Shown: piece by piece, positions 1-64,000 of the stretch
Position numbering within the stretch: position 1 is the stretch's first letter
Layout: every line of letters starts with the position of its first letter
NCBI RefSeq assembly: GCF_020662345.1
Contig: NZ_VMOA01000025.1
Coordinates: 1-64,000 of the forward strand
Direction: 5' to 3'
Length of the DNA: 64,000 nucleotides
DNA from: Methylobacterium sp. W2
Lineage (GTDB): Bacteria > Pseudomonadota > Alphaproteobacteria > Rhizobiales > Beijerinckiaceae
Made by a program: the position numbers and the translations under genes
Notes under the pieces: generated by a model
The model's database searches: none
What the model was told of the DNA's origin: nothing
The model's input: only the letters and a program-made list of their open reading frames with translations

Positions 1-40
1 GTCCCACCCCCGACGCCAGAGCCACGTGAGGCCCGCACCC

Positions 41-538
41 ATGACCGCTCCCGCGAACAGCCCGGAACCCTTGCGCCTTCCTCCTCCCCGCCAGGGTTGG
101 GGCAACATCCTCTGGACGCTGTTCGGCCTCGCGGCGCTCGCCGGCCTCCTGGGCGCCTGCCTCGTCTACACGGCGCCGCCGCTGCTCTCGGACTGGCAGG
201 TCCGCGACACGGCCCATCCCGTCGCCGACGCGCGGGTGACCGACGGCAAGTGCAGCGCCAAGATCGTGATCCACATCTGCGACGCGACACTGAACCTGCG
301 CACACCCACGGGCACCGTGGCGCGCCGGGTGAACTACGTGTTCACCGGCCTGCATGTGGGCGATTACAGCATCCGGGTGATGGCCGATGCGGGCCGTCCC
401 GACCTCGTCACCACCGATCTCGGCCTCGACCGGTTGTGGAACCGCACCCTCACCTTCCTGGCGATCAACGGGGCGATGGCCGCCGTTATCGTGCTCGGCA
501 TCGCCGGGATGATCCGCAACCGGCAGGCGGCCTCCTGA
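41..538 (+). CDS. two-TM membrane protein of unknown function
   Basis: The protein is about 165 aa. A hydrophobic segment near residues 25-50 follows a Pro-rich N-terminus, then comes a soluble domain of about 90 residues with two cysteines, then a second hydrophobic segment near residues 140-160 and a short basic tail. It probably sits in the inner membrane with the middle domain outside. ATG at 41 is preferred over an in-frame GTG at 26 because a purine-rich stretch precedes it at a usual distance. It is in GC-rich host sequence. I do not recognise the family. Confidence 0.7.
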   Translation: MTAPANSPEPLRLPPPRQGWGNILWTLFGLAALAGLLGACLVYTAPPLLSDWQVRDTAHPVADARVTDGKCSAKIVIHICDATLNLRTPTGTVARRVNYVFTGLHVGDYSIRVMADAGRPDLVTTDLGLDRLWNRTLTFLAINGAMAAVIVLGIAGMIRNRQAAS

Positions 539-615
539 AGGCTCCCCGCTCCGGCCATAGAACCGTTACCCCAGGCCCGTGATCCGGGGCCGCCGCACCA
601 CGAAGGAACCGCCGC

Positions 616-1119
616 ATGATGTCACGCCGCCACCTTCTCGAAGCCACCGCCCTCGTCCTGCTCTCCGCATCGGCGGCCTGGGCCGAGCCGACCGTGGGCC
701 TCGCCGAGCGCCGGGCGATCGCCGCCTACCGCCAGGACCGCTACCCCGCCTACGAGAAGGCAATCCAGGACGCGGCGGGCGTGCCCGTGCCGGTGGAGGT
801 CGCCTGGGACCAGCTGACGATCCCCGGCGATGCCAAATATTATGCGGACGAGGGCTATTTCGGGAAGACGATTTTCGAACCCATTGCCGCCGGGCTGAAG
901 GAGGTCGGCAAGGACAAGATGGGCCGGGACGCCCTCGCTCAGAAGCTCAAGGCGATCCGCATCCGGTTCGACGAGAAGACCGCGCCGGCCTCGAACTACC
1001 CCAACGGGCTGACTTTCGAGGGCGGCACCCTCGACGTGAACTGGCGGCCCTTCTCCAACGTCGCCGACTACAAGGACCGGGTCGATGCCGTGGTGAAGGT
1101 TCTCGAAAAGAACCTTTGA
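616..1119 (+). CDS. secreted protein of unknown function
   Basis: The 167-aa product begins with two Arg residues, a hydrophobic run and an Ala-x-Ala cleavage-like site near residue 23 (SAAWAEP), so it is very likely exported to the periplasm. The mature part is mixed alpha/beta in composition and lacks cysteines. An AAGGA ribosome site lies 9 bases before ATG 616; a second ATG three bases later is possible. It follows the membrane protein gene on the same strand by about 75 bp and may be co-transcribed. No family is recognised. Confidence 0.75.
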   Translation: MMSRRHLLEATALVLLSASAAWAEPTVGLAERRAIAAYRQDRYPAYEKAIQDAAGVPVPVEVAWDQLTIPGDAKYYADEGYFGKTIFEPIAAGLKEVGKDKMGRDALAQKLKAIRIRFDEKTAPASNYPNGLTFEGGTLDVNWRPFSNVADYKDRVDAVVKVLEKNL

Positions 1120-1458
1120 CAACGGCAGGGACTGGTCGCGCGCGCCGGCATTTCGCTCGGACGCGACCCCGCTTCCCAGCGCCATGCGGCGGGCTTTCGG
1201 CGTGTGTCGTCGTGGCGACGGATGGCGCCACGCGCAAGGGTCGGCAGCGACCCGATCGCGTGGAAAAAGCGTGATCGGGCAAGCTCTTGAGCTATCTCGA
1301 GCGTGACGCGACCATGGCGGATCGGCGCGGCGTTGCGCCGATCACGGCAAACCGCGCCGCGTTCCGGTCACACAGGTGGGCGAGGCCCGGTCGAAAGCGG
1401 GCTGTGGGCAACGGACCTCACGCCCCCATCGCCCCCGCTTTCCGAACCGAGGTTCCGC
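1120..1458. other. intergenic gap without recognised gene
   Basis: These 340 bases are GC-rich. Open frames cross them on both strands, but they have no plausible start and look like extensions of neighbours. No RNA gene, repeat or clear terminator was seen. Confidence 0.5.
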
Positions 1459-2100
1459 ATGGACCAAACCCTGCGCCGACGGTTCGACGGAGTCTGGACA
1501 CGGGCGGTGGGAGGGTCCGGCGCGGAGGCGGCATGGCGGGCGCTCGATGCCGGCTACGGCGAGGCGGCGCGGCATTACCATGGCTGGCCCCATGTCAGGG
1601 CTCTGCTCGCGGGGCACGATGCCGTGCGCGGGCTGCCGGACATCTCGGGGCTCGACGGCGACGCCATCGATCTCGCCATCTCTTTCCACGACGCCGTCTA
1701 CGATCCGGCCCGCTCCGACAACGAGGCGCGGAGCGCCGACCTGCTCGTCACCTGCTCGGGGTCCGGCCTCGGCCGGGATTGCATTCGCTCGGCCGTCGCG
1801 ATGATCCGGGCGACCGCCGCTCACGGACCCGGCGAGGCCCCGGAAACGCGGTTGATGCTCGATCTCGACCTCGCGGTGCTCGGCGCTCCGCGAGCGACCT
1901 ACGACGCCTATGCGGCGGCGATCCGGCGGGAATATGCGATGGTTCCCGACGCGGCATGGAGGATCGGTCGCGCGGGCGTGCTCGATCGGTTTCTCGATCG
2001 GCCCCGTCTCTACCAGACCGGGCATTTCCACGACCGCCTGGAGAGTGCCGCCCGTGCCAACCTCGCCGACGAGGCGGCGGCGCTTCAGGCCGGAGGGTGA
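1459..2100 (+). CDS. HD-superfamily metal-dependent hydrolase-like protein
   Basis: The 213-aa protein has the pattern of predicted HD phosphohydrolases of the COG4339 type: an early RHYHGWPHV stretch (about residues 35-43), then SFHDAVYDP with the HD pair, then later acidic motifs (LDLDLAVLG). Family members of this length are soluble and presumed to hydrolyse a phosphate ester, but the substrate is unknown. The frame is open further upstream, but ATG 1459 follows an AGG-containing site and gives the family's usual length. Confidence 0.75.
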   Translation: MDQTLRRRFDGVWTRAVGGSGAEAAWRALDAGYGEAARHYHGWPHVRALLAGHDAVRGLPDISGLDGDAIDLAISFHDAVYDPARSDNEARSADLLVTCSGSGLGRDCIRSAVAMIRATAAHGPGEAPETRLMLDLDLAVLGAPRATYDAYAAAIRREYAMVPDAAWRIGRAGVLDRFLDRPRLYQTGHFHDRLESAARANLADEAAALQAGG

Positions 2101-2127
2101 GGGTTCGACCCCGTGCCGCCGACGCTC

Positions 2128-2229
2128 TCAGGCGCGGCCGAGGAGCCGGTGGACCTGCCACGTGATCATCATGCTCGACGCCATCAGGATCGCGTAGAGG
2201 AGGTGGAGAAGAATCGGCGTGTCGTGCAT
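2128..2229 (-). CDS. possible 33-aa membrane miniprotein
   Basis: A short minus-strand frame encodes a peptide with a hydrophobic centre (LLHLLYAILMASSMM) and a basic end (HRLLGRA). The frame stays open and protein-like upstream (FLPPYQHGFGP) without a start codon, so it could also be the tail of a decayed longer gene. It lies just downstream of the HPP-CBS gene on the same strand. The ribosome site is weak; this is a composition-based suggestion. Confidence 0.3.
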   Translation of the reverse strand: MHDTPILLHLLYAILMASSMMITWQVHRLLGRA

Positions 2230-2308
2230 CGGCCCGAACCCGTGCTGGTACGGTGGGAGGAAACACCCTCTCCACGCAACAACCGGGCCATGCCTTCCGA
2301 CAAGCCGC

Positions 2309-3448
2309 TCACGGCATCTGCGGGCCGGTGGGGTCCTGGGCCTTGGTGGAGACCAGGCGCATCAGGACCGCCAGCAGGTCGGTCTGGGTGACGATGCCGA
2401 GGATGCTGCGGTCCTCGGCCGTGACCACCACCGCATGCGTGCGCCCGTTGCTCAGCGGCTCCACCAGCGAGAGCACCGGCTCGTCCGCCATGGCGGTCCT
2501 GGCCGCGGACATGACCTGGGCGATGGCCCCGTCGCCGCGCAAAGCCAGTTCGCGCAGGCCCAGCGTGCCGGCGAGCCGCCCCGCGCCGTCGACCACGGGC
2601 AGGGTCCGGATGTTGTGCTTGAGCAGCAGATCGCGCGCCTTCGCGACGGACTCGTTCAGGCCGATCGTGACCACGTCCCGCGACATGACCGCGCCGCAGT
2701 CGAGCTCCCCATGGGCGCGGGCCATGGCCTGGCTCTCGACCTCACGGAGCAACCGATCCAGGTCGGTCCGGTCGATGTCGAGGGTTTCGTTCAAGGACTG
2801 GAGCGCCGCGTCCACGTCCCTGGCATTGAAGCCGACGCGGAGCGGAGGGGGCAGGTCGGCCGTCCCGTGGGGGTTGGCGGGAGAAGCGGCCGGGACGTGA
2901 GGATATGTGCGCCCGGACAGGCGATGGAAGGCGATGCCGAGGCCGACCAGGATGAGGGAGTTCAGGCAGACGGGGACGAAGGGAAACAGGAAGCCGGACG
3001 ACGCGATGGCCGGCCCGCCGATGAGGGCCGTCAGGGCGGCGGCACCGCCCGGCGGATGCAGGCAACGCGTGAACGACATCGCCGCGATGGCGAGCGAGAC
3101 GCCGACACCGATGGCCAGCACGGGGTTGGGGATGAAATAGGCCGCCGTTACCCCGATCAGAGCCGAGATCGTGTTGCCGCCGATGATCGGCCAGGGCTGG
3201 GCGAGCGGGCTCGCCGGCACGGCGAAGAGGAGCACCGCGGTCGCTCCCATCGGGGCGACGATCAGGGGAATGTGCGGCCCCTCTCCGACGATCCAGCCGC
3301 TGACGAGGCCGGTGAGCGCGATGCCGAGGAGAGCACCGAGGCAGGCGATGAGACGCTCGCGCAGGGTCGCACCCGCCAGGATCGGCCGAAACAGCCGAGA
3401 TCCGAGCAGGTCGCCGAGACGACGTCCAGGACCGGCGATGTTGGACAT
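2309..3448 (-). CDS. HPP family membrane protein with tandem CBS domains
   Basis: The N-terminal ~180 residues have several hydrophobic segments and the HPP signature (CLHPPGGAAAL), as in the HPP integral membrane family. After a linker, the C-terminal half holds two CBS motifs (around MSRDVVTIGLNESV and later VVVTAEDRSILGIVTQTDL), which usually bind adenine nucleotides and regulate the attached domain. Transport of nitrite or another small anion has been proposed for HPP proteins, but the substrate here is not visible. The start at 3448 (MSNIAGPG) begins just before the first conserved part; a longer frame with other starts exists upstream. Confidence 0.85.
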   Translation of the reverse strand: MSNIAGPGRRLGDLLGSRLFRPILAGATLRERLIACLGALLGIALTGLVSGWIVGEGPHIPLIVAPMGATAVLLFAVPASPLAQPWPIIGGNTISALIGVTAAYFIPNPVLAIGVGVSLAIAAMSFTRCLHPPGGAAALTALIGGPAIASSGFLFPFVPVCLNSLILVGLGIAFHRLSGRTYPHVPAASPANPHGTADLPPPLRVGFNARDVDAALQSLNETLDIDRTDLDRLLREVESQAMARAHGELDCGAVMSRDVVTIGLNESVAKARDLLLKHNIRTLPVVDGAGRLAGTLGLRELALRGDGAIAQVMSAARTAMADEPVLSLVEPLSNGRTHAVVVTAEDRSILGIVTQTDLLAVLMRLVSTKAQDPTGPQMP

Positions 3449-3512
3449 CCTCTCGTTCTCCCCCGTGCGACCACCCGCCCAGCCGATCCCCGCCGCCATT
3501 ACAGGCCTGCGG

Positions 3513-3528
3513 ATCTGGTATACCAGAT
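3513..3528. promoter_or_regulatory. perfect 16-bp palindrome upstream of the HPP-CBS gene
   Basis: The sequence ATCTGGTATACCAGAT is its own reverse complement. The core TGGTATACCA resembles operators of GntR/FCD-type repressors. It lies 65 bp upstream of the HPP-CBS start, so it may control that gene. No GntR gene is visible nearby, so the regulator would act in trans. Confidence 0.5.
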
Positions 3529-3546
3529 TGAGTTTTACAGGCCGGG

Positions 3547-3565
3547 TCGAGATTTGCAATCTCGA
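3547..3565. repeat. short inverted repeat at the edge of the accessory island
   Basis: Eight-base arms TCGAGATT and AATCTCGA flank a TGC loop. There is no T-run on either side, so it is more likely a binding site or chance hairpin than a terminator. It marks where GC-rich host sequence gives way to the AT-richer island. Confidence 0.35.
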
Positions 3566-3758
3566 TAGGCATTCTGCCTGCTGGTGAGGCAGATTGGGAG
3601 GCCGATGCGGAGCGCGGGCCGCTTTCTCCCTGGGGGTTCACGATTTCGAGTAGTGAACATAACGCCGGACCGACAGGCGAGATTGCGCTTGGTGTTGCCA
3701 AATAGCGTTGAGAGCACCACAACTAAAACGCACCGGAATATTTTTCGGAATATTTTTC

Positions 3759-3787
3759 TTGGTTTTTGTCGTGGTCGGGCGTAGGAT
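3759..3787 (+). promoter_or_regulatory. candidate promoter of the XRE-ImmA pair
   Basis: TTGGTT, 17 bases and TAGGAT end two bases before the ATG at 3790, which would give a leaderless or nearly leaderless message. Just upstream lies a direct repeat of GGAATATTTTTC units (about 3736-3758), a possible site for autoregulation by the XRE domain encoded downstream. Confidence 0.35.
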
Positions 3788-3789
3788 CC

Positions 3790-4365
3790 ATGGATGACCT
3801 TCATCCGCGGAGCACGATCTTGGAAACCGACATAGATACGATCATGGGTGCCCTGACGCCCTACCTCCCCCTGTTCGATGACATCCTCCGCCACGGGCAC
3901 ACTACCTACGAGACGTATCCGGCAAACCTCGTGGTCGATCACGATGCGAGCGCTCAGGCGCATTGCACGAACCGCCACGTTCTCGCCGAGGCGCACCGGT
4001 TGCTGGACGATCTGCCGGGCGTCAATCACAGGGAGGTCCGGGGGCAGAACCTCTGGCAGATCGACCCAGTCAACGTGATCGTGCGCTTCAAAAAGACTGA
4101 CGAGGACGGCGTATCCTCGAATTACCAAACGCGCCAAGCGCGAGCGTTTGATCGCGGCGCTCAGATCCCCGGCATACCGGCCGAACCCACGAGGCTGACG
4201 GCTGGGTATCTGCTCGACGCTACCGGCATGGGCTATATGCGGTCGCAGATCTCCCTACCGACGAAACGCGGCGTTATCTGGTGCGCTGCCATCATACCAG
4301 AAGCGAACCGGGAAGCAGGCGAGACCGCGTGGCACGAAGTGCAGCGGCAGCGTCGGCTCTTTTGA
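3790..4365 (+). CDS. unrecognised partner gene of an XRE-ImmA/IrrE protein
   Basis: The product is about 191 aa, soluble, with no signal peptide or membrane segment. Features include an early His-rich stretch (DDILRHGHTTYETYP), DHDASAQAHCTNRHV near residues 50-65 and a C-terminal GMGYMRSQISLPTKRG. It ends three bases before the XRE-ImmA start, so the two are almost certainly one operon. In such pairs the metallopeptidase is often a sensor/antitoxin and the small gene the effector or target, but that role is inferred from layout only. An in-frame TTG 24 bases upstream overlaps the candidate promoter, so ATG 3790 is chosen. Base composition is below the host level. Confidence 0.65.
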   Translation: MDDLHPRSTILETDIDTIMGALTPYLPLFDDILRHGHTTYETYPANLVVDHDASAQAHCTNRHVLAEAHRLLDDLPGVNHREVRGQNLWQIDPVNVIVRFKKTDEDGVSSNYQTRQARAFDRGAQIPGIPAEPTRLTAGYLLDATGMGYMRSQISLPTKRGVIWCAAIIPEANREAGETAWHEVQRQRRLF

Positions 4366-4367
4366 AA

Positions 4368-5483
4368 ATGAAGCAAGTCGAACAGTTCAACCGTTACATG
4401 ATGATGCTTGCGCGAGACTCGCGCGGGCTGACACAGTCGGCGCTTGCCGACCAAATGAATGTTGCGCAAGGTACTATCTCGAAAGCCGAAGCCGGCATGA
4501 GCGAGCCACCTAGCGAGTTCGTCAGCGAACTTGCTAGCGTTCTCAAGTACACACCCGAGTTTTTCTATGAAACGGGTCGCCCGTATGGCATGCCACCGTT
4601 CCATTATCGGCGCAGGAAAAAGCTCGGTCAAAAGCCGTTAGACCGGATGATCGCGGAGATGAATATCAGACGCATTCACTTGCGTATACTGCTCCGCTCC
4701 TACGACGCACGAGCGAATGGGTTTATTCCAGAGATAGATAGGAATGAGTATCAGGGCTTTGTTGCCCGTCCTTTTAGTGTTGAGGACGCCGCCCGGCATC
4801 TGCGTGAACAATGGATGCTGCCGGATGGCCCGATCGATAACGTGACTGATCTACTTGAGGAGAATGGCGGCGTCGTTATTCCTTGCAACTTCGATAATGA
4901 TCTCATTGATGCTGTGAGTCAGCGGATAGACGGAACGCCGGTTTTATTCTTCGTCAACATGAACGCGCCCGCAGATCGTATTAGACATACGCTTTGTCAT
5001 GAACTAGCCCATATGGTGTTGCATACAACAACTTTACTCGAAGATGAAGTTATGGAAGACGAGGCAGATATATTTGCGGGATCCTTCTTGCTTCCAGCCA
5101 GAAATATCAGAGCTCAACTATCAAAATTTGATATTAGGCAGATAGCTAATTTAAAGAGACATTGGAAAGTTTCGATGTCATCAATAGCAATGAGGGCAGA
5201 CCGACTGAATATGATCACACCGTATCAGAAAAAATCATTCTTTATAGAGATGAGTAAGCTTGGATATAGAAAGTCTGAGCCATATGAGCCCAAGAAAGAG
5301 TACCCAAAGAAGCTCTCCCGCTTAATCGATTATCATACAAACGTACTTGGCTACTCAAACGTCGAGCTTGCCAAGGCGCTGTTTATATCAACTTCCGAAT
5401 TTGACCGGATGTACGGGAACGACATGCTTGGGCCGAAGGAGGAACGGGGGCAGAAGCGACCGACACTGCGGCTTATTCAATGA
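4368..5483 (+). CDS. XRE-type HTH / ImmA-IrrE (M78) metallopeptidase
   Basis: The 371-aa protein has an N-terminal Cro/CI-type helix-turn-helix (about residues 6-60; LTQSALADQM and VAQGTISKAE) followed by an M78 peptidase domain. The zinc motif HELAH is at residues 211-215 with a downstream EDEADIFAGSFLLP helix supplying the third ligand. Known relatives cleave a repressor after a signal (ImmA/ImmR, IrrE/DdrO) or act as antitoxins. A C-terminal stretch of about 110 residues has no recognised motif. Codon use and AT content differ from the host flanks, suggesting acquisition. ATG 4368 is two bases after the upstream stop. Confidence 0.85.
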   Translation: MKQVEQFNRYMMMLARDSRGLTQSALADQMNVAQGTISKAEAGMSEPPSEFVSELASVLKYTPEFFYETGRPYGMPPFHYRRRKKLGQKPLDRMIAEMNIRRIHLRILLRSYDARANGFIPEIDRNEYQGFVARPFSVEDAARHLREQWMLPDGPIDNVTDLLEENGGVVIPCNFDNDLIDAVSQRIDGTPVLFFVNMNAPADRIRHTLCHELAHMVLHTTTLLEDEVMEDEADIFAGSFLLPARNIRAQLSKFDIRQIANLKRHWKVSMSSIAMRADRLNMITPYQKKSFFIEMSKLGYRKSEPYEPKKEYPKKLSRLIDYHTNVLGYSNVELAKALFISTSEFDRMYGNDMLGPKEERGQKRPTLRLIQ

Positions 5484-5530
5484 GCCTTTTGCTTGAAGCC
5501 AAGTATAAAAGTTCAGATAAGAGAGGCAAG

Positions 5531-6200
5531 AACAAGCTGCCTCTCGCAAAGCGCGTCCAAATCCTGAGCATGCTCTGCGAGGGCTCCTCCATGCGGTCGA
5601 TCAGCAGCGTGGTGTACGTGTCGATCAACACGGCGCGGAAGCTGCTTGAGGATGCCGGTAAGGCGTGTGCGGCTTCCACGATCAGAGCGTACGTGGCGTC
5701 GCTGCCGAGCGCGTCCCGTGCGACGAGATTTGGTCCTACTGCTACGCTAAGGCGAAGAACGTCGCCACCGCCAAGGCCGCTCCTGAGGGCGCAGGCGACG
5801 TGTGGACATGGACGGCCCTCGACGCCGATTCCAAGCTAATCGTGTACTGCCTCGTCGGCGGACGTGACGTCGAGTACGCCGACGCCTTCATGAGCGATCT
5901 GGCGGGCCATCTGATGAAGCGCACATCTCCACGTCATGCGTGGAGCGTCAAAACCTCACGATGCGGATGCTAAGGAAATGTGGTTCACCCGCGTCTCAAA
6001 CGATTCCTCCAAGAAATTCGCGAACTACGCTCACATGGCGGCGATCTACACGATCTGGCACAACTTCGTGAAGATGCACGAGAAGCACCTGATGAGCCCG
6101 GCTATAGTCGCTGGCGTGTCGGATCGGTTTGGAGCATGGAAGACTTGGCGGAGCTGGTCGAGGCCGCAGCGCCCTCGCCGCGGAACAAGCCTCGCTCTAA
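5531..6200 (+). pseudogene. decayed IS1-type transposase
   Basis: Fragments in different frames match the order of an IS1-family transposase: an N-terminal helix-turn-helix (LSMLCEGSSMRSIS), then CDEIWSYCYAKAKNV and DVWTWTALDADSKLI in the catalytic region, then VERQNLTMRM, FSKKF-like and SMEDLAELVEA pieces of the C-terminus. At least two frameshifts separate them, and the segment between the catalytic centre and VERQNLT is deleted. No inverted ends or target duplication could be assigned. It sits between the ImmA gene and the HNH gene. Confidence 0.7.
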
Positions 6201-6233
6201 CAATTCGCCAGATACCGCTGGCTTGGAGGAATG

Positions 6234-6911
6234 ATGGCAAGCAAAAAGCCTCCTGCGGAAGCTAACGCTGAAATTGATGCCGTTATAGCTGGATTTGGAA
6301 GCGTCCCATTCTCATCAAAGGAATTCATTAAGGCATTCAGTGAAGAATACCCAGCCAAATGGGCCGAAATTGTTAAGCAGTATAAGATCGGCGGAAAGGG
6401 GTCTGGTAACAGATTTTCTGCTGCAGGCTTCATGGGAAGGCAGCTTGATTTTCGTTCGGACAAACAGAAAGTTCTGAAGCTACCTCGTCGGAAGGCTCCC
6501 GCTGGTTGGGGCAACAGATGGATATCTGTATGGCAGTCACCAAACTTACGAATGAAAGCGAATATATACCCGGATGAGCTTGATGGAGAGGCGGAAATTC
6601 ACGAGGGGGCAAAGAAAAAGGTTCTTGTAAACAAATATGAGAGAGACAAATCGGCAAGATTAAAATGCATAAAACATTATGGCTGCAAATGTTTTGCCTG
6701 TAATTTCGAATTTACTAATAAATACGGAGAATATGGCGCCAACTTTATCCATGTTCATCACTTAAGGCCTTTGCACAAAATCGCGAAAGACTACATAGTT
6801 GATCCCATCGCCGACCTACGGCCGGTTTGTCCGAACTGTCATGCCATGATTCATTACCGCGGCGGCCTTCTTTCGATCGAGGAGCTACGAGCGATTATAC
6901 GGCCCGACTAG
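6234..6911 (+). CDS. HNH endonuclease
   Basis: The product is about 225 aa. The C-terminus has an HNH/zinc nuclease core: CKCFACNF supplies a CxxC pair, IHVHHLRPLHKI the catalytic histidines, and LRPVCPNCHAMIH the second CxxC and the terminal His. The first ~110 residues are rich in Lys and Gly and may bind DNA. Such proteins are often restriction-like, but no methyltransferase is nearby. GGAGGA ends at 6230; ATG 6234 has better spacing than ATG 6231. AT-rich relative to the host, it forms the right part of the island. Confidence 0.8.
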   Translation: MASKKPPAEANAEIDAVIAGFGSVPFSSKEFIKAFSEEYPAKWAEIVKQYKIGGKGSGNRFSAAGFMGRQLDFRSDKQKVLKLPRRKAPAGWGNRWISVWQSPNLRMKANIYPDELDGEAEIHEGAKKKVLVNKYERDKSARLKCIKHYGCKCFACNFEFTNKYGEYGANFIHVHHLRPLHKIAKDYIVDPIADLRPVCPNCHAMIHYRGGLLSIEELRAIIRPD

Positions 6912-7150
6912 TTGAAAAATTCAGACTGAGACCCCGCCCGATTTCGGCTTCTTTCCTCCCGGCGGACGTCGAAGACCGTCACATCGATCACTGTCATGCG
7001 ATCGCCGATGCGGGTAATCCGAGGAGGTTGGCGCCGCTCCGCCCTACGGTGCCTCGCAGGTGATGATCGCCACGACGCGCCATCGCGCCCCTATGGCGCC
7101 ACACCGCCGAGGCATCGACACCGCCGCCGACTCCACCATGAAAGAGGCGA

Positions 7151-8773
7151 ATGGAAAGCGTTACCGTCGTACTGGCCCTGCTGCTGTCCGTCCTCGTCAG
7201 CGGCGCCCTCGGCCGCCTGCTTCCGTTGCCGTTGCCGCTGATCCAGATCGCCATCGGGGTGGCCCTCGCTCTCGGACCGCTGCCGAGCACGGCCCTCGAC
7301 CCCGAGATCTTCTTCCTCGTCTTCCTGCCGCCGCTTCTGTTCCTCGATGGCTGGCGCATCCCGAAGCGCGACCTGTTCCGTGACGGCAAGACCGTGCTGG
7401 CCCTCGCGCTGGGCCTCGTGGTCCTGACGGTGCTCGGCATCGGCGCGCTGATCCACGGCATGATCCCGGGGATGCCGCTGGCGGTGGCCTTCGCCCTCGC
7501 GGCCGTCCTCTCACCCACGGACCCGATCGCGGTCTCGTCGGTAGCGGCGCAGGCCCCGGTCCCGCGGCGCCTCATGCACATCCTCGAAGGCGAAGCCCTC
7601 CTCAACGACGCCACCGGCCTCGTCTGCCTGCGCTTTGCCATCGCCGCCGCCCTCACGGGCACCTTCTCGCTGCCCCAGGCGGCGACCACCTTCGTGTGGC
7701 TCGCGCTCGGCGGAATCGGCATCGGCGCCGCGACGACCTTCCTCCTCATGGGCGCCCAGGATCTGCTGCGGCGGCGCACGGGCGAGGATCCCGGCCTGCA
7801 GATCCTGTTCAGCCTGCTCACGCCCTTCGGCGCCTATCTCGCCGCCGAGCACGTCCATGCCTCCGGCATCCTGGCCGCCGTCGCGGCCGGCATCGCCATG
7901 ACCTATGTGGAGATCCAGGGGCGCAGCCTCGGGGCCACCCGCGTCCGGCGCACCGCCGTCTGGGACACGGTGGCCCTGGCCGCCAACGGCTCGATCTTCG
8001 TCCTGCTGGGCGAGCAGCTGCCGGAGGTGCTCGGACAGGCCGTCAAGCAGGCCGACGTCCAGGGGGCCGGCTGGCTCGTCGCCTGGATCCTCGCCATCAC
8101 CGCCGGCTTGATGGCGATCCGCTTCGTCTGGGTCTGGATCTCGCTCCAGTTCGTTCTGATGAAGGCGCGCCGGAGTGGCGATCGGCGGGAGACGCCGACC
8201 CTGCGCCTCGTGGCCGCGACGACCCTGGCGGGCGTCAAGGGCGCCATCACCCTCGCGGGCATCCTGACCCTGCCGCTCGCCCTGAAGGACGGCACGCCGT
8301 TTCCCGCGCGCGACCTCTCGATCCTCCTCGCCATGGGGGTGATCCTGACCTCGCTCCTCCTCGCGAGCACGGTCTTGCCGCCGCTGCTGCGGGGCCTGCG
8401 GCTTCCCCCCGAGCCCAGCCACGATGCCGAGGAGGACGCCGCTCGCGCCGCCGCGCGCGACGACGCCGTGAAGGCCATCGAGGCCCTGCAGCATCGGCTC
8501 GTGGAGGAGCAGGAGGATGCCTCCATCGCGGTGGAAGCCAGCGCCCGCGCCATGGACCGCTACGAGGGCCTGGAAGCGGCGACCGCGGAGCCGCGAAAGG
8601 ATGTCAGCCGCATCAAGCAGCTCGCCCTCACCGAGAAGCGCCTGCGCCTCGCCGGCATCGAGGCCGAGCGCCAGGCCCTCTATCGCCTGCGCCGCTCGGA
8701 GGCGATCGACGACGTGGTGCTGCGGCGGCTCGTCCGGGAGATCGATCTGGTGGAGGCGCGCCTCGTCGTCTGA
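7151..8773 (+). CDS. CPA1-type Na+(K+)/H+ antiporter
   Basis: The 540-aa protein has about 12 hydrophobic segments in its first 400 residues, with the family's acidic motifs: SPTDPIAVSS (about 119-128) and EGEALLNDATGLV (about 145-157), which hold the cation-binding Asp residues. A cytosolic tail of about 120 residues is helical and charged. It would exchange protons for sodium or potassium across the inner membrane. The gene lies alone between the accessory island and short secreted-protein genes. Confidence 0.9.
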   Translation: MESVTVVLALLLSVLVSGALGRLLPLPLPLIQIAIGVALALGPLPSTALDPEIFFLVFLPPLLFLDGWRIPKRDLFRDGKTVLALALGLVVLTVLGIGALIHGMIPGMPLAVAFALAAVLSPTDPIAVSSVAAQAPVPRRLMHILEGEALLNDATGLVCLRFAIAAALTGTFSLPQAATTFVWLALGGIGIGAATTFLLMGAQDLLRRRTGEDPGLQILFSLLTPFGAYLAAEHVHASGILAAVAAGIAMTYVEIQGRSLGATRVRRTAVWDTVALAANGSIFVLLGEQLPEVLGQAVKQADVQGAGWLVAWILAITAGLMAIRFVWVWISLQFVLMKARRSGDRRETPTLRLVAATTLAGVKGAITLAGILTLPLALKDGTPFPARDLSILLAMGVILTSLLLASTVLPPLLRGLRLPPEPSHDAEEDAARAAARDDAVKAIEALQHRLVEEQEDASIAVEASARAMDRYEGLEAATAEPRKDVSRIKQLALTEKRLRLAGIEAERQALYRLRRSEAIDDVVLRRLVREIDLVEARLVV

Positions 8774-8926
8774 GCGGGTCGGCCGGGATCTGGGCGCGCG
8801 TTATAATCCGCGACAGCGCGTGCGCGCGAGCACGCCAAGAATGGAGATGGCGCCCCATATTCATTTCCAACAGCAACAAGCAGACCTCATTCCGGATCTG
8901 CAGCTTATAGGAGCCACGTCACCCCC

Positions 8927-9193
8927 ATGAAGACCCGTATTGCCGCCATCGCCACTGCCCTTGTTCTTGGTGTTTCTTCGATTTCTTCGGCGATGGCCTA
9001 CGATCGTCCCTCCCGCTACACGGCGTTCTCGCCTTACGATGTCGAGACGACGGGTTCGTTCCAGTCTCGTGGTGATGTCTTCTCGCGCAACCCGGCCACC
9101 TGCCCGATGAGTTCGGCCGCCGAAGGCAACGCCAATCAGCAGAACTTCCCGGTCCAGCAATATGGCCAGACTTCCGGCGGGAACCGCTGCTGA
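8927..9193 (+). CDS. small secreted protein
   Basis: The 88-aa product has a clear signal peptide (MKTRIAAIATALVLG... with cleavage near SSAMAYD) and a short mature chain with two cysteines, rich in Ser, Asn and Gln. Short exported proteins of this style are common in Methylobacterium-type genomes. Function is unknown. It may share a transcript with the 32-aa membrane peptide 22 bases downstream. Confidence 0.7.
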   Translation: MKTRIAAIATALVLGVSSISSAMAYDRPSRYTAFSPYDVETTGSFQSRGDVFSRNPATCPMSSAAEGNANQQNFPVQQYGQTSGGNRC

Positions 9194-9214
9194 TCGGTCG
9201 ACGAGGGTTCGCCG

Positions 9215-9313
9215 ATGAAGCTGAAACCGTTCAATTACGCGATGATCGGCGTCTTCGCCGTCGGCCTCATCGCGACGATCGTCGGCTCGTTGAAAGTCGC
9301 CCTGGGGTTCTGA
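9215..9313 (+). CDS. 32-aa single-TM peptide
   Basis: The peptide starts MKLKPFNYAMIG and continues as one hydrophobic helix to a C-terminal Phe. GAGGGTTCGCCG upstream provides a ribosome site about seven bases before ATG 9215. It follows the small secreted protein directly on the same strand, so the two probably form a mini-operon. No family is known to me. Confidence 0.5.
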   Translation: MKLKPFNYAMIGVFAVGLIATIVGSLKVALGF

Positions 9314-9412
9314 GAACCCCGTCGATCCGAGACGTCATGCCAGGCCTCGATGAGTTCGCCTCATCGGGGCCTTTTCGCGCGAGGTCACGACGATTGCGGC
9401 TTTCTCGTCCGA

Positions 9413-11479
9413 TCAGCCGAGATAGGAGCCGGCCACGGCCGTCATCGCGCCGGGGGAGCCGCTGGCGTCGTCCGCCACCGGCCGGAACGCCAGGATCCGG
9501 CGTTCGGCCTGCAATCTCGTCCGGATGGCGCGGGACAGCTCCTCCTGCCCGAACGGCTTGGTCAGGCGCACGTCATCGGCGTGCTCGCCCTCCGTCGGGT
9601 CGGCGTAGCCGGTCGCGAGGATGGCCGGCAGTCCGGGATAGTCCCGGCCGATCGCCGCGATGAGCTGCGTGCCGTTCATGCCCGGCATCAACTGGTCCGT
9701 GATCACGAGATCGAACGGTTCGGCGCAGCGGAGGACGTGCAGGGCCTGCGAGCCCGACGCCGCCTCCTTCACCACGTGACCGAGATCTTCCAGCATGGCC
9801 GCCGTGTTCATGAGGACCAGCGGGTCGTCATCGACCACCAGCACCCTCAGCGGCCTCGTCGCGGACGGGGAAAGGACCGCTTCCGGCGTCGCCTTTGCCG
9901 CGTCCCCGGCCTCGGCCTCGGGCAGCCACAGCTCAGCCGTCGTGCCCTGGCCCGGAACGCTCCTGAGAAGCAGCCGGCCGCCCGACTGCTCGGCGAAGCC
10001 GTGGATCATGGAGAGGCCCAGCCCGGTGCCCTTGCCGACACCTTTGGTCGTGAAGAACGGCTCGGTCGCGCGGGCGAGGGTCTGCTCGTCCATGCCGTCC
10101 CCCGTATCGGTGACCGACAGGCAGACGTAGCGACCCGGGCCGAGACCGGGGACCTCGTCGGGGGCGACCACCGCGTCGCGCGCGGCGATGGTGATCCTGC
10201 CGCCCTCCGGCATGGCATCGCGGGCGTTGACGGCAAGATTGAGCAGGGCCAGTTCGAGCTGGTTGGCATCGACGTTGGCGAACGGCAGCTCCGGGGGGAA
10301 CCGCGTGTCGACCGGGATGCCCGATCCGATGGAGCCCTTCAGCAGCTCGGCCATGCCCCGCACGAGGTCCGGCACGTCCACGGGGCCGGTCTCCAGCTTC
10401 TGCTGGCGTGCGAAGGCGAGCATGCGCTTGGTCAGCGTGGCGCCCCGCTCGGCCGCCTGAATCGAGTTCTCCACCAGCTGCAGCAGCTTGCGATCCGGCG
10501 GGAGGCGCTTGCGGGCGAGATGCAGATTGCCGAGCACGACGGCGAGGAGGTTGTTGAAATCATGGGCGACACCGCCGGTGAGCTGACCGATCGCTTCCAT
10601 CTTCTGCGACTGGACGAAGCGCGCGCGGGTGTCTTCGAGGGCCCGTTCGGCGTTTCGCCGCTCCGTGACGTCCCGCGTGATCTTGGCGAAACCGATCAGC
10701 TCGCCATGCTCGCCCCGGATCGGATCGATGACGACATGGGCCCAGAAACAGGTCCTGTCCTTGCGGACGCGCCAGCCTTCGGCCTCGAAACGGCCTTCGG
10801 TGGCCGCGGTCCGGAGCGCCCGGGCGGGCAGGCCCGAGGCGCGATCCTCGTCGGTATAGAAGCGCGAAAAATGCTCGCCGATGATCTCGTCGTCCGTGTA
10901 ACCCTTGAAGCGCTGGGCGCCGCGATTCCAGCTCGTGACCCTTCCCAGAGGGTCGAGCATGTAGATGGCGTAGTCCCGCACGCCCTGGACGAGCAGGCGG
11001 AAATGCTGCTCGCTCCGTTCGAGGGCGGCCAGGGCGGCCCGTCGCTCGGTGAGGTCGCGGGTGACCTTGGCGTAGCCGACGAGGGTACCGTCGTCGCGGC
11101 GGATCGGATCGATGAGCACGTGGGCCCACATCAGGCTGCCGTCCTTGCGGACGCGCCAGCCCTCCTGCTCGAACCGCCCCTCGGTCTCGGCGATCCGCAA
11201 AGCCCGGCCGGGCAGGCCGATGGCCCGGTCGTCGTCGGTGTAGAAGCGCGAGAAATGCTCGCCGATGATCTCCGCGTCGGTATAGCCCTTGAAGCGCTGG
11301 GCGCCGCGGTTCCAGCTCGCCACCCGTCCCTGCGGATCGAGCATGTAGATGGCGTAATCGACGATGCTGTCCACCAGCAGGCGGTACCGCTCGTCATCGA
11401 CGACCAGGGCTTCGATCGCATCCGCCGCCGTCATGGCGTGACCGATGGTGGGTTCTCGGTTGGAGACGTCGTCAGCCAT
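9413..11479 (-). CDS. hybrid sensor histidine kinase, PAS-PAS-HisKA-HATPase-REC
   Basis: The 688-aa soluble protein begins with two PAS/PAC units that are nearly copies of each other (NRGAQRFKGYTD and EHFSRFYTD occur in both; about residues 30-150 and 155-275). The phospho-acceptor motif is GGVAHDFNNLLAV (about 310), followed by an N-box LNLAVNARDAMPEGG and a GTGLGLSMIHGF G-box. The C-terminal receiver has VVDDDPLVL and ITDQLMPGMNG with the acceptor Asp. No membrane segment is present, so the signal is probably cytosolic, possibly redox or light through PAS ligands. No separate regulator gene is adjacent. Confidence 0.9.
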   Translation of the reverse strand: MADDVSNREPTIGHAMTAADAIEALVVDDERYRLLVDSIVDYAIYMLDPQGRVASWNRGAQRFKGYTDAEIIGEHFSRFYTDDDRAIGLPGRALRIAETEGRFEQEGWRVRKDGSLMWAHVLIDPIRRDDGTLVGYAKVTRDLTERRAALAALERSEQHFRLLVQGVRDYAIYMLDPLGRVTSWNRGAQRFKGYTDDEIIGEHFSRFYTDEDRASGLPARALRTAATEGRFEAEGWRVRKDRTCFWAHVVIDPIRGEHGELIGFAKITRDVTERRNAERALEDTRARFVQSQKMEAIGQLTGGVAHDFNNLLAVVLGNLHLARKRLPPDRKLLQLVENSIQAAERGATLTKRMLAFARQQKLETGPVDVPDLVRGMAELLKGSIGSGIPVDTRFPPELPFANVDANQLELALLNLAVNARDAMPEGGRITIAARDAVVAPDEVPGLGPGRYVCLSVTDTGDGMDEQTLARATEPFFTTKGVGKGTGLGLSMIHGFAEQSGGRLLLRSVPGQGTTAELWLPEAEAGDAAKATPEAVLSPSATRPLRVLVVDDDPLVLMNTAAMLEDLGHVVKEAASGSQALHVLRCAEPFDLVITDQLMPGMNGTQLIAAIGRDYPGLPAILATGYADPTEGEHADDVRLTKPFGQEELSRAIRTRLQAERRILAFRPVADDASGSPGAMTAVAGSYLG

Positions 11480-11821
11480 GGGTCCACCCTACTCGATACC
11501 GAACACGATGTCGGTTGCGTCGCCTTTCGGACGCTTCGCCGCTCACCCGGTGACTGGTGCCGCAACGGTCCATGACCACACCTCGACCAGAAGTCGGAGA
11601 CAGTCTCACGCCTGCCGCAACAGCAGGACTGGATTTCTATTCCCGCTTCAATGCGGCGCGACTGTCAATTGATAATGTCCGCCGCATAAACGCCGTCGCA
11701 CGGGGCCTCGGAGCCGGTCACCGGAGGCCCTGCGCCGCGACGGCGTTCGCCATCGGCGGCGATGGCGAAGCCGGTCGTCCTGGGAACGGAGGCGAAGGGC
11801 CGTGGCGGGCGCGCTCCGTCC
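11480..11821. other. intergenic gap without recognised gene
   Basis: About 340 bases lie between the kinase start and the next gene's end. The part near 11650-11700 is slightly AT-richer. Open frames here lack ribosome sites and look like shadows. I see no RNA gene or clear hairpin terminator. Confidence 0.45.
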
Positions 11822-12232
11822 TCAGTCGATCACCTCGACGATCCGGCGGGTGCCCGGCTCGACCAGCACCGGGATATCGTTCACGACGGTGTAATTGTAG
11901 CCTTTCAGGGCGAATTCGGGCGGCACGTCGTAATAGACGACACCACCCTCGGGCAGGACGGCGCCGACATGCACCTTGCCGCGGTAGGCGAAGGACGGGC
12001 GCCGCTCGCCGCGCGTGTAGATCCTGAACCGCTCCCGGCGATCGATCCCGAGGATCTCGTTGGCGGTCCCGACCGCCCCGCCGATCACGCTGCCGACGGC
12101 CGCGCCCAGGGGGCCGGCGATGTTGCCGCCGCGCTCGGCACCGTCCTCGGTGCCCCGGGCGTAACCTTGTGCATGAGCCGCCATCCCGACGCTCAACGCC
12201 GCGAGCACACCCGCCGCAACACCTATCCGCAT
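11822..12232 (-). CDS. exported DUF1236-like protein
   Basis: From ATG 12232 the 136-aa product has a signal peptide (MRIGVAAGVLAALSVGMAAHAQ). A Gly-rich segment (GPLGAAVGSVIGGAVGTAN) is followed by a C-terminal region with VLPEGGVVYYDVPPEF and VVNDIPVLVEPGTRRIVEVID, the form of the DUF1236 tail common in Rhizobiales exported proteins. The frame is open further upstream, but the signal peptide decides the start. Its role is unknown, probably in the periplasm or envelope. Confidence 0.75.
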   Translation of the reverse strand: MRIGVAAGVLAALSVGMAAHAQGYARGTEDGAERGGNIAGPLGAAVGSVIGGAVGTANEILGIDRRERFRIYTRGERRPSFAYRGKVHVGAVLPEGGVVYYDVPPEFALKGYNYTVVNDIPVLVEPGTRRIVEVID

Positions 12233-12379
12233 GGGTTTTTGCCCTCGTTCCCGACGTGCCGACATGGCCGGACGACCTAAATCTTCCGACCGCCTCTTCA
12301 TGGCGCGTTATCGTTAAGGAAATCCGCCTTCGGTCCGGCCCCGGGGATGCGCATCCGACAGGCTTCAGCGACGGGGGAA

Positions 12380-12454
12380 TGGTGCCGGATGAGGGGATTG
12401 AACCCCCGACCTTCGGTTTACAAAACCGCTGCTCTACCGCTGAGCTAATCCGGC
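12380..12454 (-). tRNA. tRNA-Thr (anticodon TGT)
   Basis: The minus strand gives a full cloverleaf: acceptor GCCGGAT/ATCCGGC, D-loop AGCTCAGCGGTAGAGC, anticodon loop TTTGTAA with TGT at 34-36, T-loop GGTTCAATCC, discriminator A and an encoded CCA. It reads Thr ACA codons. The 3' end points left, away from the prophage, so it is not placed like a usual tRNA attachment site for the phage on its right. Confidence 0.95.
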
Positions 12455-12660
12455 ATTCGCTCTGAAACCATTGAAGAAATTCATGGTTTAGTCGCGTCAG
12501 GGGCGACTTTAAAGACGTTTGCTGGCGCTTCGTCAAGGCACAAGACTCGGCACATTCCGTTCCCCGCCCGTTCTCGATCCCCTTCGTAGGGGCTCGATCC
12601 GCCGATCCCCGCCGAAACCGGGGGTCGGCACATCAGGTCGGCACAGGAAGGAACACGGGA

Positions 12661-12777
12661 ATGAGCCGCACGAACATCGCCCTGATCGCCCTCGGCCCTA
12701 TCGCCTCCGCGGCTATCATCGTCGTGCCGTGGAACGCGGTCCGAGCCTCAAACGCGAAAAAGCCCGGCGCGCCCTGA
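12661..12777 (+). CDS. possible 38-aa membrane peptide
   Basis: ATG 12661 follows GGAAGGA by a usual distance and encodes one hydrophobic segment (IALIALGPIASAAIIVVPW) with a polar tail. Its last codons overlap a minus-strand terminator hairpin, so part of the frame may be incidental. It is near the left edge of the prophage and could be host or phage. Confidence 0.35.
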   Translation: MSRTNIALIALGPIASAAIIVVPWNAVRASNAKKPGAP

Positions 12778-12790
12778 CGGCGGCCGGGCT
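12757..12790 (-). terminator. rho-independent terminator facing left, end of late transcription
   Basis: On the minus strand AGCCCGGC pairs with GCCGGGCT across a 14-base loop and is followed by five T. It is the first strong leftward stop after the holin/endolysin block and probably ends phage late transcription at the prophage edge. Confidence 0.65.
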
Positions 12791-12856
12791 GGACGGGATC
12801 CCCTGTAGCGTGCGCATCATGAGCTTTAACGCTGCGGACGCAGGGAGGGCAGACGG

Positions 12857-13504
12857 TTGGATTGGCTTCAGTTTATTTCGAGCTTGATAAGCTCTCTCAC
12901 GACGATGGTCGGCTCACTGGCGTGGCCTGCGGTCGTTGCATTTCTAATTTACCAGCTCCGCGCGCAACTCGCTTCGTTGGCAAGGCGGATAAGCGAGTTC
13001 AGTTTCCCCGGGGGAGGGAAAGCTGTTTTCAGCGCGGAAGTTAACGATGCCGTATCTACAGCAGAAAATGTTGCGAACGCTGTCTCAACAACGCCACCTC
13101 TAGGAAGCGCTGAGCATCTCGAACTGATTACCGAAAAGCCTGAGATACCGACAAAGCCCTTAGCAGAAAGTCCAAAAGACATCATCGAACATGAATATTT
13201 GAGCATCGATGATTATATTAAAAACAAGATCGCCATCGTGCCACTAGAGAGACGAAAAAACCCATCGGATTTCATATATTATGAGTTAATGAAGATCGAC
13301 CATGAAGAGGTATATAGGTTGTATAGAAAAATTGGCGATTTGTACATAATTGCTCGGAACTCAAATTCTGGCGACATAACGCAATACGACGCCGACCAAT
13401 ACAAGTATTTATGCGGAATTTTTCGTAATATATTTGAGACCGAGTTTAGCAGGTGGTTAGAGCAAGATTTTGCAGGAAAGACACACGTCGAAAGGCAGAG
13501 GTGA
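12857..13504 (+). CDS. single-TM cargo protein of unknown function
   Basis: The 215-aa product begins with a membrane segment (VGSLAWPAVVAFLIYQL, about residues 18-34) followed by a basic patch and a charged cytosolic part rich in Ile, Lys and Asp. Start TTG 12857 has GGGAGGG seven bases upstream. The gene is AT-richer than both flanks and opposes the late operon, as expected for a moron expressed from the lysogen. I do not recognise a family; exclusion or defence are only possible roles. Confidence 0.65.
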   Translation: MDWLQFISSLISSLTTMVGSLAWPAVVAFLIYQLRAQLASLARRISEFSFPGGGKAVFSAEVNDAVSTAENVANAVSTTPPLGSAEHLELITEKPEIPTKPLAESPKDIIEHEYLSIDDYIKNKIAIVPLERRKNPSDFIYYELMKIDHEEVYRLYRKIGDLYIIARNSNSGDITQYDADQYKYLCGIFRNIFETEFSRWLEQDFAGKTHVERQR

Positions 13505-13549
13505 CAAGTCCGCTGGTGTACACGTTGAGTGATGTGAACAACGGGCAAA

Positions 13550-13909
13550 CTATCTTGGTGACCGTCCGTGGAGGACCGCTTCGAGCAGCTCGGAGCGCGT
13601 CGCGCGCATCTCCTCCCGAACCGAAGACACCATGCCGTCGATCCGCCCCTCGAGCCGGGTGATGACGTCGCCGGTTACGTATTTCTGCGCGACCTCAACC
13701 TTGAAGGCGTTCAGAGCGTCGCCCTGACGTTCAACGTTGAGCTTCACCGAGGCGAGGTCGAGCACCAGAGGGCTGACAGCCTCCTTCTCTCGCGTCTTGA
13801 GCTTACCGGCGATCCAGTCGACCGCCTTCAGCACCGCCACCAGGAACAGCGCGAACGCGATGAACCCGGCCCAGGTCATCGGCCCGGGCGAGAGGAATGA
13901 GGTGTCCAT
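13550..13909 (-). CDS. membrane-anchored coiled-coil protein of the lysis region
   Basis: The 119-aa protein has one N-terminal membrane helix (WAGFIAFALFLVAVLKAVDW) and a long helical part with heptad-like spacing ending in RATRSELLEAVL. It is the last gene of the late unit, after holin and endolysin genes. Position and shape suggest an accessory lysis protein such as an i-spanin or small holin partner, but no outer-membrane partner is seen. ATG 13909 is preferred over GTG 13924. Confidence 0.65.
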   Translation of the reverse strand: MDTSFLSPGPMTWAGFIAFALFLVAVLKAVDWIAGKLKTREKEAVSPLVLDLASVKLNVERQGDALNAFKVEVAQKYVTGDVITRLEGRIDGMVSSVREEMRATRSELLEAVLHGRSPR

Positions 13910-13998
13910 GATGCAAGCCCCCACGGGCGCGGTGGCACGCCGGTATTCCGGTCGCGCTGGAGCGACCCTCCCCCCTCATGAGGGGAGGGGTAGGGGAG

Positions 13999-14415
13999 CT
14001 ACCGGGCGGGTTTCGGGGTAATCGCGGAGAGGCCTTTCTCGACGGTCCGGGCGAGCATGAAGCCGCCGATGCCGATCGAGATCAGGTTCCAGAGGTTGTC
14101 CGGCGTGGCGGCCAGCGCGGCGATGACCTCTTTCTGTAGGCCGAACATCGGCGAGATCACGCCGACGTAGGTCACCATGAACAGGCCCCAGACCACGACC
14201 ATCGGCCGGGCGTTGCGCGAGAGCCAGCCCTCCGAGGCGGCGTCGGCCGTCATGACGCTGGCCATGGCTTGGTTCAGCGCGGTTTGGTTGTCGAGCACCG
14301 CTTTCTGAAACTCGGCCTGGACCTCGGCGCGCTTGCCGGCGTCGGGGATGACCTTTTCTAGGGCGGGGCCAAGGAACTGGAGCAGCATCGGGATGATCGT
14401 GATCAGGGCGCCCAT
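13999..14415 (-). CDS. three-TM holin, GTA-holin type
   Basis: The 138-aa protein has hydrophobic segments at about residues 4-20, 72-92 and 105-125. The middle part (WLSRNARPMVVVWGLFMVTY) matches the pattern of the 3-TM holin family known from alphaproteobacterial gene transfer agents and phages. It would form the membrane lesion that releases the endolysin encoded three bases upstream (14419-15291). Confidence 0.8.
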   Translation of the reverse strand: MGALITIIPMLLQFLGPALEKVIPDAGKRAEVQAEFQKAVLDNQTALNQAMASVMTADAASEGWLSRNARPMVVVWGLFMVTYVGVISPMFGLQKEVIAALAATPDNLWNLISIGIGGFMLARTVEKGLSAITPKPAR

Positions 14416-14418
14416 GGG

Positions 14419-15291
14419 TCAGGCTCCTTTTGCCATGTTGGTGCGGAGGGATGCGAGGAGCCGGGCCCAGAAGCCGAGCGGGACGGGCTGGCCTACATTT
14501 GACGGGGAATTGATCGGCTGGGCCACGGGCGCAGCCGGGGCTTTATCCGGCAATGACTTAGCGGGCGCCGGAACCGGACTAGAACTTGATCCGGTTTTGA
14601 TCGGGGCGCCAAGAGCGCCCGGCAGGCGGGCGGCGGCCAGCGGCATCCCGCCGGCGACGAGACCGGCCTCGAAGCGCACGGCATAGCCTGCAATCGTTGA
14701 GGCCTTGTCCATGCCGTTCACGGTGCGGCGGGCGCCGACGTAATCGCAGCGATCACCGGCGATGCAGTCTTCGAGCGCCTTGCCGGTGAAGTCGCCCTTG
14801 ATCGACACACCGCGCGTCACGCCCTCGATGAGGATCCAGGCCGAGGTAGCGGGATCGAGGGCGAGGTCTGGATTCCCGGCAAGGTCGATCCCGAGCAGCT
14901 TGCCCATCGCAGCATAGTTCGCCTCGAAGGTGAGCTGCACGTCGCCGCGGCCGTAGAACGACAGGCCGCGCGAGTTCGGCAGGGCATAGTTTCGGCTGAT
15001 CTTCCCCTTGGCATAGAGGCTCGCCACCGCCTTCCGAGCCGCAGCATCCGAGGACGCGAAGCCCTCGCGCACCGGCATCATGCGCTTGCCGGTCTCATGG
15101 AAGCTTGTCGCCAGGATATAGGCGAGGTGCCGGCGGTCGAGCAGCACGGCGTGCAGCAGGAACGCGTCGATCAGGCGGTTCAGCCCGTCGACCTGATCCT
15201 GCGTAAACGAGCCGAAGATGGACCGGATCGACGCGAAGAAGCGGTCGCGATCCAGGCGCGCGAAAGCGCCCGCGTCGATGGACGAGGTCAT
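14419..15291 (-). CDS. GH19-type endolysin
   Basis: The 290-aa protein has a glycoside hydrolase 19-like muramidase/chitinase fold in the first ~200 residues: the catalytic stretch SFHETGKRMMPVREG (about 63-77) and FYGRGDVQLTFEANY (about 112-126). It lacks a signal peptide, so it depends on the holin. The C-terminal ~80 residues are a Pro/Ala/Ser linker ending in a hydrophobic stretch (GFWARLLASL), which may touch the membrane. The gene directly precedes the holin gene. Confidence 0.88.
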   Translation of the reverse strand: MTSSIDAGAFARLDRDRFFASIRSIFGSFTQDQVDGLNRLIDAFLLHAVLLDRRHLAYILATSFHETGKRMMPVREGFASSDAAARKAVASLYAKGKISRNYALPNSRGLSFYGRGDVQLTFEANYAAMGKLLGIDLAGNPDLALDPATSAWILIEGVTRGVSIKGDFTGKALEDCIAGDRCDYVGARRTVNGMDKASTIAGYAVRFEAGLVAGGMPLAAARLPGALGAPIKTGSSSSPVPAPAKSLPDKAPAAPVAQPINSPSNVGQPVPLGFWARLLASLRTNMAKGA

Positions 15292-15313
15292 GCAGAGCTC
15301 CAGGATCAGGGCA

Positions 15314-15337
15314 CAAAAAAGCCGCCCGGAGGCGGCG
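15314..15337 (-). terminator. leftward terminator before the endolysin gene
   Basis: GCCGCC pairs with GGCGGC around CCGG/CGGA, followed on the minus strand by six T. It sits inside the tail-lysis unit, between the 65-aa gene and the endolysin, so read-through needs antitermination or the signal only lowers lysis expression. Confidence 0.6.
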
Positions 15338-15364
15338 GAGGAGAGACGAAGCGGGAGGCCGGCC

Positions 15365-15562
15365 TCAGGGGGCCTTCAGCCCGTCGTTCTCGCTCCAGGT
15401 CCAACCGACGTCGCCGATGTCCGACGCTACGACGTGGAACCCGTCCGTCGCGCACAGCCGCTCGTAATTCGGAGACTCCGGGTCGGTCTCGAAGGTGATC
15501 TTGTCGACGACCACGTTCGGCGTCTTCGACGTGTCGATGATGAGATGACGGGTCTGGGCCAT
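15365..15562 (-). CDS. 65-aa phage protein of unknown function
   Basis: A short acidic soluble protein (MAQTRHLIIDTSKTPNVVVD...) with no recognised motif. It lies between a tail-region gene and the endolysin on the late strand with normal spacing, so it is likely a minor virion or tail-chaperone protein. Confidence 0.55.
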   Translation of the reverse strand: MAQTRHLIIDTSKTPNVVVDKITFETDPESPNYERLCATDGFHVVASDIGDVGWTWSENDGLKAP

Positions 15563-15583
15563 GGGTTGGGATCCTCGACGGAG

Positions 15584-16168
15584 CTAGAACACTTCGCTCT
15601 GGCGGAGCAGCCGCCGATAGACTGCGATGTTGATCCGCATATTCTCGACAACAGACGGCTTCCAGAGCAGGCGGGCGTACCGAGCAGCCAATTTCGGCTG
15701 ACCGGGGGGGACGGTCGGGACGTCAAGGCAGAGATCCGGCGCAGTGAGTGCCGAGAAGTCCACGGTGGTCGGCACAAGCGTGACGCCACCCCGGTTCGTC
15801 ATCGAGCACACGCTACCGCGCAGGACGGTCGGCGGCTTCGTCGCGCCCCAGAACGTCACCGTGTCGATGATGTAGGTATCCTGGCCCTCTTGCGTGGCCA
15901 TACCGAGCTCGATGTCGTTCGTGGTCGAGCAGTCGACACCCTCGGCGGTCATCAGCACGCCGTCGGGCATGTTCCAGATGGTGAGCGGGCCATCGATGCC
16001 GTCGTTGTTCTCGATGCGAATGCCGCCGCGTCCGTGGATCGGCATGCCCATGAGCTGCGCTAGATCCTTGGCGCCGCCGACGTTGAAGACGACGCCTCGG
16101 CCAACGACCGAGACCGCAACAGAGCCGCCGGAGACGGCCCCTCCAAATCCAGGAAATGGACCGCTCAT
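15584..16168 (-). CDS. tail-region protein of unknown function
   Basis: The 194-aa product starts Gly/Ser-rich (MSGPFPGFGGAVSGG), is beta-strand-like in composition, and ends with a basic helix. Four cysteines are present, unusual for its neighbours. Its start overlaps the end of the FAD-oxidoreductase-like gene, so the two are translationally coupled and perhaps made in similar amounts. Function is unknown; a structural partner of that protein is possible. Confidence 0.6.
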   Translation of the reverse strand: MSGPFPGFGGAVSGGSVAVSVVGRGVVFNVGGAKDLAQLMGMPIHGRGGIRIENNDGIDGPLTIWNMPDGVLMTAEGVDCSTTNDIELGMATQEGQDTYIIDTVTFWGATKPPTVLRGSVCSMTNRGGVTLVPTTVDFSALTAPDLCLDVPTVPPGQPKLAARYARLLWKPSVVENMRINIAVYRRLLRQSEVF

Positions 16169-17754
16169 ACCTTCAACCCCAGGCTATCGGTGAGTGCTTT
16201 GATCTTCGCGTAAGGCACCTCGGACACTGGGATGCCGTCGCGGACGGCGACGAAGAGGGCGACGGCCCCGGCCTCGCCGGTCGACATGTACGTCGGCTCC
16301 ATCCGGAAGGAGCAGTTGACGATCTCGCTCACCGCCGTGCAGTGCAGCTCCAGCATGTTGCGAATGATGCCCGGCGGCGGCTTCAGCGCATCGAAGGGGA
16401 TCGAGTAGTACGAGCGCCCATCCTGGACGTCGTCGTGCATGTCGCCGTCTTGGGTGTAGCCGCCCCCCGGCAGGGTCGAATGGCACTTGGCGTGGCTGTC
16501 GGCGTGATAGCCGCCCTGGCCCATTCGCTCGATGACCTTGCCGCGCGCGCTGCGTCCGATGTTCTCGAACGAGATCTTGCCCGAGCACAGCATGCGGCGA
16601 TCGGTGCGGATGTAGAGGTGCGAGGGCCAGCCGCGCTGTCCGTAGAACTCGGTGACGTTATGGTTATGCGGCAGGCCCCACAGGGCCATGTTCGCCTTCA
16701 GTGCCGGGTTCACCCGGTCGGAGTTCTGAGCCAGCCAGAACCATCCGGCGGTGAAATAGTAGTGCCACGCCCAGTATAGCTGGCGCTCTGCCTTCGTCTT
16801 GCAGCGCAGATATTCCATCGGCGAGCCCCACTGGGAGCCGCCGTTGGTGGTCATGTGGTTCGCATCGACCCACTGCCCCGACGTGATATTCTCGATGTTG
16901 GTATATTTCGAGCCGCGCTCCCTGATCCAATCCTCGAAGTCGGCCTCGCGGAATGGCTGGCCATCCGGCCGGGTCGGCTTTTGGAACGGCAGTCGCTGGG
17001 GATGCTGCGACAGGCACATGCGCCAGTTGAAGGCCATATTGCGCAGGTCGCCCTTGCCCTCGGCGACAATCGTGTAGCCCTGGTTGCCCCGGACAATATT
17101 GCCCTTCGCGTCCAGCAAGGCCGCCGGCAGCGTGTTCCGGTTGTTGCTGTAGGCTCCGGCCAGATCCTCGTTGAAGGTCGCCCGGTTCTCGGAGCGACCG
17201 TAGGTGTAAGCTACACCAGCGGCTCGGCCGAGCTGTGCCTCGTAAGAAGCTGACGCGAACTGCTTGGCGCGGATCTGGCGGCCGTCGGTGAAGGTGACGA
17301 CGCTGCCGAGCTTCGTGGTGGGATCGATCGCGATACCAGCGATTTCGATGTCCCAGAACTTTTCCACCCCGGCCAGCATGCGGTCTCGGGCGTAGCGGCC
17401 CCATTCCGGCAAGAAGCGGCGCGGGAGGTCCGAATACTGCCGGCCGTAGCCCCGCACCTCGGGCGTCGGAGGAGTGGTGGTGTTGTCCGCCGGCGATCCG
17501 ACAACCGCACCATCGGCAATGCCGGCCGTTTCGCAATCAATAAAGAACTGCCGGCCGACGCCAGTCAGCGTGTCCGTAGTGGCGCCAACGCCGACATAGT
17601 CGGGCAGGCCGAGATGGATGAGCATGCCGCCCGGCGATGCCACTTCGTCGGCGGACGCGACGGTGAGGCCGAACTTGCGCAGCCGGGTGGCACAGGCGAG
17701 CCCCGCGCCACCCGTGCCCATGATGAAGACGTCGACGTCTGCAACGATCGCCAT
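16165..17754 (-). CDS. FAD-dependent oxidoreductase-like protein in the phage tail operon
   Basis: The 529-aa protein starts with a Rossmann strand and dinucleotide motif GTGGAG (residues 13-18) after DVDVFIM. The C-terminal third has the layout of the FAD-oxidoreductase family PF12831: YYSIPFDALKP, a counterpart of the usual NLLVAGRC motif (NMLELHCTAV) and EPTYMSTGEAGAVAL before a last helix. The usual GR of that motif is replaced, so cofactor binding is uncertain. The middle is large and Trp/Tyr/His-rich. It is coupled to tail genes on both sides and downstream of late element A, so it is made late and may be in the virion. No export signal. Confidence 0.75.
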   Translation of the reverse strand: MAIVADVDVFIMGTGGAGLACATRLRKFGLTVASADEVASPGGMLIHLGLPDYVGVGATTDTLTGVGRQFFIDCETAGIADGAVVGSPADNTTTPPTPEVRGYGRQYSDLPRRFLPEWGRYARDRMLAGVEKFWDIEIAGIAIDPTTKLGSVVTFTDGRQIRAKQFASASYEAQLGRAAGVAYTYGRSENRATFNEDLAGAYSNNRNTLPAALLDAKGNIVRGNQGYTIVAEGKGDLRNMAFNWRMCLSQHPQRLPFQKPTRPDGQPFREADFEDWIRERGSKYTNIENITSGQWVDANHMTTNGGSQWGSPMEYLRCKTKAERQLYWAWHYYFTAGWFWLAQNSDRVNPALKANMALWGLPHNHNVTEFYGQRGWPSHLYIRTDRRMLCSGKISFENIGRSARGKVIERMGQGGYHADSHAKCHSTLPGGGYTQDGDMHDDVQDGRSYYSIPFDALKPPPGIIRNMLELHCTAVSEIVNCSFRMEPTYMSTGEAGAVALFVAVRDGIPVSEVPYAKIKALTDSLGLKV

Positions 17755-17757
17755 GGC

Positions 17758-19869
17758 TCAGCCCCCCACAGCGGTGCGGAAGGTCGCCAGGAGCGACGTG
17801 AGCTTGTCGACCATCGCGTCGGTCGGCACGGCGTCGTAGGTCTGCGCCTGGAACTCGAGCGTGCCGGTGTAGCCGAAGGTCAGGCCGCTCAGTGCATGCA
17901 GGCCGCCGATGTAGACCGTCGGGCTGCCGAGGGTCGCGTCATCGGCAACTTCGGCGATGTCCGACTTCAGCGTGCCATCCTTGTAGAAACGGATGCCGGC
18001 GTTGTTCGACCGGGTGTAGCCCTGGAGACCGCCGCGTCCGCCTGCAGTCACGAGGAGTGATCCACCGCCGGTGTAGAGCGTGGTGACGGTGCCGGTGCGG
18101 TTGGGGGCGACGCGGATGCCGCTGTTGCCCGTCGCGACCTTGGCGCTGCCGGCATCGGCCTGGTCCGCCGCGACGAACAGGCTGTGCTTGTTGACGGAGG
18201 TGGTCGTGGGCGTGACAAGCGTGTCGATCGCGTTGTTGCCATTGAACACTGTTCCGGCGAACGAGGTGTCCGGAGGCGTCGAGCTGTTGATGACCACCCG
18301 GCCGAAGGTCCGGTCGGGATGGGCCCAATCGATCAGCCCGTCGAAGTTGTTCGGCGCACGCCCGACCCAGATCGAGCCGCCCTTCGCGCACATATCGATC
18401 CAGCCGCTTTCGAGCAGCCCGAGGTAGAAGTCGCCGATCCCAGCGCGGCGTGCGTCGGACATGCCGCCGCCGTAGCGTGCCAGGTGCTTCGCGGCGCGGG
18501 CCGGCGAGTTCGGATCCTTGTTGATCGAGCGCCAAAAGCGCAGGGTCACGGGGACGGCATCGCCGTTCGTAACGACCGAGACCCGCCCGGAAGGCGGGGG
18601 ATCGTAGGTATACCCGGCGCCGGGGGCATAGGTGTCGGAGCCGGAACCGAGATGCTCCGCATCCTTGCCGAAAGCGATCGTCGCGTAAGCCGTTTCGGAC
18701 TGGTTCTTGAACGACAGGCGTCCGATGCCGGCGCCATCAAGCGGCTGGGCGACCGCGTCGACGGGCGCTTTCCCGAATTCGCCGGATGCGTTGAAGTCGA
18801 ACGGGAAGCGGTCTGCCAAGGCGACCTCCTGAATCCATAGGATGCTGTCGGGATGGGTGAGGTCCGCGAGCTCGCCCGTGGTCAGGTTCTTCAGGACGAG
18901 CCCGAACTGATCGCTGATAGGGAGCGTCGTCGTGACGATCGACTTGCCGACCTCGATCGCGGCGGCGGTGGAGCCGGGGGGACCGATGCGGCGAATGGCG
19001 AGGGGATTGCCGAGGGCGGCGTAGACGCCGGGGTTCGGAACGGTGCCCGTTGCGGCGTCGTATCCGAACTCGCTGGCGATGCCCGCGTGTCGGCCCGTGT
19101 CGCCGACGAGCACTTCGTAGGTGGTCGTTGCGGAGGGGACGAGAGGTGCGATCTCGGCCCAGGTTGCTCGCGTGATGCGGTCCGAGCTCTGGGCGCGTTC
19201 GATGTTATCGACGCGGTCCTCGAGGGGATCGACGGCTGCCGCGATGTCGGCAAGCGATGCCTTCTCGGCGATCGACTTCACCAGGTCCGCGCGGGTCTTT
19301 GCGAGATCCGAGTTCATCGCCTTTTCGGCCAGCGCGTCCGAGATCGGGCCCGCCGCGACCATCTCCGCTTCGGATTTGTTGGCGACGTGGTCGAGCTCCA
19401 TGAGGAGGCGCACCTCCTCGCCGGTCAGGTCGGCATTGCCATCGCCGGCATTGCCCTTGATCGTGCCTTCCGGCGCTTCGACGAGATCATCGTTCGCGAT
19501 GAGGACCGGCGAGTCCGAACGGAACGCGTCAACGATCGGGTCGTAGACCACCCGGTAGAGGCGCCCTTTGATCACCTGGGCGAGGGGCTGGCCCTCGATG
19601 TCGAGCCAGGGCTTGGCGACGGCGTCGTCGACCTCGATCCGTGGCGCGCCGGTAAAGTCGTGGTTGGCCTGGGCAAGGAAGCCGAGACCACGCTTCAGGG
19701 CCGCATCACCGGGCTCCGTCGATACGGTGAAGAGCGAGCCCGATCCGCCGGTGACGATTGCGTGGTCGTCGATGTCGAACCGAAAGGTCGTGCCGTGGCG
19801 CGAGACGTCGATGCCTCGCCCGGACTCGGCGTCGATGGGAAAGACGGGCAGGCCAGATGAGCCGAGCAT
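17758..19869 (-). CDS. tail fibre/spike-like protein
   Basis: The 703-aa protein has an N-terminal region with beta motifs that could attach to the tail, a helical stalk (about 150-235, many Ala/Glu/Lys), then beta-rich parts. The last ~200 residues (from about VGRAPNNFDG to TYDAVPTDAM) look like a concanavalin/LamG-type jelly roll, a fold often used for glycan binding at fibre tips. It is three bases upstream of the FAD-like gene in the same unit and is the most likely receptor-binding protein. Confidence 0.65.
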   Translation of the reverse strand: MLGSSGLPVFPIDAESGRGIDVSRHGTTFRFDIDDHAIVTGGSGSLFTVSTEPGDAALKRGLGFLAQANHDFTGAPRIEVDDAVAKPWLDIEGQPLAQVIKGRLYRVVYDPIVDAFRSDSPVLIANDDLVEAPEGTIKGNAGDGNADLTGEEVRLLMELDHVANKSEAEMVAAGPISDALAEKAMNSDLAKTRADLVKSIAEKASLADIAAAVDPLEDRVDNIERAQSSDRITRATWAEIAPLVPSATTTYEVLVGDTGRHAGIASEFGYDAATGTVPNPGVYAALGNPLAIRRIGPPGSTAAAIEVGKSIVTTTLPISDQFGLVLKNLTTGELADLTHPDSILWIQEVALADRFPFDFNASGEFGKAPVDAVAQPLDGAGIGRLSFKNQSETAYATIAFGKDAEHLGSGSDTYAPGAGYTYDPPPSGRVSVVTNGDAVPVTLRFWRSINKDPNSPARAAKHLARYGGGMSDARRAGIGDFYLGLLESGWIDMCAKGGSIWVGRAPNNFDGLIDWAHPDRTFGRVVINSSTPPDTSFAGTVFNGNNAIDTLVTPTTTSVNKHSLFVAADQADAGSAKVATGNSGIRVAPNRTGTVTTLYTGGGSLLVTAGGRGGLQGYTRSNNAGIRFYKDGTLKSDIAEVADDATLGSPTVYIGGLHALSGLTFGYTGTLEFQAQTYDAVPTDAMVDKLTSLLATFRTAVGG

Positions 19870-19889
19870 GCGGGTGCGCTCCGGGCATG

Positions 19890-19915
19890 GAAAAGCCCGC
19901 CGGGTGAGGGCGGGC
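19890..19915 (-). terminator. leftward hairpin terminator inside tail unit
   Basis: GCCCGCC and GGCGGGC arms around a 7-base loop are followed on the minus strand by TTTT. It lies between the 134-aa gene and the fibre gene. Such intragenic-unit stops recur in this phage. Confidence 0.6.
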
Positions 19916-19941
19916 GGAACGGGGTCAGACGGTCGGTCGGA

Positions 19942-20346
19942 TCAGCGGATCTCGACGGGCTCGGCCATGATCTCGGCCGTCTCCGGACCGATCGTGAGGA
20001 CAAGGCGGACGTCGTAGAGGCCAGGGCGGACCCGGCTCATGGCCGACGCGGGGAAGAGCGCCTCGACGAGGCCGCGGCTGACGATGACGAGCGAGCGGTC
20101 GGCGCTACTGGCGGTTAGGACGGGGGCAGGGCCGTCGCAACGGTCAACCGCCCCGTCCCAGCAGCCGCCGCGATCGAAGGGCGGGCGCGGCGTCACGGTC
20201 AGGACCACCAGCGACACGCGGCGGAAATCGATCAGCCCATTGTCGGACAGGTCGAGGCGACCGTCGGCATAGGCGGAGCGAAACACACGGCGAAACCGCC
20301 ATTGCCCGCCGCGCGAGACCGTGCCGAGGCTGTTCAGGAAGGCCAT
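19942..20346 (-). CDS. 134-aa tail-associated protein of unknown function
   Basis: A basic, beta-rich protein starting MAFLNSLGTVSRGGQWRFRR. It contains two cysteines near the middle (GGCWDGAVDRCDG) and ends in an acidic tail. It starts ten bases after the collar-domain protein's stop and precedes the fibre gene, so an adaptor role in the tail is plausible. No family is recognised. Confidence 0.6.
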   Translation of the reverse strand: MAFLNSLGTVSRGGQWRFRRVFRSAYADGRLDLSDNGLIDFRRVSLVVLTVTPRPPFDRGGCWDGAVDRCDGPAPVLTASSADRSLVIVSRGLVEALFPASAMSRVRPGLYDVRLVLTIGPETAEIMAEPVEIR

Positions 20347-20356
20347 CGGCTCGCCC

Positions 20357-21508
20357 TCACAGCTTCATGTAGAAGGTGCCGAGACGCATCGTCGGCAAAT
20401 TCGAGAACGGCCGGCCGCCGTCCGGGTTGACGATCGTGACGCCGAGGGTGACGGGCGGGAGATTGGACGAGACATCGGCCTCCCCTGACCACATCGAATC
20501 CAACGGCGAGGCCGTACCCCCGTCTCCGTTCGCGATCCGATGCAGTGTGTCGTGCGTTTTATACGTCCGAGGCGGGTCGTCATAAGTGGTCGTCCCGCCC
20601 GGCATGGCGACGGGCAGGTTCCTATTATTGAGGTAGGAGAGCGAGTCGCCGCCGATCTCTCCGGGGCGTTCTGCGTTCATAACGGCGAAGCGGGCAGTGA
20701 CGCTGCCTCCCGAGGCCGCCGCCGCCGAGAGAGTGACGGTATTCCCGATGATGTCGGTGACGAAGGTCCCGCCGGAGACCCCCGGAGCGTAGACGTACAT
20801 TCCAGGGGCGACCCTGGAGATGTCGGGGACCGTCGCGGTGGCCGACCCCGTGGTGAGATTAATGGTCCGGACTGTCTGGATGCGGCCTGCCGCCGTTGAG
20901 CCCATAGTATCGAGGCCGCCGGCCAACGCCCCCTGCATGCTGGGAATGGCAATGGTCTTACCGAGGGCGAAATCGGCCGCTGCCCCCGAGGTGCCACGCC
21001 CTCCGCTGACCGAAACGATGTCATCGGCGAAGTTGTTGTACAGGTACGTGAAGAGGCTCAGCGTATCGGCATTGGCGCGCTCCGATGCCCCCGAGGAGGC
21101 GTTCCCGATGCGGTTGCCGTTCATCCGGACCCAGCCCGGTAGGATCGCGCCGTCGGGGCGCCATTTCGTGTCGCCGGTCTGAAAGAATGCGGTGGCATCC
21201 GGCTGCGGCGTCGGGTCGACCGGGTCTACGACCGGGGCCGGGACCCCAAGGCCGTCGTCGTACCAGAGCTCAACACCATTCGTGCCGAGGACCTGCTCGG
21301 CATAGAGCCCGTCCGGCAGGTAGACGCGAGGGAATCGCCCGTTCGCATCGGCCACGACGGGCTGTTGGTGCGCCTGCGTCAGTCCGGGGTTCGAGTAGGC
21401 GACGAGCGGCGTCGTGGTCCCGCCGGCGAAAAAGTTCGCCCTCAGGTCGAGGTACGGCCGGCCGGAGCCGTCGAGCACCTGAGTGCGGGAACGCGGCCAA
21501 GCCGGCAT
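20357..21508 (-). CDS. tail protein with head/tail-binding N-terminus and collar-like domain
   Basis: The 383-aa product has an N-terminal part (LRANFFAGGTTTPLVAY, VADANGRFPRVYLPDGLY) like the virion-binding segments of podovirus tail proteins. A collar-type domain follows (GWVRMNGNRIGNASSGASERANAD). The C-terminal part is glycine-rich beta. The start at 21508 (MPAWPRSRTQ) matches the beginning of recognisable sequence; the open frame reaches 21559 but crosses a hairpin. It is the first gene after late element A. Confidence 0.7.
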   Translation of the reverse strand: MPAWPRSRTQVLDGSGRPYLDLRANFFAGGTTTPLVAYSNPGLTQAHQQPVVADANGRFPRVYLPDGLYAEQVLGTNGVELWYDDGLGVPAPVVDPVDPTPQPDATAFFQTGDTKWRPDGAILPGWVRMNGNRIGNASSGASERANADTLSLFTYLYNNFADDIVSVSGGRGTSGAAADFALGKTIAIPSMQGALAGGLDTMGSTAAGRIQTVRTINLTTGSATATVPDISRVAPGMYVYAPGVSGGTFVTDIIGNTVTLSAAAASGGSVTARFAVMNAERPGEIGGDSLSYLNNRNLPVAMPGGTTTYDDPPRTYKTHDTLHRIANGDGGTASPLDSMWSGEADVSSNLPPVTLGVTIVNPDGGRPFSNLPTMRLGTFYMKL

Positions 21509-21529
21509 GCGGGGCTCCTGACATGCAAA

Positions 21530-21552
21530 CGGCCGCCCTGGTTGAGCGGCCG
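21530..21552 (-). terminator. hairpin before the first gene of late unit A
   Basis: CGGCCGC pairs with GCGGCCG around a 9-base loop, followed on the minus strand by GTTTG. The T-run is weak. It is the second of two hairpins stacked between late element A and its first gene. Confidence 0.4.
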
Positions 21553-21572
21553 GCGTCAAAGGTGCTGGAATG

Positions 21573-21597
21573 AAAAAGCCCCGCGGTAGGGCGGGGC
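21573..21597 (-). terminator. rho-independent terminator just after late element A
   Basis: GCCCCGC and GCGGGGC arms with a six-base loop are followed by TTTTT on the minus strand. It ends a predicted leader RNA of roughly 60-70 bases starting at element A, before any gene is reached. Late genes can be expressed only if polymerase reads through. Confidence 0.75.
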
Positions 21598-21625
21598 CGT
21601 GGTCGGGCGGCGGAGTTCTCGCGCA

Positions 21626-21671
21626 CGTCTCTCGACGGTGGCGGTTTCCGATGAATTGCCCGTCGGGTCAA
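21626..21671 (-). promoter_or_regulatory. late element A (promoter-like, leftward)
   Basis: On the minus strand this is TTGACCCGACGGGCAA, 24 bases, GAGACG. The first 16 bases are identical at 38925-38940 and 49004-49019, and GAGACG recurs at the same distance. TTGACC is a good -35, but the -10 position reads GAAACC, which is not canonical, so an activator or unusual polymerase contact may be needed. It precedes the tail-lysis unit. Confidence 0.7.
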
Positions 21672-21700
21672 GTGGTAAAAGATTGGTCTTCGTAGGCTGG

Positions 21701-21748
21701 GGCTGCGGCCCGCAGTAATCTGGTAAGATCCTGCTGTGGGCCGCAGCC
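21701..21748. repeat. 11-bp inverted repeat downstream of the chemoreceptor gene
   Basis: GGCTGCGGCCC and GGGCCGCAGCC form perfect arms, extended by GCAG/CTGC inside. No T-run follows. It separates the chemoreceptor gene from late element A and could act as a transcription barrier or RNA 3' stabiliser. Confidence 0.5.
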
Positions 21749-21766
21749 GCTTATCTCATCCCTGCT

Positions 21767-23455
21767 TCACGCGGCACGTACGGTTGCCAGGAACCGCCCT
21801 ACCTCGGCGTTGAGGTGCTCCGACTGCCGTGAAAGCTCCGATGCAGAGGATAAAACCTGCGTCGCGGCGGCGCCCGTCTCCTCAGCGGCATTGGCCACCC
21901 CAGAGATGTTCGATGTGACTTCCCCTGTACCCACGGCAGCTTGAGACACGTTGCGTACGATTTCCTGGGTCGCCGCGCCTTGCTCCTCCACGCCTGCCGC
22001 GATCATCGTCGCAACGGAGCTGATCTCCTGGATACGAGCCGTAATCCGACCAATGGCGGACACTGCATCGCCCGTCGAGCCCTGAATGTTAGCGATCTGA
22101 GCGGAGATGTCGCTGGTTGCCTTGGCCGTCTGATTAGCTAGTTCTTTCACCTCGGCAGCAACGACAGCAAACCCTCGTCCTGCCTCGCCGGCCCGGGCAG
22201 CTTCGATAGTTGCGTTAAGGGCAAGCAGATTCGTTTGCGAAGCGATGCTTGAAATCATCGTTACGACGTCACCAATCTTGGCAACGGTGGTGCTCAACTC
22301 CTGCACGAGAACTGCCGTCTGACCTGCCTCGCTGACAGCCTCCCTTGCAAGCATCGCTGAACTATCAACCTGTCGGCTGATCTCTTGGACGGACGATCCC
22401 AGTTCTTCGGCTGCGGCAGCAACGGTGTTGACGTTCGTGGATGCCTCTTCAGCGGCTGCGGCAACTGTGATGGACTGGTTGGCGGTTTCCGTCGCGGTTC
22501 CGGCCATGCTCTGCGCCGTTGCCTGCAACTCGGTGGCAGCGGCTGTAACGGTACCGATGATGCCGCTCACCGCCTGCTCAAAACCGTCGGCCATGTCGCG
22601 CATGCCCTTTTTGCGCTGCACTTCAGCACCGGCGCGGGCATTAACAGTTTCCTCTTCGAGAGCCTGCATCCGGATGAGGCTGTCTTTGAACACCTGCACC
22701 GCATCCGCGATCGTGCCGATCTCAGTCTTTGCGCCCTGATGCGGGATTCCTACGGTGAGATCGCCATTTGCGAGCGATTTCATCGGGCTGACGACGGAGG
22801 CGATACCCCGTGAGATGCTCCGTACGATCAGAACTGCCAACACAATAGCAAGGAGTACGGCTAGCAGACCGGCGCCGATGAGCACCATCTTGGTCTGAGC
22901 GTATGTCGCCTGACTGTCTGCCTGGGCTTGAGTTGCGCCATCCTGATTGAGCTTAATGATCTTATCGAGGGCTACCGAAGCACTGCGCCGTGGGGGAACC
23001 CCTTTTGCCTCGTAAATGGCCAGGGCCTGGGCCTTCTCTCCTTTGCGGGAAAGCGACAAGATCGGTTCTACCGATGCAGTGAACGCGTGCCAATCACGCG
23101 TGAAATTTTCAAATAGTGTCCGTTCCTCGGGTGAGCTGATCAGCGCCTCATAAGCCTTGGAAACTTGCTCGATCTTTTCGCCGCGTTCACTGAGATCCTT
23201 ATCGACTCCCGAAAGTGTCTCCGGATCGTCAGTTAGGATATGCCGCATCAAGCTGGTGACATACCGACCCGTCAGGGCGTCAACCTGGCCTGCTGTCCGG
23301 ACGCTAGGCATCCAGTTTGTCTGTACGTCGACAAGTAGACCATTGAGCCTGGATGAGCTGTAGAGACCCACCGCGCTTAGCGCGCCTAGAAACATCAAAA
23401 GAAACGTGAAAGCCAAAATCAGCTTTGCGCGGATAGATACGTCACGGATGGCCAC
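21767..23455 (-). CDS. methyl-accepting chemotaxis protein (phage cargo)
   Basis: The roughly 562-aa receptor has an N-terminal membrane helix ([20 protein letters not shown]), a periplasmic four-helix-bundle sensor of about 150 residues, a second membrane helix ([21 protein letters not shown]), a HAMP domain ([10 protein letters not shown]... NGDLTVGIP) and a signalling domain with the conserved tip [20 protein letters not shown]. All parts needed for signalling appear present. GTG 23455 has GGAGAG before it and gives the usual MCP N-terminus; an ATG at 23494 is possible. No CheA/CheW genes are nearby, so it would plug into the host system. It lies in cargo bay A. Confidence 0.85.
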
Positions 23456-23819
23456 AGCTCTCTCCACGACAGCGACAGGCCCAAACCGGACCATCGTTTT
23501 TGTTCCGCTGTCGGAGGAATTAATGCACTGGAATGCTTAATACACATTTTCGGTGTGCAATGAATTCCACCGAAGCAAGGACGCTCTCAGAAAGCCAGAT
23601 CCGGCGCCAAGACGCTTTATCAGCGCTGTGCGGTATTGAGATACCCCACGAGTATGCCTGGCGCCTGCTATCGTCCCCGCATGCCCCGCTGGTTTCAGGT
23701 CATTCTCAGTCTGCGCTGAAGCCGACCGCAAATGCACAACCTCTTTCTGCAACGCTATCGACGGCGACTCGGCAGCCTGTCTACTCTTCTCCCAGGGCCG
23801 AATCAGAGCCCCCGGGGAA
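23456..23819. other. divergent intergenic region in cargo bay A
   Basis: This AT-richer stretch separates the leftward chemoreceptor from the rightward secreted-protein genes and should hold promoters for both. I could not assign boxes with confidence. Open frames in it lack start signals. Confidence 0.4.
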
Positions 23820-24083
23820 ATGACCTTGAAGACCTTCAGCACAATCTCGGCTGCCGTCCTGATCGTGGCATCATCCTTCGGACCCGCCCTGGCTCGCGGA
23901 GGCAGCGGCGGCGGCCACAGCTACGGCGGAAGCCATTCTGTGTCCGGCTACAGCCGCTCCAACGGGACCTACGTCGCGCCCGCGCACGCGACCAACCCGA
24001 ACGGCTCCAAGTCCGACAACTGGTCAACGCGCGGGAACACGAACCCCTATACGGGCGCGGCCGGGACTAAGTCGCCGTACTGA
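23820..24083 (+). CDS. small Gly/Ser-rich exported protein
   Basis: The 87-aa protein has a signal peptide (MTLKTFSTISAAVLIVASSFG, cleavage near ALARG) and a mature chain rich in Gly, Ser, Asn, His and Tyr without cysteine. Such low-complexity exported proteins are also found as host genes. It is transcribed against the late operon, consistent with expression in the lysogen. Confidence 0.65.
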   Translation: MTLKTFSTISAAVLIVASSFGPALARGGSGGGHSYGGSHSVSGYSRSNGTYVAPAHATNPNGSKSDNWSTRGNTNPYTGAAGTKSPY

Positions 24084-24246
24084 TCATTGCTCGGAGGGCG
24101 CGGCGCATCACATTGCAGCCGCGTCTCAAGGTCCAGCTCTACGGCCCATGCAATTCGATCTGCATGCGTGGGTCCTTTCCCGAAACGCCGCCGAACTGCT
24201 ATCGTCGGGTATGCCCCGCTGACGTGAAGGGGACGGAGACTGGACG

Positions 24247-25041
24247 ATGCGCTGGGTTCTATACGGCACCCTTGCCTTCGCGCTTGCGACGGGAAGCGCA
24301 GCGGCAAAACCGTGGACCGAAATGACCCAGGCAGAAGGACTTGCCGCTCGCGCGCAGGTGCAACCTTTCGTTCTGGCAGCATACGACTGCATTGCAGGCG
24401 CAATACCAGGAAGCGCCAAGGCTTCCGAGTTTGCCCGCAGGAAAAAGTGGCTCGAAGCCTCAGCTGCAACTTCAGCGTCTTGCGAGCGGTCGGTGCAACA
24501 GATGCTCCGAGCAATCGATGTAACCTTCGAGCCGGGCGAAGGCATTCGGTATCTGCACGGGGCTTTCAGAAGTGAACTGCCGAAAAACTTAGCGCAGCGC
24601 GTGAGGCTTCCCGAAAGACCTGTCACTCGTGCTCAGCCGGTCCCTCCGCCGGCAGTTGCGGCAAGCAATCCCGAGGCCGAAGCTTCAAAGAGAAAACTTC
24701 TGGACGCAGCCTCTATCAAGCATTCGGCCTGCATCGAGCGGGAGATGATAGGGATTGTCCCATACAGCAGCGAAGGTGCCGAAACCCTAGCAAACGTCAT
24801 CATGAGCCGATGCGCTCATTATGAAGCAGAGCAAGTTGACGTTGCAGTGGCGGCATACGGCTACAGCAAGAACACAGCACAGGCCGTGATTGCGCCCATC
24901 ACAGCTGGCACGCGTGGGCGCCTTGTCGAGCGGATCGTGACCGCTCGAGCTGAAGCCGCAAAAGCAGCACACGCTTCACCCGCGGCTGATCCACCAGTCC
25001 GCCAGCGACCTGATGTACGACCAGCAGCCGAGAAATTGTAG
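24247..25041 (+). CDS. exported protein of unknown function (cargo)
   Basis: The 264-aa product has a signal peptide ending near GSAAAKP. The mature protein is helical, contains several cysteines in similar contexts (AAYDCIAG, SASCERSV, HSACIERE, MSRCAHYE), and has a Pro/Ala linker around residues 125-145 that divides it into two similar-sized halves, perhaps two related domains. The next gene starts two bases after its stop. Function is unknown; likely periplasmic. Confidence 0.65.
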   Translation: MRWVLYGTLAFALATGSAAAKPWTEMTQAEGLAARAQVQPFVLAAYDCIAGAIPGSAKASEFARRKKWLEASAATSASCERSVQQMLRAIDVTFEPGEGIRYLHGAFRSELPKNLAQRVRLPERPVTRAQPVPPPAVAASNPEAEASKRKLLDAASIKHSACIEREMIGIVPYSSEGAETLANVIMSRCAHYEAEQVDVAVAAYGYSKNTAQAVIAPITAGTRGRLVERIVTARAEAAKAAHASPAADPPVRQRPDVRPAAEKL

Positions 25042-25043
25042 CC

Positions 25044-25388
25044 ATGCCACGATGGCTCCAAGTCGCCCTGACCCTCGCCGTCTTATCGATCCCGGCGCAG
25101 GCGATGGCCGAGCCTACCGCTGAGGCAATCCTTGCGAGCCCGGAAGGCTCAGAGGGCTGGACGTACCTGCGCGGGCTTGGGAACGGGATCGAGTGGACAA
25201 TGGCGGGAGCGAAGTTCGGCGATGCCGGCCCTCCGTTCTGCGTCCCCGGCGACCTGACCGTCACCACCGGTCAGTACAAGGAGATCCTGCGCAGGCAGGT
25301 TGAGCTCGATCCGAAACAGGCGAGCGATTGGGCCGGCTACGTGCTATTCCGTGGCCTGGTTCGCACGTTTCCCTGCAAGAAGAACTGA
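25044..25388 (+). CDS. exported Rap1a/Tai-like protein
   Basis: The 114-aa protein has a signal peptide (cleavage near AQAMAEP). The mature part matches the pattern of the Rap1a/Tai family: a short helix and Trp, then PFCVPGDLTVTTGQYKEIL with the first Cys, a helix ending WAGYVLFRGLVR and a final FPC. Known Rap1a proteins are periplasmic immunity factors against peptidoglycan amidase effectors. Here a phage-encoded copy could protect the lysogen's wall, but this is inference from family and location. Confidence 0.55.
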   Translation: MPRWLQVALTLAVLSIPAQAMAEPTAEAILASPEGSEGWTYLRGLGNGIEWTMAGAKFGDAGPPFCVPGDLTVTTGQYKEILRRQVELDPKQASDWAGYVLFRGLVRTFPCKKN

Positions 25389-25391
25389 CCC

Positions 25392-25742
25392 TTGCCCCGC
25401 AGCCTCTTCCGCCCGCTCTGGATGATCGCACAAGCTTCCGCGATCGGCGGGCTCATGTGGATGAGCTTTTTCGGAGACGATATCGCAAGGCAGACGCCGA
25501 GAGGCCCTGTCGAGATCCTCGTCGCTCTCGCCATCTGGACCCTGCTCGTCGCCTTCGCCACCGCCGTGATCGTGAACCTATGGGATTGGGCGGCCCGGAA
25601 GGCGAAGGGACTCCGCCGTCCCGGACTGTCCCCCATGCGTCGCGAGGGTGACGATGCGGTTGAGCAGCGCGATAGTCGAGGCGCCCGGCTTGGCGTTGGC
25701 GAGCTGCGCCAGCCGCCGACCACCCTCCGGGGTCGTGAATAG
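25392..25742 (+). CDS. small two-TM protein overlapping the ejection-protein gene
   Basis: From TTG 25392 the product has two hydrophobic segments (MIAQASAIGGLMWMSFF and ILVALAIWTLLVAFATAVIV) followed by a basic, low-complexity tail. The last ~165 bases lie antisense to the 3' end of the large ejection protein, so the tail is probably non-conserved. It follows the Rap1a-like gene by three bases and ends the cargo operon. Confidence 0.5.
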   Translation: MPRSLFRPLWMIAQASAIGGLMWMSFFGDDIARQTPRGPVEILVALAIWTLLVAFATAVIVNLWDWAARKAKGLRRPGLSPMRREGDDAVEQRDSRGARLGVGELRQPPTTLRGRE

Positions 25743-28700
25743 CCGCGACAGCTCCTCGACGTTCTTTCCCGCCTGCCAGTTGTCGAACGCGTTCATGATG
25801 CGCGTCGGCAGCTTGAACCCGCCGGTGGCAGCCGCGCCGGCGAGCTCGCGCTTCAGCCCGCCATCCTTCAACTCCTCGCGCAGGGCGGTGTTGAACGTCG
25901 TCTTCGAGCCAATGCCCTGACGCTGGCCGGTCGCCTCCATGATGTCGAGAAACCGCGAGAAGCCCGAATTGAGGGTTTCGCCACCGGGGAGCGCCCGGAG
26001 CACTGCCGACAGGTTCTCGGCCTCAAGGGCATTGCCCCGGATCACGGCCGCGAACTTCGCGCCGCCGGCCTGGTTCGGGCCGGACTGGAGACGCTTCGTC
26101 GCCTTCGTGAACTCGGTGCCGAGATAGATCCGGACGAGCTCGCGAGCTGCTTTCTGATCGCTTCGTACCAGGCCCTGGACCGCTTTCGTGATGTCCTGCG
26201 CAGACCCTTCGAGTACCTCGTCGGGGAAGAGGACCTTGATCGCGGCCTTCGCGTCAGGGCGCTCGGCGATCTTGCCCAAGGGAGAGCGCTCGACGGCCTC
26301 GCGACCACGATACGCGGCAGCGAGCCGTTGGAGGCGCGAGCGGGCTTCCGGTAACTGCGCGAGGACGTCCTCGTTCTGGCGCATCGCGGCGGACAGACGA
26401 GAGGCGGAGGCGCCTCCCTCGCCGCCGGACACCTGATCCAGGATGCGGGTCACCTCCCGGTCCTGGAAAGCGCGCCGTGCCGCCGGGGTGGCATTCGCCA
26501 AGAACTCGCGGGCCGCAGTTGCGCCCTGGAGGTTGCTCGGCACCTGCTCGGCGGGCGTGGCCATGCGCTTCGTCAGCGGATCCTGCTGGACCACGCGGCC
26601 GAGAGGGGCGTTGCCCGTGAACGGCTCGATCGGCTTCGAGTTCGCAGCGAAGTTCGCGTCGGCCTTCGCCACCTCCGGCACCGCCTTCAGCTGGCCGTCG
26701 AGCGTCGAGCGAGCGATCATCAGGTCACGGACCTTCGTCGCGTCGCCGAGCTCCCGGGCCGACGAAATGGCCTGATCCAGGCGCTCGCGAGCGTGGAGCA
26801 GCCCCTCGACGCTGAGATCGGTCTCACCGCCGGGGCCGAACATATCCTTGCGGGTTTGGACGAGGGCGCCGCGCACGTCGCCCTTCGCCGTGCGCATCTG
26901 CGTGTCGATCGCGTCGAGCGCTGCCTGCGGGTTCACCTGGCCGTACCGCACATCGGGAATCGTCTCGGTGACGGTCGTCGACTTCACATACGGGTCGAGC
27001 GGGCCCTTCATGGCGCCGATCGTGCGCTCGTAGGCCTTCAGCGGGTCGGTCTCCTCACCCCGCATCAGCGCGCCGACGACACGCTCGCGGATGTCCGGGT
27101 GGATGCCCTTCGGGTCGACCTCTACGCGGGCGAGATCCTCGTCGAAGCGGCTCTCGGCCAGCGACCGGGCGTTCGCATAGTCGTCGGCAGCCTGACCGCC
27201 GGCGGCGCGGCCCTTCGGGCGACCGGCACTGTCGAGCGGGTAGGACGGCACACCGCGCTGCTCGTTCTGTAGCTTGCGCAGCAGCTCGGAGGAGATGTCA
27301 CGCGCCATGCCGCCATCGGCATCGGGACGGAAGTAACCCTCCTCGATCAGCCGCTCGCGCCAGAAATTGTCGAGGCCCTTGCCGTCCGGACGCGCAACCT
27401 TGCCGACACCCGGCACCATGAAGCGGTGGAGATCCGTCGCTGCCGCATCGCCATCCAGGCGCAGACCGCCATTCTTGGCGATGAAACGGGCAAGGCTGAC
27501 CCCGTTCGGATCGTCCGTGATTGCACCAGGTCGCTCGAACGCCTCGGCAGGGCGGGGCGCGCCGGACTCGAACTGTGGGCGTGAAAAGGCCGGCTGCGTG
27601 ACGATCGGCTCGCCCGGGCGCTCCACCTCGATGGTGCGCTCGATGCCAACGTTTTCCGGGGCGTTACGAGCCGCGGTGTAATCGGTCGCGGCCTGTGTTG
27701 ATCGGGCTGCCTCTCGCTGATCTGCGACGGACCGCATCTCGCGCTGAATGACCTGCCCGGCCTGATCCTGCGTCACACGAGGACCAGCGCCCTGGGTCGC
27801 GCGGATGACGGCCTGCCCCTCCGGCGTGCCGGCGACGGCCGACCTCGCGGCGGATTGAACCGCTTCGCCCACGCGCGCAGGAGAGGCGACGGCCGGCGCT
27901 ACGGCATCGAGAGCCTCACCGCCGGCGGTCCTGATCTGCCCCGGCCGCTTGGCGAAGAAATCCGCCATGCCACCCTCACCCTCGACGACGCGCATCACGT
28001 CACCGAGCCGGTTCGGACCGACGACCTGTTGCACCGCCTCCGGCCATGACAGCGGCACACCGCGAGCAGAGGCATCCGACACCAGGGACTGGATCTGCGT
28101 GACCTCGTTGGGCTTCAGCGTGCCGGCAGCGCGGTCGAAGATGCGCTCTGCCGAACTGCGCCGTCCGACGGCGCCAGCGCCGAGGCCTGCAGCGAGCCCA
28201 GCGCCCCCACGAACCCACGGCTCCAGCGCAGTGCCCTTCGTTGCCTGTCCCGCCGTCTCGCTGGCAAGCGCAGGCGCGACGGCGAATTTCGCGATCTGCT
28301 TGCCGACCTCGGCGCCGCCCTTCGCGATCGCGGAGGGACCGAACGAGCCGGGGAGAAACTCGCCCACGGTCTGGGCGTATTCCTCGGCGGTGGTCTGAGG
28401 CTTGTAGACCTCTTTCCCCGCCTTCATCCCTGACAACACGGTTTCCTGAGTCGGGAATCCATCGGCGATCAAGGGTCGCGTGTCGCCGCCGGGCATCTCG
28501 CTCGTCGGGGTCCGGCCCGTTGCGCGGACAATGGCCCGCGCCGCGGGAGCCATGAGGTGATCAGCCAGCCCAAGCACGGCATTCGGCAGGCCGCCGAGAC
28601 CCGCCACACCACGGTCGACACCTGTCTCGAGCGCACGGCCGAGGCCCTTCGCTGCGGTACCGACGCGGGCGAGCGTGCCCTCGGCCGGCTTGGCGTCCGG

Positions 28701-28784
28701 AAAATCGTCGAATAGCCCTTTCGGCGTGGTCGTGTTGCCGGTGTCCCTCGGCGCGTCCGGGAAATCGTCGAAAAGGCCAGGCAT
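25578..28784 (-). CDS. large internal virion / DNA ejection protein (gp16 position)
   Basis: The 1068-aa protein is Ala/Gly/Arg-rich. It starts with two copies of a GLFDDFPDA motif (residues 3-11 and about 22-30), then a glycine-rich segment near 185-200, then a long helical region. It is the last of three ejection-type genes after the gp10-like gene, the place of P22 gp16/gp20, whose products are injected with the DNA. ATG 28784 overlaps the preceding stop as ATGA, which sets the start; an upstream extension to 28829 is less likely. Confidence 0.7.
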   Translation of the reverse strand: MPGLFDDFPDAPRDTGNTTTPKGLFDDFPDAKPAEGTLARVGTAAKGLGRALETGVDRGVAGLGGLPNAVLGLADHLMAPAARAIVRATGRTPTSEMPGGDTRPLIADGFPTQETVLSGMKAGKEVYKPQTTAEEYAQTVGEFLPGSFGPSAIAKGGAEVGKQIAKFAVAPALASETAGQATKGTALEPWVRGGAGLAAGLGAGAVGRRSSAERIFDRAAGTLKPNEVTQIQSLVSDASARGVPLSWPEAVQQVVGPNRLGDVMRVVEGEGGMADFFAKRPGQIRTAGGEALDAVAPAVASPARVGEAVQSAARSAVAGTPEGQAVIRATQGAGPRVTQDQAGQVIQREMRSVADQREAARSTQAATDYTAARNAPENVGIERTIEVERPGEPIVTQPAFSRPQFESGAPRPAEAFERPGAITDDPNGVSLARFIAKNGGLRLDGDAAATDLHRFMVPGVGKVARPDGKGLDNFWRERLIEEGYFRPDADGGMARDISSELLRKLQNEQRGVPSYPLDSAGRPKGRAAGGQAADDYANARSLAESRFDEDLARVEVDPKGIHPDIRERVVGALMRGEETDPLKAYERTIGAMKGPLDPYVKSTTVTETIPDVRYGQVNPQAALDAIDTQMRTAKGDVRGALVQTRKDMFGPGGETDLSVEGLLHARERLDQAISSARELGDATKVRDLMIARSTLDGQLKAVPEVAKADANFAANSKPIEPFTGNAPLGRVVQQDPLTKRMATPAEQVPSNLQGATAAREFLANATPAARRAFQDREVTRILDQVSGGEGGASASRLSAAMRQNEDVLAQLPEARSRLQRLAAAYRGREAVERSPLGKIAERPDAKAAIKVLFPDEVLEGSAQDITKAVQGLVRSDQKAARELVRIYLGTEFTKATKRLQSGPNQAGGAKFAAVIRGNALEAENLSAVLRALPGGETLNSGFSRFLDIMEATGQRQGIGSKTTFNTALREELKDGGLKRELAGAAATGGFKLPTRIMNAFDNWQAGKNVEELSRLFTTPEGGRRLAQLANAKPGASTIALLNRIVTLATHGGQSGTAESLRLPGRPIP

Positions 28785-31045
28785 CACTGATCCAGTCGCT
28801 TGGGGTCGATACCGCGCGCCTTCAGCCACTCGGCGATGGCACCCTTATCCTTGCCGCTCGAGACCGCCTTCTTGGCCTCGAAGACGGCACGATCGGAGCT
28901 ATAGCTTTTTGGGAGAGCCTCGCGAGCCTCGCCTTTGGGGAGCGAGCTTGAGTCCGCTTCGGATGGTGCGGCCTTCTGCGCGCCCTGATACTCCTTCAGC
29001 CGCTGGTACGGGCTCGGGAGCGTCTTGATCGCTTGGTCCGCTTCGGACTGGCTGATTTCGCCGCGAAGGGCCTTGCCCGCGAGATCGCCGACCTGCGCCT
29101 GATAGTCGGCCATCCCGCGGAAGGTGTCAGCAATGACGGCGTTACCCTCGGGGGTCCTCAGAAGCGACGGCAGCGAGTTCTTGAACGACGCCCCTTCACG
29201 ATCCGAGGTGGCGCCCGAACCCGGGACGCGCATCTGAGGCGTCAGCTTGTCGACGAGTGAACCAAATGCCTCGATCTCGCCGAGCTTGCCGCCCACGAGA
29301 CCGTCCGCGACAGAATCGAGCCCGGCCGCCTTGGCGTACTGTGCCAGGCCGGCCCGCGCCTCAGTGAATTTCCCGGTGCCGATCTGGGCGCCGAGGTTGG
29401 CCAACGTGTCGATGTCCGCCCGGAGCGGCACAGCGCGATCGGCAGCGTCCACCATCTCGCCGTAACGCTTGGCCTGGATCTCGTTCGCTTTCTCGGCGAA
29501 CTTGCCCGCGCCCTTCGTGTCGATCTTCACCTCGGTCTTCGCGCCGCCGATGGTGAAAGGCTTGCCGTCCGCTCCCATGCCGACGGACGAGTCCTGCGGC
29601 ACTCTCCAAGCCTGACGCTCATCGTCCGTGAACGGACGCGGCTGCTGGCCGGCGATGATGACCCGCGACTTGCTCGGGTCGCTCGGGTGCAGGGCCACCA
29701 TGCCGACGCCGGGCATCGACTGGTACGTGAACTTGTCGTCCTTTTCCGGGGCCGAATAGATCGGCTGGCCGGTGGACAGGTCGATGACGCTGTTACCCAC
29801 GGTCGCGGTCTGGCGCTTCGCCTGTCCGACGGGGACGATCGCCTGCGTCTGCTTGTTCACCCAGGCCGACTGACCGTTGACGTCCTGGAGGCTCCACGGG
29901 CTGTCCTTGCCCTGCAAGATCGACTGATAGACCGACGTCGCCATGGCGCGGGTGTTGGGGTTGCGCCACGCCTGTTTCAGGATCTCGGCCTGCTCGGGCG
30001 AGATGCGGGACGTGCCGCCGCCCATGCCTGCGAAGCCCTGCGCCACCGGGGCGGCAGCGGGTGCGGGCGTGGCGGCCGGCGCGGGCTGACCGGGGATCTG
30101 GAACTGTGCGGGCTGCGCGCCAGCGACCGGCATATCGGCTTCCGGGGAGGCCTGCGCGGACGCCACAGCGGTCGGCGCCGTAGGAAGCGCGTTCGGGTCG
30201 AAACCTCCCTGCGCCTGCGATCCGAGGAACGTCGGCACGCGGGCGCCGGTCGGCCGAGCGGGGGATACCGGCATCGTCGCCGGAGCGCCGGCCGACATCA
30301 TGCTCGGGACGCCAGCGACCGCGCCGCCGGCGGGCAGGGTCGGGGTCGCCACCGGCTCGCGGTTCACGAAGCGACCGGTGCGCTCGGCATAGACTTCGCC
30401 GGCAGTCTTGGGCGAGCCATCGCGGTTAAAGAAGATCGTCCGGTTCGCGCGCGCCGCACCGGGGGTGACGAACGCCGTCGCCGGGGCGTCGGGGTTGTTG
30501 ATCGCGCCGGGAATGAACTTCTGCGCGCCGCCCGCGCCGAGGAAGTGAGCGACGTACAGGTTCCCCGGGTCGATCGGGATGCCGGCTTTGGACAGCACGT
30601 TGGCGTTGTCGCTGGTGAAGGCGGCCATCGCTTTTTCCTGCTGGGCCGGATCGCTCCACCCGCCCGGCTGCAGGCCGAGTTCGGGGTGCGCCCTCGCCAC
30701 GCTCTGCCACGTCGAGTTGGTGAACTGGTACCGGCCCTTCGCGGTGCTGTTCGGATTGGCAGCGAGATCATTGCCGCCAGATTCCTTCGCTCGCGTGGTC
30801 GCAAGGTAATCGCCCATCGCGCCGCCGGCGCCGGCGAAGGTCGGTACCTTCGGGCCGGCATCCTGGCCGAGCGTGCCCATGGTGATCGCCGGGGCGGCCG
30901 AGGCCGCGCTCTGCATGCCGATCATCTTGCCGAACAGATCGCCGGCGTCGCGGTCCTGCTTGGCCTTCAACCCGGCCTCGTAGGACTTGTCGAACGTGTC
31001 GCCGATGCCGGAGATCATGCCGTAGATGTTGAGGCCGCCGCTCAT
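28784..31045 (-). CDS. internal virion protein with lytic transglycosylase-like domain
   Basis: The 753-aa protein has a lysozyme-like segment at about residues 80-180: TTRAKESGGNDLAANPNST with the candidate catalytic Glu, KGRYQFTNSTWQSVARAHPE and a following AHFLGAGGAQKFI helix. A Pro/Ala-rich linker (about 240-345) separates this from a long helical C-terminus. Ejection proteins with this architecture open the peptidoglycan during DNA entry. It is coupled to the gp16-position gene by ATGA. Confidence 0.78.
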   Translation of the reverse strand: MSGGLNIYGMISGIGDTFDKSYEAGLKAKQDRDAGDLFGKMIGMQSAASAAPAITMGTLGQDAGPKVPTFAGAGGAMGDYLATTRAKESGGNDLAANPNSTAKGRYQFTNSTWQSVARAHPELGLQPGGWSDPAQQEKAMAAFTSDNANVLSKAGIPIDPGNLYVAHFLGAGGAQKFIPGAINNPDAPATAFVTPGAARANRTIFFNRDGSPKTAGEVYAERTGRFVNREPVATPTLPAGGAVAGVPSMMSAGAPATMPVSPARPTGARVPTFLGSQAQGGFDPNALPTAPTAVASAQASPEADMPVAGAQPAQFQIPGQPAPAATPAPAAAPVAQGFAGMGGGTSRISPEQAEILKQAWRNPNTRAMATSVYQSILQGKDSPWSLQDVNGQSAWVNKQTQAIVPVGQAKRQTATVGNSVIDLSTGQPIYSAPEKDDKFTYQSMPGVGMVALHPSDPSKSRVIIAGQQPRPFTDDERQAWRVPQDSSVGMGADGKPFTIGGAKTEVKIDTKGAGKFAEKANEIQAKRYGEMVDAADRAVPLRADIDTLANLGAQIGTGKFTEARAGLAQYAKAAGLDSVADGLVGGKLGEIEAFGSLVDKLTPQMRVPGSGATSDREGASFKNSLPSLLRTPEGNAVIADTFRGMADYQAQVGDLAGKALRGEISQSEADQAIKTLPSPYQRLKEYQGAQKAAPSEADSSSLPKGEAREALPKSYSSDRAVFEAKKAVSSGKDKGAIAEWLKARGIDPKRLDQ

Positions 31046-31046
31046 G

Positions 31047-31724
31047 TCAGGCTCCAGCGCCGAAGATCGAGAAGGCCTTGCCGGCGAGGTTCGAGATCAA
31101 GTTCGCGCCACCCATGAGCGCCTGGAAGCGGTTGCCCGCCGCCTGCTGACCGGCGAGCAGCCCGGCGGACTGCGCCTGGCCGATACCCTGCGCGGTCTGG
31201 GTCGCGATGCCGGCCTTGGCCTGGCCGACGCCGAGGGCGGCGCTGCCGAGTTGGCCGAACGTACCGGCCTCGCCCGTGGTCGCGCCGTAGCGCTTCGTGT
31301 CGAGGCCGCTGAGATTGGACAGCCAGTTGTTCCAGTCCTGCGAGGCGAGGCCCTGCGAGAACTTCATCGCGTCGGTATCGGCATTGCCCGATGCGAGGGT
31401 CCCGGAGGCGGCGCGCGTGCGCTGGAGCGCCTGCATGCCCTGGTCGAGGTTGAAGCTGTAGCCGGGGCTTGAGGTGAAGGCGGACTGCGCGGCGCCCGCG
31501 CCTTCCTTGCCGTTCACGCCCAACGCGTCCTGGTAGAGCTTGGAGCCGGCGCCGTAGCTGTCAGCGAGGCCACCGAAGATGTTTCCGGCCTGGCCGTAGG
31601 CGTTCGAGGCCTGACCGTAAGCGGTATCGAGCGCGTCGTTCGCCTGACCCTGGCCCTTCACGAGGGCGGCTTCCTGCGCGATCGCGGCGAGGCGTCCGGC
31701 GCGGCCTGAGAAGATCGATGCCAT
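31047..31724 (-). CDS. gp7-like ejection protein
   Basis: The 225-aa protein is helical and Ala/Gly/Gln-rich with repeated AYGQA motifs (about residues 34-47). It has a hydrophobic C-terminal part (GGANLISNLAGKAFSIFG) that could insert into a membrane. Size and place correspond to the first P22 ejection protein. Its stop is one base before the next start. Confidence 0.68.
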   Translation of the reverse strand: MASIFSGRAGRLAAIAQEAALVKGQGQANDALDTAYGQASNAYGQAGNIFGGLADSYGAGSKLYQDALGVNGKEGAGAAQSAFTSSPGYSFNLDQGMQALQRTRAASGTLASGNADTDAMKFSQGLASQDWNNWLSNLSGLDTKRYGATTGEAGTFGQLGSAALGVGQAKAGIATQTAQGIGQAQSAGLLAGQQAAGNRFQALMGGANLISNLAGKAFSIFGAGA

Positions 31725-31733
31725 GACGGACTC

Positions 31734-31862
31734 CTATCGCGCTTCGAGCGCGGCGATGCGGGCTTCGAGCTCGGCGGCGTAAGCAAGGAGGCCAGCGAGG
31801 AAGCGGAACCACTCGGGTGCCAGCGCGAGCGTCGAGGCGTTCGGAAGGGTGGGCTTGCTCAT
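31734..31862 (-). CDS. 42-aa coiled-coil microprotein of the tail-needle position
   Basis: The peptide reads MSKPTLPNASTLALAPEWF and then a helix with heptad-like Leu/Ala spacing to the end (AAELEARIAALEAR). Its ATG overlaps the gp10-like stop (ATGA), which strongly supports translation. In P22 this place holds gp26/gp14; here the protein is far shorter. Confidence 0.65.
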   Translation of the reverse strand: MSKPTLPNASTLALAPEWFRFLAGLLAYAAELEARIAALEAR

Positions 31863-33280
31863 TCGGTGCGGGTCTCCACCGCCATCGCGCCGCCGAGCAG
31901 CGCGACATAGACCGGGTCCGATACGTCGATGCGCCAGGTGCGGCCCTGGATGCCGGTGAGCCCCGTGCGCAGCAGGTTCACGCGGGCTCGGGTCTCACCC
32001 TGCCGGCCGAGCGAGCGCACGAGCGGGCTGGACCAGACCGCCCCGCCGTCATCCGACCACGACACCAGGACCTCCGGCGTCTCCACGGTGTCACCGCCGC
32101 CGGCGCGACCGCGTCCAACCACGAAATCGAAGTCGGCGCGGGGCACGGCGACACGCTGGGGGAAGGACGCTCCGGGCAGGGATTCGACCCGGAAGCGCAG
32201 CGGCGCGCCGTCTTCCTGGAACACGTCCTCTCGTACCTCGAGCAGGCCGGGCCCGAGGCGATCGCCAAGGAGCCAGCGCCCGAAGGCCTTCACCGACTGC
32301 GTCGCCCGCCAGCGGCTCTCCGCGTAGCTGGCCCGTTCGTGCCACTGCTCGGTGGTCAGGTCGTAGACCCACGTCCGGCCGGGCATGGAGATCGCCCAGA
32401 ATGCGTGCCCGGCGACGAGATGGACCGAGGCCTCGATCGCGGTGGCATCGATCTTCGCCGCGGCGGCGAGATCGCGCTCGACGTCGTGGTTCGAGATCCG
32501 CTTCGGGGCGTACCCGGAGAGCTGATAGACGACGCCGTCATCACCGGCCCAGATCAGTTCGTTCGACCAGCCTTCCTCGTGCCCGGCGACCGCCCACGGC
32601 CCGATGAGGCCGCGCGGGATGCCGGTGACACGAGAGAGCGGGAAGCCGTTCTGATTGGCCGGACCGCCGTAGACGCCGATCTCCTGAGGACCGAACAGGA
32701 ATAGCTCGGACCGGAACGCGATCGCGCGCATCAGGCCGCCCGGGCGGGCCTGTTCGGTCGTGTAATCGAGGGTGTTGAACGTCGTGTCGTTCAGGCCTGA
32801 TGCGTAGCAGCGGCCATCGCCGCCGGTGAAGAAGAACCAGCCGAGCAGGAACTCGACGGAGTTCGGCGCCGGGAACGAGCCGGGAATCGCGAGCGGCGTC
32901 GGGATGCCGTTCGAGGTCAGGGTGTAGGTCCCATACTCCGTCACGCACACGGTCTGCGGGACCGGCGCCCGGTTGTTGCGGGCGATGGTGATCCGCCGCG
33001 TGCCCGGCAGGTCGCCGAGCGGCATGACCGATCCATCGGCGCGGATCTGGACCAGCTTGTCCCGGTAGGCAGCGAGGAGCGTGTCGCCGAGGGTCCGCAT
33101 GCCGCGGGGACCGCGCAGGCCGGTATCGGCGAAGCGAGCGAGGCCCGGCACGCGGCGGATCGAGACCGGGCCGCGGCTGCCGTCACCGAGCTGCTCGACG
33201 AAGGCGTTGATGAGTCGGCCCGAACCCTCCTCGGCGGAGAGGCCGGGACGGGACGAGGTCGGGAACGCGATCGCGGCCAT
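31859..33280 (-). CDS. P22 gp10-like packaged DNA stabilisation protein
   Basis: The 473-aa protein is almost the length of P22 gp10 (tail hub, closes the portal after packaging). It is beta-rich with repeated WAGDDGVVYQLSGY, TWVYDLTTEQWHERASY and similar blade-like motifs, as in beta-propeller tail hubs. The N-terminus (GRLINAFVEQ) and order between the gp4-position gene and the ejection genes agree. Its start overlaps the stop of the eight-repeat protein. Confidence 0.82.
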   Translation of the reverse strand: MAAIAFPTSSRPGLSAEEGSGRLINAFVEQLGDGSRGPVSIRRVPGLARFADTGLRGPRGMRTLGDTLLAAYRDKLVQIRADGSVMPLGDLPGTRRITIARNNRAPVPQTVCVTEYGTYTLTSNGIPTPLAIPGSFPAPNSVEFLLGWFFFTGGDGRCYASGLNDTTFNTLDYTTEQARPGGLMRAIAFRSELFLFGPQEIGVYGGPANQNGFPLSRVTGIPRGLIGPWAVAGHEEGWSNELIWAGDDGVVYQLSGYAPKRISNHDVERDLAAAAKIDATAIEASVHLVAGHAFWAISMPGRTWVYDLTTEQWHERASYAESRWRATQSVKAFGRWLLGDRLGPGLLEVREDVFQEDGAPLRFRVESLPGASFPQRVAVPRADFDFVVGRGRAGGGDTVETPEVLVSWSDDGGAVWSSPLVRSLGRQGETRARVNLLRTGLTGIQGRTWRIDVSDPVYVALLGGAMAVETRTE

Positions 33281-35961
33281 CAGACGGCGTACCCGCAGCG
33301 ACGGCCCCAGAATGCTTCGGTGCGCAGCGCAGGACGGACGTCATAGACGAACGAGGCGTACCGGAGCCGCTGCTCGGCCGCCGGCACCATGGCCGCCAGC
33401 ATCGCCACGCGCGCCGGCGCCATCTCAGAGAAGGACAGGGCGCAATCGGCAGCGAGGCATTGCGCGAAGGCGCTCTGCAGCTCGGGGGCGAGCAGCGAGA
33501 TGTCCGGCACGCCGCAGATATCGCGGCTGTAGAGCTCGAGCAGCTTCGGCTGGACGCGGGCGGTGATGACGGCCCGATCCTTGTCGGTCGCGGTCTGCCC
33601 GGCCGCCACGATGCCGAGCATCTCCAACACGACCTGGACCGGATCGAACACGGATGAGGTCGCGGTGCCGACGTCGAGCTGACGAGCCAGCGCCTTGAGG
33701 GCGGCCTCGGCGCGCTTGGCCTCGCCGGCGAGCAGGGTGCGGGTCTCGACGCCGATCCCGAAGGCCTGCGAACAGGCCGACGTCAGGATGGTCGCGAGAT
33801 GGATCAGGACGGCGTCGTCGGCCGTCGCGATCGAGGCAATGTTGACGATCTCACGCAAGCGAAGGTCCGCCAGGGTCGGAGCGATACGCGCCGACACGAC
33901 CGCCCGATCCTTGGCCGAGCCGGTATAGCCGGCAACGACCACGCCCAGGCTTTCCAACACGGCCTGGACAACGTCGAAGGTGCCCGAGGTCGCGATACCG
34001 CCGTCGAACTGGCGCGACATGGTGCGGAGCGAGACCTCGGCGCGGCCGGCGGGCTCGCGGAACGGGTCGGCTGGCACGCCGAACGGCACGGCGCAGGCGA
34101 GCGCCAGGATCGCGGCCACGTGCAGCTGCGTCGCCGCGTCCGCCGACGCGATGGAGGGAATCGCAATGATCTCGCGCTGTTTCAGGTCGGCGAGGACAGG
34201 TGCGATGCGAGCCGAGACCACGGCGCGGTCATTCGTCGAGGCCGTCTGTCCGGCCTCGACGACCTGGAGCGTCTCCAGCACCGATTGCACGATGTCGAAG
34301 GTGCCGGACACGGCCGAGCCGGTATCGATCTGACGGGCGATCCGGCGAAGGGCAGTCTCGGCGTCCTGACGCTCGCCCTTCAGAGCCTGGACGACGGCAT
34401 CGGGGGCGTCGAGCAGGGCGGCGCACTTGCCGGCCAGCAGGGTCGAAAGCGGGAGGAGGGTGCCCTCGTCCGCCACGTCGATCGAGGCGAGCGTGATGAT
34501 CTCGCGGCGGCGCAGCTCGGCGAGCAGCACCGGGATCCGCGCCTCGACGACGGTGCGGTCCTGGTCGCTGCCGGTCTGGCCGCCGGTGACGACGCCGCAC
34601 TGCTCAAGCACGTTCTGGACGAGGTCGAACTCGCCGGACGTCGCCGTGCCCGTGTCGAGCTGACGCGCCATGAGACGCAGGCTGGCTTCCGCGTCGGCGA
34701 CCTCCGCCTTCAACCCCTGCAGCATGGCGTCGGGGATGCCGAACAGGCGGGCGCAACGGGCGGCGAGGAGTGCTGCGAGATGCAGCTTCGTCGAATCGTC
34801 CACCGTCGCGATCGACGGCAGGTCGATCAATTCCCGGTTGCGCAGATCCGCGAGGAGCACCGCGACACGGGCGGTGATGACGGAGCGGTCTTTCGCCGTG
34901 GCCGTCTGGCCGGCAGCGACCACGCCCAGCATTTCGAGGACGGTCTGCGCCAAGTCGAAGGTGCCGCTCGTGCCGGTGCTGGAATCGAGCTGGCGGGTCT
35001 GCCGCTGCAGTGCCGCCTCGGCGAGGAGCGCCTCCTCCTTCAGAGCCCTGCGCACGTCCGCCGGCAGGCCCCAGGCCATGGCGCAGGCCGAGGTCAGGAT
35101 GACCGAGAGCTGCAGCAGGGTCGAAGCGTCGGCATCAGCGGCCGAGGCAATCGAGATCACCTCGCGGTTGCGCAGGTCGGCCAGCACGGCACCGACGCGG
35201 CCGGTGATGATGCTGCGATCCTTGTCCGAGGCGGTACGACCGACCGCGACGGCGCCGAGGTTCTCCAACGTGACCTGGACGAGGTCGAATGTCCCGTTGG
35301 TGGCGACGCCCGTGTCGAACTGCCGGGCCATCACGTTGAGCAGCCGCTCGGCGCCCTCGGCAACCGACGTGAACTGGTCCCGCGCAGCGCCGGTGATACC
35401 GAAGGCCGGGGCGCACACCGCTGTGAGGATGTTGGCGAGATGCCGCTTCTGAGCCACCTCGGCGTCGTCGACGTTGGTAAGCGTGGTGATCTCACGCGCG
35501 CGCAGATCTGCGAGCATGGACGCGATACGGGCGGAGACGACGCCGCGGTCCTGTGCGGATGGGTCCTGCCCAACCGTCACCACCCCGAGCGTTTCGAGGA
35601 CGGTGCGGACGATATCGAACCCGTCAGCCGCTGCCGTGGTCGAGAACTGCCGCGCCATGCCCTTGAGCATCGCCTCGGCCTCGGCTGCGACCTGCGCGAG
35701 CTCGGTGCGCTTCGCCCCCGAGATCCCGAACGGCGTCGCACAGGCGAAGGTCAGGATATCCGCCACGTACAGGAACACGGCGTCGTCGAGGGAATCGGCG
35801 TTCAAGCCGACGAATACCTCGCGACGGCCGAGCTCGGACAGCTTGGGGTCGACGCGGGCGTTGACCGTCTGGCGGTCCTCCGCCGCAGCCGACTGGCCAG
35901 CCGCCAGCACGCCCAGGTTCTGGAGAACGAGCTCGATCAGATCCTGACGCGTGCGGGGCAT
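33280..35961 (-). CDS. eight-repeat protein at the gp4 (tail accessory) position
   Basis: The 893-aa protein consists of eight tandem units of about 107-115 residues, starting near residues 1, 114, 222, 332, 442, 552, 659 and 769. Each begins FDxVQxVLExLGVVxxGQ, continues with xKDRxVxxARIxxxLADLRxREI, a short LxLAxILxxACAxxFGI segment and ends in a helix with MARQxDxGxATS. The last unit is divergent and adds an aromatic tail (YASFVYDVRPAL). Its place between coat and gp10 is that of P22 gp4, which is only about 166 aa and has no such repeats. A ring or tube built of one chain is possible. Confidence 0.75.
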   Translation of the reverse strand: MPRTRQDLIELVLQNLGVLAAGQSAAAEDRQTVNARVDPKLSELGRREVFVGLNADSLDDAVFLYVADILTFACATPFGISGAKRTELAQVAAEAEAMLKGMARQFSTTAAADGFDIVRTVLETLGVVTVGQDPSAQDRGVVSARIASMLADLRAREITTLTNVDDAEVAQKRHLANILTAVCAPAFGITGAARDQFTSVAEGAERLLNVMARQFDTGVATNGTFDLVQVTLENLGAVAVGRTASDKDRSIITGRVGAVLADLRNREVISIASAADADASTLLQLSVILTSACAMAWGLPADVRRALKEEALLAEAALQRQTRQLDSSTGTSGTFDLAQTVLEMLGVVAAGQTATAKDRSVITARVAVLLADLRNRELIDLPSIATVDDSTKLHLAALLAARCARLFGIPDAMLQGLKAEVADAEASLRLMARQLDTGTATSGEFDLVQNVLEQCGVVTGGQTGSDQDRTVVEARIPVLLAELRRREIITLASIDVADEGTLLPLSTLLAGKCAALLDAPDAVVQALKGERQDAETALRRIARQIDTGSAVSGTFDIVQSVLETLQVVEAGQTASTNDRAVVSARIAPVLADLKQREIIAIPSIASADAATQLHVAAILALACAVPFGVPADPFREPAGRAEVSLRTMSRQFDGGIATSGTFDVVQAVLESLGVVVAGYTGSAKDRAVVSARIAPTLADLRLREIVNIASIATADDAVLIHLATILTSACSQAFGIGVETRTLLAGEAKRAEAALKALARQLDVGTATSSVFDPVQVVLEMLGIVAAGQTATDKDRAVITARVQPKLLELYSRDICGVPDISLLAPELQSAFAQCLAADCALSFSEMAPARVAMLAAMVPAAEQRLRYASFVYDVRPALRTEAFWGRRCGYAV

Positions 35962-35964
35962 GGC

Positions 35965-36495
35965 TTAGCGAGCCCCCTTCTTGGCGGCGGGCGGTGCGGT
36001 GGCGGCGTCGAGGTCGGCGCGGGCCTGCGTCAGGTTGGCGGTGACGGCATCGAGCTTGGCGAGGGCCTCGTCGCGCTCGGAGACAGCGAACCCGCCGTCT
36101 TCCTGTGCCTTGGTGAGAAGCCCCTTCAGTGAGACGATCTCGCCGGCGGCGGCTTCGAGACCGGCCTCGGCGTCCTCAATCTCACCGATCAGACGCTCGT
36201 TCTCTGCCATCCCGGTCGAGATGAGGGCCTGCAGGCGCTCGTTCTCGGCGACGGCGTTGGCCAGCTCGTCGAGGACACCAGAAGCCGGATCGGCGACGGC
36301 GGCAGCGAGCGCCGGCGGGACGTAGACGCGGCCCTCGGAGCGGGCGGTCAGCGCCTCGGCGGTCGCGAAGGCAGGATCGACGATGCAGGTCGGAGAGGCT
36401 TCCCAGCCCTCCGGCAGTCCCTCGCCCGGAGCGAGGTCGAAAATCTCGGCGGACCCGTCGGACTTGTAGCCCCAGGTCGGAATGGTCTGGTCCAT
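35965..36495 (-). CDS. coiled-coil head-region protein
   Basis: The 176-aa protein has an N-terminal ~80-residue part (MDQTIPTWGYKSDGSAEIF) and a long predicted coiled coil rich in Glu/Ala/Leu (about 85-165) with a basic end (AAKKGAR). It is the gene after the coat, separated from it by a terminator hairpin. Its function is unknown; a head-completion or minor capsid role is possible. Confidence 0.6.
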   Translation of the reverse strand: MDQTIPTWGYKSDGSAEIFDLAPGEGLPEGWEASPTCIVDPAFATAEALTARSEGRVYVPPALAAAVADPASGVLDELANAVAENERLQALISTGMAENERLIGEIEDAEAGLEAAAGEIVSLKGLLTKAQEDGGFAVSERDEALAKLDAVTANLTQARADLDAATAPPAAKKGAR

Positions 36496-36541
36496 CGTAG
36501 GCCCTTCGTCAGGAGCGGAAAGGGACGCGCGGCCCCAGAAC

Positions 36542-36573
36542 GACGAAGGGCGCCACGAGGGCGCCCTTTCGTC
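36542..36573 (-). terminator. hairpin after the coat gene
   Basis: GACGAA-GGGCGCC and GGCGCCCTTTCGTC pair with one bulge around ACGAG. It lies directly after the coat gene and may lower transcription into the minor-protein genes so coat is made in excess. Confidence 0.6.
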
Positions 36574-36593
36574 TTAGCGGAGGTGAAACCCGA

Positions 36594-37838
36594 TCAGCCG
36601 TTGATGCGGGTCGCGAGGCGGGGGTCGACGGCCTTCACGCCGTAGAGGATGTCCAGACGCCAGTTCGAGACGTCGTTGGTGCCGTCGTAGTACGGGATCA
36701 GGCGGACGGAGAGACCCTTGTAGGACTCGCGCTCGCAGGACACCGCACCGTCGGGCTTCACCAGCGGCACGCAGGTCAGAGCGAAGGCGCTCTTATGGGC
36801 CATGATGTTCTGGACGTACGGGGTGTTGGCCGCACCGACCCAGGAGACCACAGCACCGTTGGCCGGAACCGCAGAGACGGTGGCGAAGGCGCCAGTGGCG
36901 ATGATCGCGGGTGCAATGTTGACGGCAGCGGCGCCCGAACCGTCGGCGACGGCCGCGTTCAGCACAGTGAACTGGCGCAGGTAGGGGAGAACCTGCTTGG
37001 TCACGTGGTTGACCGCGAACACGCCGGCGATGGTGAACACGTCACCCTTGGCCAGGGTGCCGGCAGCGCCGAGGCCGGCCATGTTCAGGATCTGGCCCCC
37101 GAAGTCCTTCACCGCCACGCCGTTGGCCAGGACCTGCGTGTAGGTCACGCCCTGGTTCGCGCCGGCGACGGTGCCGTTGGAGCGGGTGCCGGTCACGTGC
37201 ACGGGCACGTTCTGGCTCATGTACGTGTCGACCTGCGCGATGCGACCGACGGCGCCGTCGCGGTAGGCGTCCGCGACGAGCTTGTCGTTGTAGAAGGTCG
37301 ACTGCGCAGCGGCGAGGCCGGACTCGTCGTCGGGCGACAGCATGCAGAAGCGGCTATCCTTCGGGACCGAACCGTTGTTCAGACGGGTCGTGCCGCGCAG
37401 GAAGCCGGCATAGCTGCCCATGGTGGTGCCGGGGGTGCCGACCCAGCTCGGGACGGACGAGTAGAGGCTCATCACGTCCTGATCGACCTGGTTCGCCAGG
37501 GTGATCATCGCGGGCTTGATGACGCGCTCGGACAGCTCGCCGATCGACAGGGTGCGATCGGTCGAGGTGATCTTGAGATCGATGCCCTTCTTCTTGTCGA
37601 CGGTGACGGAGGTCGTGCCCTCGGTGATGTCCTGCGGAGCGGCCACGTCGCCGTCGCGCACGACGAACTGCGGGGGCTTCTTGATGGTGACGGACGAGCC
37701 CTTCTCGTAGCCGTTCACGGTCGAGCCGAACTCGTTCTCGTAGCCGCGGAACACCTTCGAGGCGGCGACGAGTTCGTTGTCGAGGATCTTGACCGCAGCC
37801 TTGGCGATCACATTGGCGGTGAGAAACTGGTTTGCCAT
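36594..37838 (-). CDS. major capsid protein, P22 coat (gp5) family
   Basis: The 414-aa protein fits the P22-type coat family: an N-terminal helix (MANQFLTANVIAKAAVKIL), the stretch VFRGYENEFGSTVNGYEKGSSVTIKKP, QDITEGTTSVTVDKKKGIDLKIT, and a C-terminal IPYYDGTNDVSNWRLDILYG. Length is close to P22 gp5 (430 aa). It follows the scaffold gene by 14 bases and is followed by a hairpin. Confidence 0.9.
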   Translation of the reverse strand: MANQFLTANVIAKAAVKILDNELVAASKVFRGYENEFGSTVNGYEKGSSVTIKKPPQFVVRDGDVAAPQDITEGTTSVTVDKKKGIDLKITSTDRTLSIGELSERVIKPAMITLANQVDQDVMSLYSSVPSWVGTPGTTMGSYAGFLRGTTRLNNGSVPKDSRFCMLSPDDESGLAAAQSTFYNDKLVADAYRDGAVGRIAQVDTYMSQNVPVHVTGTRSNGTVAGANQGVTYTQVLANGVAVKDFGGQILNMAGLGAAGTLAKGDVFTIAGVFAVNHVTKQVLPYLRQFTVLNAAVADGSGAAAVNIAPAIIATGAFATVSAVPANGAVVSWVGAANTPYVQNIMAHKSAFALTCVPLVKPDGAVSCERESYKGLSVRLIPYYDGTNDVSNWRLDILYGVKAVDPRLATRING

Positions 37839-37852
37839 GACGATTCAGGTCC

Positions 37853-38713
37853 TTATCGAGCGGACCCGCGGGTGCCGTACGTCTTGGCGAGCCACGCATC
37901 GATCTCCGCATCGGGAGACGAGGGCGCAGCTCCACCGGTGACCGGCTTCGCGGGGGCGGGGGCGGAGGGGGTTCGGTTGGGTTTTGCCAGGGTCAGGCGA
38001 TGTTCGAGCGCGCCCACGGCCTTGGCGGCCTGGATCGGGCTCATCCCGTTGAGCTTCGCCAGCTCGGCGGGGTTCTTGGCGAGGTAATAGGCGAGGAGGC
38101 CGCCTTTCTCGCTGTCGACGACGAGTTCGGAGACGTGGGGCTTCACCTCATGCTCTGCGGCCGCCTTCAGGACCTTGTCGGCGTCGGGAATCGCTTCCCG
38201 AACGTCGTCGAGCTTGTCGTTGAAGGCGTCCATCGCCTCGCGCTTGGCCTGCGCGGTCCGGGTCGAGGCCTGCGCCTCGCGATCGGCAATCCGCTGCTCG
38301 GCCAGAGCCTGACGCACGTCGTACTGACGCTGCGCCCGCTCATAGGCGAGGTAATCGTCGAAATCGGTTTCCTTCGGAGCAGCACCGATCTCGGCTTCGA
38401 TGGCCTTGGCACGGTCGCCGCTGTCGCCCACGGGCGCACTGCGGGTTGCGAGCTCGGCTTCGAGGCGCGCGATCTTCTCCTGCATCCGGTGAATGCCGGA
38501 CCGTTTCTTGGGCTTGTCCTCGCCGCCCTCTTCCTCGCCCTCGGGCTTCGGAGCGGGAGCGGCAGGTTCGGCCGGGTCTTTCCCTGGCGTCGCGGCAGGA
38601 GCGTCACCCTCGGCCGGCTGGCCGGGAATGGAAGCGTCCACCGCTTCCGAGGTCTCTGCGCCTGCAGCCTGCGCTTCCGCTGGCCCGCCAAGCACGATCA
38701 GGTCCTCGTCCAT
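37853..38713 (-). CDS. scaffolding protein
   Basis: The 286-aa protein is Ala/Pro/Glu-rich and acidic in its first 70 residues, then helical with charged heptads (IHRMQEKIARLEAELATR) and ends with a short basic motif (WLAKTYGTRGSAR). Position between portal-side genes and coat, size and composition agree with P22 gp8-type scaffolds that guide procapsid assembly and then exit. It is the first gene after late element B. Confidence 0.75.
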   Translation of the reverse strand: MDEDLIVLGGPAEAQAAGAETSEAVDASIPGQPAEGDAPAATPGKDPAEPAAPAPKPEGEEEGGEDKPKKRSGIHRMQEKIARLEAELATRSAPVGDSGDRAKAIEAEIGAAPKETDFDDYLAYERAQRQYDVRQALAEQRIADREAQASTRTAQAKREAMDAFNDKLDDVREAIPDADKVLKAAAEHEVKPHVSELVVDSEKGGLLAYYLAKNPAELAKLNGMSPIQAAKAVGALEHRLTLAKPNRTPSAPAPAKPVTGGAAPSSPDAEIDAWLAKTYGTRGSAR

Positions 38714-38728
38714 GTGTGTCGTCCATAG

Positions 38729-38759
38729 AAAAACCCGCCACGCGCGAGCGGGACGGGTT
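38729..38759 (-). terminator. rho-independent terminator between late element B and scaffold
   Basis: On the minus strand AACCCG/CCCGC pair with GCGGG/CGGGTT alternatives and are followed by TTTTT at once. It would end a leader of about 150-180 bases from element B, 16 bases before the scaffold start. Confidence 0.7.
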
Positions 38760-38893
38760 GGGGCATCATCGCGGCCTGCGCGGATCGCTGGCCTGCGTGA
38801 AGGGGAACGGACGCGCGTCTTCGGCCGCGGGAGGCGGCGGCGCGTCGGTCAAAAGATGGAAAGGGGTGCGGACGGAGCCTGTTGCGGCTCGCG

Positions 38894-38940
38894 CGTCTCG
38901 CGACGGATAGCTAATGCGCGGAGTTTGCCCGTCGGGTCAA
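38894..38940 (-). promoter_or_regulatory. late element B (promoter-like, leftward)
   Basis: Minus strand: TTGACCCGACGGGCAA, 25 bases, GAGACG (one base longer than copies A and C). At the -10 position it has GCATTA followed by GCTATCC, a better AT-rich block than in A or C. It precedes the scaffold-capsid-ejection unit and borders cargo bay B. Confidence 0.7.
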
Positions 38941-39391
38941 GCTGGAAGTGCCGTTGTTACAAATCCGATAGCCGGCCTCGTGCGCTTCTTACCCCCAGCC
39001 GACCCTCGGAAGGTCGGCTTCCAGGCTATTGAGGCCAAGGCCGACGACCGGGATGGGTCGCAAACGGACGCTCACTTTTTGCTCCGAAGCGAACGCTCCG
39101 CCTTCGATCCAGCCTGGTTGTCGAGGCCGCAGCAAGCCCTTCCTGGAAGCGGCCATTAGTCGTTCGTCCGACAGCTTCGGCTGATGGTGAGGAGTTCAAG
39201 TTCACCACCGGTCTACAAGCAGACTTTCCGCTGCCCGCCCATTCTCGATTTAAAGGCGGCTCTCTTGTTAAATCTAAATAGTCCCGTCTACACCCTAATA
39301 GTCAACATGCCATCCGCAGTTGACAGCACCAGTTTCCCGTTGAAATATTCAGGAGCTTCCATGATTCGAAGGAAGCAGTAGGGAGCGTGCC
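38941..39391. other. non-coding left part of cargo bay B
   Basis: About 450 bases between late element B and the RiPP precursor. Composition shifts from GC-rich to AT-rich at about 39150. A 65-codon frame at 39184-39381 lacks a good ribosome site. The AT-rich 39240-39380 part probably contains the cassette's promoter, but no boxes stand out. Confidence 0.4.
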
Positions 39392-39568
39392 ATGACTGAA
39401 ATAAATGCAAACTCGGATGGCAACGTACACATCGAAAAGAAGGGCGACAAAATAATCATAACTATTCCAGTTGATGATGTCCTTAAGGGAACGAAGGTTG
39501 AGGAGGGAAAACTTCTGGATTTTTGCAACTGTTCCAGTGTGCTCGGGGCCGTCGCCTCGTTTATCTAA
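39392..39568 (+). CDS. putative RiPP precursor peptide
   Basis: The 58-aa peptide has a charged leader with an alternating hydrophobic stretch (DKIIITIPVDDVLKG, residues 19-33), then EEGKLLDF and a short C-terminal part CNCSSVLGAVASFI with cysteines at 45 and 47. Length, a polar leader plus a small Cys/Ser/Gly-rich core, and a radical SAM/SPASM gene immediately after fit a ribosomally made, modified peptide. GGGAG lies six bases before ATG. The core boundary and modification are not known; it matches no class I can name. Confidence 0.65.
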   Translation: MTEINANSDGNVHIEKKGDKIIITIPVDDVLKGTKVEEGKLLDFCNCSSVLGAVASFI

Positions 39569-39575
39569 GTAGCCA

Positions 39576-39604
39576 GCCACGGTCGAGAGACCGTGGCGTT
39601 TTTA
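39576..39604 (+). terminator. attenuator between precursor and maturase genes
   Basis: A perfect 9-bp stem, GCCACGGTC with GACCGTGGC and a GAGA tetraloop, is followed by GTTTTTA. It sits eight bases after the precursor stop and before the radical SAM start, so it would give excess precursor message over maturase message, a common RiPP arrangement. Confidence 0.75.
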
Positions 39605-39618
39605 CTTTGGAGAGAAGC

Positions 39619-40980
39619 ATGTGGCAGTTCCCGCACGAGAATTACATCTACGATGGCATGCGAGGAGACTTGATACGCGCTGACGCTGGCGTAATTTCAT
39701 CATTGAGATCGCATATTGAGGCGAACCCAGATGCAGAACTAGAGATAAACGGAATAATTTATGGAAAGGCACGAAAAGAAAATATGAGGCCAGCTCTGAA
39801 GGGTGGGCAAACAGACCCTGTAACCATAAAAGTATCGATTACTGAACAGTGCAACCTAGTATGTGGCTATTGTCCTTACCCAGAAAATGATGCTCGTGGG
39901 CATTCGCCTTTTGGTTCGGGTCTTCCGCAGGAGCGCCTGGATAAGGCAACAGAGTTCGCAATCTCTCATTTGAGCAGCAGGACGGCACTTTGTTTCTATG
40001 GGGGCGAGCCGCTTTACCGGTTCAAAGACATTGCGGCGATTGTATCAAAAGTAGAGAAAGCTCGATCTGACTGGTCGGGGGTTATTGCTCTCACAACTAA
40101 TATGACACTCTGCTCAGATAAGATTGCAAATTATCTTATCGATAGACGGGCTATAATTCTTGTAAGTTGCGACGGGCCCAAAGAAATCAATGATCGTCAT
40201 CGGCCAACTCACAACGGCATGGGCACATTTGACAAAATTATGGCGAACATGGCTCGCTTTAAAGCGTTGGATGAGGCATATTACCGTGAATGTATAGGTA
40301 TTAATTGCGTTGTGACGGGCTGCGACTTCGACGAGCTGGACAATTTCTTTGCAACAGAATTTGGGGAAATCAAGCACATTCGCTTCTCAATTGCGTCCAA
40401 CTCCGGCGGCAGCATGCATGTCGATGGCAACACTATCCGCGACGAGCTGTTTGATTGGGCAGAGCGAGTTATACTGACCGATGAGGTTGAAAGTCTAAGA
40501 CGACGTCCTCTATTGCGTGACTTCATCAAGAACTATCTTCACCCTGTCGTCGAGCGTAAAAGCGTTCAAAACGAACGGAAAGGGTTCACCTCGTGCTCTC
40601 CTGGGGAACGCCTATACATCAACACGGACGGTTCCGTCGGTGTATGCGAAAGAACGGAGGGTCTTCAGATTGGAGATATTTCTAAGCGCAGCGAGGTGGA
40701 CACAGACGGGGTCGCAATCAGCTTCGCCGACATGCTTGAGAATAGATGCAAATCATGTTTCGCAGCACCCGCCTGCTCTGTATGTTACGCCGTGATCTGG
40801 GATGGAGCGATGCTATCTCATGATAGATTGAACAAATACTGTTCATCGTTCCGTGGAAACCTAATTCGCAGGCTATCTATCTACGCTAAAGCAAGGGAAA
40901 AGCATGGAGGGGCAGAGTTCGACGCATTAGTGAGAGAGGTTGCCGGAGACAATTCGCCGATTTTTGACGAGATCGAGTAA
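39619..40980 (+). CDS. radical SAM/SPASM peptide maturase
   Basis: The 453-aa enzyme has a short N-terminal region (to about 68), then the radical SAM cluster motif CNLVCGYC with Cys 78, 82 and 85, and GGEP shortly after (FYGGEPLYRF). The C-terminal SPASM region has CSPGERLYINTDGSVGVC and CKSCFAAPACSVCY, enough cysteines for auxiliary iron-sulfur clusters. Such enzymes form thioether, C-C or related crosslinks in precursor peptides. The first part may hold a leader-binding fold. ATG 39619 follows GGAGAGA. No protease, transporter or immunity gene accompanies it. AT-rich compared with the phage. Confidence 0.85.
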   Translation: MWQFPHENYIYDGMRGDLIRADAGVISSLRSHIEANPDAELEINGIIYGKARKENMRPALKGGQTDPVTIKVSITEQCNLVCGYCPYPENDARGHSPFGSGLPQERLDKATEFAISHLSSRTALCFYGGEPLYRFKDIAAIVSKVEKARSDWSGVIALTTNMTLCSDKIANYLIDRRAIILVSCDGPKEINDRHRPTHNGMGTFDKIMANMARFKALDEAYYRECIGINCVVTGCDFDELDNFFATEFGEIKHIRFSIASNSGGSMHVDGNTIRDELFDWAERVILTDEVESLRRRPLLRDFIKNYLHPVVERKSVQNERKGFTSCSPGERLYINTDGSVGVCERTEGLQIGDISKRSEVDTDGVAISFADMLENRCKSCFAAPACSVCYAVIWDGAMLSHDRLNKYCSSFRGNLIRRLSIYAKAREKHGGAEFDALVREVAGDNSPIFDEIE

Positions 40981-41262
40981 TCAGACCTCAAGTTCCGATT
41001 CGGGGCCCAAATCAGCAAGACGCAGGCGGCAGGCGCCCTACGTGCCTGCGACATCGCCGGTCTGACAAACGGTCATAGCACCACTAGAGAGTCTTTCAAA
41101 GGCGGACACTACCTCCGGTCGCACGCCAGTAGAGTGTGTCACTACTTTAGACCTAGAAAGCTTGCTGCTTACGGGGTCCCTGACGCGAGGAGATGGGACC
41201 CTACTGTCGTTCATCCACCCATTGCAGACCTGGACAGGATATCAAGTATCAGGGTTGTAACG
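40981..41262. other. gap between RiPP cassette and portal unit
   Basis: About 280 bases with no convincing gene. The 3' end of the leftward portal unit and of the rightward RiPP cassette converge here, but no clear terminator hairpin with T-run was found. Confidence 0.4.
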
Positions 41263-41709
41263 CTAGGCCGGGCCGATGCGAACACGCCCGGCCAGATCGA
41301 AACGGTGAACAGCGCCACTCACAAGTTGCGCGGGCATAACCAGCCCAGGCGTCCCTGCCGTCTTCAGCCCTGCGATATTGATGGCTGAGAGATCGGTGGT
41401 GATGCGTCCGACCAGGTATGTCCCAGCGCTCGGATAGGTGATGTTCGCCGTGTGGTTCGTGACATTGATGTCGGCCGCAGCCGAAGCAAACGGGATGGGA
41501 TGGCCCAGGATACGCAGGGCCCCGGTCGCCGCCGTCGTGAAAGTCGGAGTAAAGGTCAACGTGATTTCGATATCGGCCATAAGGCCGTCGGTGATCATCA
41601 CTCCGGTCTGCGTTGCGTAGGTTACCGCCCAATCACCAGGGGTGAGCGGGACGATCGACGGCAGGAACGGAAGGACCGATTGCAGAGCACCGCCAAGGGA
41701 TTTGATCAT
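41263..41709 (-). CDS. head-region protein of unknown function
   Basis: The 148-aa protein is beta-rich and Thr/Ala-rich, from VPLTPGDWAVTYATQTGVMITDG to a C-terminal AGRVRIGPA. Composition resembles capsid decoration or head-fibre proteins. It starts two bases after its neighbour and ends the portal unit at the edge of cargo bay B. Confidence 0.55.
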   Translation of the reverse strand: MIKSLGGALQSVLPFLPSIVPLTPGDWAVTYATQTGVMITDGLMADIEITLTFTPTFTTAATGALRILGHPIPFASAAADINVTNHTANITYPSAGTYLVGRITTDLSAINIAGLKTAGTPGLVMPAQLVSGAVHRFDLAGRVRIGPA

Positions 41710-41710
41710 C

Positions 41711-42040
41711 TCAAAGACCCTCGCCGATGGTGAACTCTACGTCTGGCGCGCCGCTGGCGACCAGGATCGCTACGTGGCGCTGATCCGACTGCAGGGACTG
41801 GACCTCGACGGCGCCGGGCGGGAGCGACTGAGCACCAGGCGCGCCGCCGGCGGGAGCGACAGGTAGCGGCATGTTGGCGTGGGCTCCGAACTCGACGGAC
41901 ACGGCTACGGAGCCGCGATTCCACATGCGGACCTGGACACCGCCGCCGGCCGGGAACCCGGCGAGCGTCGGCGCAGCGTTGAGCACGGTGTTGGCCTGGA
42001 GACGGATCGTCCCATTCGGGACTGCTCGGAAGGCTTTCAT
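41711..42040 (-). CDS. small beta-rich head-region protein
   Basis: The 109-aa product (MKAFRAVPNGTIRLQANTVL) is rich in Ala, Gly, Pro and Val with a predicted beta-sandwich character. Its ATG overlaps the portal stop as ATGA. It is probably a decoration or connector-region protein; no family is recognised. Confidence 0.6.
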   Translation of the reverse strand: MKAFRAVPNGTIRLQANTVLNAAPTLAGFPAGGGVQVRMWNRGSVAVSVEFGAHANMPLPVAPAGGAPGAQSLPPGAVEVQSLQSDQRHVAILVASGAPDVEFTIGEGL

Positions 42041-44364
42041 CACGACACCATCGTCGGAGCCGCGGGCTCGCCCAGCGCGCTCGGGTCAAAAGAAAGGGCG
42101 CCCTGAGGCGCGCCGGTCGGTTCAGCGGGCATCTCGCCCGGCTGCATCATGTCGGGCAGCGGCGGGCCGTCTTGACTCATCGGGTCGCCCATCCCATCGT
42201 CGGGCGGGCCGGCCTCCGGGGGCGTCATCTCTTCCATCAGCATCGTGACCATGTCGCCGAGCTGCTGGAGCGCGGAGGCCATGGCGTCGATGCGCGGATC
42301 CTCGACGGGAGCGGATGGCGCAGCGCCGGCGACGGGCTCGGACGGACGCACGGCCTCGGCCATGCGCGCCTGATGATCGAGCTGCGCCTTCTCCACTTCG
42401 GCCTGGATCTTCGCCATCTCGGCCTGGAGCTTCTGGTGCTCCACCTGGAGCTTGGCGCCGTCGAGCTCGTGCTGTGCCTCCGCAAGCTGCGCCTGGCGTT
42501 CCTGGGCCTGCATGGCGGCCTGTTCCTGCGGCGAGGGCGGCACGGCAGCGGGTGGCGGCTCGCCGGCTTCCTGTGCCTCCTTCGCCTGGATAGCCGGCGG
42601 CAGCATCGTGCGGATGCGCTCGGCGACCTTGTCGGCCATCGGCCAATCCTGCGCCTTCGCCATCAGGTCGATGACGAGGGGTGCGACGTCGGGGGCGGCC
42701 TGGACGAGCGAGATCATTCCATCGAGGGCGGCCTCGCGGCGGGTCGTGTAGGACGCGCCCATCTCCATCGCTACATCGTAGGCGCCGACAGTCACGTCGT
42801 TGCGGATCGCCTCGGGCTGATCGTCGAGGGACATGCCCTCGGGCTTGTTGATCTCGACGCGGTCGACCTTGCCGTCCTCACCCACGATCCGGAGCGTGCG
42901 GTTCGTGTCGTAGATGTGCGGGATTAGATCGCAGACGATCGCGCCCGTGTGGCGGATCGCGCGGCTGAAATTGACGATGTAGACGAACGAGCCGACGTCG
43001 CCTTCCTGCTGCCGAGCCCGGATCGCCTTGCCCGACGTCTCGTTCGAGCGGGCACCAAGGGAGGCGTCATAGACGCCGGTCACGGCCTTGATGTCCTCGG
43101 CAGCCTCGCGGGTCAGCTCGGCGAGGCCGGCGCTGGCCACAGGCGGCTGGACGCGCTGGGGGGCGTTCGGCGCGTGCGGGTCGGAGTTGTAGGGCAGGAA
43201 CGGATGCGAGACCGTGTTCGCGGTTTCCCAGACGTTCTCGTAGCCCTTCAGCTGGGCGACGGTCGCGACGAAGGGGCTCTTGGGCTGCAGCGCCACCACT
43301 TCGGTCTGCGTCGAGCGCGAATAGTTATAGGCGCGCTGCGCATCCTTGGCCTTGCGGACGACACCGCGACGGACGCGGTTCTTGCCGATCGTCATCTCGA
43401 TGCCGATCACCGGCACCACCGGGATGAACCGGCCGGGCCAGGGCGTCGGGCCTTCCAGCACGTCGGTGGCACTCAGGATGTAGCGTTCGACCTTGTGGCC
43501 ATCCCGCTCCTCGATGCGCGCGCCGGCGGTCTCGGCCATCGACAGCTTCTCGGCATAGTCCTCGTCCGCCTTGTTGGTTAGGTCGAGGATCTCGCCGTCC
43601 GGCATCAGCGCCAGGCGCTTCTTCTGCGGGGTCTTCACCCAATACTCGGCAACGCGCACCGTGTCGGTGGTCGCCCATTCGGCGAGCCCGCGCGTGGTCA
43701 GGTCGGCGTCACCGATCTCGGCCGCCGGCTTGTCCGGATAGGTCTCCTCGTAGATGTCCCGGCTCATGTCGAGCGGCACGAAGCAGAAGCGGGCATCCTC
43801 GCGCGTCGGCAGCACCGCATCCGGGTCCCAGCGTACGCCAACGCCGTCGGGCACGGGCGCGATGCGGATTTCCTGCTCGAACGTGCTGTCGGAGCCGTAT
43901 TCGGTCATCACCTTCCAATGGCCGATTCCGGCCGTTACCTGCTGATCTGCGGCCGAAAAGTACGCCGCAGGGGCATCGCTGCGGTTCTCTACGTAGCGCA
44001 CCAGACCGGCAATCGTGTCGGCCGTTTTCGGGTCGCCGCGGCTATCCACCGGCACGACCTTGATGGCCGGGCGCATCTGACGGATGTCGCCCGTGATCTG
44101 CGCGATGGTGGTGCCCATACGGTCGAACTCGAGGCACGGTCGATCGCCGCGCATCGCCTTCGCCTCGGTCGTCCACTGCGCACCCGGGATCTCGACGAAC
44201 TCCAGGTCCTCGTAGGCGAGCATCCGGTTGTCACGGTCGGCCTCGTCGGCACGCCGCCACCGCTTCATCGCGACGTCGACGATCGTGTCGAGGCCGCGCT
44301 CCTCCTTCGCCTCGGGCTTCTCCGAGGGCGAACGCGCGGGGCGCTTCGGTTGCTTCTGAGCCAT
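42040..44364 (-). CDS. P22-like portal protein
   Basis: The 774-aa protein is near the length of P22 gp1 (725 aa). The early part has the usual portal pattern (MLAYEDLEFVEIPGAQW, RPCLEFDRMGTTIAQITGDIRQMRPAIKV). A long helical Gln/Glu/Ala barrel-like stretch appears late (about 650-700) and a Pro/Asp/Met-rich tail ends it. It forms the dodecameric DNA entry ring. ATG 44364 overlaps the terminase stop. Confidence 0.85.
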   Translation of the reverse strand: MAQKQPKRPARSPSEKPEAKEERGLDTIVDVAMKRWRRADEADRDNRMLAYEDLEFVEIPGAQWTTEAKAMRGDRPCLEFDRMGTTIAQITGDIRQMRPAIKVVPVDSRGDPKTADTIAGLVRYVENRSDAPAAYFSAADQQVTAGIGHWKVMTEYGSDSTFEQEIRIAPVPDGVGVRWDPDAVLPTREDARFCFVPLDMSRDIYEETYPDKPAAEIGDADLTTRGLAEWATTDTVRVAEYWVKTPQKKRLALMPDGEILDLTNKADEDYAEKLSMAETAGARIEERDGHKVERYILSATDVLEGPTPWPGRFIPVVPVIGIEMTIGKNRVRRGVVRKAKDAQRAYNYSRSTQTEVVALQPKSPFVATVAQLKGYENVWETANTVSHPFLPYNSDPHAPNAPQRVQPPVASAGLAELTREAAEDIKAVTGVYDASLGARSNETSGKAIRARQQEGDVGSFVYIVNFSRAIRHTGAIVCDLIPHIYDTNRTLRIVGEDGKVDRVEINKPEGMSLDDQPEAIRNDVTVGAYDVAMEMGASYTTRREAALDGMISLVQAAPDVAPLVIDLMAKAQDWPMADKVAERIRTMLPPAIQAKEAQEAGEPPPAAVPPSPQEQAAMQAQERQAQLAEAQHELDGAKLQVEHQKLQAEMAKIQAEVEKAQLDHQARMAEAVRPSEPVAGAAPSAPVEDPRIDAMASALQQLGDMVTMLMEEMTPPEAGPPDDGMGDPMSQDGPPLPDMMQPGEMPAEPTGAPQGALSFDPSALGEPAAPTMVS

Positions 44365-45620
44365 CAGGAACCCATCCAACCGCCGCCACGCCGGGCGCCG
44401 ATGTTGATTTTGAGAGGCTTGGTCGGCTCCTGGAGCGCGACAGCGAGATACCGGAAGGCGTCGGCGCCGTGGCTGGCCCAATCGTGCAGCGGGTTCTTCG
44501 AGAACTGCCCGGTATTGGCGTCGACATCGTACCGGTAGTTTCGCAGGCACTGCAGGCCATCGGCACAGGCCTCGGCATCGAACCAGCACCGCGAGAACAG
44601 CGTGCGGCCGGCGTTGATGCCCTCGGCGACGCCGATCTTCGGCGTGATCTTCACCGCGAAGCCCGTGTCTGCCATCTGCTGGGCGATCGTGCGCTCGGAG
44701 CTGAGCAGCTCGTTCGTGGCGTCGTGCGGCAGCCAGTGGTCGCCATAGACGTAGGGCTTCGTCTGAAGGTGCTTCAGGTAGTGCCCGAGCGCGTGGCCTC
44801 GGTTCTGGTAATAGTCGATGATCCGGAACTCGAAGCCGACGACCTGCGCGAACCAGATCGCGGTCATGTCAGCGCGGCCCAGATCCCAGAACGTGTGAAC
44901 GGGCTTCGTGCCGTCGTAGGGTACGCGGGTGAAGCGGTTCGCCTCCGTCGCGGCCATGATCTCATTGGCGTAGATCGCGCCGTCGAGCACCACCTTGCAG
45001 TGGCCATCCCAGACCGTGAGGTAAGCGGCAGGATCGCGCGCCTTCAGGTCGAGCGCTTCCTGTCTCAGCGTGGCCGGGAACCACGGATTGTCCTGCCAGC
45101 CGATCTTGACCACCACCGCGCCCGTCGGCGGGCTCTTCACAAACCGCTTATAGGTCTCGTCCTCTTCGAGCTCCGGGTTGAAGCTGATCCAGATCTCCGA
45201 ACCCTCTTTACGGATGGTCGGGATCAGGACGTCCCAGGACGACTTCGACACCGTGCGAGCCTCTTCGACCCAGCAGACGTCGATGCCTTCCGTCGACTTC
45301 ACCGACGAGATGTTGTGCCGGAGGCCTTTGAAGATGAACTCAGTGCCGTTGGACCCGAGAATCCGCTTCCCCTGGACCTCGTAGAGGCCGGCCAGCCCGA
45401 GCAGGTCGATCTGTTGCGCAAGGAGGGCGTGCGCCGATTCCGCGATCGAGTTCTGAAACTCGCGAGCGCAGAGGACGCGAAGCTTGCGCTGAGCGCCGAG
45501 GATCAGCAGCGCCCGGGCGAACCCCCAGGACTTCGCGCCGCCGCGCCCACCGTAGGCGATCTTGTAGCGCGCCGGCTCGAACAGGCAGGCCAGCTTCTCC
45601 GGGAACTGGACGTCAGTCAT
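44364..45620 (-). CDS. terminase large subunit
   Basis: The 418-aa packaging motor has Walker A GGRGGAKS (residues 24-31), Walker B VCWVEEA (about 115-121), and nuclease-domain acids in HTFWDLGRADMTAIWF (about 243-258) and DWASHGADAFRY near the end. It resembles the PBSX-type large subunit. It cuts and pumps phage DNA into the prohead. Its start overlaps the end of the upstream small gene by eight bases. Confidence 0.92.
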   Translation of the reverse strand: MTDVQFPEKLACLFEPARYKIAYGGRGGAKSWGFARALLILGAQRKLRVLCAREFQNSIAESAHALLAQQIDLLGLAGLYEVQGKRILGSNGTEFIFKGLRHNISSVKSTEGIDVCWVEEARTVSKSSWDVLIPTIRKEGSEIWISFNPELEEDETYKRFVKSPPTGAVVVKIGWQDNPWFPATLRQEALDLKARDPAAYLTVWDGHCKVVLDGAIYANEIMAATEANRFTRVPYDGTKPVHTFWDLGRADMTAIWFAQVVGFEFRIIDYYQNRGHALGHYLKHLQTKPYVYGDHWLPHDATNELLSSERTIAQQMADTGFAVKITPKIGVAEGINAGRTLFSRCWFDAEACADGLQCLRNYRYDVDANTGQFSKNPLHDWASHGADAFRYLAVALQEPTKPLKINIGARRGGGWMGS

Positions 45621-45891
45621 CGGTCGGCCTGAGGAACGTGATGGTCAGGCCGGTCGGGATTGCTCCACCCTCGCCATCGCCGTCGATGGGCTGGGTCGGC
45701 TTGCCGTAGCCGCGATCGAGGATGGCGGATGCCGCAGCAACGCGGGCGGCAGCGGACGTGTCTTCGCCGCTCATGATCGAGACGAGGACACTGATCGCGG
45801 CCTCGGTGTGCTCGCGCGCGGCATCACGGACGCGTGCGGAGGCCTTCGGGCGACCGCTCGGGTTGCCGCTCTGACCGGGCTGGAAAGCCAT
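45613..45891 (-). CDS. DUF5681-like protein, possible small terminase
   Basis: The 92-aa protein begins FQPGQSGNPSGRPK, the signature of DUF5681-type proteins that usually lie next to phage terminases. A helical middle could bind DNA. Position directly upstream of the large subunit suggests the small-terminase role, which remains unproven for this family. Confidence 0.7.
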   Translation of the reverse strand: MAFQPGQSGNPSGRPKASARVRDAAREHTEAAISVLVSIMSGEDTSAAARVAAASAILDRGYGKPTQPIDGDGEGGAIPTGLTITFLRPTDD

Positions 45892-45918
45892 TGTTCGCGC
45901 CTTGTTAGCAGTGGGGTG

Positions 45919-46239
45919 TCAGGCGCTGGGCATCCCGTAGATGGCGGTGCAGCGGGCTCGGATGACGAGCGGGTCACTCGGCAGGCCGAAGCGCTCGATA
46001 TTGGCGGCCCGGCCCTGACAGGTGTAGAGCCCGCCCCAAACGCGCGGGGAGGCGGTGAGCGGGTGGCAGACCGTGCCGCGGCAGGCCTCGGCCTCGATGC
46101 GGTAGCCGATGGTCTCCGCCTTCGCCGGGTGGATGAACAGATGCACCCACAGCACGATGGCGCCGACGATCGCGAGGATGGCCGGGATGCGCCACAGATC
46201 GTTGACCGGCGGCGGCGAGGGCGCGGCGGTGTTGGTCAT
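45919..46239 (-). CDS. single-TM phage protein with four cysteines
   Basis: The 106-aa product has one N-terminal membrane helix (IPAILAIVGAIVLWVHLFI) and a C-terminal domain with cysteines in EACRGTVCHP, YTCQGRA and ARCTAIYG, likely disulfide-bonded outside the cytoplasm. It belongs to a chain of tiny coupled genes ahead of the terminase. Unknown function. Confidence 0.6.
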   Translation of the reverse strand: MTNTAAPSPPPVNDLWRIPAILAIVGAIVLWVHLFIHPAKAETIGYRIEAEACRGTVCHPLTASPRVWGGLYTCQGRAANIERFGLPSDPLVIRARCTAIYGMPSA

Positions 46240-46352
46240 CAGTGCACCGTCAGCGAGATCGGATAGCCCCAGGCGGTCGGGGCGGGCGGCCGCGGGCGCA
46301 TCGCGGAGAGGGCGACGCCGGCGAGGACGAGGAGAGCGCAGAGGCGGGGCAT
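46239..46352 (-). CDS. 37-aa coupled microgene
   Basis: MPRLCALLVLAGVALSAM is a signal-peptide-like start, followed by a short Pro-rich tail. ATG and stop both form ATGA overlaps with its neighbours, which supports translation. It may be a processed or membrane peptide. Confidence 0.5.
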   Translation of the reverse strand: MPRLCALLVLAGVALSAMRPRPPAPTAWGYPISLTVH

Positions 46353-46480
46353 CAGGCGGCCTCACCACGGGTCAGCTCGCGGCCGAGACGGATGACCCGC
46401 ATGGGCGGGAAGTCCGGCCGCTTGGCGGGACGGGGCACGGGCTTGCCGATCAGGCAGCGGAGCAGGGCGATGTACGTCAC
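46352..46480 (-). CDS. 42-aa coupled microgene
   Basis: A GTG start gives MTYIALLRCLIGKPVPRP and a basic C-terminus (MRVIRLGRELTRGEAA). Its stop overlaps the next ATG and its start overlaps the upstream stop as GTGA. Function unknown. Confidence 0.45.
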   Translation of the reverse strand: MTYIALLRCLIGKPVPRPAKRPDFPPMRVIRLGRELTRGEAA

Positions 46481-46707
46481 AGGCGGAACCTCTGCATGGC
46501 GGCACGGCGGTGCTCGTGTTGGTCGGAGCGGGTGCGGATCTCGTCCGCGATGACGGTGGCGATGCGCTCGCGGAGCGAGTTGCTCGCGATGCTAGCGAAG
46601 GCCTCGAAGTCGACGGCGGCGCGCTCGGCGGTGGCGACGGTCGGGCCGACCATGCTGGTGAGCAGCTCCTCGACCAGGTCGACGAGAGCGGCGGCGGTGA
46701 GCGTCAT
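46477..46707 (-). CDS. 76-aa helical phage protein
   Basis: A soluble, mostly helical protein (VDLVEELLTSMVGPTVATAERAAVDF in two helices) with a basic His/Arg tail. It overlaps both neighbours by a few bases in the coupled chain. No family recognised. Confidence 0.55.
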   Translation of the reverse strand: MTLTAAALVDLVEELLTSMVGPTVATAERAAVDFEAFASIASNSLRERIATVIADEIRTRSDQHEHRRAAMQRFRL

Positions 46708-46904
46708 GCGTCGGTCCTCAGGGTGTACTCATCGGTGCGCACCGCGCCGCCGGGGATGAAGGTGATCTGCAGCCAGGTCTTCGCTTCGCGCTCGACGGTG
46801 GCGAGCATCGCCATGACCTCGACAGACTGCGCGGCGGTCGGGTGACCGTCCACGACCTCGAGGGCGAACCCGTCGAGCCAGAGCAGGAAGGCGCGGGGGC
46901 TCAT
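46704..46904 (-). CDS. 66-aa phage protein
   Basis: The product MSPRAFLLWLDGFALEVVDG... has a helix-strand layout and is coupled to both neighbours by ATGA-type overlaps. The WLDGF start is often seen in small phage proteins with a C-terminal sheet; function unknown. Confidence 0.55.
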   Translation of the reverse strand: MSPRAFLLWLDGFALEVVDGHPTAAQSVEVMAMLATVEREAKTWLQITFIPGGAVRTDEYTLRTDA

Positions 46905-47080
46905 CAGCGCACCTGAACGATGGGGAGGGACTGGGCGACGACGAAGTCCCAGGCCTGCGTGGAGGCGCCGAAGGTCAGGGCCTGGTCGCGCTCTGGCGTC
47001 CAGACGAGGCGGGTGCCGGCGAGCGCTGCGAACAGAGGAGCGGTGTCGACGCTCGATGCGAGTTCGATCCGGTAGCCCAT
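46904..47080 (-). CDS. 58-aa phage protein
   Basis: MGYRIELASSVDTAPLF... is a small soluble protein ending in VAQSLPIVQVR. ATG 47080 overlaps the integrase stop and its own stop overlaps the next ATG, so it is part of the same translation chain. Confidence 0.55.
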   Translation of the reverse strand: MGYRIELASSVDTAPLFAALAGTRLVWTPERDQALTFGASTQAWDFVVAQSLPIVQVR

Positions 47081-48042
47081 CACAGGAAGCCCTTGCCGGC
47101 GTTCTCGCGGAACAGCTCCCCGTCCTCGATGTAGCCGAGGGTGGTTTCGAGCTTCGCGTGACGCATGTGCTTGGCGGTCAGCCGCAGGTCGGCGCCGTCA
47201 TCACCGGCGGTGGTCGCGAATCCGCGCCTGGGCGAGTGACCGGAGAAGGCCTCCGGATCGAGACCGGCAGCGGCGCAGCGAGCCTTGAGGATGCGGGCGA
47301 ACTGCCCGGCGGTGAGACGGTCGGCCGAGAGCCGGCCGCGATCGGCGCCACGGAAGACCGGGCCCGTGGTGATGCCGGAAGCGTCGAGCCACGCGGCGAC
47401 GGCCGCCGGGATCTTCAGCCTGCCGTCGAGGATGGCGACGGTGCGGCCCTGCCCCTGCTGGTCCGTCTTGCTCTTCGCGATCCGGACGAGGAGGCCGCGG
47501 CGGTGGCGCTCCAGGTCGGCAACGTCGAGGGCGACGAGCTCGGACCGGCGGAGCGCCGCGCCGAAGCACACCAGGATCAGGGCGCGGTCGCGGACGCTGG
47601 CGAGATCGGTCCCGCGAATCCGCTTGAGCACCTTCGCCACCAGGTCGGCGGTGAGGGCCTGTTTCTTCGCCGGCCGGCGGCCCAGCGTGTTGCGGATGCC
47701 CGCCAGGATCGTGCGGACCTCCTCGAAGGCGGTCGGCGCAGTGTGCCCGGCGGCGCGGTGAACGGCGGCGATGGCGGCGGCACGGCGATCGATCGTCGAG
47801 ACCGAGCGGCCGAGGCCGGCGAGATGGGTGACGTACCGGCCGACGGTCCGACCGGTGGCGGGTAGGGTGTCGACGCCCTGCTCGGCGCACCAGCTGGTGA
47901 AGTCACGCCAGTCACCGGCATAGGCCCGGCGGGTCGCGTCGGATTTCGAGGCGGCGGCGAACCCGGCGGCGGCCTCGTCCAGCGCGTCGGCCGGGGCGAG
48001 GGCGAGCGCCGTCGGGCGCACGATAATGGCGCCTCCCGACAT
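47080..48042 (-). CDS. tyrosine recombinase (phage integrase-like)
   Basis: The 320-aa protein has an N-terminal SAM-like core-binding part (about 30-115; TRRAYAGDWRDFTSWC) and a catalytic domain with the first Arg in GAALRRSELVAL, Lys in AKSKTDQQG, HSPRR as the HxxR motif, a later HAKLETTLGY with His and the nucleophile Tyr. It lies inside the phage between the tRNA-Arg and the terminase, and is coupled to the small genes of the late strand. It could integrate the phage or resolve dimers; with the prophage ends far away, the first role is not proven. Confidence 0.85.
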   Translation of the reverse strand: MSGGAIIVRPTALALAPADALDEAAAGFAAASKSDATRRAYAGDWRDFTSWCAEQGVDTLPATGRTVGRYVTHLAGLGRSVSTIDRRAAAIAAVHRAAGHTAPTAFEEVRTILAGIRNTLGRRPAKKQALTADLVAKVLKRIRGTDLASVRDRALILVCFGAALRRSELVALDVADLERHRRGLLVRIAKSKTDQQGQGRTVAILDGRLKIPAAVAAWLDASGITTGPVFRGADRGRLSADRLTAGQFARILKARCAAAGLDPEAFSGHSPRRGFATTAGDDGADLRLTAKHMRHAKLETTLGYIEDGELFRENAGKGFL

Positions 48043-48215
48043 GTCGAAATCCTTGGTTTGGATGCTTGAGAAGGGCAGTTACCGTGCATCCCGGCTCATC
48101 GTGGCCGGGAGCCGATCAGGCCCGAAAATCTTCGGCACATTTTTGCGCCGGGTAGGTTGGTCGATAGCCCTGCAGGAAAAGAGCGATCGGGGTCGTTTGG
48201 CCCCCAAGGATCACG

Positions 48216-48476
48216 ATGTCTTCCAGCGATGAACGGAGCTCCGCCCACGCCCTCAACTTCATCCTGACGAGGTTCGTCTCGGGCCTCTGGCAGGGCCAAG
48301 ATCAGTTCGCCGTTTCCGATGTGGAGCTGATCCGGGCCTACGGCAGCACAGACCCCGACCCACTGCTACAGGAACTTGGCGAGGGCTGGAGCGTCGCCCA
48401 CCAGACTGCGCAGGGCGAAACGCTCTTCCTTCGCATCATCACGACGAGACAAGCCTTAGATCAGCTCGGCTTCTAA
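48216..48476 (+). CDS. 86-aa phage protein on the opposite strand
   Basis: A soluble acidic protein (MSSSDERSSAHALNFILTRF) with a ribosome site AAGGA five bases before ATG. It lies between the integrase gene and a convergent small gene whose stop codon directly adjoins its own. Rightward transcription in a late leftward unit suggests a regulatory or lysogenic gene. No motif recognised. Confidence 0.6.
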   Translation: MSSSDERSSAHALNFILTRFVSGLWQGQDQFAVSDVELIRAYGSTDPDPLLQELGEGWSVAHQTAQGETLFLRIITTRQALDQLGF

Positions 48477-48764
48477 TCAGGCGCTCGCCGCGACCCGCTT
48501 CGGCCGACCGCGAAACGCGACGACGGTGCGGGAGCCGGGAATCGATCCGGCCTGGAAAGAGCCGAGGACCGAACGGCGCGGCGCGGGTTCGCGCGGCACT
48601 TCGGTCCCGGTCAGGTCACGGTAAAGGCGGCGAAGGCCGGCGCGCAGCTCGTCGATCTGACAGAGCGACGTCTCGACGGTGTGCCGATGCCCCGGAACCC
48701 GGAGGCGGTCGGCATGGCGGAGAAGGTCGGCGACCCGCTCGGCTTGCTCGCGATCCGTCGTCAT
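48477..48764 (-). CDS. 95-aa basic helical protein
   Basis: From ATG 48764 the product is helical and charged (REQAERVADLLRHADRLRV) with a basic C-terminus (FRGRPKRVAASA). It lies 87 bases after the tRNA-Arg and could be the first protein gene of late unit C. A longer frame overlaps the tRNA and is rejected. Possibly DNA-binding; family unknown. Confidence 0.55.
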   Translation of the reverse strand: MTTDREQAERVADLLRHADRLRVPGHRHTVETSLCQIDELRAGLRRLYRDLTGTEVPREPAPRRSVLGSFQAGSIPGSRTVVAFRGRPKRVAASA

Positions 48765-48850
48765 CGGGTTCCGATCATGGCAGATTTGTCCGCGCACGTC
48801 TTCGGCCTCAACGCCTAAGCTGTTGAGCCGGTTCGCGGACGGAGATGGGT

Positions 48851-48927
48851 TGGCGGGAACGGCAGGGGTCGAACCTGCGACCACCTGGTTCGAAGCCAGG
48901 TACTCTATCCAGCTGAGCTACGTTCCC
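48851..48927 (-). tRNA. tRNA-Arg (anticodon TCG), inside the prophage
   Basis: The minus strand folds as a tRNA: acceptor GGGAACG/CGTTCCC, D-arm AGCTCAGCTGGATAGAGT, anticodon stem CCTGG/CCAGG with loop CTTCGAA (TCG at 34-36), T-loop GGTTCGACC, discriminator G and encoded CCA. It reads CGA (and other CGN by wobble). It follows late element C and its hairpin, with integrase beyond its 3' end. It may supply a tRNA for late translation or be a relict attachment site. Confidence 0.93.
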
Positions 48928-48943
48928 AAGTCCGGAAACGAGA

Positions 48944-48972
48944 ACGCCCGCGGGCCTTGCGGCTGCGGGCGT
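48944..48972 (-). terminator. hairpin between late element C and tRNA-Arg
   Basis: ACGCCCGC and GCGGGCGT form an 8-bp stem around 13 bases, then TCTCGTTT on the minus strand. The T-run is interrupted, so termination may be partial. The hairpin starts one base after the GAGACG box. Confidence 0.6.
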
Positions 48973-48973
48973 G

Positions 48974-49019
48974 CGTCTCGGGACAGTGGTTTTCTGCAAC
49001 GGATTGCCCGTCGGGTCAA
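48974..49019 (-). promoter_or_regulatory. late element C (promoter-like, leftward)
   Basis: Minus strand TTGACCCGACGGGCAA, 24 bases, GAGACG: same length as copy A. The -10 position reads CAGAAA, again not canonical. It heads the unit of tRNA-Arg, small genes, integrase, terminase and portal, and borders cargo bay C. Confidence 0.7.
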
Positions 49020-49089
49020 GAGTGCTCTGTATGGATTACGATGAATGCGTATAAGCGGCTGCGAGCATTCAGCAGATAGGGGTTCACGC

Positions 49090-49953
49090 ATGTCCGAGAA
49101 CGAGCACGGCAGCACCAAACCAATGTGCTTCGTAGTTGGGCCAATTGGGTCCAGTGGCTCGGAGATACGCAAACACTCAGACATGCTTTTGCATCTAATT
49201 ATTCGGCATGTGCTACACGAGGAAAATTTTGGTTTTGAGGTAAGACGCGCAGATGACGACGCGCGACCGGGAATGATTGGCGATCGAATAATTCATGACT
49301 TGATTAATTCTCAGCTTGTAATCGCAGACCTAACCGAGCTTAATCCAAATGTCTTCTATGAGCTGGGAATACGCCACTCGACTGAAAAAGCGACGATCCA
49401 TATTGCTAAGACGGGCACCAAGCTTCCGTTTGACAACCAAGGCCATGACACCATCTTTGTGGACGTAACCGATTGGCAGAGTATTGAATCATCAAGATCT
49501 CGCCTAAAATTAGCAGTCCTTGAAGTGCTCAAAAGCACATATAAAGTCAGCAACCCTATAACTCAAGCGCAAGCTACCTTCAAATTCTTATCCAGCTCCG
49601 ACCCTAAAGAGAGATACATTGCTGAGTTATCTGAAAGAATTTCTCTCTTAGAAAGCCGCCCACAGGTTGTTAGCGAGTCTCATTCCACAACTATCGGAGA
49701 AGGCCACCCGATCCCGTTCATTCTAGAGAAGATAAACAATGAAATGGCACGCTTCATGAAATCAGAAGGGTCCAGTATGAGCGACTTCCATTTTATGAAT
49801 GCTTCAAAGAAGGAAATTTTCCGTCTCGCGAATGCGTATAATGTCACAGTTACCGAACTCCATCTTACTGGTGAGATGATTAGATATCAAATAATGGGTT
49901 ATGATGTAACAATGTACAATAATGGAATTTATATGATACAGGCGAATACGTAA
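49090..49953 (+). CDS. nucleotide-processing-like (NDT/TIR-like) cargo protein
   Basis: The 287-aa protein has an N-terminal Rossmann-like domain: MCFVVGPIGSSGSEIRKHSD, then ARPGMIGDRIIHDLINSQLVIADL and LNPNVFYELGIRHS, the last Glu matching the catalytic Glu site of nucleoside deoxyribosyltransferase- and TIR-like enzymes. The C-terminal ~110 residues form a separate helical and strand region. Such proteins often cut or sense nucleotides in phage defence. The gene is AT-rich, rightward, in bay C. ATG 49090 has AGGGG upstream. Exact family is uncertain. Confidence 0.65.
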   Translation: MSENEHGSTKPMCFVVGPIGSSGSEIRKHSDMLLHLIIRHVLHEENFGFEVRRADDDARPGMIGDRIIHDLINSQLVIADLTELNPNVFYELGIRHSTEKATIHIAKTGTKLPFDNQGHDTIFVDVTDWQSIESSRSRLKLAVLEVLKSTYKVSNPITQAQATFKFLSSSDPKERYIAELSERISLLESRPQVVSESHSTTIGEGHPIPFILEKINNEMARFMKSEGSSMSDFHFMNASKKEIFRLANAYNVTVTELHLTGEMIRYQIMGYDVTMYNNGIYMIQANT

Positions 49954-49967
49954 CATTAACTGCTTGT

Positions 49968-49993
49968 AGATGCGACGCATACGCGTCACATCT
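49968..49993. repeat. inverted repeat after the NDT/TIR-like gene
   Basis: AGATGCGACGC and GCGTCACATCT pair with one mismatch around ATAC. It lies 15 bases after the stop and may act as a weak bidirectional terminator; no T-run follows. Confidence 0.45.
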
Positions 49994-50066
49994 AAAGTAA
50001 CTACGCGTATTTCTAGGGTCACTATCAGAAACGTTTTTCTGGCGCCTTATAAAAAACAATTACACG

Positions 50067-50852
50067 CTAGGAGCAAAAAAAATCGCTTAAGTAGTTCGCC
50101 CGCTCCGAATAGCGATCCTGCGGCACCACCGGCGCCGGCCCGTGTGCGGTTTGCTGCGCCTCGGTCAGCTCGTCGAGGAGCCAGCGGAACCGCTTGGCGA
50201 TGTCAGAGGAGGCGCGCTCGCTGGTACCGCGTCCGCGGGCCTCGGCGTAGCTGGAGAAGCTGAAGCCCTCGGCCAGGATGGCGCGGAGGAATCGCATGCC
50301 ACTATCACCGATCACGCGGGCCGCGCGGTCGTTCATGGCCTTCACCGCCTTGGCGGTCTCGATGCGGCCGAGCATCCGGATGTCTTCGATGGTGAGACCG
50401 TTGGCGGTGTTGAGCGACGCATAGCCGGGGCTGAAGATCGTGCTGTCCCAGCTGCTGCCGTGCCGGACGCCGAGCTGCTTCTCCCACATGGCTTGCATTG
50501 AGCGGCCGACGAGGAACTGCGCTTCCGTGATGCGGCCGGCGGAACGTTCAGCGGCGAGGACGTCGACGCGGCGGTTGACGGTGGTGGTGACGAAGGCGCT
50601 CGCGTCGTAGGGATCGCGGAACGTGCCGGTACCCTCGACGACCTCGACATCCCGAGCCGTGATCGGGGCGAGACGGATGTTCTTGTTACGCCGCATCGAC
50701 GGCGCCACGCGGGTCGCGGTCTTACGGGTGGTGCTGGACGACTTTTTGGCCGACGCGGTCACGGTGGTGCCCCTGTACAGGTCCGATCCGTATCGCCGGG
50801 CCCATGTTGCTCCCTCAGATCGCTCTGGCACGAAAGTCAATCCATGGCTCAC
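50067..50852 (-). CDS. DUF6456-like phage protein, candidate late regulator
   Basis: The 261-aa frame has a disordered basic N-terminus (SAKKSSSTTRKTATRVAP) and a helical C-terminal ~160 residues. That part contains AERSAGRITEAQFLVGRSMQAMWEKQLG, IETAKAVKAMNDRAARVIGDSGMRFL and IAKRFRWLLDELTEAQ, a layout like DUF6456 domains of alphaproteobacterial phages. It is the last leftward gene before late element C, the place of lambda Q, so a late-gene activator or antiterminator is a reasonable guess. The start could instead be ATG near codon 53. Confidence 0.6.
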   Translation of the reverse strand: MSHGLTFVPERSEGATWARRYGSDLYRGTTVTASAKKSSSTTRKTATRVAPSMRRNKNIRLAPITARDVEVVEGTGTFRDPYDASAFVTTTVNRRVDVLAAERSAGRITEAQFLVGRSMQAMWEKQLGVRHGSSWDSTIFSPGYASLNTANGLTIEDIRMLGRIETAKAVKAMNDRAARVIGDSGMRFLRAILAEGFSFSSYAEARGRGTSERASSDIAKRFRWLLDELTEAQQTAHGPAPVVPQDRYSERANYLSDFFCS

Positions 50853-51102
50853 TGCTCAAATGGACATATCCGTCCCCCAAAGAACTGCCCTTACGCGCGT
50901 GGCTGCCACCATCCCATTCTTTCACATATGCACCATTCGCTTTTATCGGCATTTTTAGCGAATCGCTGTCTACAAAGCCTCTAGCTCGTGCAAGCGTACC
51001 GCCCTAGCATCACGAAAAAGCGGCGCTAGCTGCCTTGCGTCTTATCAGCCGGATGAGCGCGGGCTCCAGCAATCACCGCCTACATATCTTCGGAGGAAAC
51101 GA
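50853..51102. other. divergent intergenic region in cargo bay C
   Basis: About 250 bases, AT-richer to the right, between the candidate late regulator and the DUF262 gene. It should contain their promoters; a GGAGGA ribosome site is visible just before 51103. No other signal is evident. Confidence 0.4.
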
Positions 51103-52224
51103 ATGACCGATCTCCCCGCCGAGCACGAGGCGATCGACGCTTCTACAGTGGAGCTGCCCCCCGAAGAAGCTTCAACATTCGAAGGCACTGATTCCAGTGA
51201 ACCGGTGCCACCGGTTGATATCATTGCATATAATGAAGTTCGGTCCTGCGCCGATCTGTATCGTCTTTTCTCAAGTGGAAGAATGGAAATACAGCCCGAT
51301 TTTCAGCGCGATGTTGTGTGGAAGCGAGAAGAAAGAACTCGTTTTATTGATTCATTAGTTAAACAGCTACCAATTCCCAGCATGTGTTTTAGCTTGGATC
51401 CAAAAACTCAGCGCTGGAAGGTCATCGACGGTCTTCAGCGCATGACATCAATTACAGATTTTCTTGGAAAAACGGAGTGGCAACTTTCATCTCTTGACGA
51501 CATCCACCCAATTCTACGCGGAAACACAAATACCGCCTTGAAAATGGGCCCCGAGGATCATTCAATACTCTACTCTTCCGTCGAAAATGTAACGATACCA
51601 GTCACGGTGATACGTTGCGACTACACAAAACGCGAGCATATGCGTTACCTCTTTACAATATTCCATCGCCTTAACTCCGGTGGAGTACGACTAAATAATC
51701 AAGAAATAAGGAATTGCATTTACACAGGCGCATTCAATGACGCACTTAAGGATTTTGATAACAAGCACGCTGATTGGCAGGTAGTAAAAGCTCGGATTTG
51801 GGGCTCAGTAAATAGGTTCCGATCCGTTGAGATACTACTGCGTATTCTTGCATTTTCCGAGCGTCTTGAATCTTATGAAGGGAATTTGGCGGATTTCTTG
51901 AATCATTATATGCACGATCACGCGGAAGCATCCCCTGAAATAGTTGCAGAAAAAATAGCGAAACTTAAGAAAGCCGCAACGATAACCAGAACAACCTTGG
52001 AAGATCAGTCAGGCAAACTGTCCCTGGCAATAATTGAAGCTGTCCTTGTGGCATCAGTTGAGCATTCTCTAGCGCTTTCAACAATATCAAAAGAAACTTT
52101 GAACACTAAGTATTACGCTATGCTGAGCATGCCAGCTTTCGCGGAAGGCGCTAGATACGCGGTATCGAGCGTCGAAAACGTTCAGCGACGGTTGACCGAA
52201 GCCACTGAAGCGTTTGGGCGCTGA
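51103..52224 (+). CDS. DUF262 (GmrSD N-terminal-like) protein
   Basis: The 373-aa protein has the DUF262 ParB/Srx-like pattern: MEIQPDFQRDVVWKREERTRF (about 60-80), WKVIDGLQRMTSI (with the DGxQR motif, about 105-117) and IFHRLNSGGVRLNNQEIRNC (about 186-205). The GmrSD family uses this domain for NTP-dependent cutting or sensing of modified DNA; here no DUF1524 HNH half is fused. A HEPN gene follows three bases later. AT-rich, rightward cargo. GGAGGA precedes ATG 51103. Confidence 0.85.
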   Translation: MTDLPAEHEAIDASTVELPPEEASTFEGTDSSEPVPPVDIIAYNEVRSCADLYRLFSSGRMEIQPDFQRDVVWKREERTRFIDSLVKQLPIPSMCFSLDPKTQRWKVIDGLQRMTSITDFLGKTEWQLSSLDDIHPILRGNTNTALKMGPEDHSILYSSVENVTIPVTVIRCDYTKREHMRYLFTIFHRLNSGGVRLNNQEIRNCIYTGAFNDALKDFDNKHADWQVVKARIWGSVNRFRSVEILLRILAFSERLESYEGNLADFLNHYMHDHAEASPEIVAEKIAKLKKAATITRTTLEDQSGKLSLAIIEAVLVASVEHSLALSTISKETLNTKYYAMLSMPAFAEGARYAVSSVENVQRRLTEATEAFGR

Positions 52225-52227
52225 CAA

Positions 52228-52734
52228 ATGATATCGGCTACACTAGCGACGCTAGATACGTGGTATAATGAGCCAAGCGTGGGACCCGAGCGCCCAAAAT
52301 TGTTGTCAAAGCTCGCCCTGTTAGAGTTATGCGGCTGGCTTGAGACGGAACAGGACAGAATAATTCTCGCCATTGACAGTAGGTGCCTCAATGATCACGT
52401 ATGGATTCGAAGCGAAGTAGTAGGGAAGACGTTTGGTTTCGATTACGGTAGACACTTCAGGCCCATGCTGGTTCGTGTTCTTGGTGAACATCTCATGCGG
52501 AAACTGGAGAACCAGTTCGAGGGACAACACCCCGGCGAACTAGACCGATTACGCTCGTCGACAGGCGACCTTTGGACTAAAAGATGCAATTTTGCGCACG
52601 AAGATATGATTACAAATATTGCACGCCAGCAGCGGTTTGACGCGCCAAGCTGGAGCATAAATCAGCACAGAATTATTAGCAGAACACTTACCAGACTTGA
52701 AACACAAGCTGTTGCGTTAGCATCAGGCGTTTGA
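52228..52734 (+). CDS. HEPN-like ribonuclease candidate
   Basis: The 168-aa helical protein contains RCNFAH (residues 119-124), the Rx4-6H motif of HEPN RNases, within KRCNFAHED. N-terminal helices (LLSKLALLELCGWLETEQDRII) resemble MAE_28990/MAE_18760-type HEPN proteins. It starts three bases after the DUF262 stop, so the two form an operon. A likely reading is a two-gene abortive defence unit: DUF262 senses or controls, HEPN cleaves RNA. Confidence 0.7.
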   Translation: MISATLATLDTWYNEPSVGPERPKLLSKLALLELCGWLETEQDRIILAIDSRCLNDHVWIRSEVVGKTFGFDYGRHFRPMLVRVLGEHLMRKLENQFEGQHPGELDRLRSSTGDLWTKRCNFAHEDMITNIARQQRFDAPSWSINQHRIISRTLTRLETQAVALASGV

Positions 52735-52829
52735 TCATTCTTAAGACATCGCGTGTATTTCTGCAATTTATCGCAAACAAGACGATTGGATACGATCACC
52801 ATAATTTCGCCGATTGCTTTTATAGGGGG

Positions 52830-53156
52830 CTACCTGCTTAGTTCGATCGAGATCAGATCGATGGCCATGTCGACACCCCGCATGGCACTGTCCCGGTTCC
52901 AGCCATTATTCCGGCAGGCCTCCCGGAAGCTCGGCTCGCGTCCGACCTGCGCATTGAGCCAGGCCTTCAGCTGCGCCTTCATCCGCCAGTCCGCCACGTA
53001 GATCTCTGGCCAGCGTTGAACCCGGACATCCCCGGGTTTCGGGCCGGCCTGTGCGTCCGCCTCGCTGTGGCCCGCCCAGGCGGCGACGAGCCAAAGGCGG
53101 ACGAGGGTCGTGGGGTACTGCCGGGGCGGATCGGGGCCTTCGGGACGGCTGAGCAT
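52830..53156 (-). CDS. 108-aa phage protein at the end of the early-left operon
   Basis: The protein has VRLWLVAAWAGHSEAD followed by a helical C-terminal region (WRMKAQLKAWLNAQVGREPSFREACRNNGWNRDSAMRGVDMAI) that looks like a small DNA-binding domain. It lies seven bases after the initiator gene's end. Unknown family; could be a regulator. Confidence 0.6.
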   Translation of the reverse strand: MLSRPEGPDPPRQYPTTLVRLWLVAAWAGHSEADAQAGPKPGDVRVQRWPEIYVADWRMKAQLKAWLNAQVGREPSFREACRNNGWNRDSAMRGVDMAIDLISIELSR

Positions 53157-53163
53157 GGATCTC

Positions 53164-54186
53164 CTACTGGAACCGGGAAAACCGGTCCGGGGCAAAGCCC
53201 ATTTCGCGGGCGATGTTGGGGTTGGGCAGCGACTCCATCTGCACGGCGATCCGGGCGTCCTCGATGACGTCGTCCGGCGTCGTGCAGTCGGGATGGCCCG
53301 GGCGGCAGTGGTTCGGCCAGGCGTCCGACCAGTGACCGCGGAAGTGCTCTGAGGCGAGGTGGACCTGTTGGGCCCGGATCATTTCCGGCGTCACGGTGGT
53401 GGGCTTCCGCTGGATGCCCGACACGGTGCGGACCTGCTTCGGCGCAGCCTCGAGGCGATCCTTCGCCGACCGACGAACCCAGCCCACGAGGGATTTCCAG
53501 CTACGGGGCCGGAATCCCGGATCCGCCATGGCTGCCGCGATCCCTGCCTCGACATCGTCGCGGGTCAGCCCCTCGTCGAGAAGCTCCTCGATCGGCTGGG
53601 TGCGCAGGTCCTGGACGACGGGTTCCGTCCCCACGAGGCTGCGCAGCCAGGGGCCGAGCTCGTCGGTGCCCTTCCGGACCGGCGAAGCCGAAGCCTGGAC
53701 CGTGCCCGGGCTGCGCATCTGCGCATCCGTACCTCCTCCATCCTCCTCTCCTATTCCCCCTCCTCCTCCATCCTCCTCTCCGGGGGGTACTGGTTCCCCA
53801 CCGGTACCGAACTCGTCCTCAACTATGGAGGAACCTGTTCCGTCACCACGCGCGTAACCGAGCAGTTTATCGGGAAAAACTCCGGACCGGTTCGGCTTTT
53901 TTGGTCGCTGGTACTTCTGGAAATTCCTGATCACGCCGAAGGTCTTACCCTTCGCCTCGAATGGCCGGATGAAATTGAGGCGCTTCAACTCTTCGAGCAG
54001 AGCGGCGACGTCGACGTTGTCCGCCGGCATCAGCCGGACCTTCAGCGTGAGGGGCTTCCACTCGAAAACCCCGTCGTCGTGCGCCTCGCACCAGAGGCCC
54101 ATGATCAGGACACGAGCCTGCATCGACGCGGTCATGAAGGCCTCATCGGTGAAGATGCCCGGATGGATGCTGCGGATTCTCGGCAT
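53164..54186 (-). CDS. DnaD/replisome-organiser-like replication protein
   Basis: The 340-aa protein has an N-terminal winged-helix region (RIRSIHPGIFTDEAFMTASMQARVLIMGLWCEAHDDGVF and a following KTFGVIRNFQKYQRPKKPN) typical of phage initiators that load DnaB. A low-complexity Gly/Glu linker (about 135-155) and a C-terminal helical domain (EELLDEGLTRDDVEAGI) follow. The DnaB gene lies directly upstream in the same operon. As in lambda O, the linker-coding DNA carries direct repeats. Confidence 0.75.
   Translation of the reverse strand: MPRIRSIHPGIFTDEAFMTASMQARVLIMGLWCEAHDDGVFEWKPLTLKVRLMPADNVDVAALLEELKRLNFIRPFEAKGKTFGVIRNFQKYQRPKKPNRSGVFPDKLLGYARGDGTGSSIVEDEFGTGGEPVPPGEEDGGGGGIGEEDGGGTDAQMRSPGTVQASASPVRKGTDELGPWLRSLVGTEPVVQDLRTQPIEELLDEGLTRDDVEAGIAAAMADPGFRPRSWKSLVGWVRRSAKDRLEAAPKQVRTVSGIQRKPTTVTPEMIRAQQVHLASEHFRGHWSDAWPNHCRPGHPDCTTPDDVIEDARIAVQMESLPNPNIAREMGFAPDRFSRFQ
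53732..53781. repeat. 20-bp direct repeats inside the initiator gene, candidate origin
   Basis: CCTCCTCCATCCTCCTCTCC occurs at 53732-53751 and again at 53762-53781, exactly 30 bases apart, in a strongly strand-biased pyrimidine tract. Iteron-like repeats within the initiator gene are the lambda-type origin arrangement. The encoded protein part is a low-complexity linker, so the DNA itself may be what is conserved. Confidence 0.45.
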
Positions 54187-54189
54187 GAC

Positions 54190-55695
54190 TCAGGCCCCAG
54201 ACTGAAGGTTGCGGATCGCGTTCAGAGCCGGGTCGATCCAGGCGCGCACGATGTGGTTCGCGCGACCGATCCGGTTCTTGTCGATGATGATTTCGAGGAG
54301 GTGCCGGCAGCCCGCGTGCTCGGCGAGCGCTTCGGGGTTCTGCTCGCGATACTTGCCTGACCGCTCGATGTAGTAGGCAGGCCGGTAGAGGAACGCGACG
54401 GCGTCCGAGTTCTCCTCGAACGCACCGGCGCCGCGGATGTCCGCGAGGCTCGGGCGACGGTCCTCAACGGACTTCCCCTCGGTGTTCCGGTTGCACTGCG
54501 CGAGCAGCAGGACCGGCACGTCGAGGTGCTTGGCCAGGGAGAGCGCGCCGTCGGCGACCTCCTTCAGCCCCTCGTCCTCGCGATTGTAGGCGCGTGACGG
54601 CCGGACGATGTGCGCGTGGTCGATCACCACCATGCCGAGCGGCACACCCTTGCGGGCATACGAGTTCGCTAAGCGGTCGGAGGCGGCGGCGATGTCGCCG
54701 ATGGTGCGCCCGCCACCGTCCTCGATGTGGAAGTGCTCGCCGCGCATCTCGTAGACCGCTTCGGCCACATGATCGGCCTCGCTTTGAGACAGCCCGCGCC
54801 GACGCATGATCTGCTCGTAGGCGAGCCGGGTCCCGCGATCGAAGAGCCAGCTCGACGTCCGACGGGCCTGGATCTGCTTCCGGGTCATTTCGAGCGAGTG
54901 GTAGATCGCGACGTGACCCTGACGGCCGATCGCGCTGGCCTGCTCCACCCCGAAGATGGATTTCCCCATGGCGGTGCGGGCTGCGACCGTGATCAGCGTC
55001 GAGGGTTGAGGGCCGCCGCCGATCTCCTTGTCGAAGGCCGCGACGCGAGTGTGAGGCACGACACGTCCATGGCCTTGCAGGTCGGCGGTGATGTCCGCGA
55101 TCAGCTCGTCGCCGGCCTGGTCCGCCGTGACCGACATCACCTTGCGATCGACGAAGGACGCGCGGATCTGGTCGACACGTGCATAGACCCGTTCAAGGTG
55201 CGGGCCCGGCACGAAGCCGGAGCCGTCGGCCGCCTTGTTCGTGACGGCCGCCAGCTCCCGCAGCTGCCAGTATTGCTGGATCGTCCGTGCGTATTCCGGC
55301 GCCGAGATCGGCGTGCACGCCATGACCACGAGCCGGCCGAGGTAGGACAGCACGTTCTGGCCGCCGAGATCGAAGGCGAGGTTGGTCGCACCGAGCGCAG
55401 CCTTCACCTTGATGCCGTTCGGCGTATCGCCGGCGGCCACCAAGTCGCCCATTACCTGCCAGATGGCCCGATGCGCCTCCTCGAAGAAGTGCTCGGCCGC
55501 GACCAGGTGCTGAACCAGCGGGAAGACGTGCGGGGCCTGCATGATGCAGCCGATGAGCCCGGCCTCGGACTCGACAGTGGCGATCGGCGCGGCGATGGCG
55601 GCCGGGGCAGTGGGCGTCCGGCCGTAATCGCCGCGATACTCTTCGATCGGGACGACGTTGGGGCGGAAGCCGGGACGGTCGAGGGGCTCGTTCAT
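54190..55695 (-). CDS. DnaB-like replicative helicase
   Basis: The 501-aa protein has a DnaB N-terminal domain (ESEAGLIGCIMQAPHVFPLV...) and a RecA-like core with Walker A AARTAMGKSIF, Walker B-type MVVIDHAHIV, LLLAQCNRNTEGK as motif H3 and RGAGAFEENSDAVAFLYRP further on. It unwinds the phage replication fork. The frame is longer upstream, but ATG 55695 overlaps the previous gene's end and gives the normal length. Confidence 0.9.
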   Translation of the reverse strand: MNEPLDRPGFRPNVVPIEEYRGDYGRTPTAPAAIAAPIATVESEAGLIGCIMQAPHVFPLVQHLVAAEHFFEEAHRAIWQVMGDLVAAGDTPNGIKVKAALGATNLAFDLGGQNVLSYLGRLVVMACTPISAPEYARTIQQYWQLRELAAVTNKAADGSGFVPGPHLERVYARVDQIRASFVDRKVMSVTADQAGDELIADITADLQGHGRVVPHTRVAAFDKEIGGGPQPSTLITVAARTAMGKSIFGVEQASAIGRQGHVAIYHSLEMTRKQIQARRTSSWLFDRGTRLAYEQIMRRRGLSQSEADHVAEAVYEMRGEHFHIEDGGGRTIGDIAAASDRLANSYARKGVPLGMVVIDHAHIVRPSRAYNREDEGLKEVADGALSLAKHLDVPVLLLAQCNRNTEGKSVEDRRPSLADIRGAGAFEENSDAVAFLYRPAYYIERSGKYREQNPEALAEHAGCRHLLEIIIDKNRIGRANHIVRAWIDPALNAIRNLQSGA

Positions 55696-55964
55696 GCCGA
55701 AGCCCTCTGTTCTACGGGCGCGAGTTCGCGACGGAGCATCTCTCTGACGTAGCCCTCGCCCTTCGCCTGCTCGATCTCGGCGAGGTCGTTGAGCAGCACC
55801 CCGGCCTCGGCGAGCGCGAGGTCGCAGTCGAACCACTTGTACTGATCGTCGCCGCGGGCGCGGGTGTAGAGGTCCCACCAGCGTTTGGCGGCCTCACCAA
55901 CCACGGCAGCCAGCCGCGAGACGGGCACGGGCGAGGTCGGTTGCAGGATGTTGTACCGAGCCAT
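55692..55964 (-). CDS. 90-aa early phage protein
   Basis: A helical soluble protein (LAAVVGEAAKRWWDLYTRARGDDQYKWFD) with a charged C-terminal helix. Its stop overlaps the helicase start and it begins five bases after the methyltransferase stop. Function unknown; possibly a helicase accessory. Confidence 0.55.
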   Translation of the reverse strand: MARYNILQPTSPVPVSRLAAVVGEAAKRWWDLYTRARGDDQYKWFDCDLALAEAGVLLNDLAEIEQAKGEGYVREMLRRELAPVEQRASA

Positions 55965-55969
55965 GGCGC

Positions 55970-56548
55970 CTACTCCGCAGCCATGAGGGCGGGCTCATCG
56001 AAATGTCCGGTCTCGTTCCCCCAGGCGGTCCAGCCGGGACGGGACTCGCGCGAGAACAGGTCGGCGCGGCGCAGGGCGGACGGCATCAGCGCCTCGGCGG
56101 CAGCATAGGCCTCGTCCGGCTTGCGGCTGTGCTCGCGGATCGGCGCCATGATCACGCTGCGGACGGACCGGCCAGCGTGTGGCTGACCGAATTTCCCGAT
56201 CATGAAGGGCTCGGAGGCGCAGCGCAGGACGTAACCGGTACCGAAGGCGATCTTGCCGCCGGTCGTCGTTTTCACCCACGTGCCGGACGTGGTGAAGGTG
56301 AAGCCCCAGGCGGCCATGACGGCGAGCGCCTGTGGGAGCATCGGGTTCGTAGCCCAGAGCCAGAGAAAGGCGTCACCGCGGGCGAGCTGCGCCACGGGGA
56401 GCGCCTTGATCTCGTCGAGCGTCATGCAGGCGTATTGAGCCTGCGCGCTCTTCGCCTCGCCCTTGTCGGAGCGGAGAGCGAACGACCACGGCGGATCGAC
56501 CATGAGCATGTCGAAGCCGAACGGGGGTAGGGCGCCGAAAGGCCACAT
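55970..56548 (-). CDS. MT-A70 family adenine methyltransferase
   Basis: The 192-aa protein has the catalytic DPPW at residues 18-21, then LWLWATNPMLPQAL, TWVKTTTGGKIAFGTGYVLR and SRKPDEAYAAAEAL, all as in the MT-A70 family. It probably N6-methylates adenine in phage DNA to escape restriction or time replication. No cognate nuclease is nearby. ATG 56548 overlaps the RusA stop. Confidence 0.88.
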   Translation of the reverse strand: MWPFGALPPFGFDMLMVDPPWSFALRSDKGEAKSAQAQYACMTLDEIKALPVAQLARGDAFLWLWATNPMLPQALAVMAAWGFTFTTSGTWVKTTTGGKIAFGTGYVLRCASEPFMIGKFGQPHAGRSVRSVIMAPIREHSRKPDEAYAAAEALMPSALRRADLFSRESRPGWTAWGNETGHFDEPALMAAE

Positions 56549-57039
56549 CAGGCGGCCTCGTCCAAAGCAGGAGCAGAAGCGCCGAGGGTGGCGATCGCCG
56601 GAACCCATGGCTCGACGGTGATCACCAGCTCGGGCTTGTCCGAGTAGAACTTCCGGACACTGCCATCGACGACGGTAGAATCATCGCCCCACACGACCTC
56701 GTTCAGCGCGTCGCAGACCTTTCCGATGTTGTCCCAATCGGGCTTCACGACTGGGCGGATGACGCCGTTGCGCGCCTCTCGCTTCTTCGCCTGCGACCAG
56801 CTCGTGGGAATCGGCATAAACGCATAGACGACCACCACGAGGGGGCCGACCAGCGGCAGGCGTCCGACCATCTCGTCGACGGCGGCCGCTTTCAGGGCAG
56901 CCTCGTAGCGTGCCGTTTCCGGGTCAGGGTATTCCTGGACGAACGGCTTCTTGCCGCCCCGCGGAGCAACGACACGGGCACGATGCCGGCCCTTGCCCCG
57001 CGGGTCGCCTTCGAGACGGATTACGATCTGGTTGGACAT
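56548..57039 (-). CDS. RusA-type Holliday junction resolvase
   Basis: The 163-aa protein has an N-terminal RusA start (IVIRLEGDPRGKGRHRARVV), a middle VYAFMPIPTSWSQAKKREA, and the catalytic KPDWDNIGKVCDALNEVVWGDDS with two Asp residues. It would trim branched replication or recombination intermediates before packaging. Confidence 0.88.
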   Translation of the reverse strand: MSNQIVIRLEGDPRGKGRHRARVVAPRGGKKPFVQEYPDPETARYEAALKAAAVDEMVGRLPLVGPLVVVVYAFMPIPTSWSQAKKREARNGVIRPVVKPDWDNIGKVCDALNEVVWGDDSTVVDGSVRKFYSDKPELVITVEPWVPAIATLGASAPALDEAA

Positions 57040-57054
57040 GGCGGTACTGCGGTC

Positions 57055-57654
57055 CTACTCGACGGACGCGCTCTGACGCTGCGGCCCATTGCCGAGCGCC
57101 GGGGCACCGGGGAGGGCGTTCCTTCCGCCCTTCGCGGTCTGCTCCTTCAGGAAGGCGTCGCCGGCAGCCGTGCTGTCGCGCATGGCCTCGCTGGGCGTGG
57201 TCGCCTTGGCCTCGCGTTTCGCGCTGGCCTTCGCGTTGTTCTTTGTGAACTCTCGTTCGGCCTCCTCGAGCGGCAGGCCGGGCGAACCCTGCGCCTGGCC
57301 CTTTCGGGACTTCTCGTCCGCCTCGGCAGCGGCAGTGGCTTCCGAGATCATCTTGCCGACGTCGTCGAACAGGTCGCTCTGCTCGCCCCAGCCCATCATC
57401 TGGTGAGCCATCAGGAACCCGAGGACGAAATCTCTCCGCTTCACGTCCTCCATCTTGTGGCAGTCGAGGATGAGCTTCACTGATTTCGCCGGAAGGCCGC
57501 TCTTCGCGCAGTAATCCGAGAGCGCCGTCGACTTGTTCGAGTTCGCGTTCGCAGCGCGCTGGGAAGCGCCGGCGGCGTCACGGATCGCGTCCTGCAGCTG
57601 GGCTGCCGTCGTCTTGATGACCTTGGGCGTCGCGCCCTTCAGTTTCCTGGCCAT
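57055..57654 (-). CDS. early phage protein of unknown function
   Basis: The 199-aa protein is soluble, Ala/Lys/Glu-rich and helical, with a defined part around SDYCAKSGLPAKSVKLILDCHKMEDVKRRDFVLGFLMAHQMMGW. The C-terminal third is low-complexity and probably disordered. Position next to RusA suggests a DNA-replication or recombination helper. Confidence 0.55.
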   Translation of the reverse strand: MARKLKGATPKVIKTTAAQLQDAIRDAAGASQRAANANSNKSTALSDYCAKSGLPAKSVKLILDCHKMEDVKRRDFVLGFLMAHQMMGWGEQSDLFDDVGKMISEATAAAEADEKSRKGQAQGSPGLPLEEAEREFTKNNAKASAKREAKATTPSEAMRDSTAAGDAFLKEQTAKGGRNALPGAPALGNGPQRQSASVE

Positions 57655-57725
57655 GGTGACCTCTCAGGTTCGGGGAGGGAGCGACGCGGTCGACGACCGC
57701 GAAGGGGGAGGATTCGGGGGAAGGC

Positions 57726-58310
57726 CTACGGGCGCGGCTCACCGCGCGAGCGGGTGTCCTGCGCGCCGAGACGGGGGACGCGGGGCGGCTCGGCAGCGTC
57801 ATCGGGCAGCGTCACGCGACAAGGCTGAAAGACGGCCCGGTTCACGGCCATGAAGCCCTTCTCGATGTCGGTCCGGCCGATCGCGAGCCAGGGCTTGTCG
57901 ATCTCAGGGCGAGCGGCGAGGCCATCGAGCACGCGGAGGACCTGCTCCTCGATCGCCTTGTTGGCGTTGCCGAGCGCGATGTTCCCTGCGCTCTGCGGCC
58001 GGTAGCCGGCGACCGGCAGCCCCTGTGCCTCTCCTGCCGGCGCATAGGTCGCCTGAAAGACCGAATCCTTGCAGGGGTAGAGCTCGCCCTCGACGCCGCG
58101 AATGATCCAGTCGCCGAGGCGAGCCGTCATCAGCCCTTCGGTCGTGTTGATGAGCATCGCCACATCAGGAAGGCCGCGGTTCTCGAACTCGACGATCCCC
58201 GCGCGGATCGCGTCACAGATCCAGATCGGGTCGTCGAGTTGGTCCGGTCCGGCGGTCCATTGGAAGGCCTCGATCGTCACCGGCTTCTTCGTAAATTTGT
58301 CCATGCTCAC
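57726..58310 (-). CDS. PGDYG-type protein with Acb2/Tad1-like C-terminus
   Basis: The 194-aa protein has two parts. The N-terminus (KKPVTIEAFQWTAG, then MTARLGDWIIRGVEGELYPCK and FQATYAP) matches the common phage PGDYG-type domain. The second (about 118-170) reads AIEEQVLRVLDG... WLAIGRTDIEKGFMAVNRAV, the pattern of the Acb2/Tad1 hairpin that sequesters cyclic nucleotides and blocks CBASS defence (Acb2). If right, this is an early anti-defence gene. A disordered Arg/Pro tail ends the protein. The start overlaps the upstream gene's end. Confidence 0.7.
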   Translation of the reverse strand: MSMDKFTKKPVTIEAFQWTAGPDQLDDPIWICDAIRAGIVEFENRGLPDVAMLINTTEGLMTARLGDWIIRGVEGELYPCKDSVFQATYAPAGEAQGLPVAGYRPQSAGNIALGNANKAIEEQVLRVLDGLAARPEIDKPWLAIGRTDIEKGFMAVNRAVFQPCRVTLPDDAAEPPRVPRLGAQDTRSRGEPRP

Positions 58311-58798
58311 TCTCCCTCAATTGCCCGCCACAGCGGCAGGTCGTTCACGTCCAGAGCAGCCCGCGAACGCGCTCGCGGATTCGCCGCCACATGCGAGCGG
58401 ACCAGTGCGGTTGAGGCCGCGCGTCCTGGACCTCCCGAAGCTGCCGTTCGAGCGACAGGCGCTGTCGACGCCGACGGTGCCACCGGTCCGCGAGCTGAAA
58501 GAGCCGCATGGAGTTCCTCCGTCAGGGTTGCGATGCGGGCTTCTTCGGCGTCAGCCGCGGCCTCGATGCGCTTGCAGAGCCGGTCGTAGGCTCGGGTCAG
58601 GTTGATGGCGTCGCGCAGGCGAACGCCGATGTTGGGGTCTCGTCCGATGACGCCGCGAACCCACGTCGGCGACTTGCCGATGAGGCTGGCGAGCGCCTCG
58701 TAGGCGTGCATCTGCGAGTGGCCACGGACGCGTAGAGCCTCGAGGGCTCGAACGGCGTGTGGTCGGACAAACGCAAGTTCTTCCTCGGCCGTCATCAT
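58307..58798 (-). CDS. putative DNA-binding early protein
   Basis: The ~163-aa product has an HTH-like part (AYEALASLIGKSPTWVRGVIGRDP) and a following helix (LRDAINLTRAYDRLCKRIEAAADAEEARI), then an Ala/Ser-rich linker and a short C-terminal motif. ATG 58798 overlaps the upstream stop (ATGA). A regulatory role is plausible but not shown. Confidence 0.55.
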   Translation of the reverse strand: MMTAEEELAFVRPHAVRALEALRVRGHSQMHAYEALASLIGKSPTWVRGVIGRDPNIGVRLRDAINLTRAYDRLCKRIEAAADAEEARIATLTEELHAALSARGPVAPSASTAPVARTAASGGPGRAASTALVRSHVAANPRARSRAALDVNDLPLWRAIEGE

Positions 58799-59142
58799 GC
58801 GACGCCCCTGCTCCGATTTTGCCAGCATTCCGCAGATCCCCTGTGCTTCAAGATGAGTGCAGCAAGGGGGATAGATGAGTGCAGGAGGTTGGACGGGTTA
58901 CGCAGTACACAGGCGCGATCGACGGCTTGGCGGCATGGGCGATCGAGCAAGACGAAAGGGGACGTGCCGGCCGGAGGCCTTGTGATGCTCTGGCCGGCAC
59001 GCTCACGCACCGGAGCCGGAAGGGCGGCTCGACGGGCGCGATTACGAATTGGGACGCGTCCGGCGGTCGAAACGCAAAACAACGTGACGCCGGACGCGAT
59101 CGCGGGGCGACATCCCGCGCGATGGGAAAGGGGGCCGGTCAT
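58795..59142 (-). CDS. 115-aa early-operon frame
   Basis: The frame has ATGA overlaps with its neighbours at both ends, a strong sign of a real coupled gene in this operon. The sequence (MTGPLSHRAGCRPAIASGVT) is Arg/Ala-rich with several Cys and no recognised domain. Composition alone would not have convinced me. Confidence 0.4.
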   Translation of the reverse strand: MTGPLSHRAGCRPAIASGVTLFCVSTAGRVPIRNRARRAALPAPVRERAGQSITRPPAGTSPFVLLDRPCRQAVDRACVLRNPSNLLHSSIPLAALILKHRGSAECWQNRSRGVA

Positions 59143-59222
59143 GCCGCGAACCTCGCCCCGATGAGGCACACAGCGCCGGCCGCGAGGATGAGCCCCAGGA
59201 AGGCGAGGACGAGCGCGGCCAT
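59139..59222 (-). CDS. 27-aa membrane peptide
   Basis: MAALVLAFLGLILAAGAVCL... is a single hydrophobic helix. Its ATG is one base after the upstream stop and its end overlaps the next start. Such tiny membrane peptides in early operons may act in exclusion; function is unknown. Confidence 0.5.
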   Translation of the reverse strand: MAALVLAFLGLILAAGAVCLIGARFAA

Positions 59223-59223
59223 G

Positions 59224-59535
59224 TCAGCGCGCTCCCGACTGCGGAGCGGCCGGGCCGTCGAAGCGCCGATGCACCTTCGTGATGCGGATCGTGGCGCCCT
59301 TGCCCCAACTGCCCTGCGAGCAGACGACACCCTCGACGGGGATGCCTGTCGGCCCCTGCGCAGTGAAGTGCGTCGCGTAGGAATCCCGCTCGCCGCAGCT
59401 CGACACCAGCCAGTTCGACCGGGGCACGATCTGGACGTTCGAGTAGCCGCCTGCCTCGAGCACGTCGCGCGTGCCCTCCGCGTCGGTGCAGCCGGCCAGA
59501 AGGAGGAAAGGAGCGAGAGCGAGGATCACGCGCAT
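59224..59535 (-). CDS. phage-encoded lipoprotein
   Basis: The 103-aa product has a lipoprotein signal (MRVILALAPFLLLAGC, lipobox LAGC at about 13-16). The mature chain of about 88 residues has two more cysteines (VSSCGERD and EGVVCSQG). It should be anchored in the inner or outer membrane. Surface lipoproteins in phages often serve superinfection exclusion; that is an inference. ATG 59535 overlaps the preceding stop. Confidence 0.65.
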   Translation of the reverse strand: MRVILALAPFLLLAGCTDAEGTRDVLEAGGYSNVQIVPRSNWLVSSCGERDSYATHFTAQGPTGIPVEGVVCSQGSWGKGATIRITKVHRRFDGPAAPQSGAR

Positions 59536-59798
59536 CACGCGGCGCTCGCTTCGGGCGTAGCGACTTCGCTCTTTGCGGGGCGATCCACACCTTCCGGCCA
59601 TCCCTGCGGGTCCGGCCAGTGATCGGACAGCCACTGCATGGCCTTCTCGTAGCGTGTGACCTGAATATCGGCGCCGCTCTCGAGAGCGCCGAGCTTCTTC
59701 GAGTCGCCGAACAGCCGCCAACTCAATGCGGTCGTCTTCAGCCCGCTGAGCTGGCGATAGGCGCTGGCGACGAGGAGGAAGCGGTCAATCGCGGTCAT
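59535..59798 (-). CDS. Cro-position small HTH-like protein
   Basis: The 87-aa protein is the first gene of the early-left operon, divergent from the repressor. Its core (FLLVASAYRQLSGLKTTALSWRLFGDSKKLGAL) fits a small helix-turn-helix and position suggests a Cro-like antirepressor. The three operator sites are just upstream. Confidence 0.6.
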   Translation of the reverse strand: MTAIDRFLLVASAYRQLSGLKTTALSWRLFGDSKKLGALESGADIQVTRYEKAMQWLSDHWPDPQGWPEGVDRPAKSEVATPEASAA

Positions 59799-59809
59799 GA
59801 CCTCAGGAA

Positions 59810-59883
59810 TCGGTCAACTTACCGGAATTGTCAACGGTCGTTTTACCGGATGAACGGCCGGTCGCGTTCGGTCACCGTACCGA
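59810..59883. promoter_or_regulatory. left operator cluster OL (three sites)
   Basis: Three copies of the dyad (T/A)CGGT-N6-ACCG(G/A) lie at 59810-59825, 59834-59849 and 59868-59883 between the divergent early-left operon and the repressor gene. A perfect TTGACA on the minus strand at 59834-59829 overlaps sites 1-2 and would be the -35 of the early-left promoter with its start close to 59800. The third site covers the repressor start, suggesting autoregulation. Confidence 0.75.
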
Positions 59884-59885
59884 TC

Positions 59886-60626
59886 ATGGACAAAGCAGCA
59901 GTTCTCGCGCGCATCGAGGAGCGATTGAAGGCGGTCGGCTTGTCGGCGGACGCTGCTTCGGCCGAAGCCAAAAAGCCTGATGCGATCCGCAATCTCCGCC
60001 GAGCCGTAAAAACGGGTGGGAGGCAGGGCCTCACGATGGCGACGCTGTCGGCCCTTGCGCCTGTCCTACAAACGACGGTCGGCTACCTGGCCGAAGGCTC
60101 GAATGGATCCGCGATCTTCGATAGCGTGAGCGAGGCGCGGCGCCCGGGGTCCATCCCCGTCGTTGGGAAAGTGGCTGCCGGGGTATTCCGCGAAGTGATC
60201 GAGCACGAGGACGGGAACACCGAATACATCTTCGACGAACCAGACCCAGAATTTCCGAATGCCCGGCAGGTGGCCTTCACGGTCGAAGGGGACTCCCTCA
60301 ACGAATTGAAGCCGCGCCCAATCTTAGACGGCGACACCCTCATTTGCGTCGACTTTGGAGATACCGGTCTCCCCCTCATCGACGGCGCGATCGTCATCGT
60401 TCAGCGGACGCGGGATGGCGGACAGACCATTGAATGGTCCGCCAAACAGGTGGAGCTGCATCCAAGGCGGACCGAGTATCACCCTCGGTCCTCGAACAAG
60501 GCCCTCAAGCCAATCGTCGTACCGGACGATCCCGACGCAGACAGCGGAGAGCAGGTCGAGGTGCTCGCCCTAGTACGGCGGACGTCCTATTCCCTCCCCA
60601 AGGCCGCGCCGCCTCGTCGTCGGTAG
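59886..60626 (+). CDS. CI/LexA-type (S24) phage repressor
   Basis: The 246-aa protein has an N-terminal HTH-type region of about 70 residues (AIRNLRRAVKTGGRQGLTMATLSAL), an Ala-Gly cleavage-like site (VGKVAAGVF, about 93-101) and an S24 peptidase domain with the catalytic Ser in VEGDSLNEL and Lys in EWSAKQVEL. It keeps the phage silent and should be inactivated by self-cleavage on the RecA signal. ATG 59886 is directly after operator site 3. Confidence 0.9.
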   Translation: MDKAAVLARIEERLKAVGLSADAASAEAKKPDAIRNLRRAVKTGGRQGLTMATLSALAPVLQTTVGYLAEGSNGSAIFDSVSEARRPGSIPVVGKVAAGVFREVIEHEDGNTEYIFDEPDPEFPNARQVAFTVEGDSLNELKPRPILDGDTLICVDFGDTGLPLIDGAIVIVQRTRDGGQTIEWSAKQVELHPRRTEYHPRSSNKALKPIVVPDDPDADSGEQVEVLALVRRTSYSLPKAAPPRRR

Positions 60627-60932
60627 GCCTGCCGTTCGCGGACGGCCCAGCGGCGCCGCAGCCGGCTTCGAGGTGGCTCCTTCCGCTTCGGGATCGAACG
60701 CCTCGCCGGGCTCCAGCAGCTTCACGCCTATGAGCGTCGACACCGGGTTGTCGCATTCCTCGCAGGGGTAATACTGCTTGTTCAGCAGGTTGCTATCGAG
60801 CAACTCCTCGACGTCGGCCGGAGCATCCGCCAGGTTCGGCGACGTCAGCTCTCGGCACATGACCATCCGACAATTGGCGCAGCGAAACCGAAGCGCGAAC
60901 CGCGCTCTCACCGTTGGAAGTTCAGCGCTCAC
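60570..60932 (-). CDS. zinc-ribbon protein opposite the repressor
   Basis: The 120-aa frame has CANCRMVMC near residue 18-26 and YPCEECDNP near 55-63, a likely zinc ribbon. The C-terminal 20 residues are encoded antisense to the repressor's end. It starts at a GTG. Leftward transcription between the repressor and OR suggests it is expressed in the lysogen. Unknown role. Confidence 0.55.
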   Translation of the reverse strand: MSAELPTVRARFALRFRCANCRMVMCRELTSPNLADAPADVEELLDSNLLNKQYYPCEECDNPVSTLIGVKLLEPGEAFDPEAEGATSKPAAAPLGRPRTAGLPTTRRRGLGEGIGRPPY

Positions 60933-61032
60933 GGGTTACTCCCTCGTTGAATGTTCTCTTTCTGTTCTCGTAATAGCAGCCGGTCGAGTCATTTCTCGGG
61001 TTCCGCGAAATTCCGTGACAACCTGTGGATAA

Positions 61033-61121
61033 CCGGTAGCGCTGCCGGTCCGCTGAAGCTGCCAACCGGCAAAAAGTCCGGTCACTTTACCGGATAATCA
61101 TTGACCCGGTAAAATAACCGG
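61033..61121. promoter_or_regulatory. right operator cluster OR with early-right promoter
   Basis: Three copies of CCGGT-N6-(A/G)CCGG lie at 61033-61048, 61078-61093 and 61106-61121. The last two are perfect dyads. TTGACC at 61101-61106, 17 bases and TACGTT at 61124-61129 form a promoter whose spacer is filled by the third site, so a bound repressor would block early-right transcription. The same dyad is found at OL. Confidence 0.78.
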
Positions 61122-61162
61122 ATTACGTTCTCTCCATCGCCCCACGGTGATGGAGCCAGAAC

Positions 61163-61498
61163 GTGTCCCGCCACACCCACCTCCGCCGCGAGCTACCGAC
61201 CCTCCACCAGGACGGTTCGATCAAGTTCCGGATCGTCATGCGCCAGGCCCGCTCCGAGAAGCGGATCCTCGCCGAACTGATCGCAAAGCGCCGCATCGCT
61301 GGCTACCCCGACCGCGCCGCCTTCATCCGCGCCGCGATGGGGCCGGTCCGCGAGAAGATCGCCCACGACCGTGCGTCCTGGTCGGTCGCGAACGAGCCAA
61401 CGTCCACCGTCGAGATGCGCCGCATGGAGCACTTCGGCCGCGTCTGGTTCGAGCCCGTCGTCACCGGTTCGGTCGCCAAGCCCCGCGAGGCCGCGTGA
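61163..61498 (+). CDS. first early-right protein, basic
   Basis: A 111-aa protein with a GTG start (MSRHTHLRRELPTL), Arg-rich with a helical middle (ARSEKRILAELIAKRRIAGY) and a C-terminal acidic/aromatic part. The second gene starts at its stop. The middle resembles a ribbon-helix-helix-like motif; it may be a regulator. Confidence 0.6.
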   Translation: MSRHTHLRRELPTLHQDGSIKFRIVMRQARSEKRILAELIAKRRIAGYPDRAAFIRAAMGPVREKIAHDRASWSVANEPTSTVEMRRMEHFGRVWFEPVVTGSVAKPREAA

Positions 61499-61797
61499 TG
61501 TCGGCCGCTCCCCGCACTCTCGCCGATACCGGCGTGTCCGGCGTCATCTGGACCGAAGAGCAGCGCAAGCGCGACGTCGCTACCGCCCTCGTCGACCAGG
61601 CGGAATTCATGCTCGCCGAGGTGTTCTACGCGGCGCGCCGCACCGCCGGGCACATCGTCGAGAACCTGCCCGCCGCCGATCGTGCCCGCACCGGTCTCCG
61701 CGTGGCTCATCTCGCCTCCGAGATGCGCGCCCTCGCCGACGCCCTTGATGCCGCCGCGGCAACGCCGGCCGCCTCCGCCCTGCGCGAAGCCGCCTGA
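61498..61797 (+). CDS. 99-aa early-right helical protein
   Basis: A soluble, helical, Ala/Arg-rich protein (VDQAEFMLAEVFYAARRTAGHIVENL). Its ATG overlaps the previous TGA. No recognised domain; similar proteins commonly fill early-right operons. Confidence 0.55.
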   Translation: MSAAPRTLADTGVSGVIWTEEQRKRDVATALVDQAEFMLAEVFYAARRTAGHIVENLPAADRARTGLRVAHLASEMRALADALDAAAATPAASALREAA

Positions 61798-61845
61798 CCG
61801 GCTCTCGCACGCACCTACCCGCCCTCTAACCTCGCAAGGCCCGCC

Positions 61846-62073
61846 ATGTCGGCCGCACCCATTCTCACCGCACTCGGCCTCGCGGCCATCGTCACCACTG
61901 TCGCGATGTGCGCCGCGCCGGTCCTCTCCGCCGACCTGCGCCGGGCCGTGCAGCGTGGCCTGCGCCACGACGGCCGGCCGGACGTGACCGGCATCACCCT
62001 CATGGTCTTCGGCCTGTCGCTCATGGGCACGGCCGGCGTCGGGTCGGTCTGGCTGGGGGTGACCTGGTCATGA
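61846..62073 (+). CDS. 75-aa two-TM early protein
   Basis: Two hydrophobic helices (ILTALGLAAIVTTVAMCAAPVL and GITLMVFGLSLMGTAGVGSVWL) flank a short basic loop. It is coupled to the next gene by a four-base overlap. It may affect the membrane in superinfection; function is unknown. Confidence 0.6.
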   Translation: MSAAPILTALGLAAIVTTVAMCAAPVLSADLRRAVQRGLRHDGRPDVTGITLMVFGLSLMGTAGVGSVWLGVTWS

Positions 62074-62396
62074 GCCGCCCTCAGACGCCTTTCGCCCAGC
62101 GCCTCGCGCGCATCGGCTTCTGCGGCCCCTTCCGCCTCGATCACGTCTCTCGCGGCCTGGTCATCGACCGCGACGGCCAGTCTCTCGGCCTCGCCCTGCC
62201 GGTGTTCCGCGATCCCGCCGACCGGGACTGGTTCGCCGAAGAGATGATGCGGGCGCTCAACGTCCGCGCCGGATTCCCTGAGAGCGAGATCGAGGCCCCC
62301 CTCGATCCGAAGCACCTCGATGCGGTCGCCGAGAGCAGCTCCGCCTTCCGTCGCCAGACCGAGCGGTCTGGCCCCCATGCCGACGCAGCCGAGTGA
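62070..62396 (+). CDS. 108-aa early-right protein
   Basis: A soluble protein (MSRPQTPFAQRLARIGF) with an aromatic/charged core (FRDPADRDWFAEEMMRALNV). Its start overlaps the stop of the membrane protein. No family recognised. Confidence 0.55.
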   Translation: MSRPQTPFAQRLARIGFCGPFRLDHVSRGLVIDRDGQSLGLALPVFRDPADRDWFAEEMMRALNVRAGFPESEIEAPLDPKHLDAVAESSSAFRRQTERSGPHADAAE

Positions 62397-62404
62397 GCCC
62401 AGCC

Positions 62405-63706
62405 ATGAAGATCCTTCAACTACAGGCCGAGAACGTGAAGCGGCTGAAAGCCGTCTCCATCACGCCCAACGGCAACATCGTCGAGATCACCGGCCGCAAC
62501 GGGCAGGGCAAGTCCAGCGTCCTCGACGCGATCTGGTGGGCGCTCGCCGGCACGTCACACATCCAGGCCGTGCCGATCCGTAAGGGCGAGAACGAGGCTC
62601 GCATCCGCCTGGACCTCGGCGAGATCAAAGTCACGCGCACGTTCAAGCGCCAGGAAGACGGCACCTTCCCCACGAAGATCCTCGTCGAAAGCGCGGACGG
62701 CGCCCGCTATCCCTCGCCACAGCGCATGCTCGACAGCCTCCTCGGCGCCCTGTCGTTCGACCCGCTGGCCTTCACCCGCATGGACGGGAAGGAGCAGCTT
62801 GAGGCGTTGAAGCGCTTCGTCCCCGGCGTGGACTTCGACGCGATCGACAAGGCGAACAAGGCCGACTTCACCAAGCGCACCGACGTGAACCGCGACGCGC
62901 GCACCCTGCGTTCACAGGCCGCCGGGATCAGCCTGCCGGAGGACGCCCCGTCCGAGCGGATCGACGACGCGGCCCTCGTCGAGGAGATGGAGCGCGCCGG
63001 CGAGCACAACACCGATATCGAGCGCCGTCGCGCCCGTCGGGAGCAGACCGAGCAGCAGGTCGCAACGCATGTCGCGACTATCGACGACCTGCGGAGGCGC
63101 GCGGCAGATTTGCGTCGACAGGCAGACGCCGCCGATGCCGAGGCAGACGGGATCGGGGAGCTTGCGGACGGGCTGCGCAAGAAGCTCGCCGACGCCCCGG
63201 CGCTACCCGAGCCGATCGACACCCTCGCTCTGCGCCAGCGCATCGCCGAAGCTGGTCGCGTTAACGCCCTGGTCGCCCAGCGCGAGCAGCGGGATCGCAT
63301 AGAGGCGCAGGCGAAGGACGTCGAGGCCCAGGCCGCCGCGCTCACCAAGGCGATCGAGGACCGGACCGCCCATCGGCGCGAGGCCATCGCCAAGGCCGAG
63401 ATTCCCGTGCCCGGCATCGGGTTCGGTGATGACGAGATCCTCCTCGACGGCATCCCGTTCGACCAGGCGTCGAGCGCCGAGCAGCTGCGGACGTCGGTGG
63501 CAATCGCCATCGCGATGAACCCGAAGCTGCGCGTGATCCGGGTTCAGGACGGATCGCTCCTCGACGAGGACGCCATGCGCATCCTCGCGGAGATGGCCGC
63601 CGCCGACTATCAGGTCTGGATCGAGGTCGTTCAGTCCGGCCGGTCGGCCGCCATCGTCATCGAGGACGGCGCCGTCGCCGGCGGCCTCCTCGCAGCGGCC
63701 GAGTAG
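62405..63706 (+). CDS. RecF/SMC-like ATPase of the phage recombination module
   Basis: The 433-aa protein has a Walker A GRNGQGKSS (residues 30-38) after an N-terminal strand, a central coiled coil of roughly 180 residues (about 170-345) rich in Arg/Ala/Glu, and a C-terminal half site (FDQASSAEQLRTSVAIAIAMNPKL) with signature/Walker B features. It resembles AAA_23/SbcC-type phage ATPases that help exonucleases at DNA ends. A YqaJ nuclease gene follows. Confidence 0.8.
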   Translation: MKILQLQAENVKRLKAVSITPNGNIVEITGRNGQGKSSVLDAIWWALAGTSHIQAVPIRKGENEARIRLDLGEIKVTRTFKRQEDGTFPTKILVESADGARYPSPQRMLDSLLGALSFDPLAFTRMDGKEQLEALKRFVPGVDFDAIDKANKADFTKRTDVNRDARTLRSQAAGISLPEDAPSERIDDAALVEEMERAGEHNTDIERRRARREQTEQQVATHVATIDDLRRRAADLRRQADAADAEADGIGELADGLRKKLADAPALPEPIDTLALRQRIAEAGRVNALVAQREQRDRIEAQAKDVEAQAAALTKAIEDRTAHRREAIAKAEIPVPGIGFGDDEILLDGIPFDQASSAEQLRTSVAIAIAMNPKLRVIRVQDGSLLDEDAMRILAEMAAADYQVWIEVVQSGRSAAIVIEDGAVAGGLLAAAE

Positions 63707-63711
63707 CCGCC

Positions 63712-63861
63712 ATGGCTCGCCGCTTCCGCATCGTCATGGGCCTTCCGCTCCTCCCGGTCCTGCGCGTGGCCGAGGTGGCAAGCGAATGGACCGCCGTGAA
63801 CGCCGGCATCGCGTTCGACCGCCTCACCGACTGGATCAGGAACAGCAATGACGATCGTTGA
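63712..63861 (+). CDS. 49-aa early-right protein
   Basis: MARRFRIVMGLPLLPVLRVAEV... is a small helical peptide ending NSNDDR. It lies between the ATPase and the YqaJ gene, overlapping the latter by 14 bases, and so is probably translated as part of the module. Confidence 0.45.
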   Translation: MARRFRIVMGLPLLPVLRVAEVASEWTAVNAGIAFDRLTDWIRNSNDDR

Positions 63862-64000
63862 GCACACCGAGGGCCTGGTGCCCGGGCCCGCCGCCAAAGC
63901 CTCTTCTGTCCGCATACACGGCAACCTCGTACAGGGTTCCGACGAATGGATCGCCGCGCGCCGCGGGATGCTGACGGCCAGCGAGACGAAGCTGATCGTG
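63848..64000 (+). CDS. YqaJ-type viral exonuclease, partial at window end
   Basis: Only the first 51 codons are inside. The motif GSDEWIAARRGMLTASE (about residues 31-47) is the typical opening of the YqaJ/lambda-exonuclease fold. It would resect phage DNA ends for annealing. The catalytic Asp/Glu/Lys residues lie beyond the window. Confidence 0.75.
   Translation, partial: MTIVEHTEGLVPGPAAKASSVRIHGNLVQGSDEWIAARRGMLTASETKLIV

Follow-up and report, generated by a model that had tools for sequence, protein, structure and literature searches.

A putative radical SAM/SPASM peptide-modification cassette in an exchangeable cargo slot of a Methylobacterium prophage

Sactipeptides carry a bond from a cysteine sulfur to an alpha-carbon, and ranthipeptides carry a bond from a cysteine sulfur to a carbon other than the alpha-carbon. 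RumMC is a sactipeptide maturase, and the lachnocin maturase and PapB are ranthipeptide maturases. SPASM domains have seven cysteines and usually end in CX3C. CteB, a maturase of solved structure, has a three-domain plan in which the leader joins the RRE as a beta-strand, and its Aux I cluster has an open site (PMC6231123). Modified peptides are also carried by prophages; sublancin 168 is a glycocin of the temperate phage SPbeta with its own immunity gene, sunI (PMC6391423).

The window (the whole 64,000-nucleotide stretch of Methylobacterium sp. W2 contig NZ_VMOA01000025.1 that was analyzed) contains a prophage with a two-gene cassette. An initial annotation had described a small gene with two cysteines near its end and a polar leader, a GAGA-loop terminator, and a radical SAM enzyme with CxxxCxxC and SPASM cysteines, which it read as a modified-peptide system carried as phage cargo. 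The two genes and the terminator are present as described, and comparison with relative phages bears out the cargo assignment by presence and absence of the block. The modified-peptide reading fared unevenly: the enzyme side agrees with it in maturase family scores, tree position, and Foldseek match to CteB, while no homologue of the 58-aa candidate precursor was found in the sets searched.

The prophage slot

Genes around the cassette encode portal, major head, scaffold, large terminase, head closure, DNA-ejection-like, and integrase proteins. Phages of Salmonella, Vibrio, and Escherichia, which we take to be P22-like, have matches to the portal (34% identity among the matches listed). At the start of the window, 70% of the first 3.5 kb aligns to a Methylobacterium bullatum record at 94% identity. 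The same head module was found in eight other genomes of the genus using the scaffold protein as query. Relative to the head genes, the cassette is read in the opposite direction, a point absent from the initial annotation, and it is enclosed by the following features.

37853 to 38713, minus strand: flanking head scaffolding gene (phrog_8865, E 9.1e-43)
38952 to 41260, no strand: exchanged cargo block (moron), bordered by the scaffold gene on one side and a small head-module gene on the other (blastn against phage L202)
41263 to 41709, minus strand: flanking small head-module ORF (93% identity in L202)

The cargo block is about 2.3 kb of low-GC DNA inside a phage of about 0.67 GC; the whole gap at 38714-41262 has a GC of 0.521, and the flank has 0.675. 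The closest relative phage, L202, has a coat 98%, a terminase (TerL) 99%, and a portal 95% identical to those of the window. Homology to L202 in blastn ends at 38951 and restarts at 41261, and in between L202 has an unrelated 929-bp block. The slot in L202 holds a low-GC 211-aa ORF (L202:3836-4471) in the same orientation as the cassette; an inner start of this ORF resembles a signal peptide, and neither PHROG nor Pfam gave a match. Only 288 bp lie between scaffold and portal in phage L205, and the slot gaps of six other relative phages range from 733 to 5342 bp and contain other ORFs. In all eight relative phages (8/8), the 11-12-kb regions gave no match to the enzyme at E 1e-4. Replacement of the block in L202 and the short 288-bp gap of L205 fit the behavior of a moron slot.

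Large ORFs (1360 and 676 aa) occupy the slot in L204:3640-8981 and L207:3272-6166, and therefore the site accepts very different content.

Other elements were seen in the same prophage. A search with 15-base exact seeds gave no att repeat at tRNA-Arg. The 17-mer TTGCCCGTCGGGTCAAG has three exact copies in the genome, all in the window (38925, 21656, and 49004), and each lies 5' of a unit on the minus strand (head genes, a 400-aa ORF, and tRNA-Arg). It was considered as a mark of the cargo boundary and rejected because it is also in L205, with its 288-bp gap; a phage regulatory element is the more likely reading. A bipartite element at these sites (38887-38941, 21656-21672, 49004-49020) reads CTTGACCCGACGGGCAA on the minus strand, then GAGACG, and measures 47-48 bp end to end. 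It is found whole or in part in the eight relative phages, in the same gap, and its full pattern occurs in 21 IMG/VR contig stretches; it is possibly a phage-wide promoter or operator. Another low-GC island, near the phage replication genes, has an ORF (51103-52224) with a GmrSD restriction-endonuclease N-terminal domain (Pfam E 1.4e-25), which is a possible defence gene.

The enzyme and its relatives

The second gene of the cassette is preceded by GGAGAG 4 nt 5' of its ATG at 39619, and it encodes the following features.

39619 to 40980, plus strand: predicted radical SAM/SPASM peptide maturase, 453 aa (Pfam, NCBIfam, profile, and structure model)
39619 to 39762, plus strand: short N-terminal leader-recognition-like region (model with strands at 8-12 and 17-21 and helices at 23-35 and 37-48)
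39850 to 39873, plus strand: radical SAM cluster motif CNLVCGYC, residues 78-85, C78xxxC82xxC85 (translation and alignment)
40594 to 40842, plus strand: SPASM cysteines C326 to C408, CX11GX4C ... CX2CX5CX2C ... C (alignment)

Cluster cysteines were compared in an alignment (A3) of the window enzyme and 52 loci hand-picked from 72 eligible. Radical SAM cysteines C78, C82, and C85 are each kept in 52/53 rows, and the seven SPASM cysteines (C326, C343, C377, C380, C386, C389, and C408) are invariant in 53/53 rows. The enzyme scores 45.0 bits against Pfam Radical_SAM PF04055 (cut-off 29.5) and 15.4 bits against SPASM PF13186, which is under the cut-off of 21.5. Among NCBIfam families, CcpM (TIGR04068) scores highest, with 170.6 bits against a curated cut-off of 500, followed by RumMC, lachnocin, and PapB with 117.7, 108.2, and 99.3 bits (cut-offs 720, 550, and 340). 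The curated cut-off is missed for every family among the 25 NCBIfam rows listed. All 53 members of the alignment match the CcpM, RumMC, and lachnocin families at E 1e-30 or better.

Assignment to other radical SAM families was considered and rejected. A PADLOC match to the viperin family pVip (36.3 bits) is limited to the core, and its score is well exceeded by those of other families. Non-peptide SPASM families, including quinohemoprotein amine dehydrogenase maturation (88 bits) and anaerobic sulfatase maturase (67.4 bits), score below the peptide-maturase families. In its scores and on the tree, the enzyme falls with peptide maturases; clustering with non-peptide SPASM proteins is what the initial annotation had named as counting against its reading. 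We consider it highly probable that the enzyme is a peptide maturase.

Close relatives of the enzyme were found in none of the searches, and the relatives listed have 36% identity or less. None of the 110 other genomes of the genus has an enzyme match at E 1e-15, which places the enzyme in 1/111. Matches were present in 16 of 98 other relatives (best E 8.3e-17, 21-34% identity), in 8/384 other genomes of the same class at E 1e-12 (25-34% identity), and in 8/397 genomes of the same phylum at E 1e-14 (25-33% identity). Phages (32 records) and plasmids (113) gave matches of less than 60% identity, and 32% or less among the 30 rows shown for each. When genome and viral contigs were scanned with the enzyme protein alone, no match was confirmed; alignment-based scans gave 57 viral loci and at least 80 genome loci related to the enzyme at 21-36% identity.

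Phylogenetic analysis included 109 rows, namely the window protein and 108 of the 148 non-self loci with an enzyme match (bits >=66, length >=370). The enzyme forms a long branch of its own (1.78), basal to an 87-row group containing CcpM/lachnocin/RumMC-like enzymes and all 52 relatives of the alignment (SH-aLRT 91 and 90); none of the starred sets of up to half the rows contains it, which makes its exact place unsure. Of the 71 rows assigned to a named phylum, 46 are Bacillota. Metagenome-assembled genomes of Rhodobiaceae (L139) and Holosporales (L141) contain distant members of the enzyme group that are not close to the window enzyme on the tree.

The structure model of the enzyme has a mean pLDDT of 84.4 and a pTM of 0.85. 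CteB is the best match among solved structures by sequence profile (E 2.6e-58) and by Foldseek (5why, E 1.8e-16). Structural comparison agrees in part with the peptide-enzyme reading: CteB leads by Foldseek, and in VIA-align it has Z 26.3 with an rmsd of 4.7 over 394 residues starting from residue 1, but ChlB and the sulfatase maturase anSME tie with it there (Z 25.6-26.2), although their alignments start at residues 62-66. Among the 50 VIA-align rows listed, alignment from residue 1 is confined to CteB (two entries) and TigE. The N-terminal region, a candidate RRE with two strands and two helices at residues 8-48 within the full-length model, is shorter than the corresponding region of CteB and has a pLDDT of 81-90 for residues 1-40 and 54 for residues 41-50.

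The candidate precursor and the terminator

The region upstream of the enzyme has the following features.

39320 to 39349, plus strand: promoter-like site TTGACA-18-AATATT with TG before the -10 (consensus scan only)
39392 to 39568, plus strand: putative precursor peptide, 58 aa, with a leader at about residues 1-43 and a CxC core at about residues 44-58 (translation and codon score)
39524 to 39565, plus strand: putative core, Cys45-Asn-Cys47 and an 11-residue, mostly apolar tail SSVLGAVASFI (translation; predicted boundary)
39576 to 39603, plus strand: intrinsic terminator between precursor and enzyme, with a 9-bp stem, GAGA loop, and T5 (fold and motif)

The ATG of the 58-aa ORF is preceded by a ribosome-binding sequence, AGGGAG, at 39380-39385 (6 nt 5'). 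Residues 1-43 of the translation are largely polar and residues 48-58 are largely apolar, with C45-N-C47 between them; these two cysteines are the only ones in the peptide, and they lie close together in the candidate core. None of 2000 base shuffles reached the codon score of the ORF. A frame on the opposite strand has an equal score (0.197 vs 0.195 bits per codon), and the strand is therefore not settled by codon use. The single-sequence model of the peptide is poor (mean pLDDT 52, with residues 37-58 all below 50); it has a hairpin at residues 13-24 with strands at 13-17 and 20-24.

Homologues of the 58-aa peptide were found neither in phages, plasmids, or viral contigs (close relatives only) nor in the 110 other genomes of the genus, and no NCBIfam precursor family matched at E up to 1. 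Its sole NCBIfam match is a weak one of residues 6-44 to CBO2463_dom (E 0.0048). This domain, at first considered a known partner of CcpM, was dropped as an explanation after it was found in 3/50 genomes bearing related enzymes with no maturase nearby; by ORF reading, the three neighborhoods (3.2 kb each) are D-proline-reductase-type operons.

Comparison with 1764 small ORFs near related enzymes gave six top non-self matches that are all Cys-rich and upstream of an enzyme. Homology to clostridial precursors (MKKLGKK...AFACxC and KxQDGTLVAF-CxC) appeared suggestive on visual inspection but was rejected, as 10/60 Cys-fixed shuffles reach the same 8.4 bits and the matches disappear or drop when the cysteines are masked. 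With the same shuffle control, the peptide has no similarity beyond chance to CcpM-type precursor families. The initial annotation had named the lack of a homologous precursor beside homologous enzymes elsewhere as counting against its reading, and for this exact peptide the outcome goes against it.

Directly next to related enzymes, on either side, small Cys-rich ORFs are frequent (judged by eye, without a count or control), and therefore pairing of the 58-aa ORF with the enzyme is plausible. Reading of the ORF list gave no more convincing small ORF in the cargo block. Because no homologue was found, the substrate role is based on position and gene order, the cysteines, the ribosome-binding site, codon use, and the terminator. 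From these features, we judge the 58-aa ORF likely to be the substrate of the enzyme. Separately, an unverified 91-kb phage record from human faeces (L046) has an ORF for a 47-aa Cys-rich peptide upstream of a CteB-like enzyme, and we take this peptide to resemble a SCIFF precursor.

The terminator starts 7 nt 3' of the stop of the 58-aa ORF. Its hairpin (39576-39597) consists of GCCACGGTC-GAGA-GACCGTGGC and is followed by GTTTTTACTT; the 60-nt stretch has a folding energy of -24.8 kcal/mol (z -4.67), and 0/200 shuffles were equally stable. Such an arrangement is uncommon in relatives, which counts against the proposed system: a crude finder placed a terminator between precursor and enzyme in 3/27 loci vs 0.55 expected, the loci being chosen by hand and the wrong precursor ORF being taken for one of them (L124). 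The terminator of the cassette is clear but sits between its two genes, and the promoter-like site is at chance level (2 sites seen in the region vs 1.9 expected in a consensus scan). No Rfam match was found in 38700-41300 at E up to 1. The terminator probably acts as an attenuator that lets the precursor be made in excess.

Proposed function and comparison with known systems

Lysogenic conversion by a moron is the function that we favor on balance, with the 58-aa precursor and a CteB/CcpM-type maturase yielding a small thioether peptide from about residues 44-58. The cassette is probably expressed in the lysogen, given its orientation opposed to that of the head genes. Precursor output in the lysogen would be high and enzyme output lower owing to the intervening terminator. 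The short N-terminal domain would bind the leader; the contact is probably a beta-strand pairing that involves the strand-prone stretch NVHIEKKGDKIIITIP. A 5'-deoxyadenosyl radical from the C78/C82/C85 cluster would then take hydrogen from a core residue, and that residue would be bonded to the sulfur of Cys45 and Cys47 with the help of an auxiliary cluster that has an open site. The expected product is a peptide of about 15 residues with one or two thioether rings, in which one or both cysteines would be joined to residues of the apolar tail. It could serve the host or the prophage, perhaps in an antibacterial or superinfection role.

A thioether is the bond that we judge fairly likely. One cysteine just before the SPASM hairpin is found in both the window enzyme and CteB, and anSME sequences have more; this single cysteine is consistent with thioether chemistry without proving it, and an extra cysteine within the preceding nine residues in 17/53 rows indicates that the CteB-like pattern is not universal. 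The maturase could instead install a C-C link of the cyclophane type, for example from Phe44 to Asn46. Aromatic-X-X triplets are a cyclophane motif, which F44-C45-N46 fits, and the enzyme weakly matches YhhB, FxsB, GrrM, and XyeB. However, these families score 39.9-68.9 bits (FxsB 53, XyeB 39.9) vs 170.6 for CcpM, CteB is the nearest structure by Foldseek, and the peptide's only two cysteines are close together in the candidate core, which makes a C-C link quite doubtful. An unlikely alternative makes the 58-aa ORF an independent small protein (such as a regulator) or a non-gene, with a host or phage protein as the target of the enzyme. The missing homologue, the equal codon score on the opposite strand, and the weak match to CBO2463_dom, a family that sits beside genes other than maturases, would agree with such a role. 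The ribosome-binding sequence, the terminator just past the stop, the CxC near the end, and direct adjacency to the enzyme argue for a substrate, as does the lack of a better small ORF in the block; among the neighbor ORFs searched, a subset of the total, none encodes a protein known as a target of these enzymes.

Exporter, protease, and immunity genes were not recognised in the cargo block, as the initial annotation had stated. Its suggestion that the product may act inside the cell or use host functions draws little strength from this: a same-strand ABC ATPase within 4 kb is also missing from 49/74 related loci (crude motif test, contig ends included, on 74 of the best 80 genome-contig loci with bits >=85), and therefore a missing exporter says little about the site of action. 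The same count speaks against the cassette being a decayed, non-functional remnant of a system that once had exporter, protease, and immunity genes. Two genes with no recognised exporter and an enzyme confined to one genome of the genus could be read in that way, but both frames are intact, ten of ten cluster cysteines are kept, and the terminator and ribosome-binding sequences are intact. Decay is therefore very unlikely. The thioether-peptide moron that we prefer could be a new, phage-specific subclass of RiPP system in minimal two-gene form, with a structured, strand-forming leader, a shortened recognition domain, and an apolar thioether hairpin that acts inside the lysogen without export, protease, or immunity genes, for example in superinfection exclusion or at the membrane. 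This extension seems rather unlikely.

Should the pair function as proposed, it would extend a group with listed members mostly in Bacillota by an orphan maturase branch, and it would represent a peptide-modifying pair in a Methylobacterium phage whose exchangeable slot can be compared between near-identical phages. With two genes and a comparison phage (L202), the chemistry and the lysogen phenotype are easy to test.

CteB (5WGG/5WHY) is the top structure match by profile and Foldseek, with the N-terminal region covered. It differs in having only 20% identity to the window enzyme, in a longer N-terminal region (that of the window enzyme is about 30 residues shorter, with query residue 70 aligned to CteB residue 99), and in a SPASM domain ending in CX3C instead of CX2C. 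The highest-scoring family, CcpM, belongs to a group that shares CX2CX5CX2C and often has a Cys-rich small ORF upstream; the window enzyme falls well short of the family cut-off, its precursor is not similar beyond chance, and the pair is in an alphaproteobacterial phage, unlike the mostly Bacillota rows of the tree. RumMC, lachnocin, and PapB maturases are the next-best families; the window enzyme is far under their cut-offs, and the thioether type of its product is putative.

Phage-borne relatives of the enzyme were found among IMG/VR contigs, where CcpM-group enzymes lie 1.6 kb (one ORF) from terminase genes in L056, 0.6 kb from endolysin and holin genes in L059 (of the pair L059/L060), and 2.1 kb from a large terminase gene in L061. 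These enzymes are 25-26% identical to the window enzyme, and L059 also has ABC-transporter-like ORFs by reading. Two further ORFs upstream of the L061 enzyme could be unusual substrates. Sublancin 168 is likewise a phage-borne modified peptide; it is a glycocin accompanied by sunI (PMC6391423), whereas the present locus has a radical SAM enzyme and no recognised immunity gene. A literature search of open-licence papers found no published description of such a cassette. Both modified peptides from prophages and relatives of the enzyme from phages are already known, and the locus is not a new kind of system. Its novelty lies in the orphan position of the enzyme on the tree, the putative precursor for which no match was found, the minimal size of two genes, and the alphaproteobacterial phage setting.
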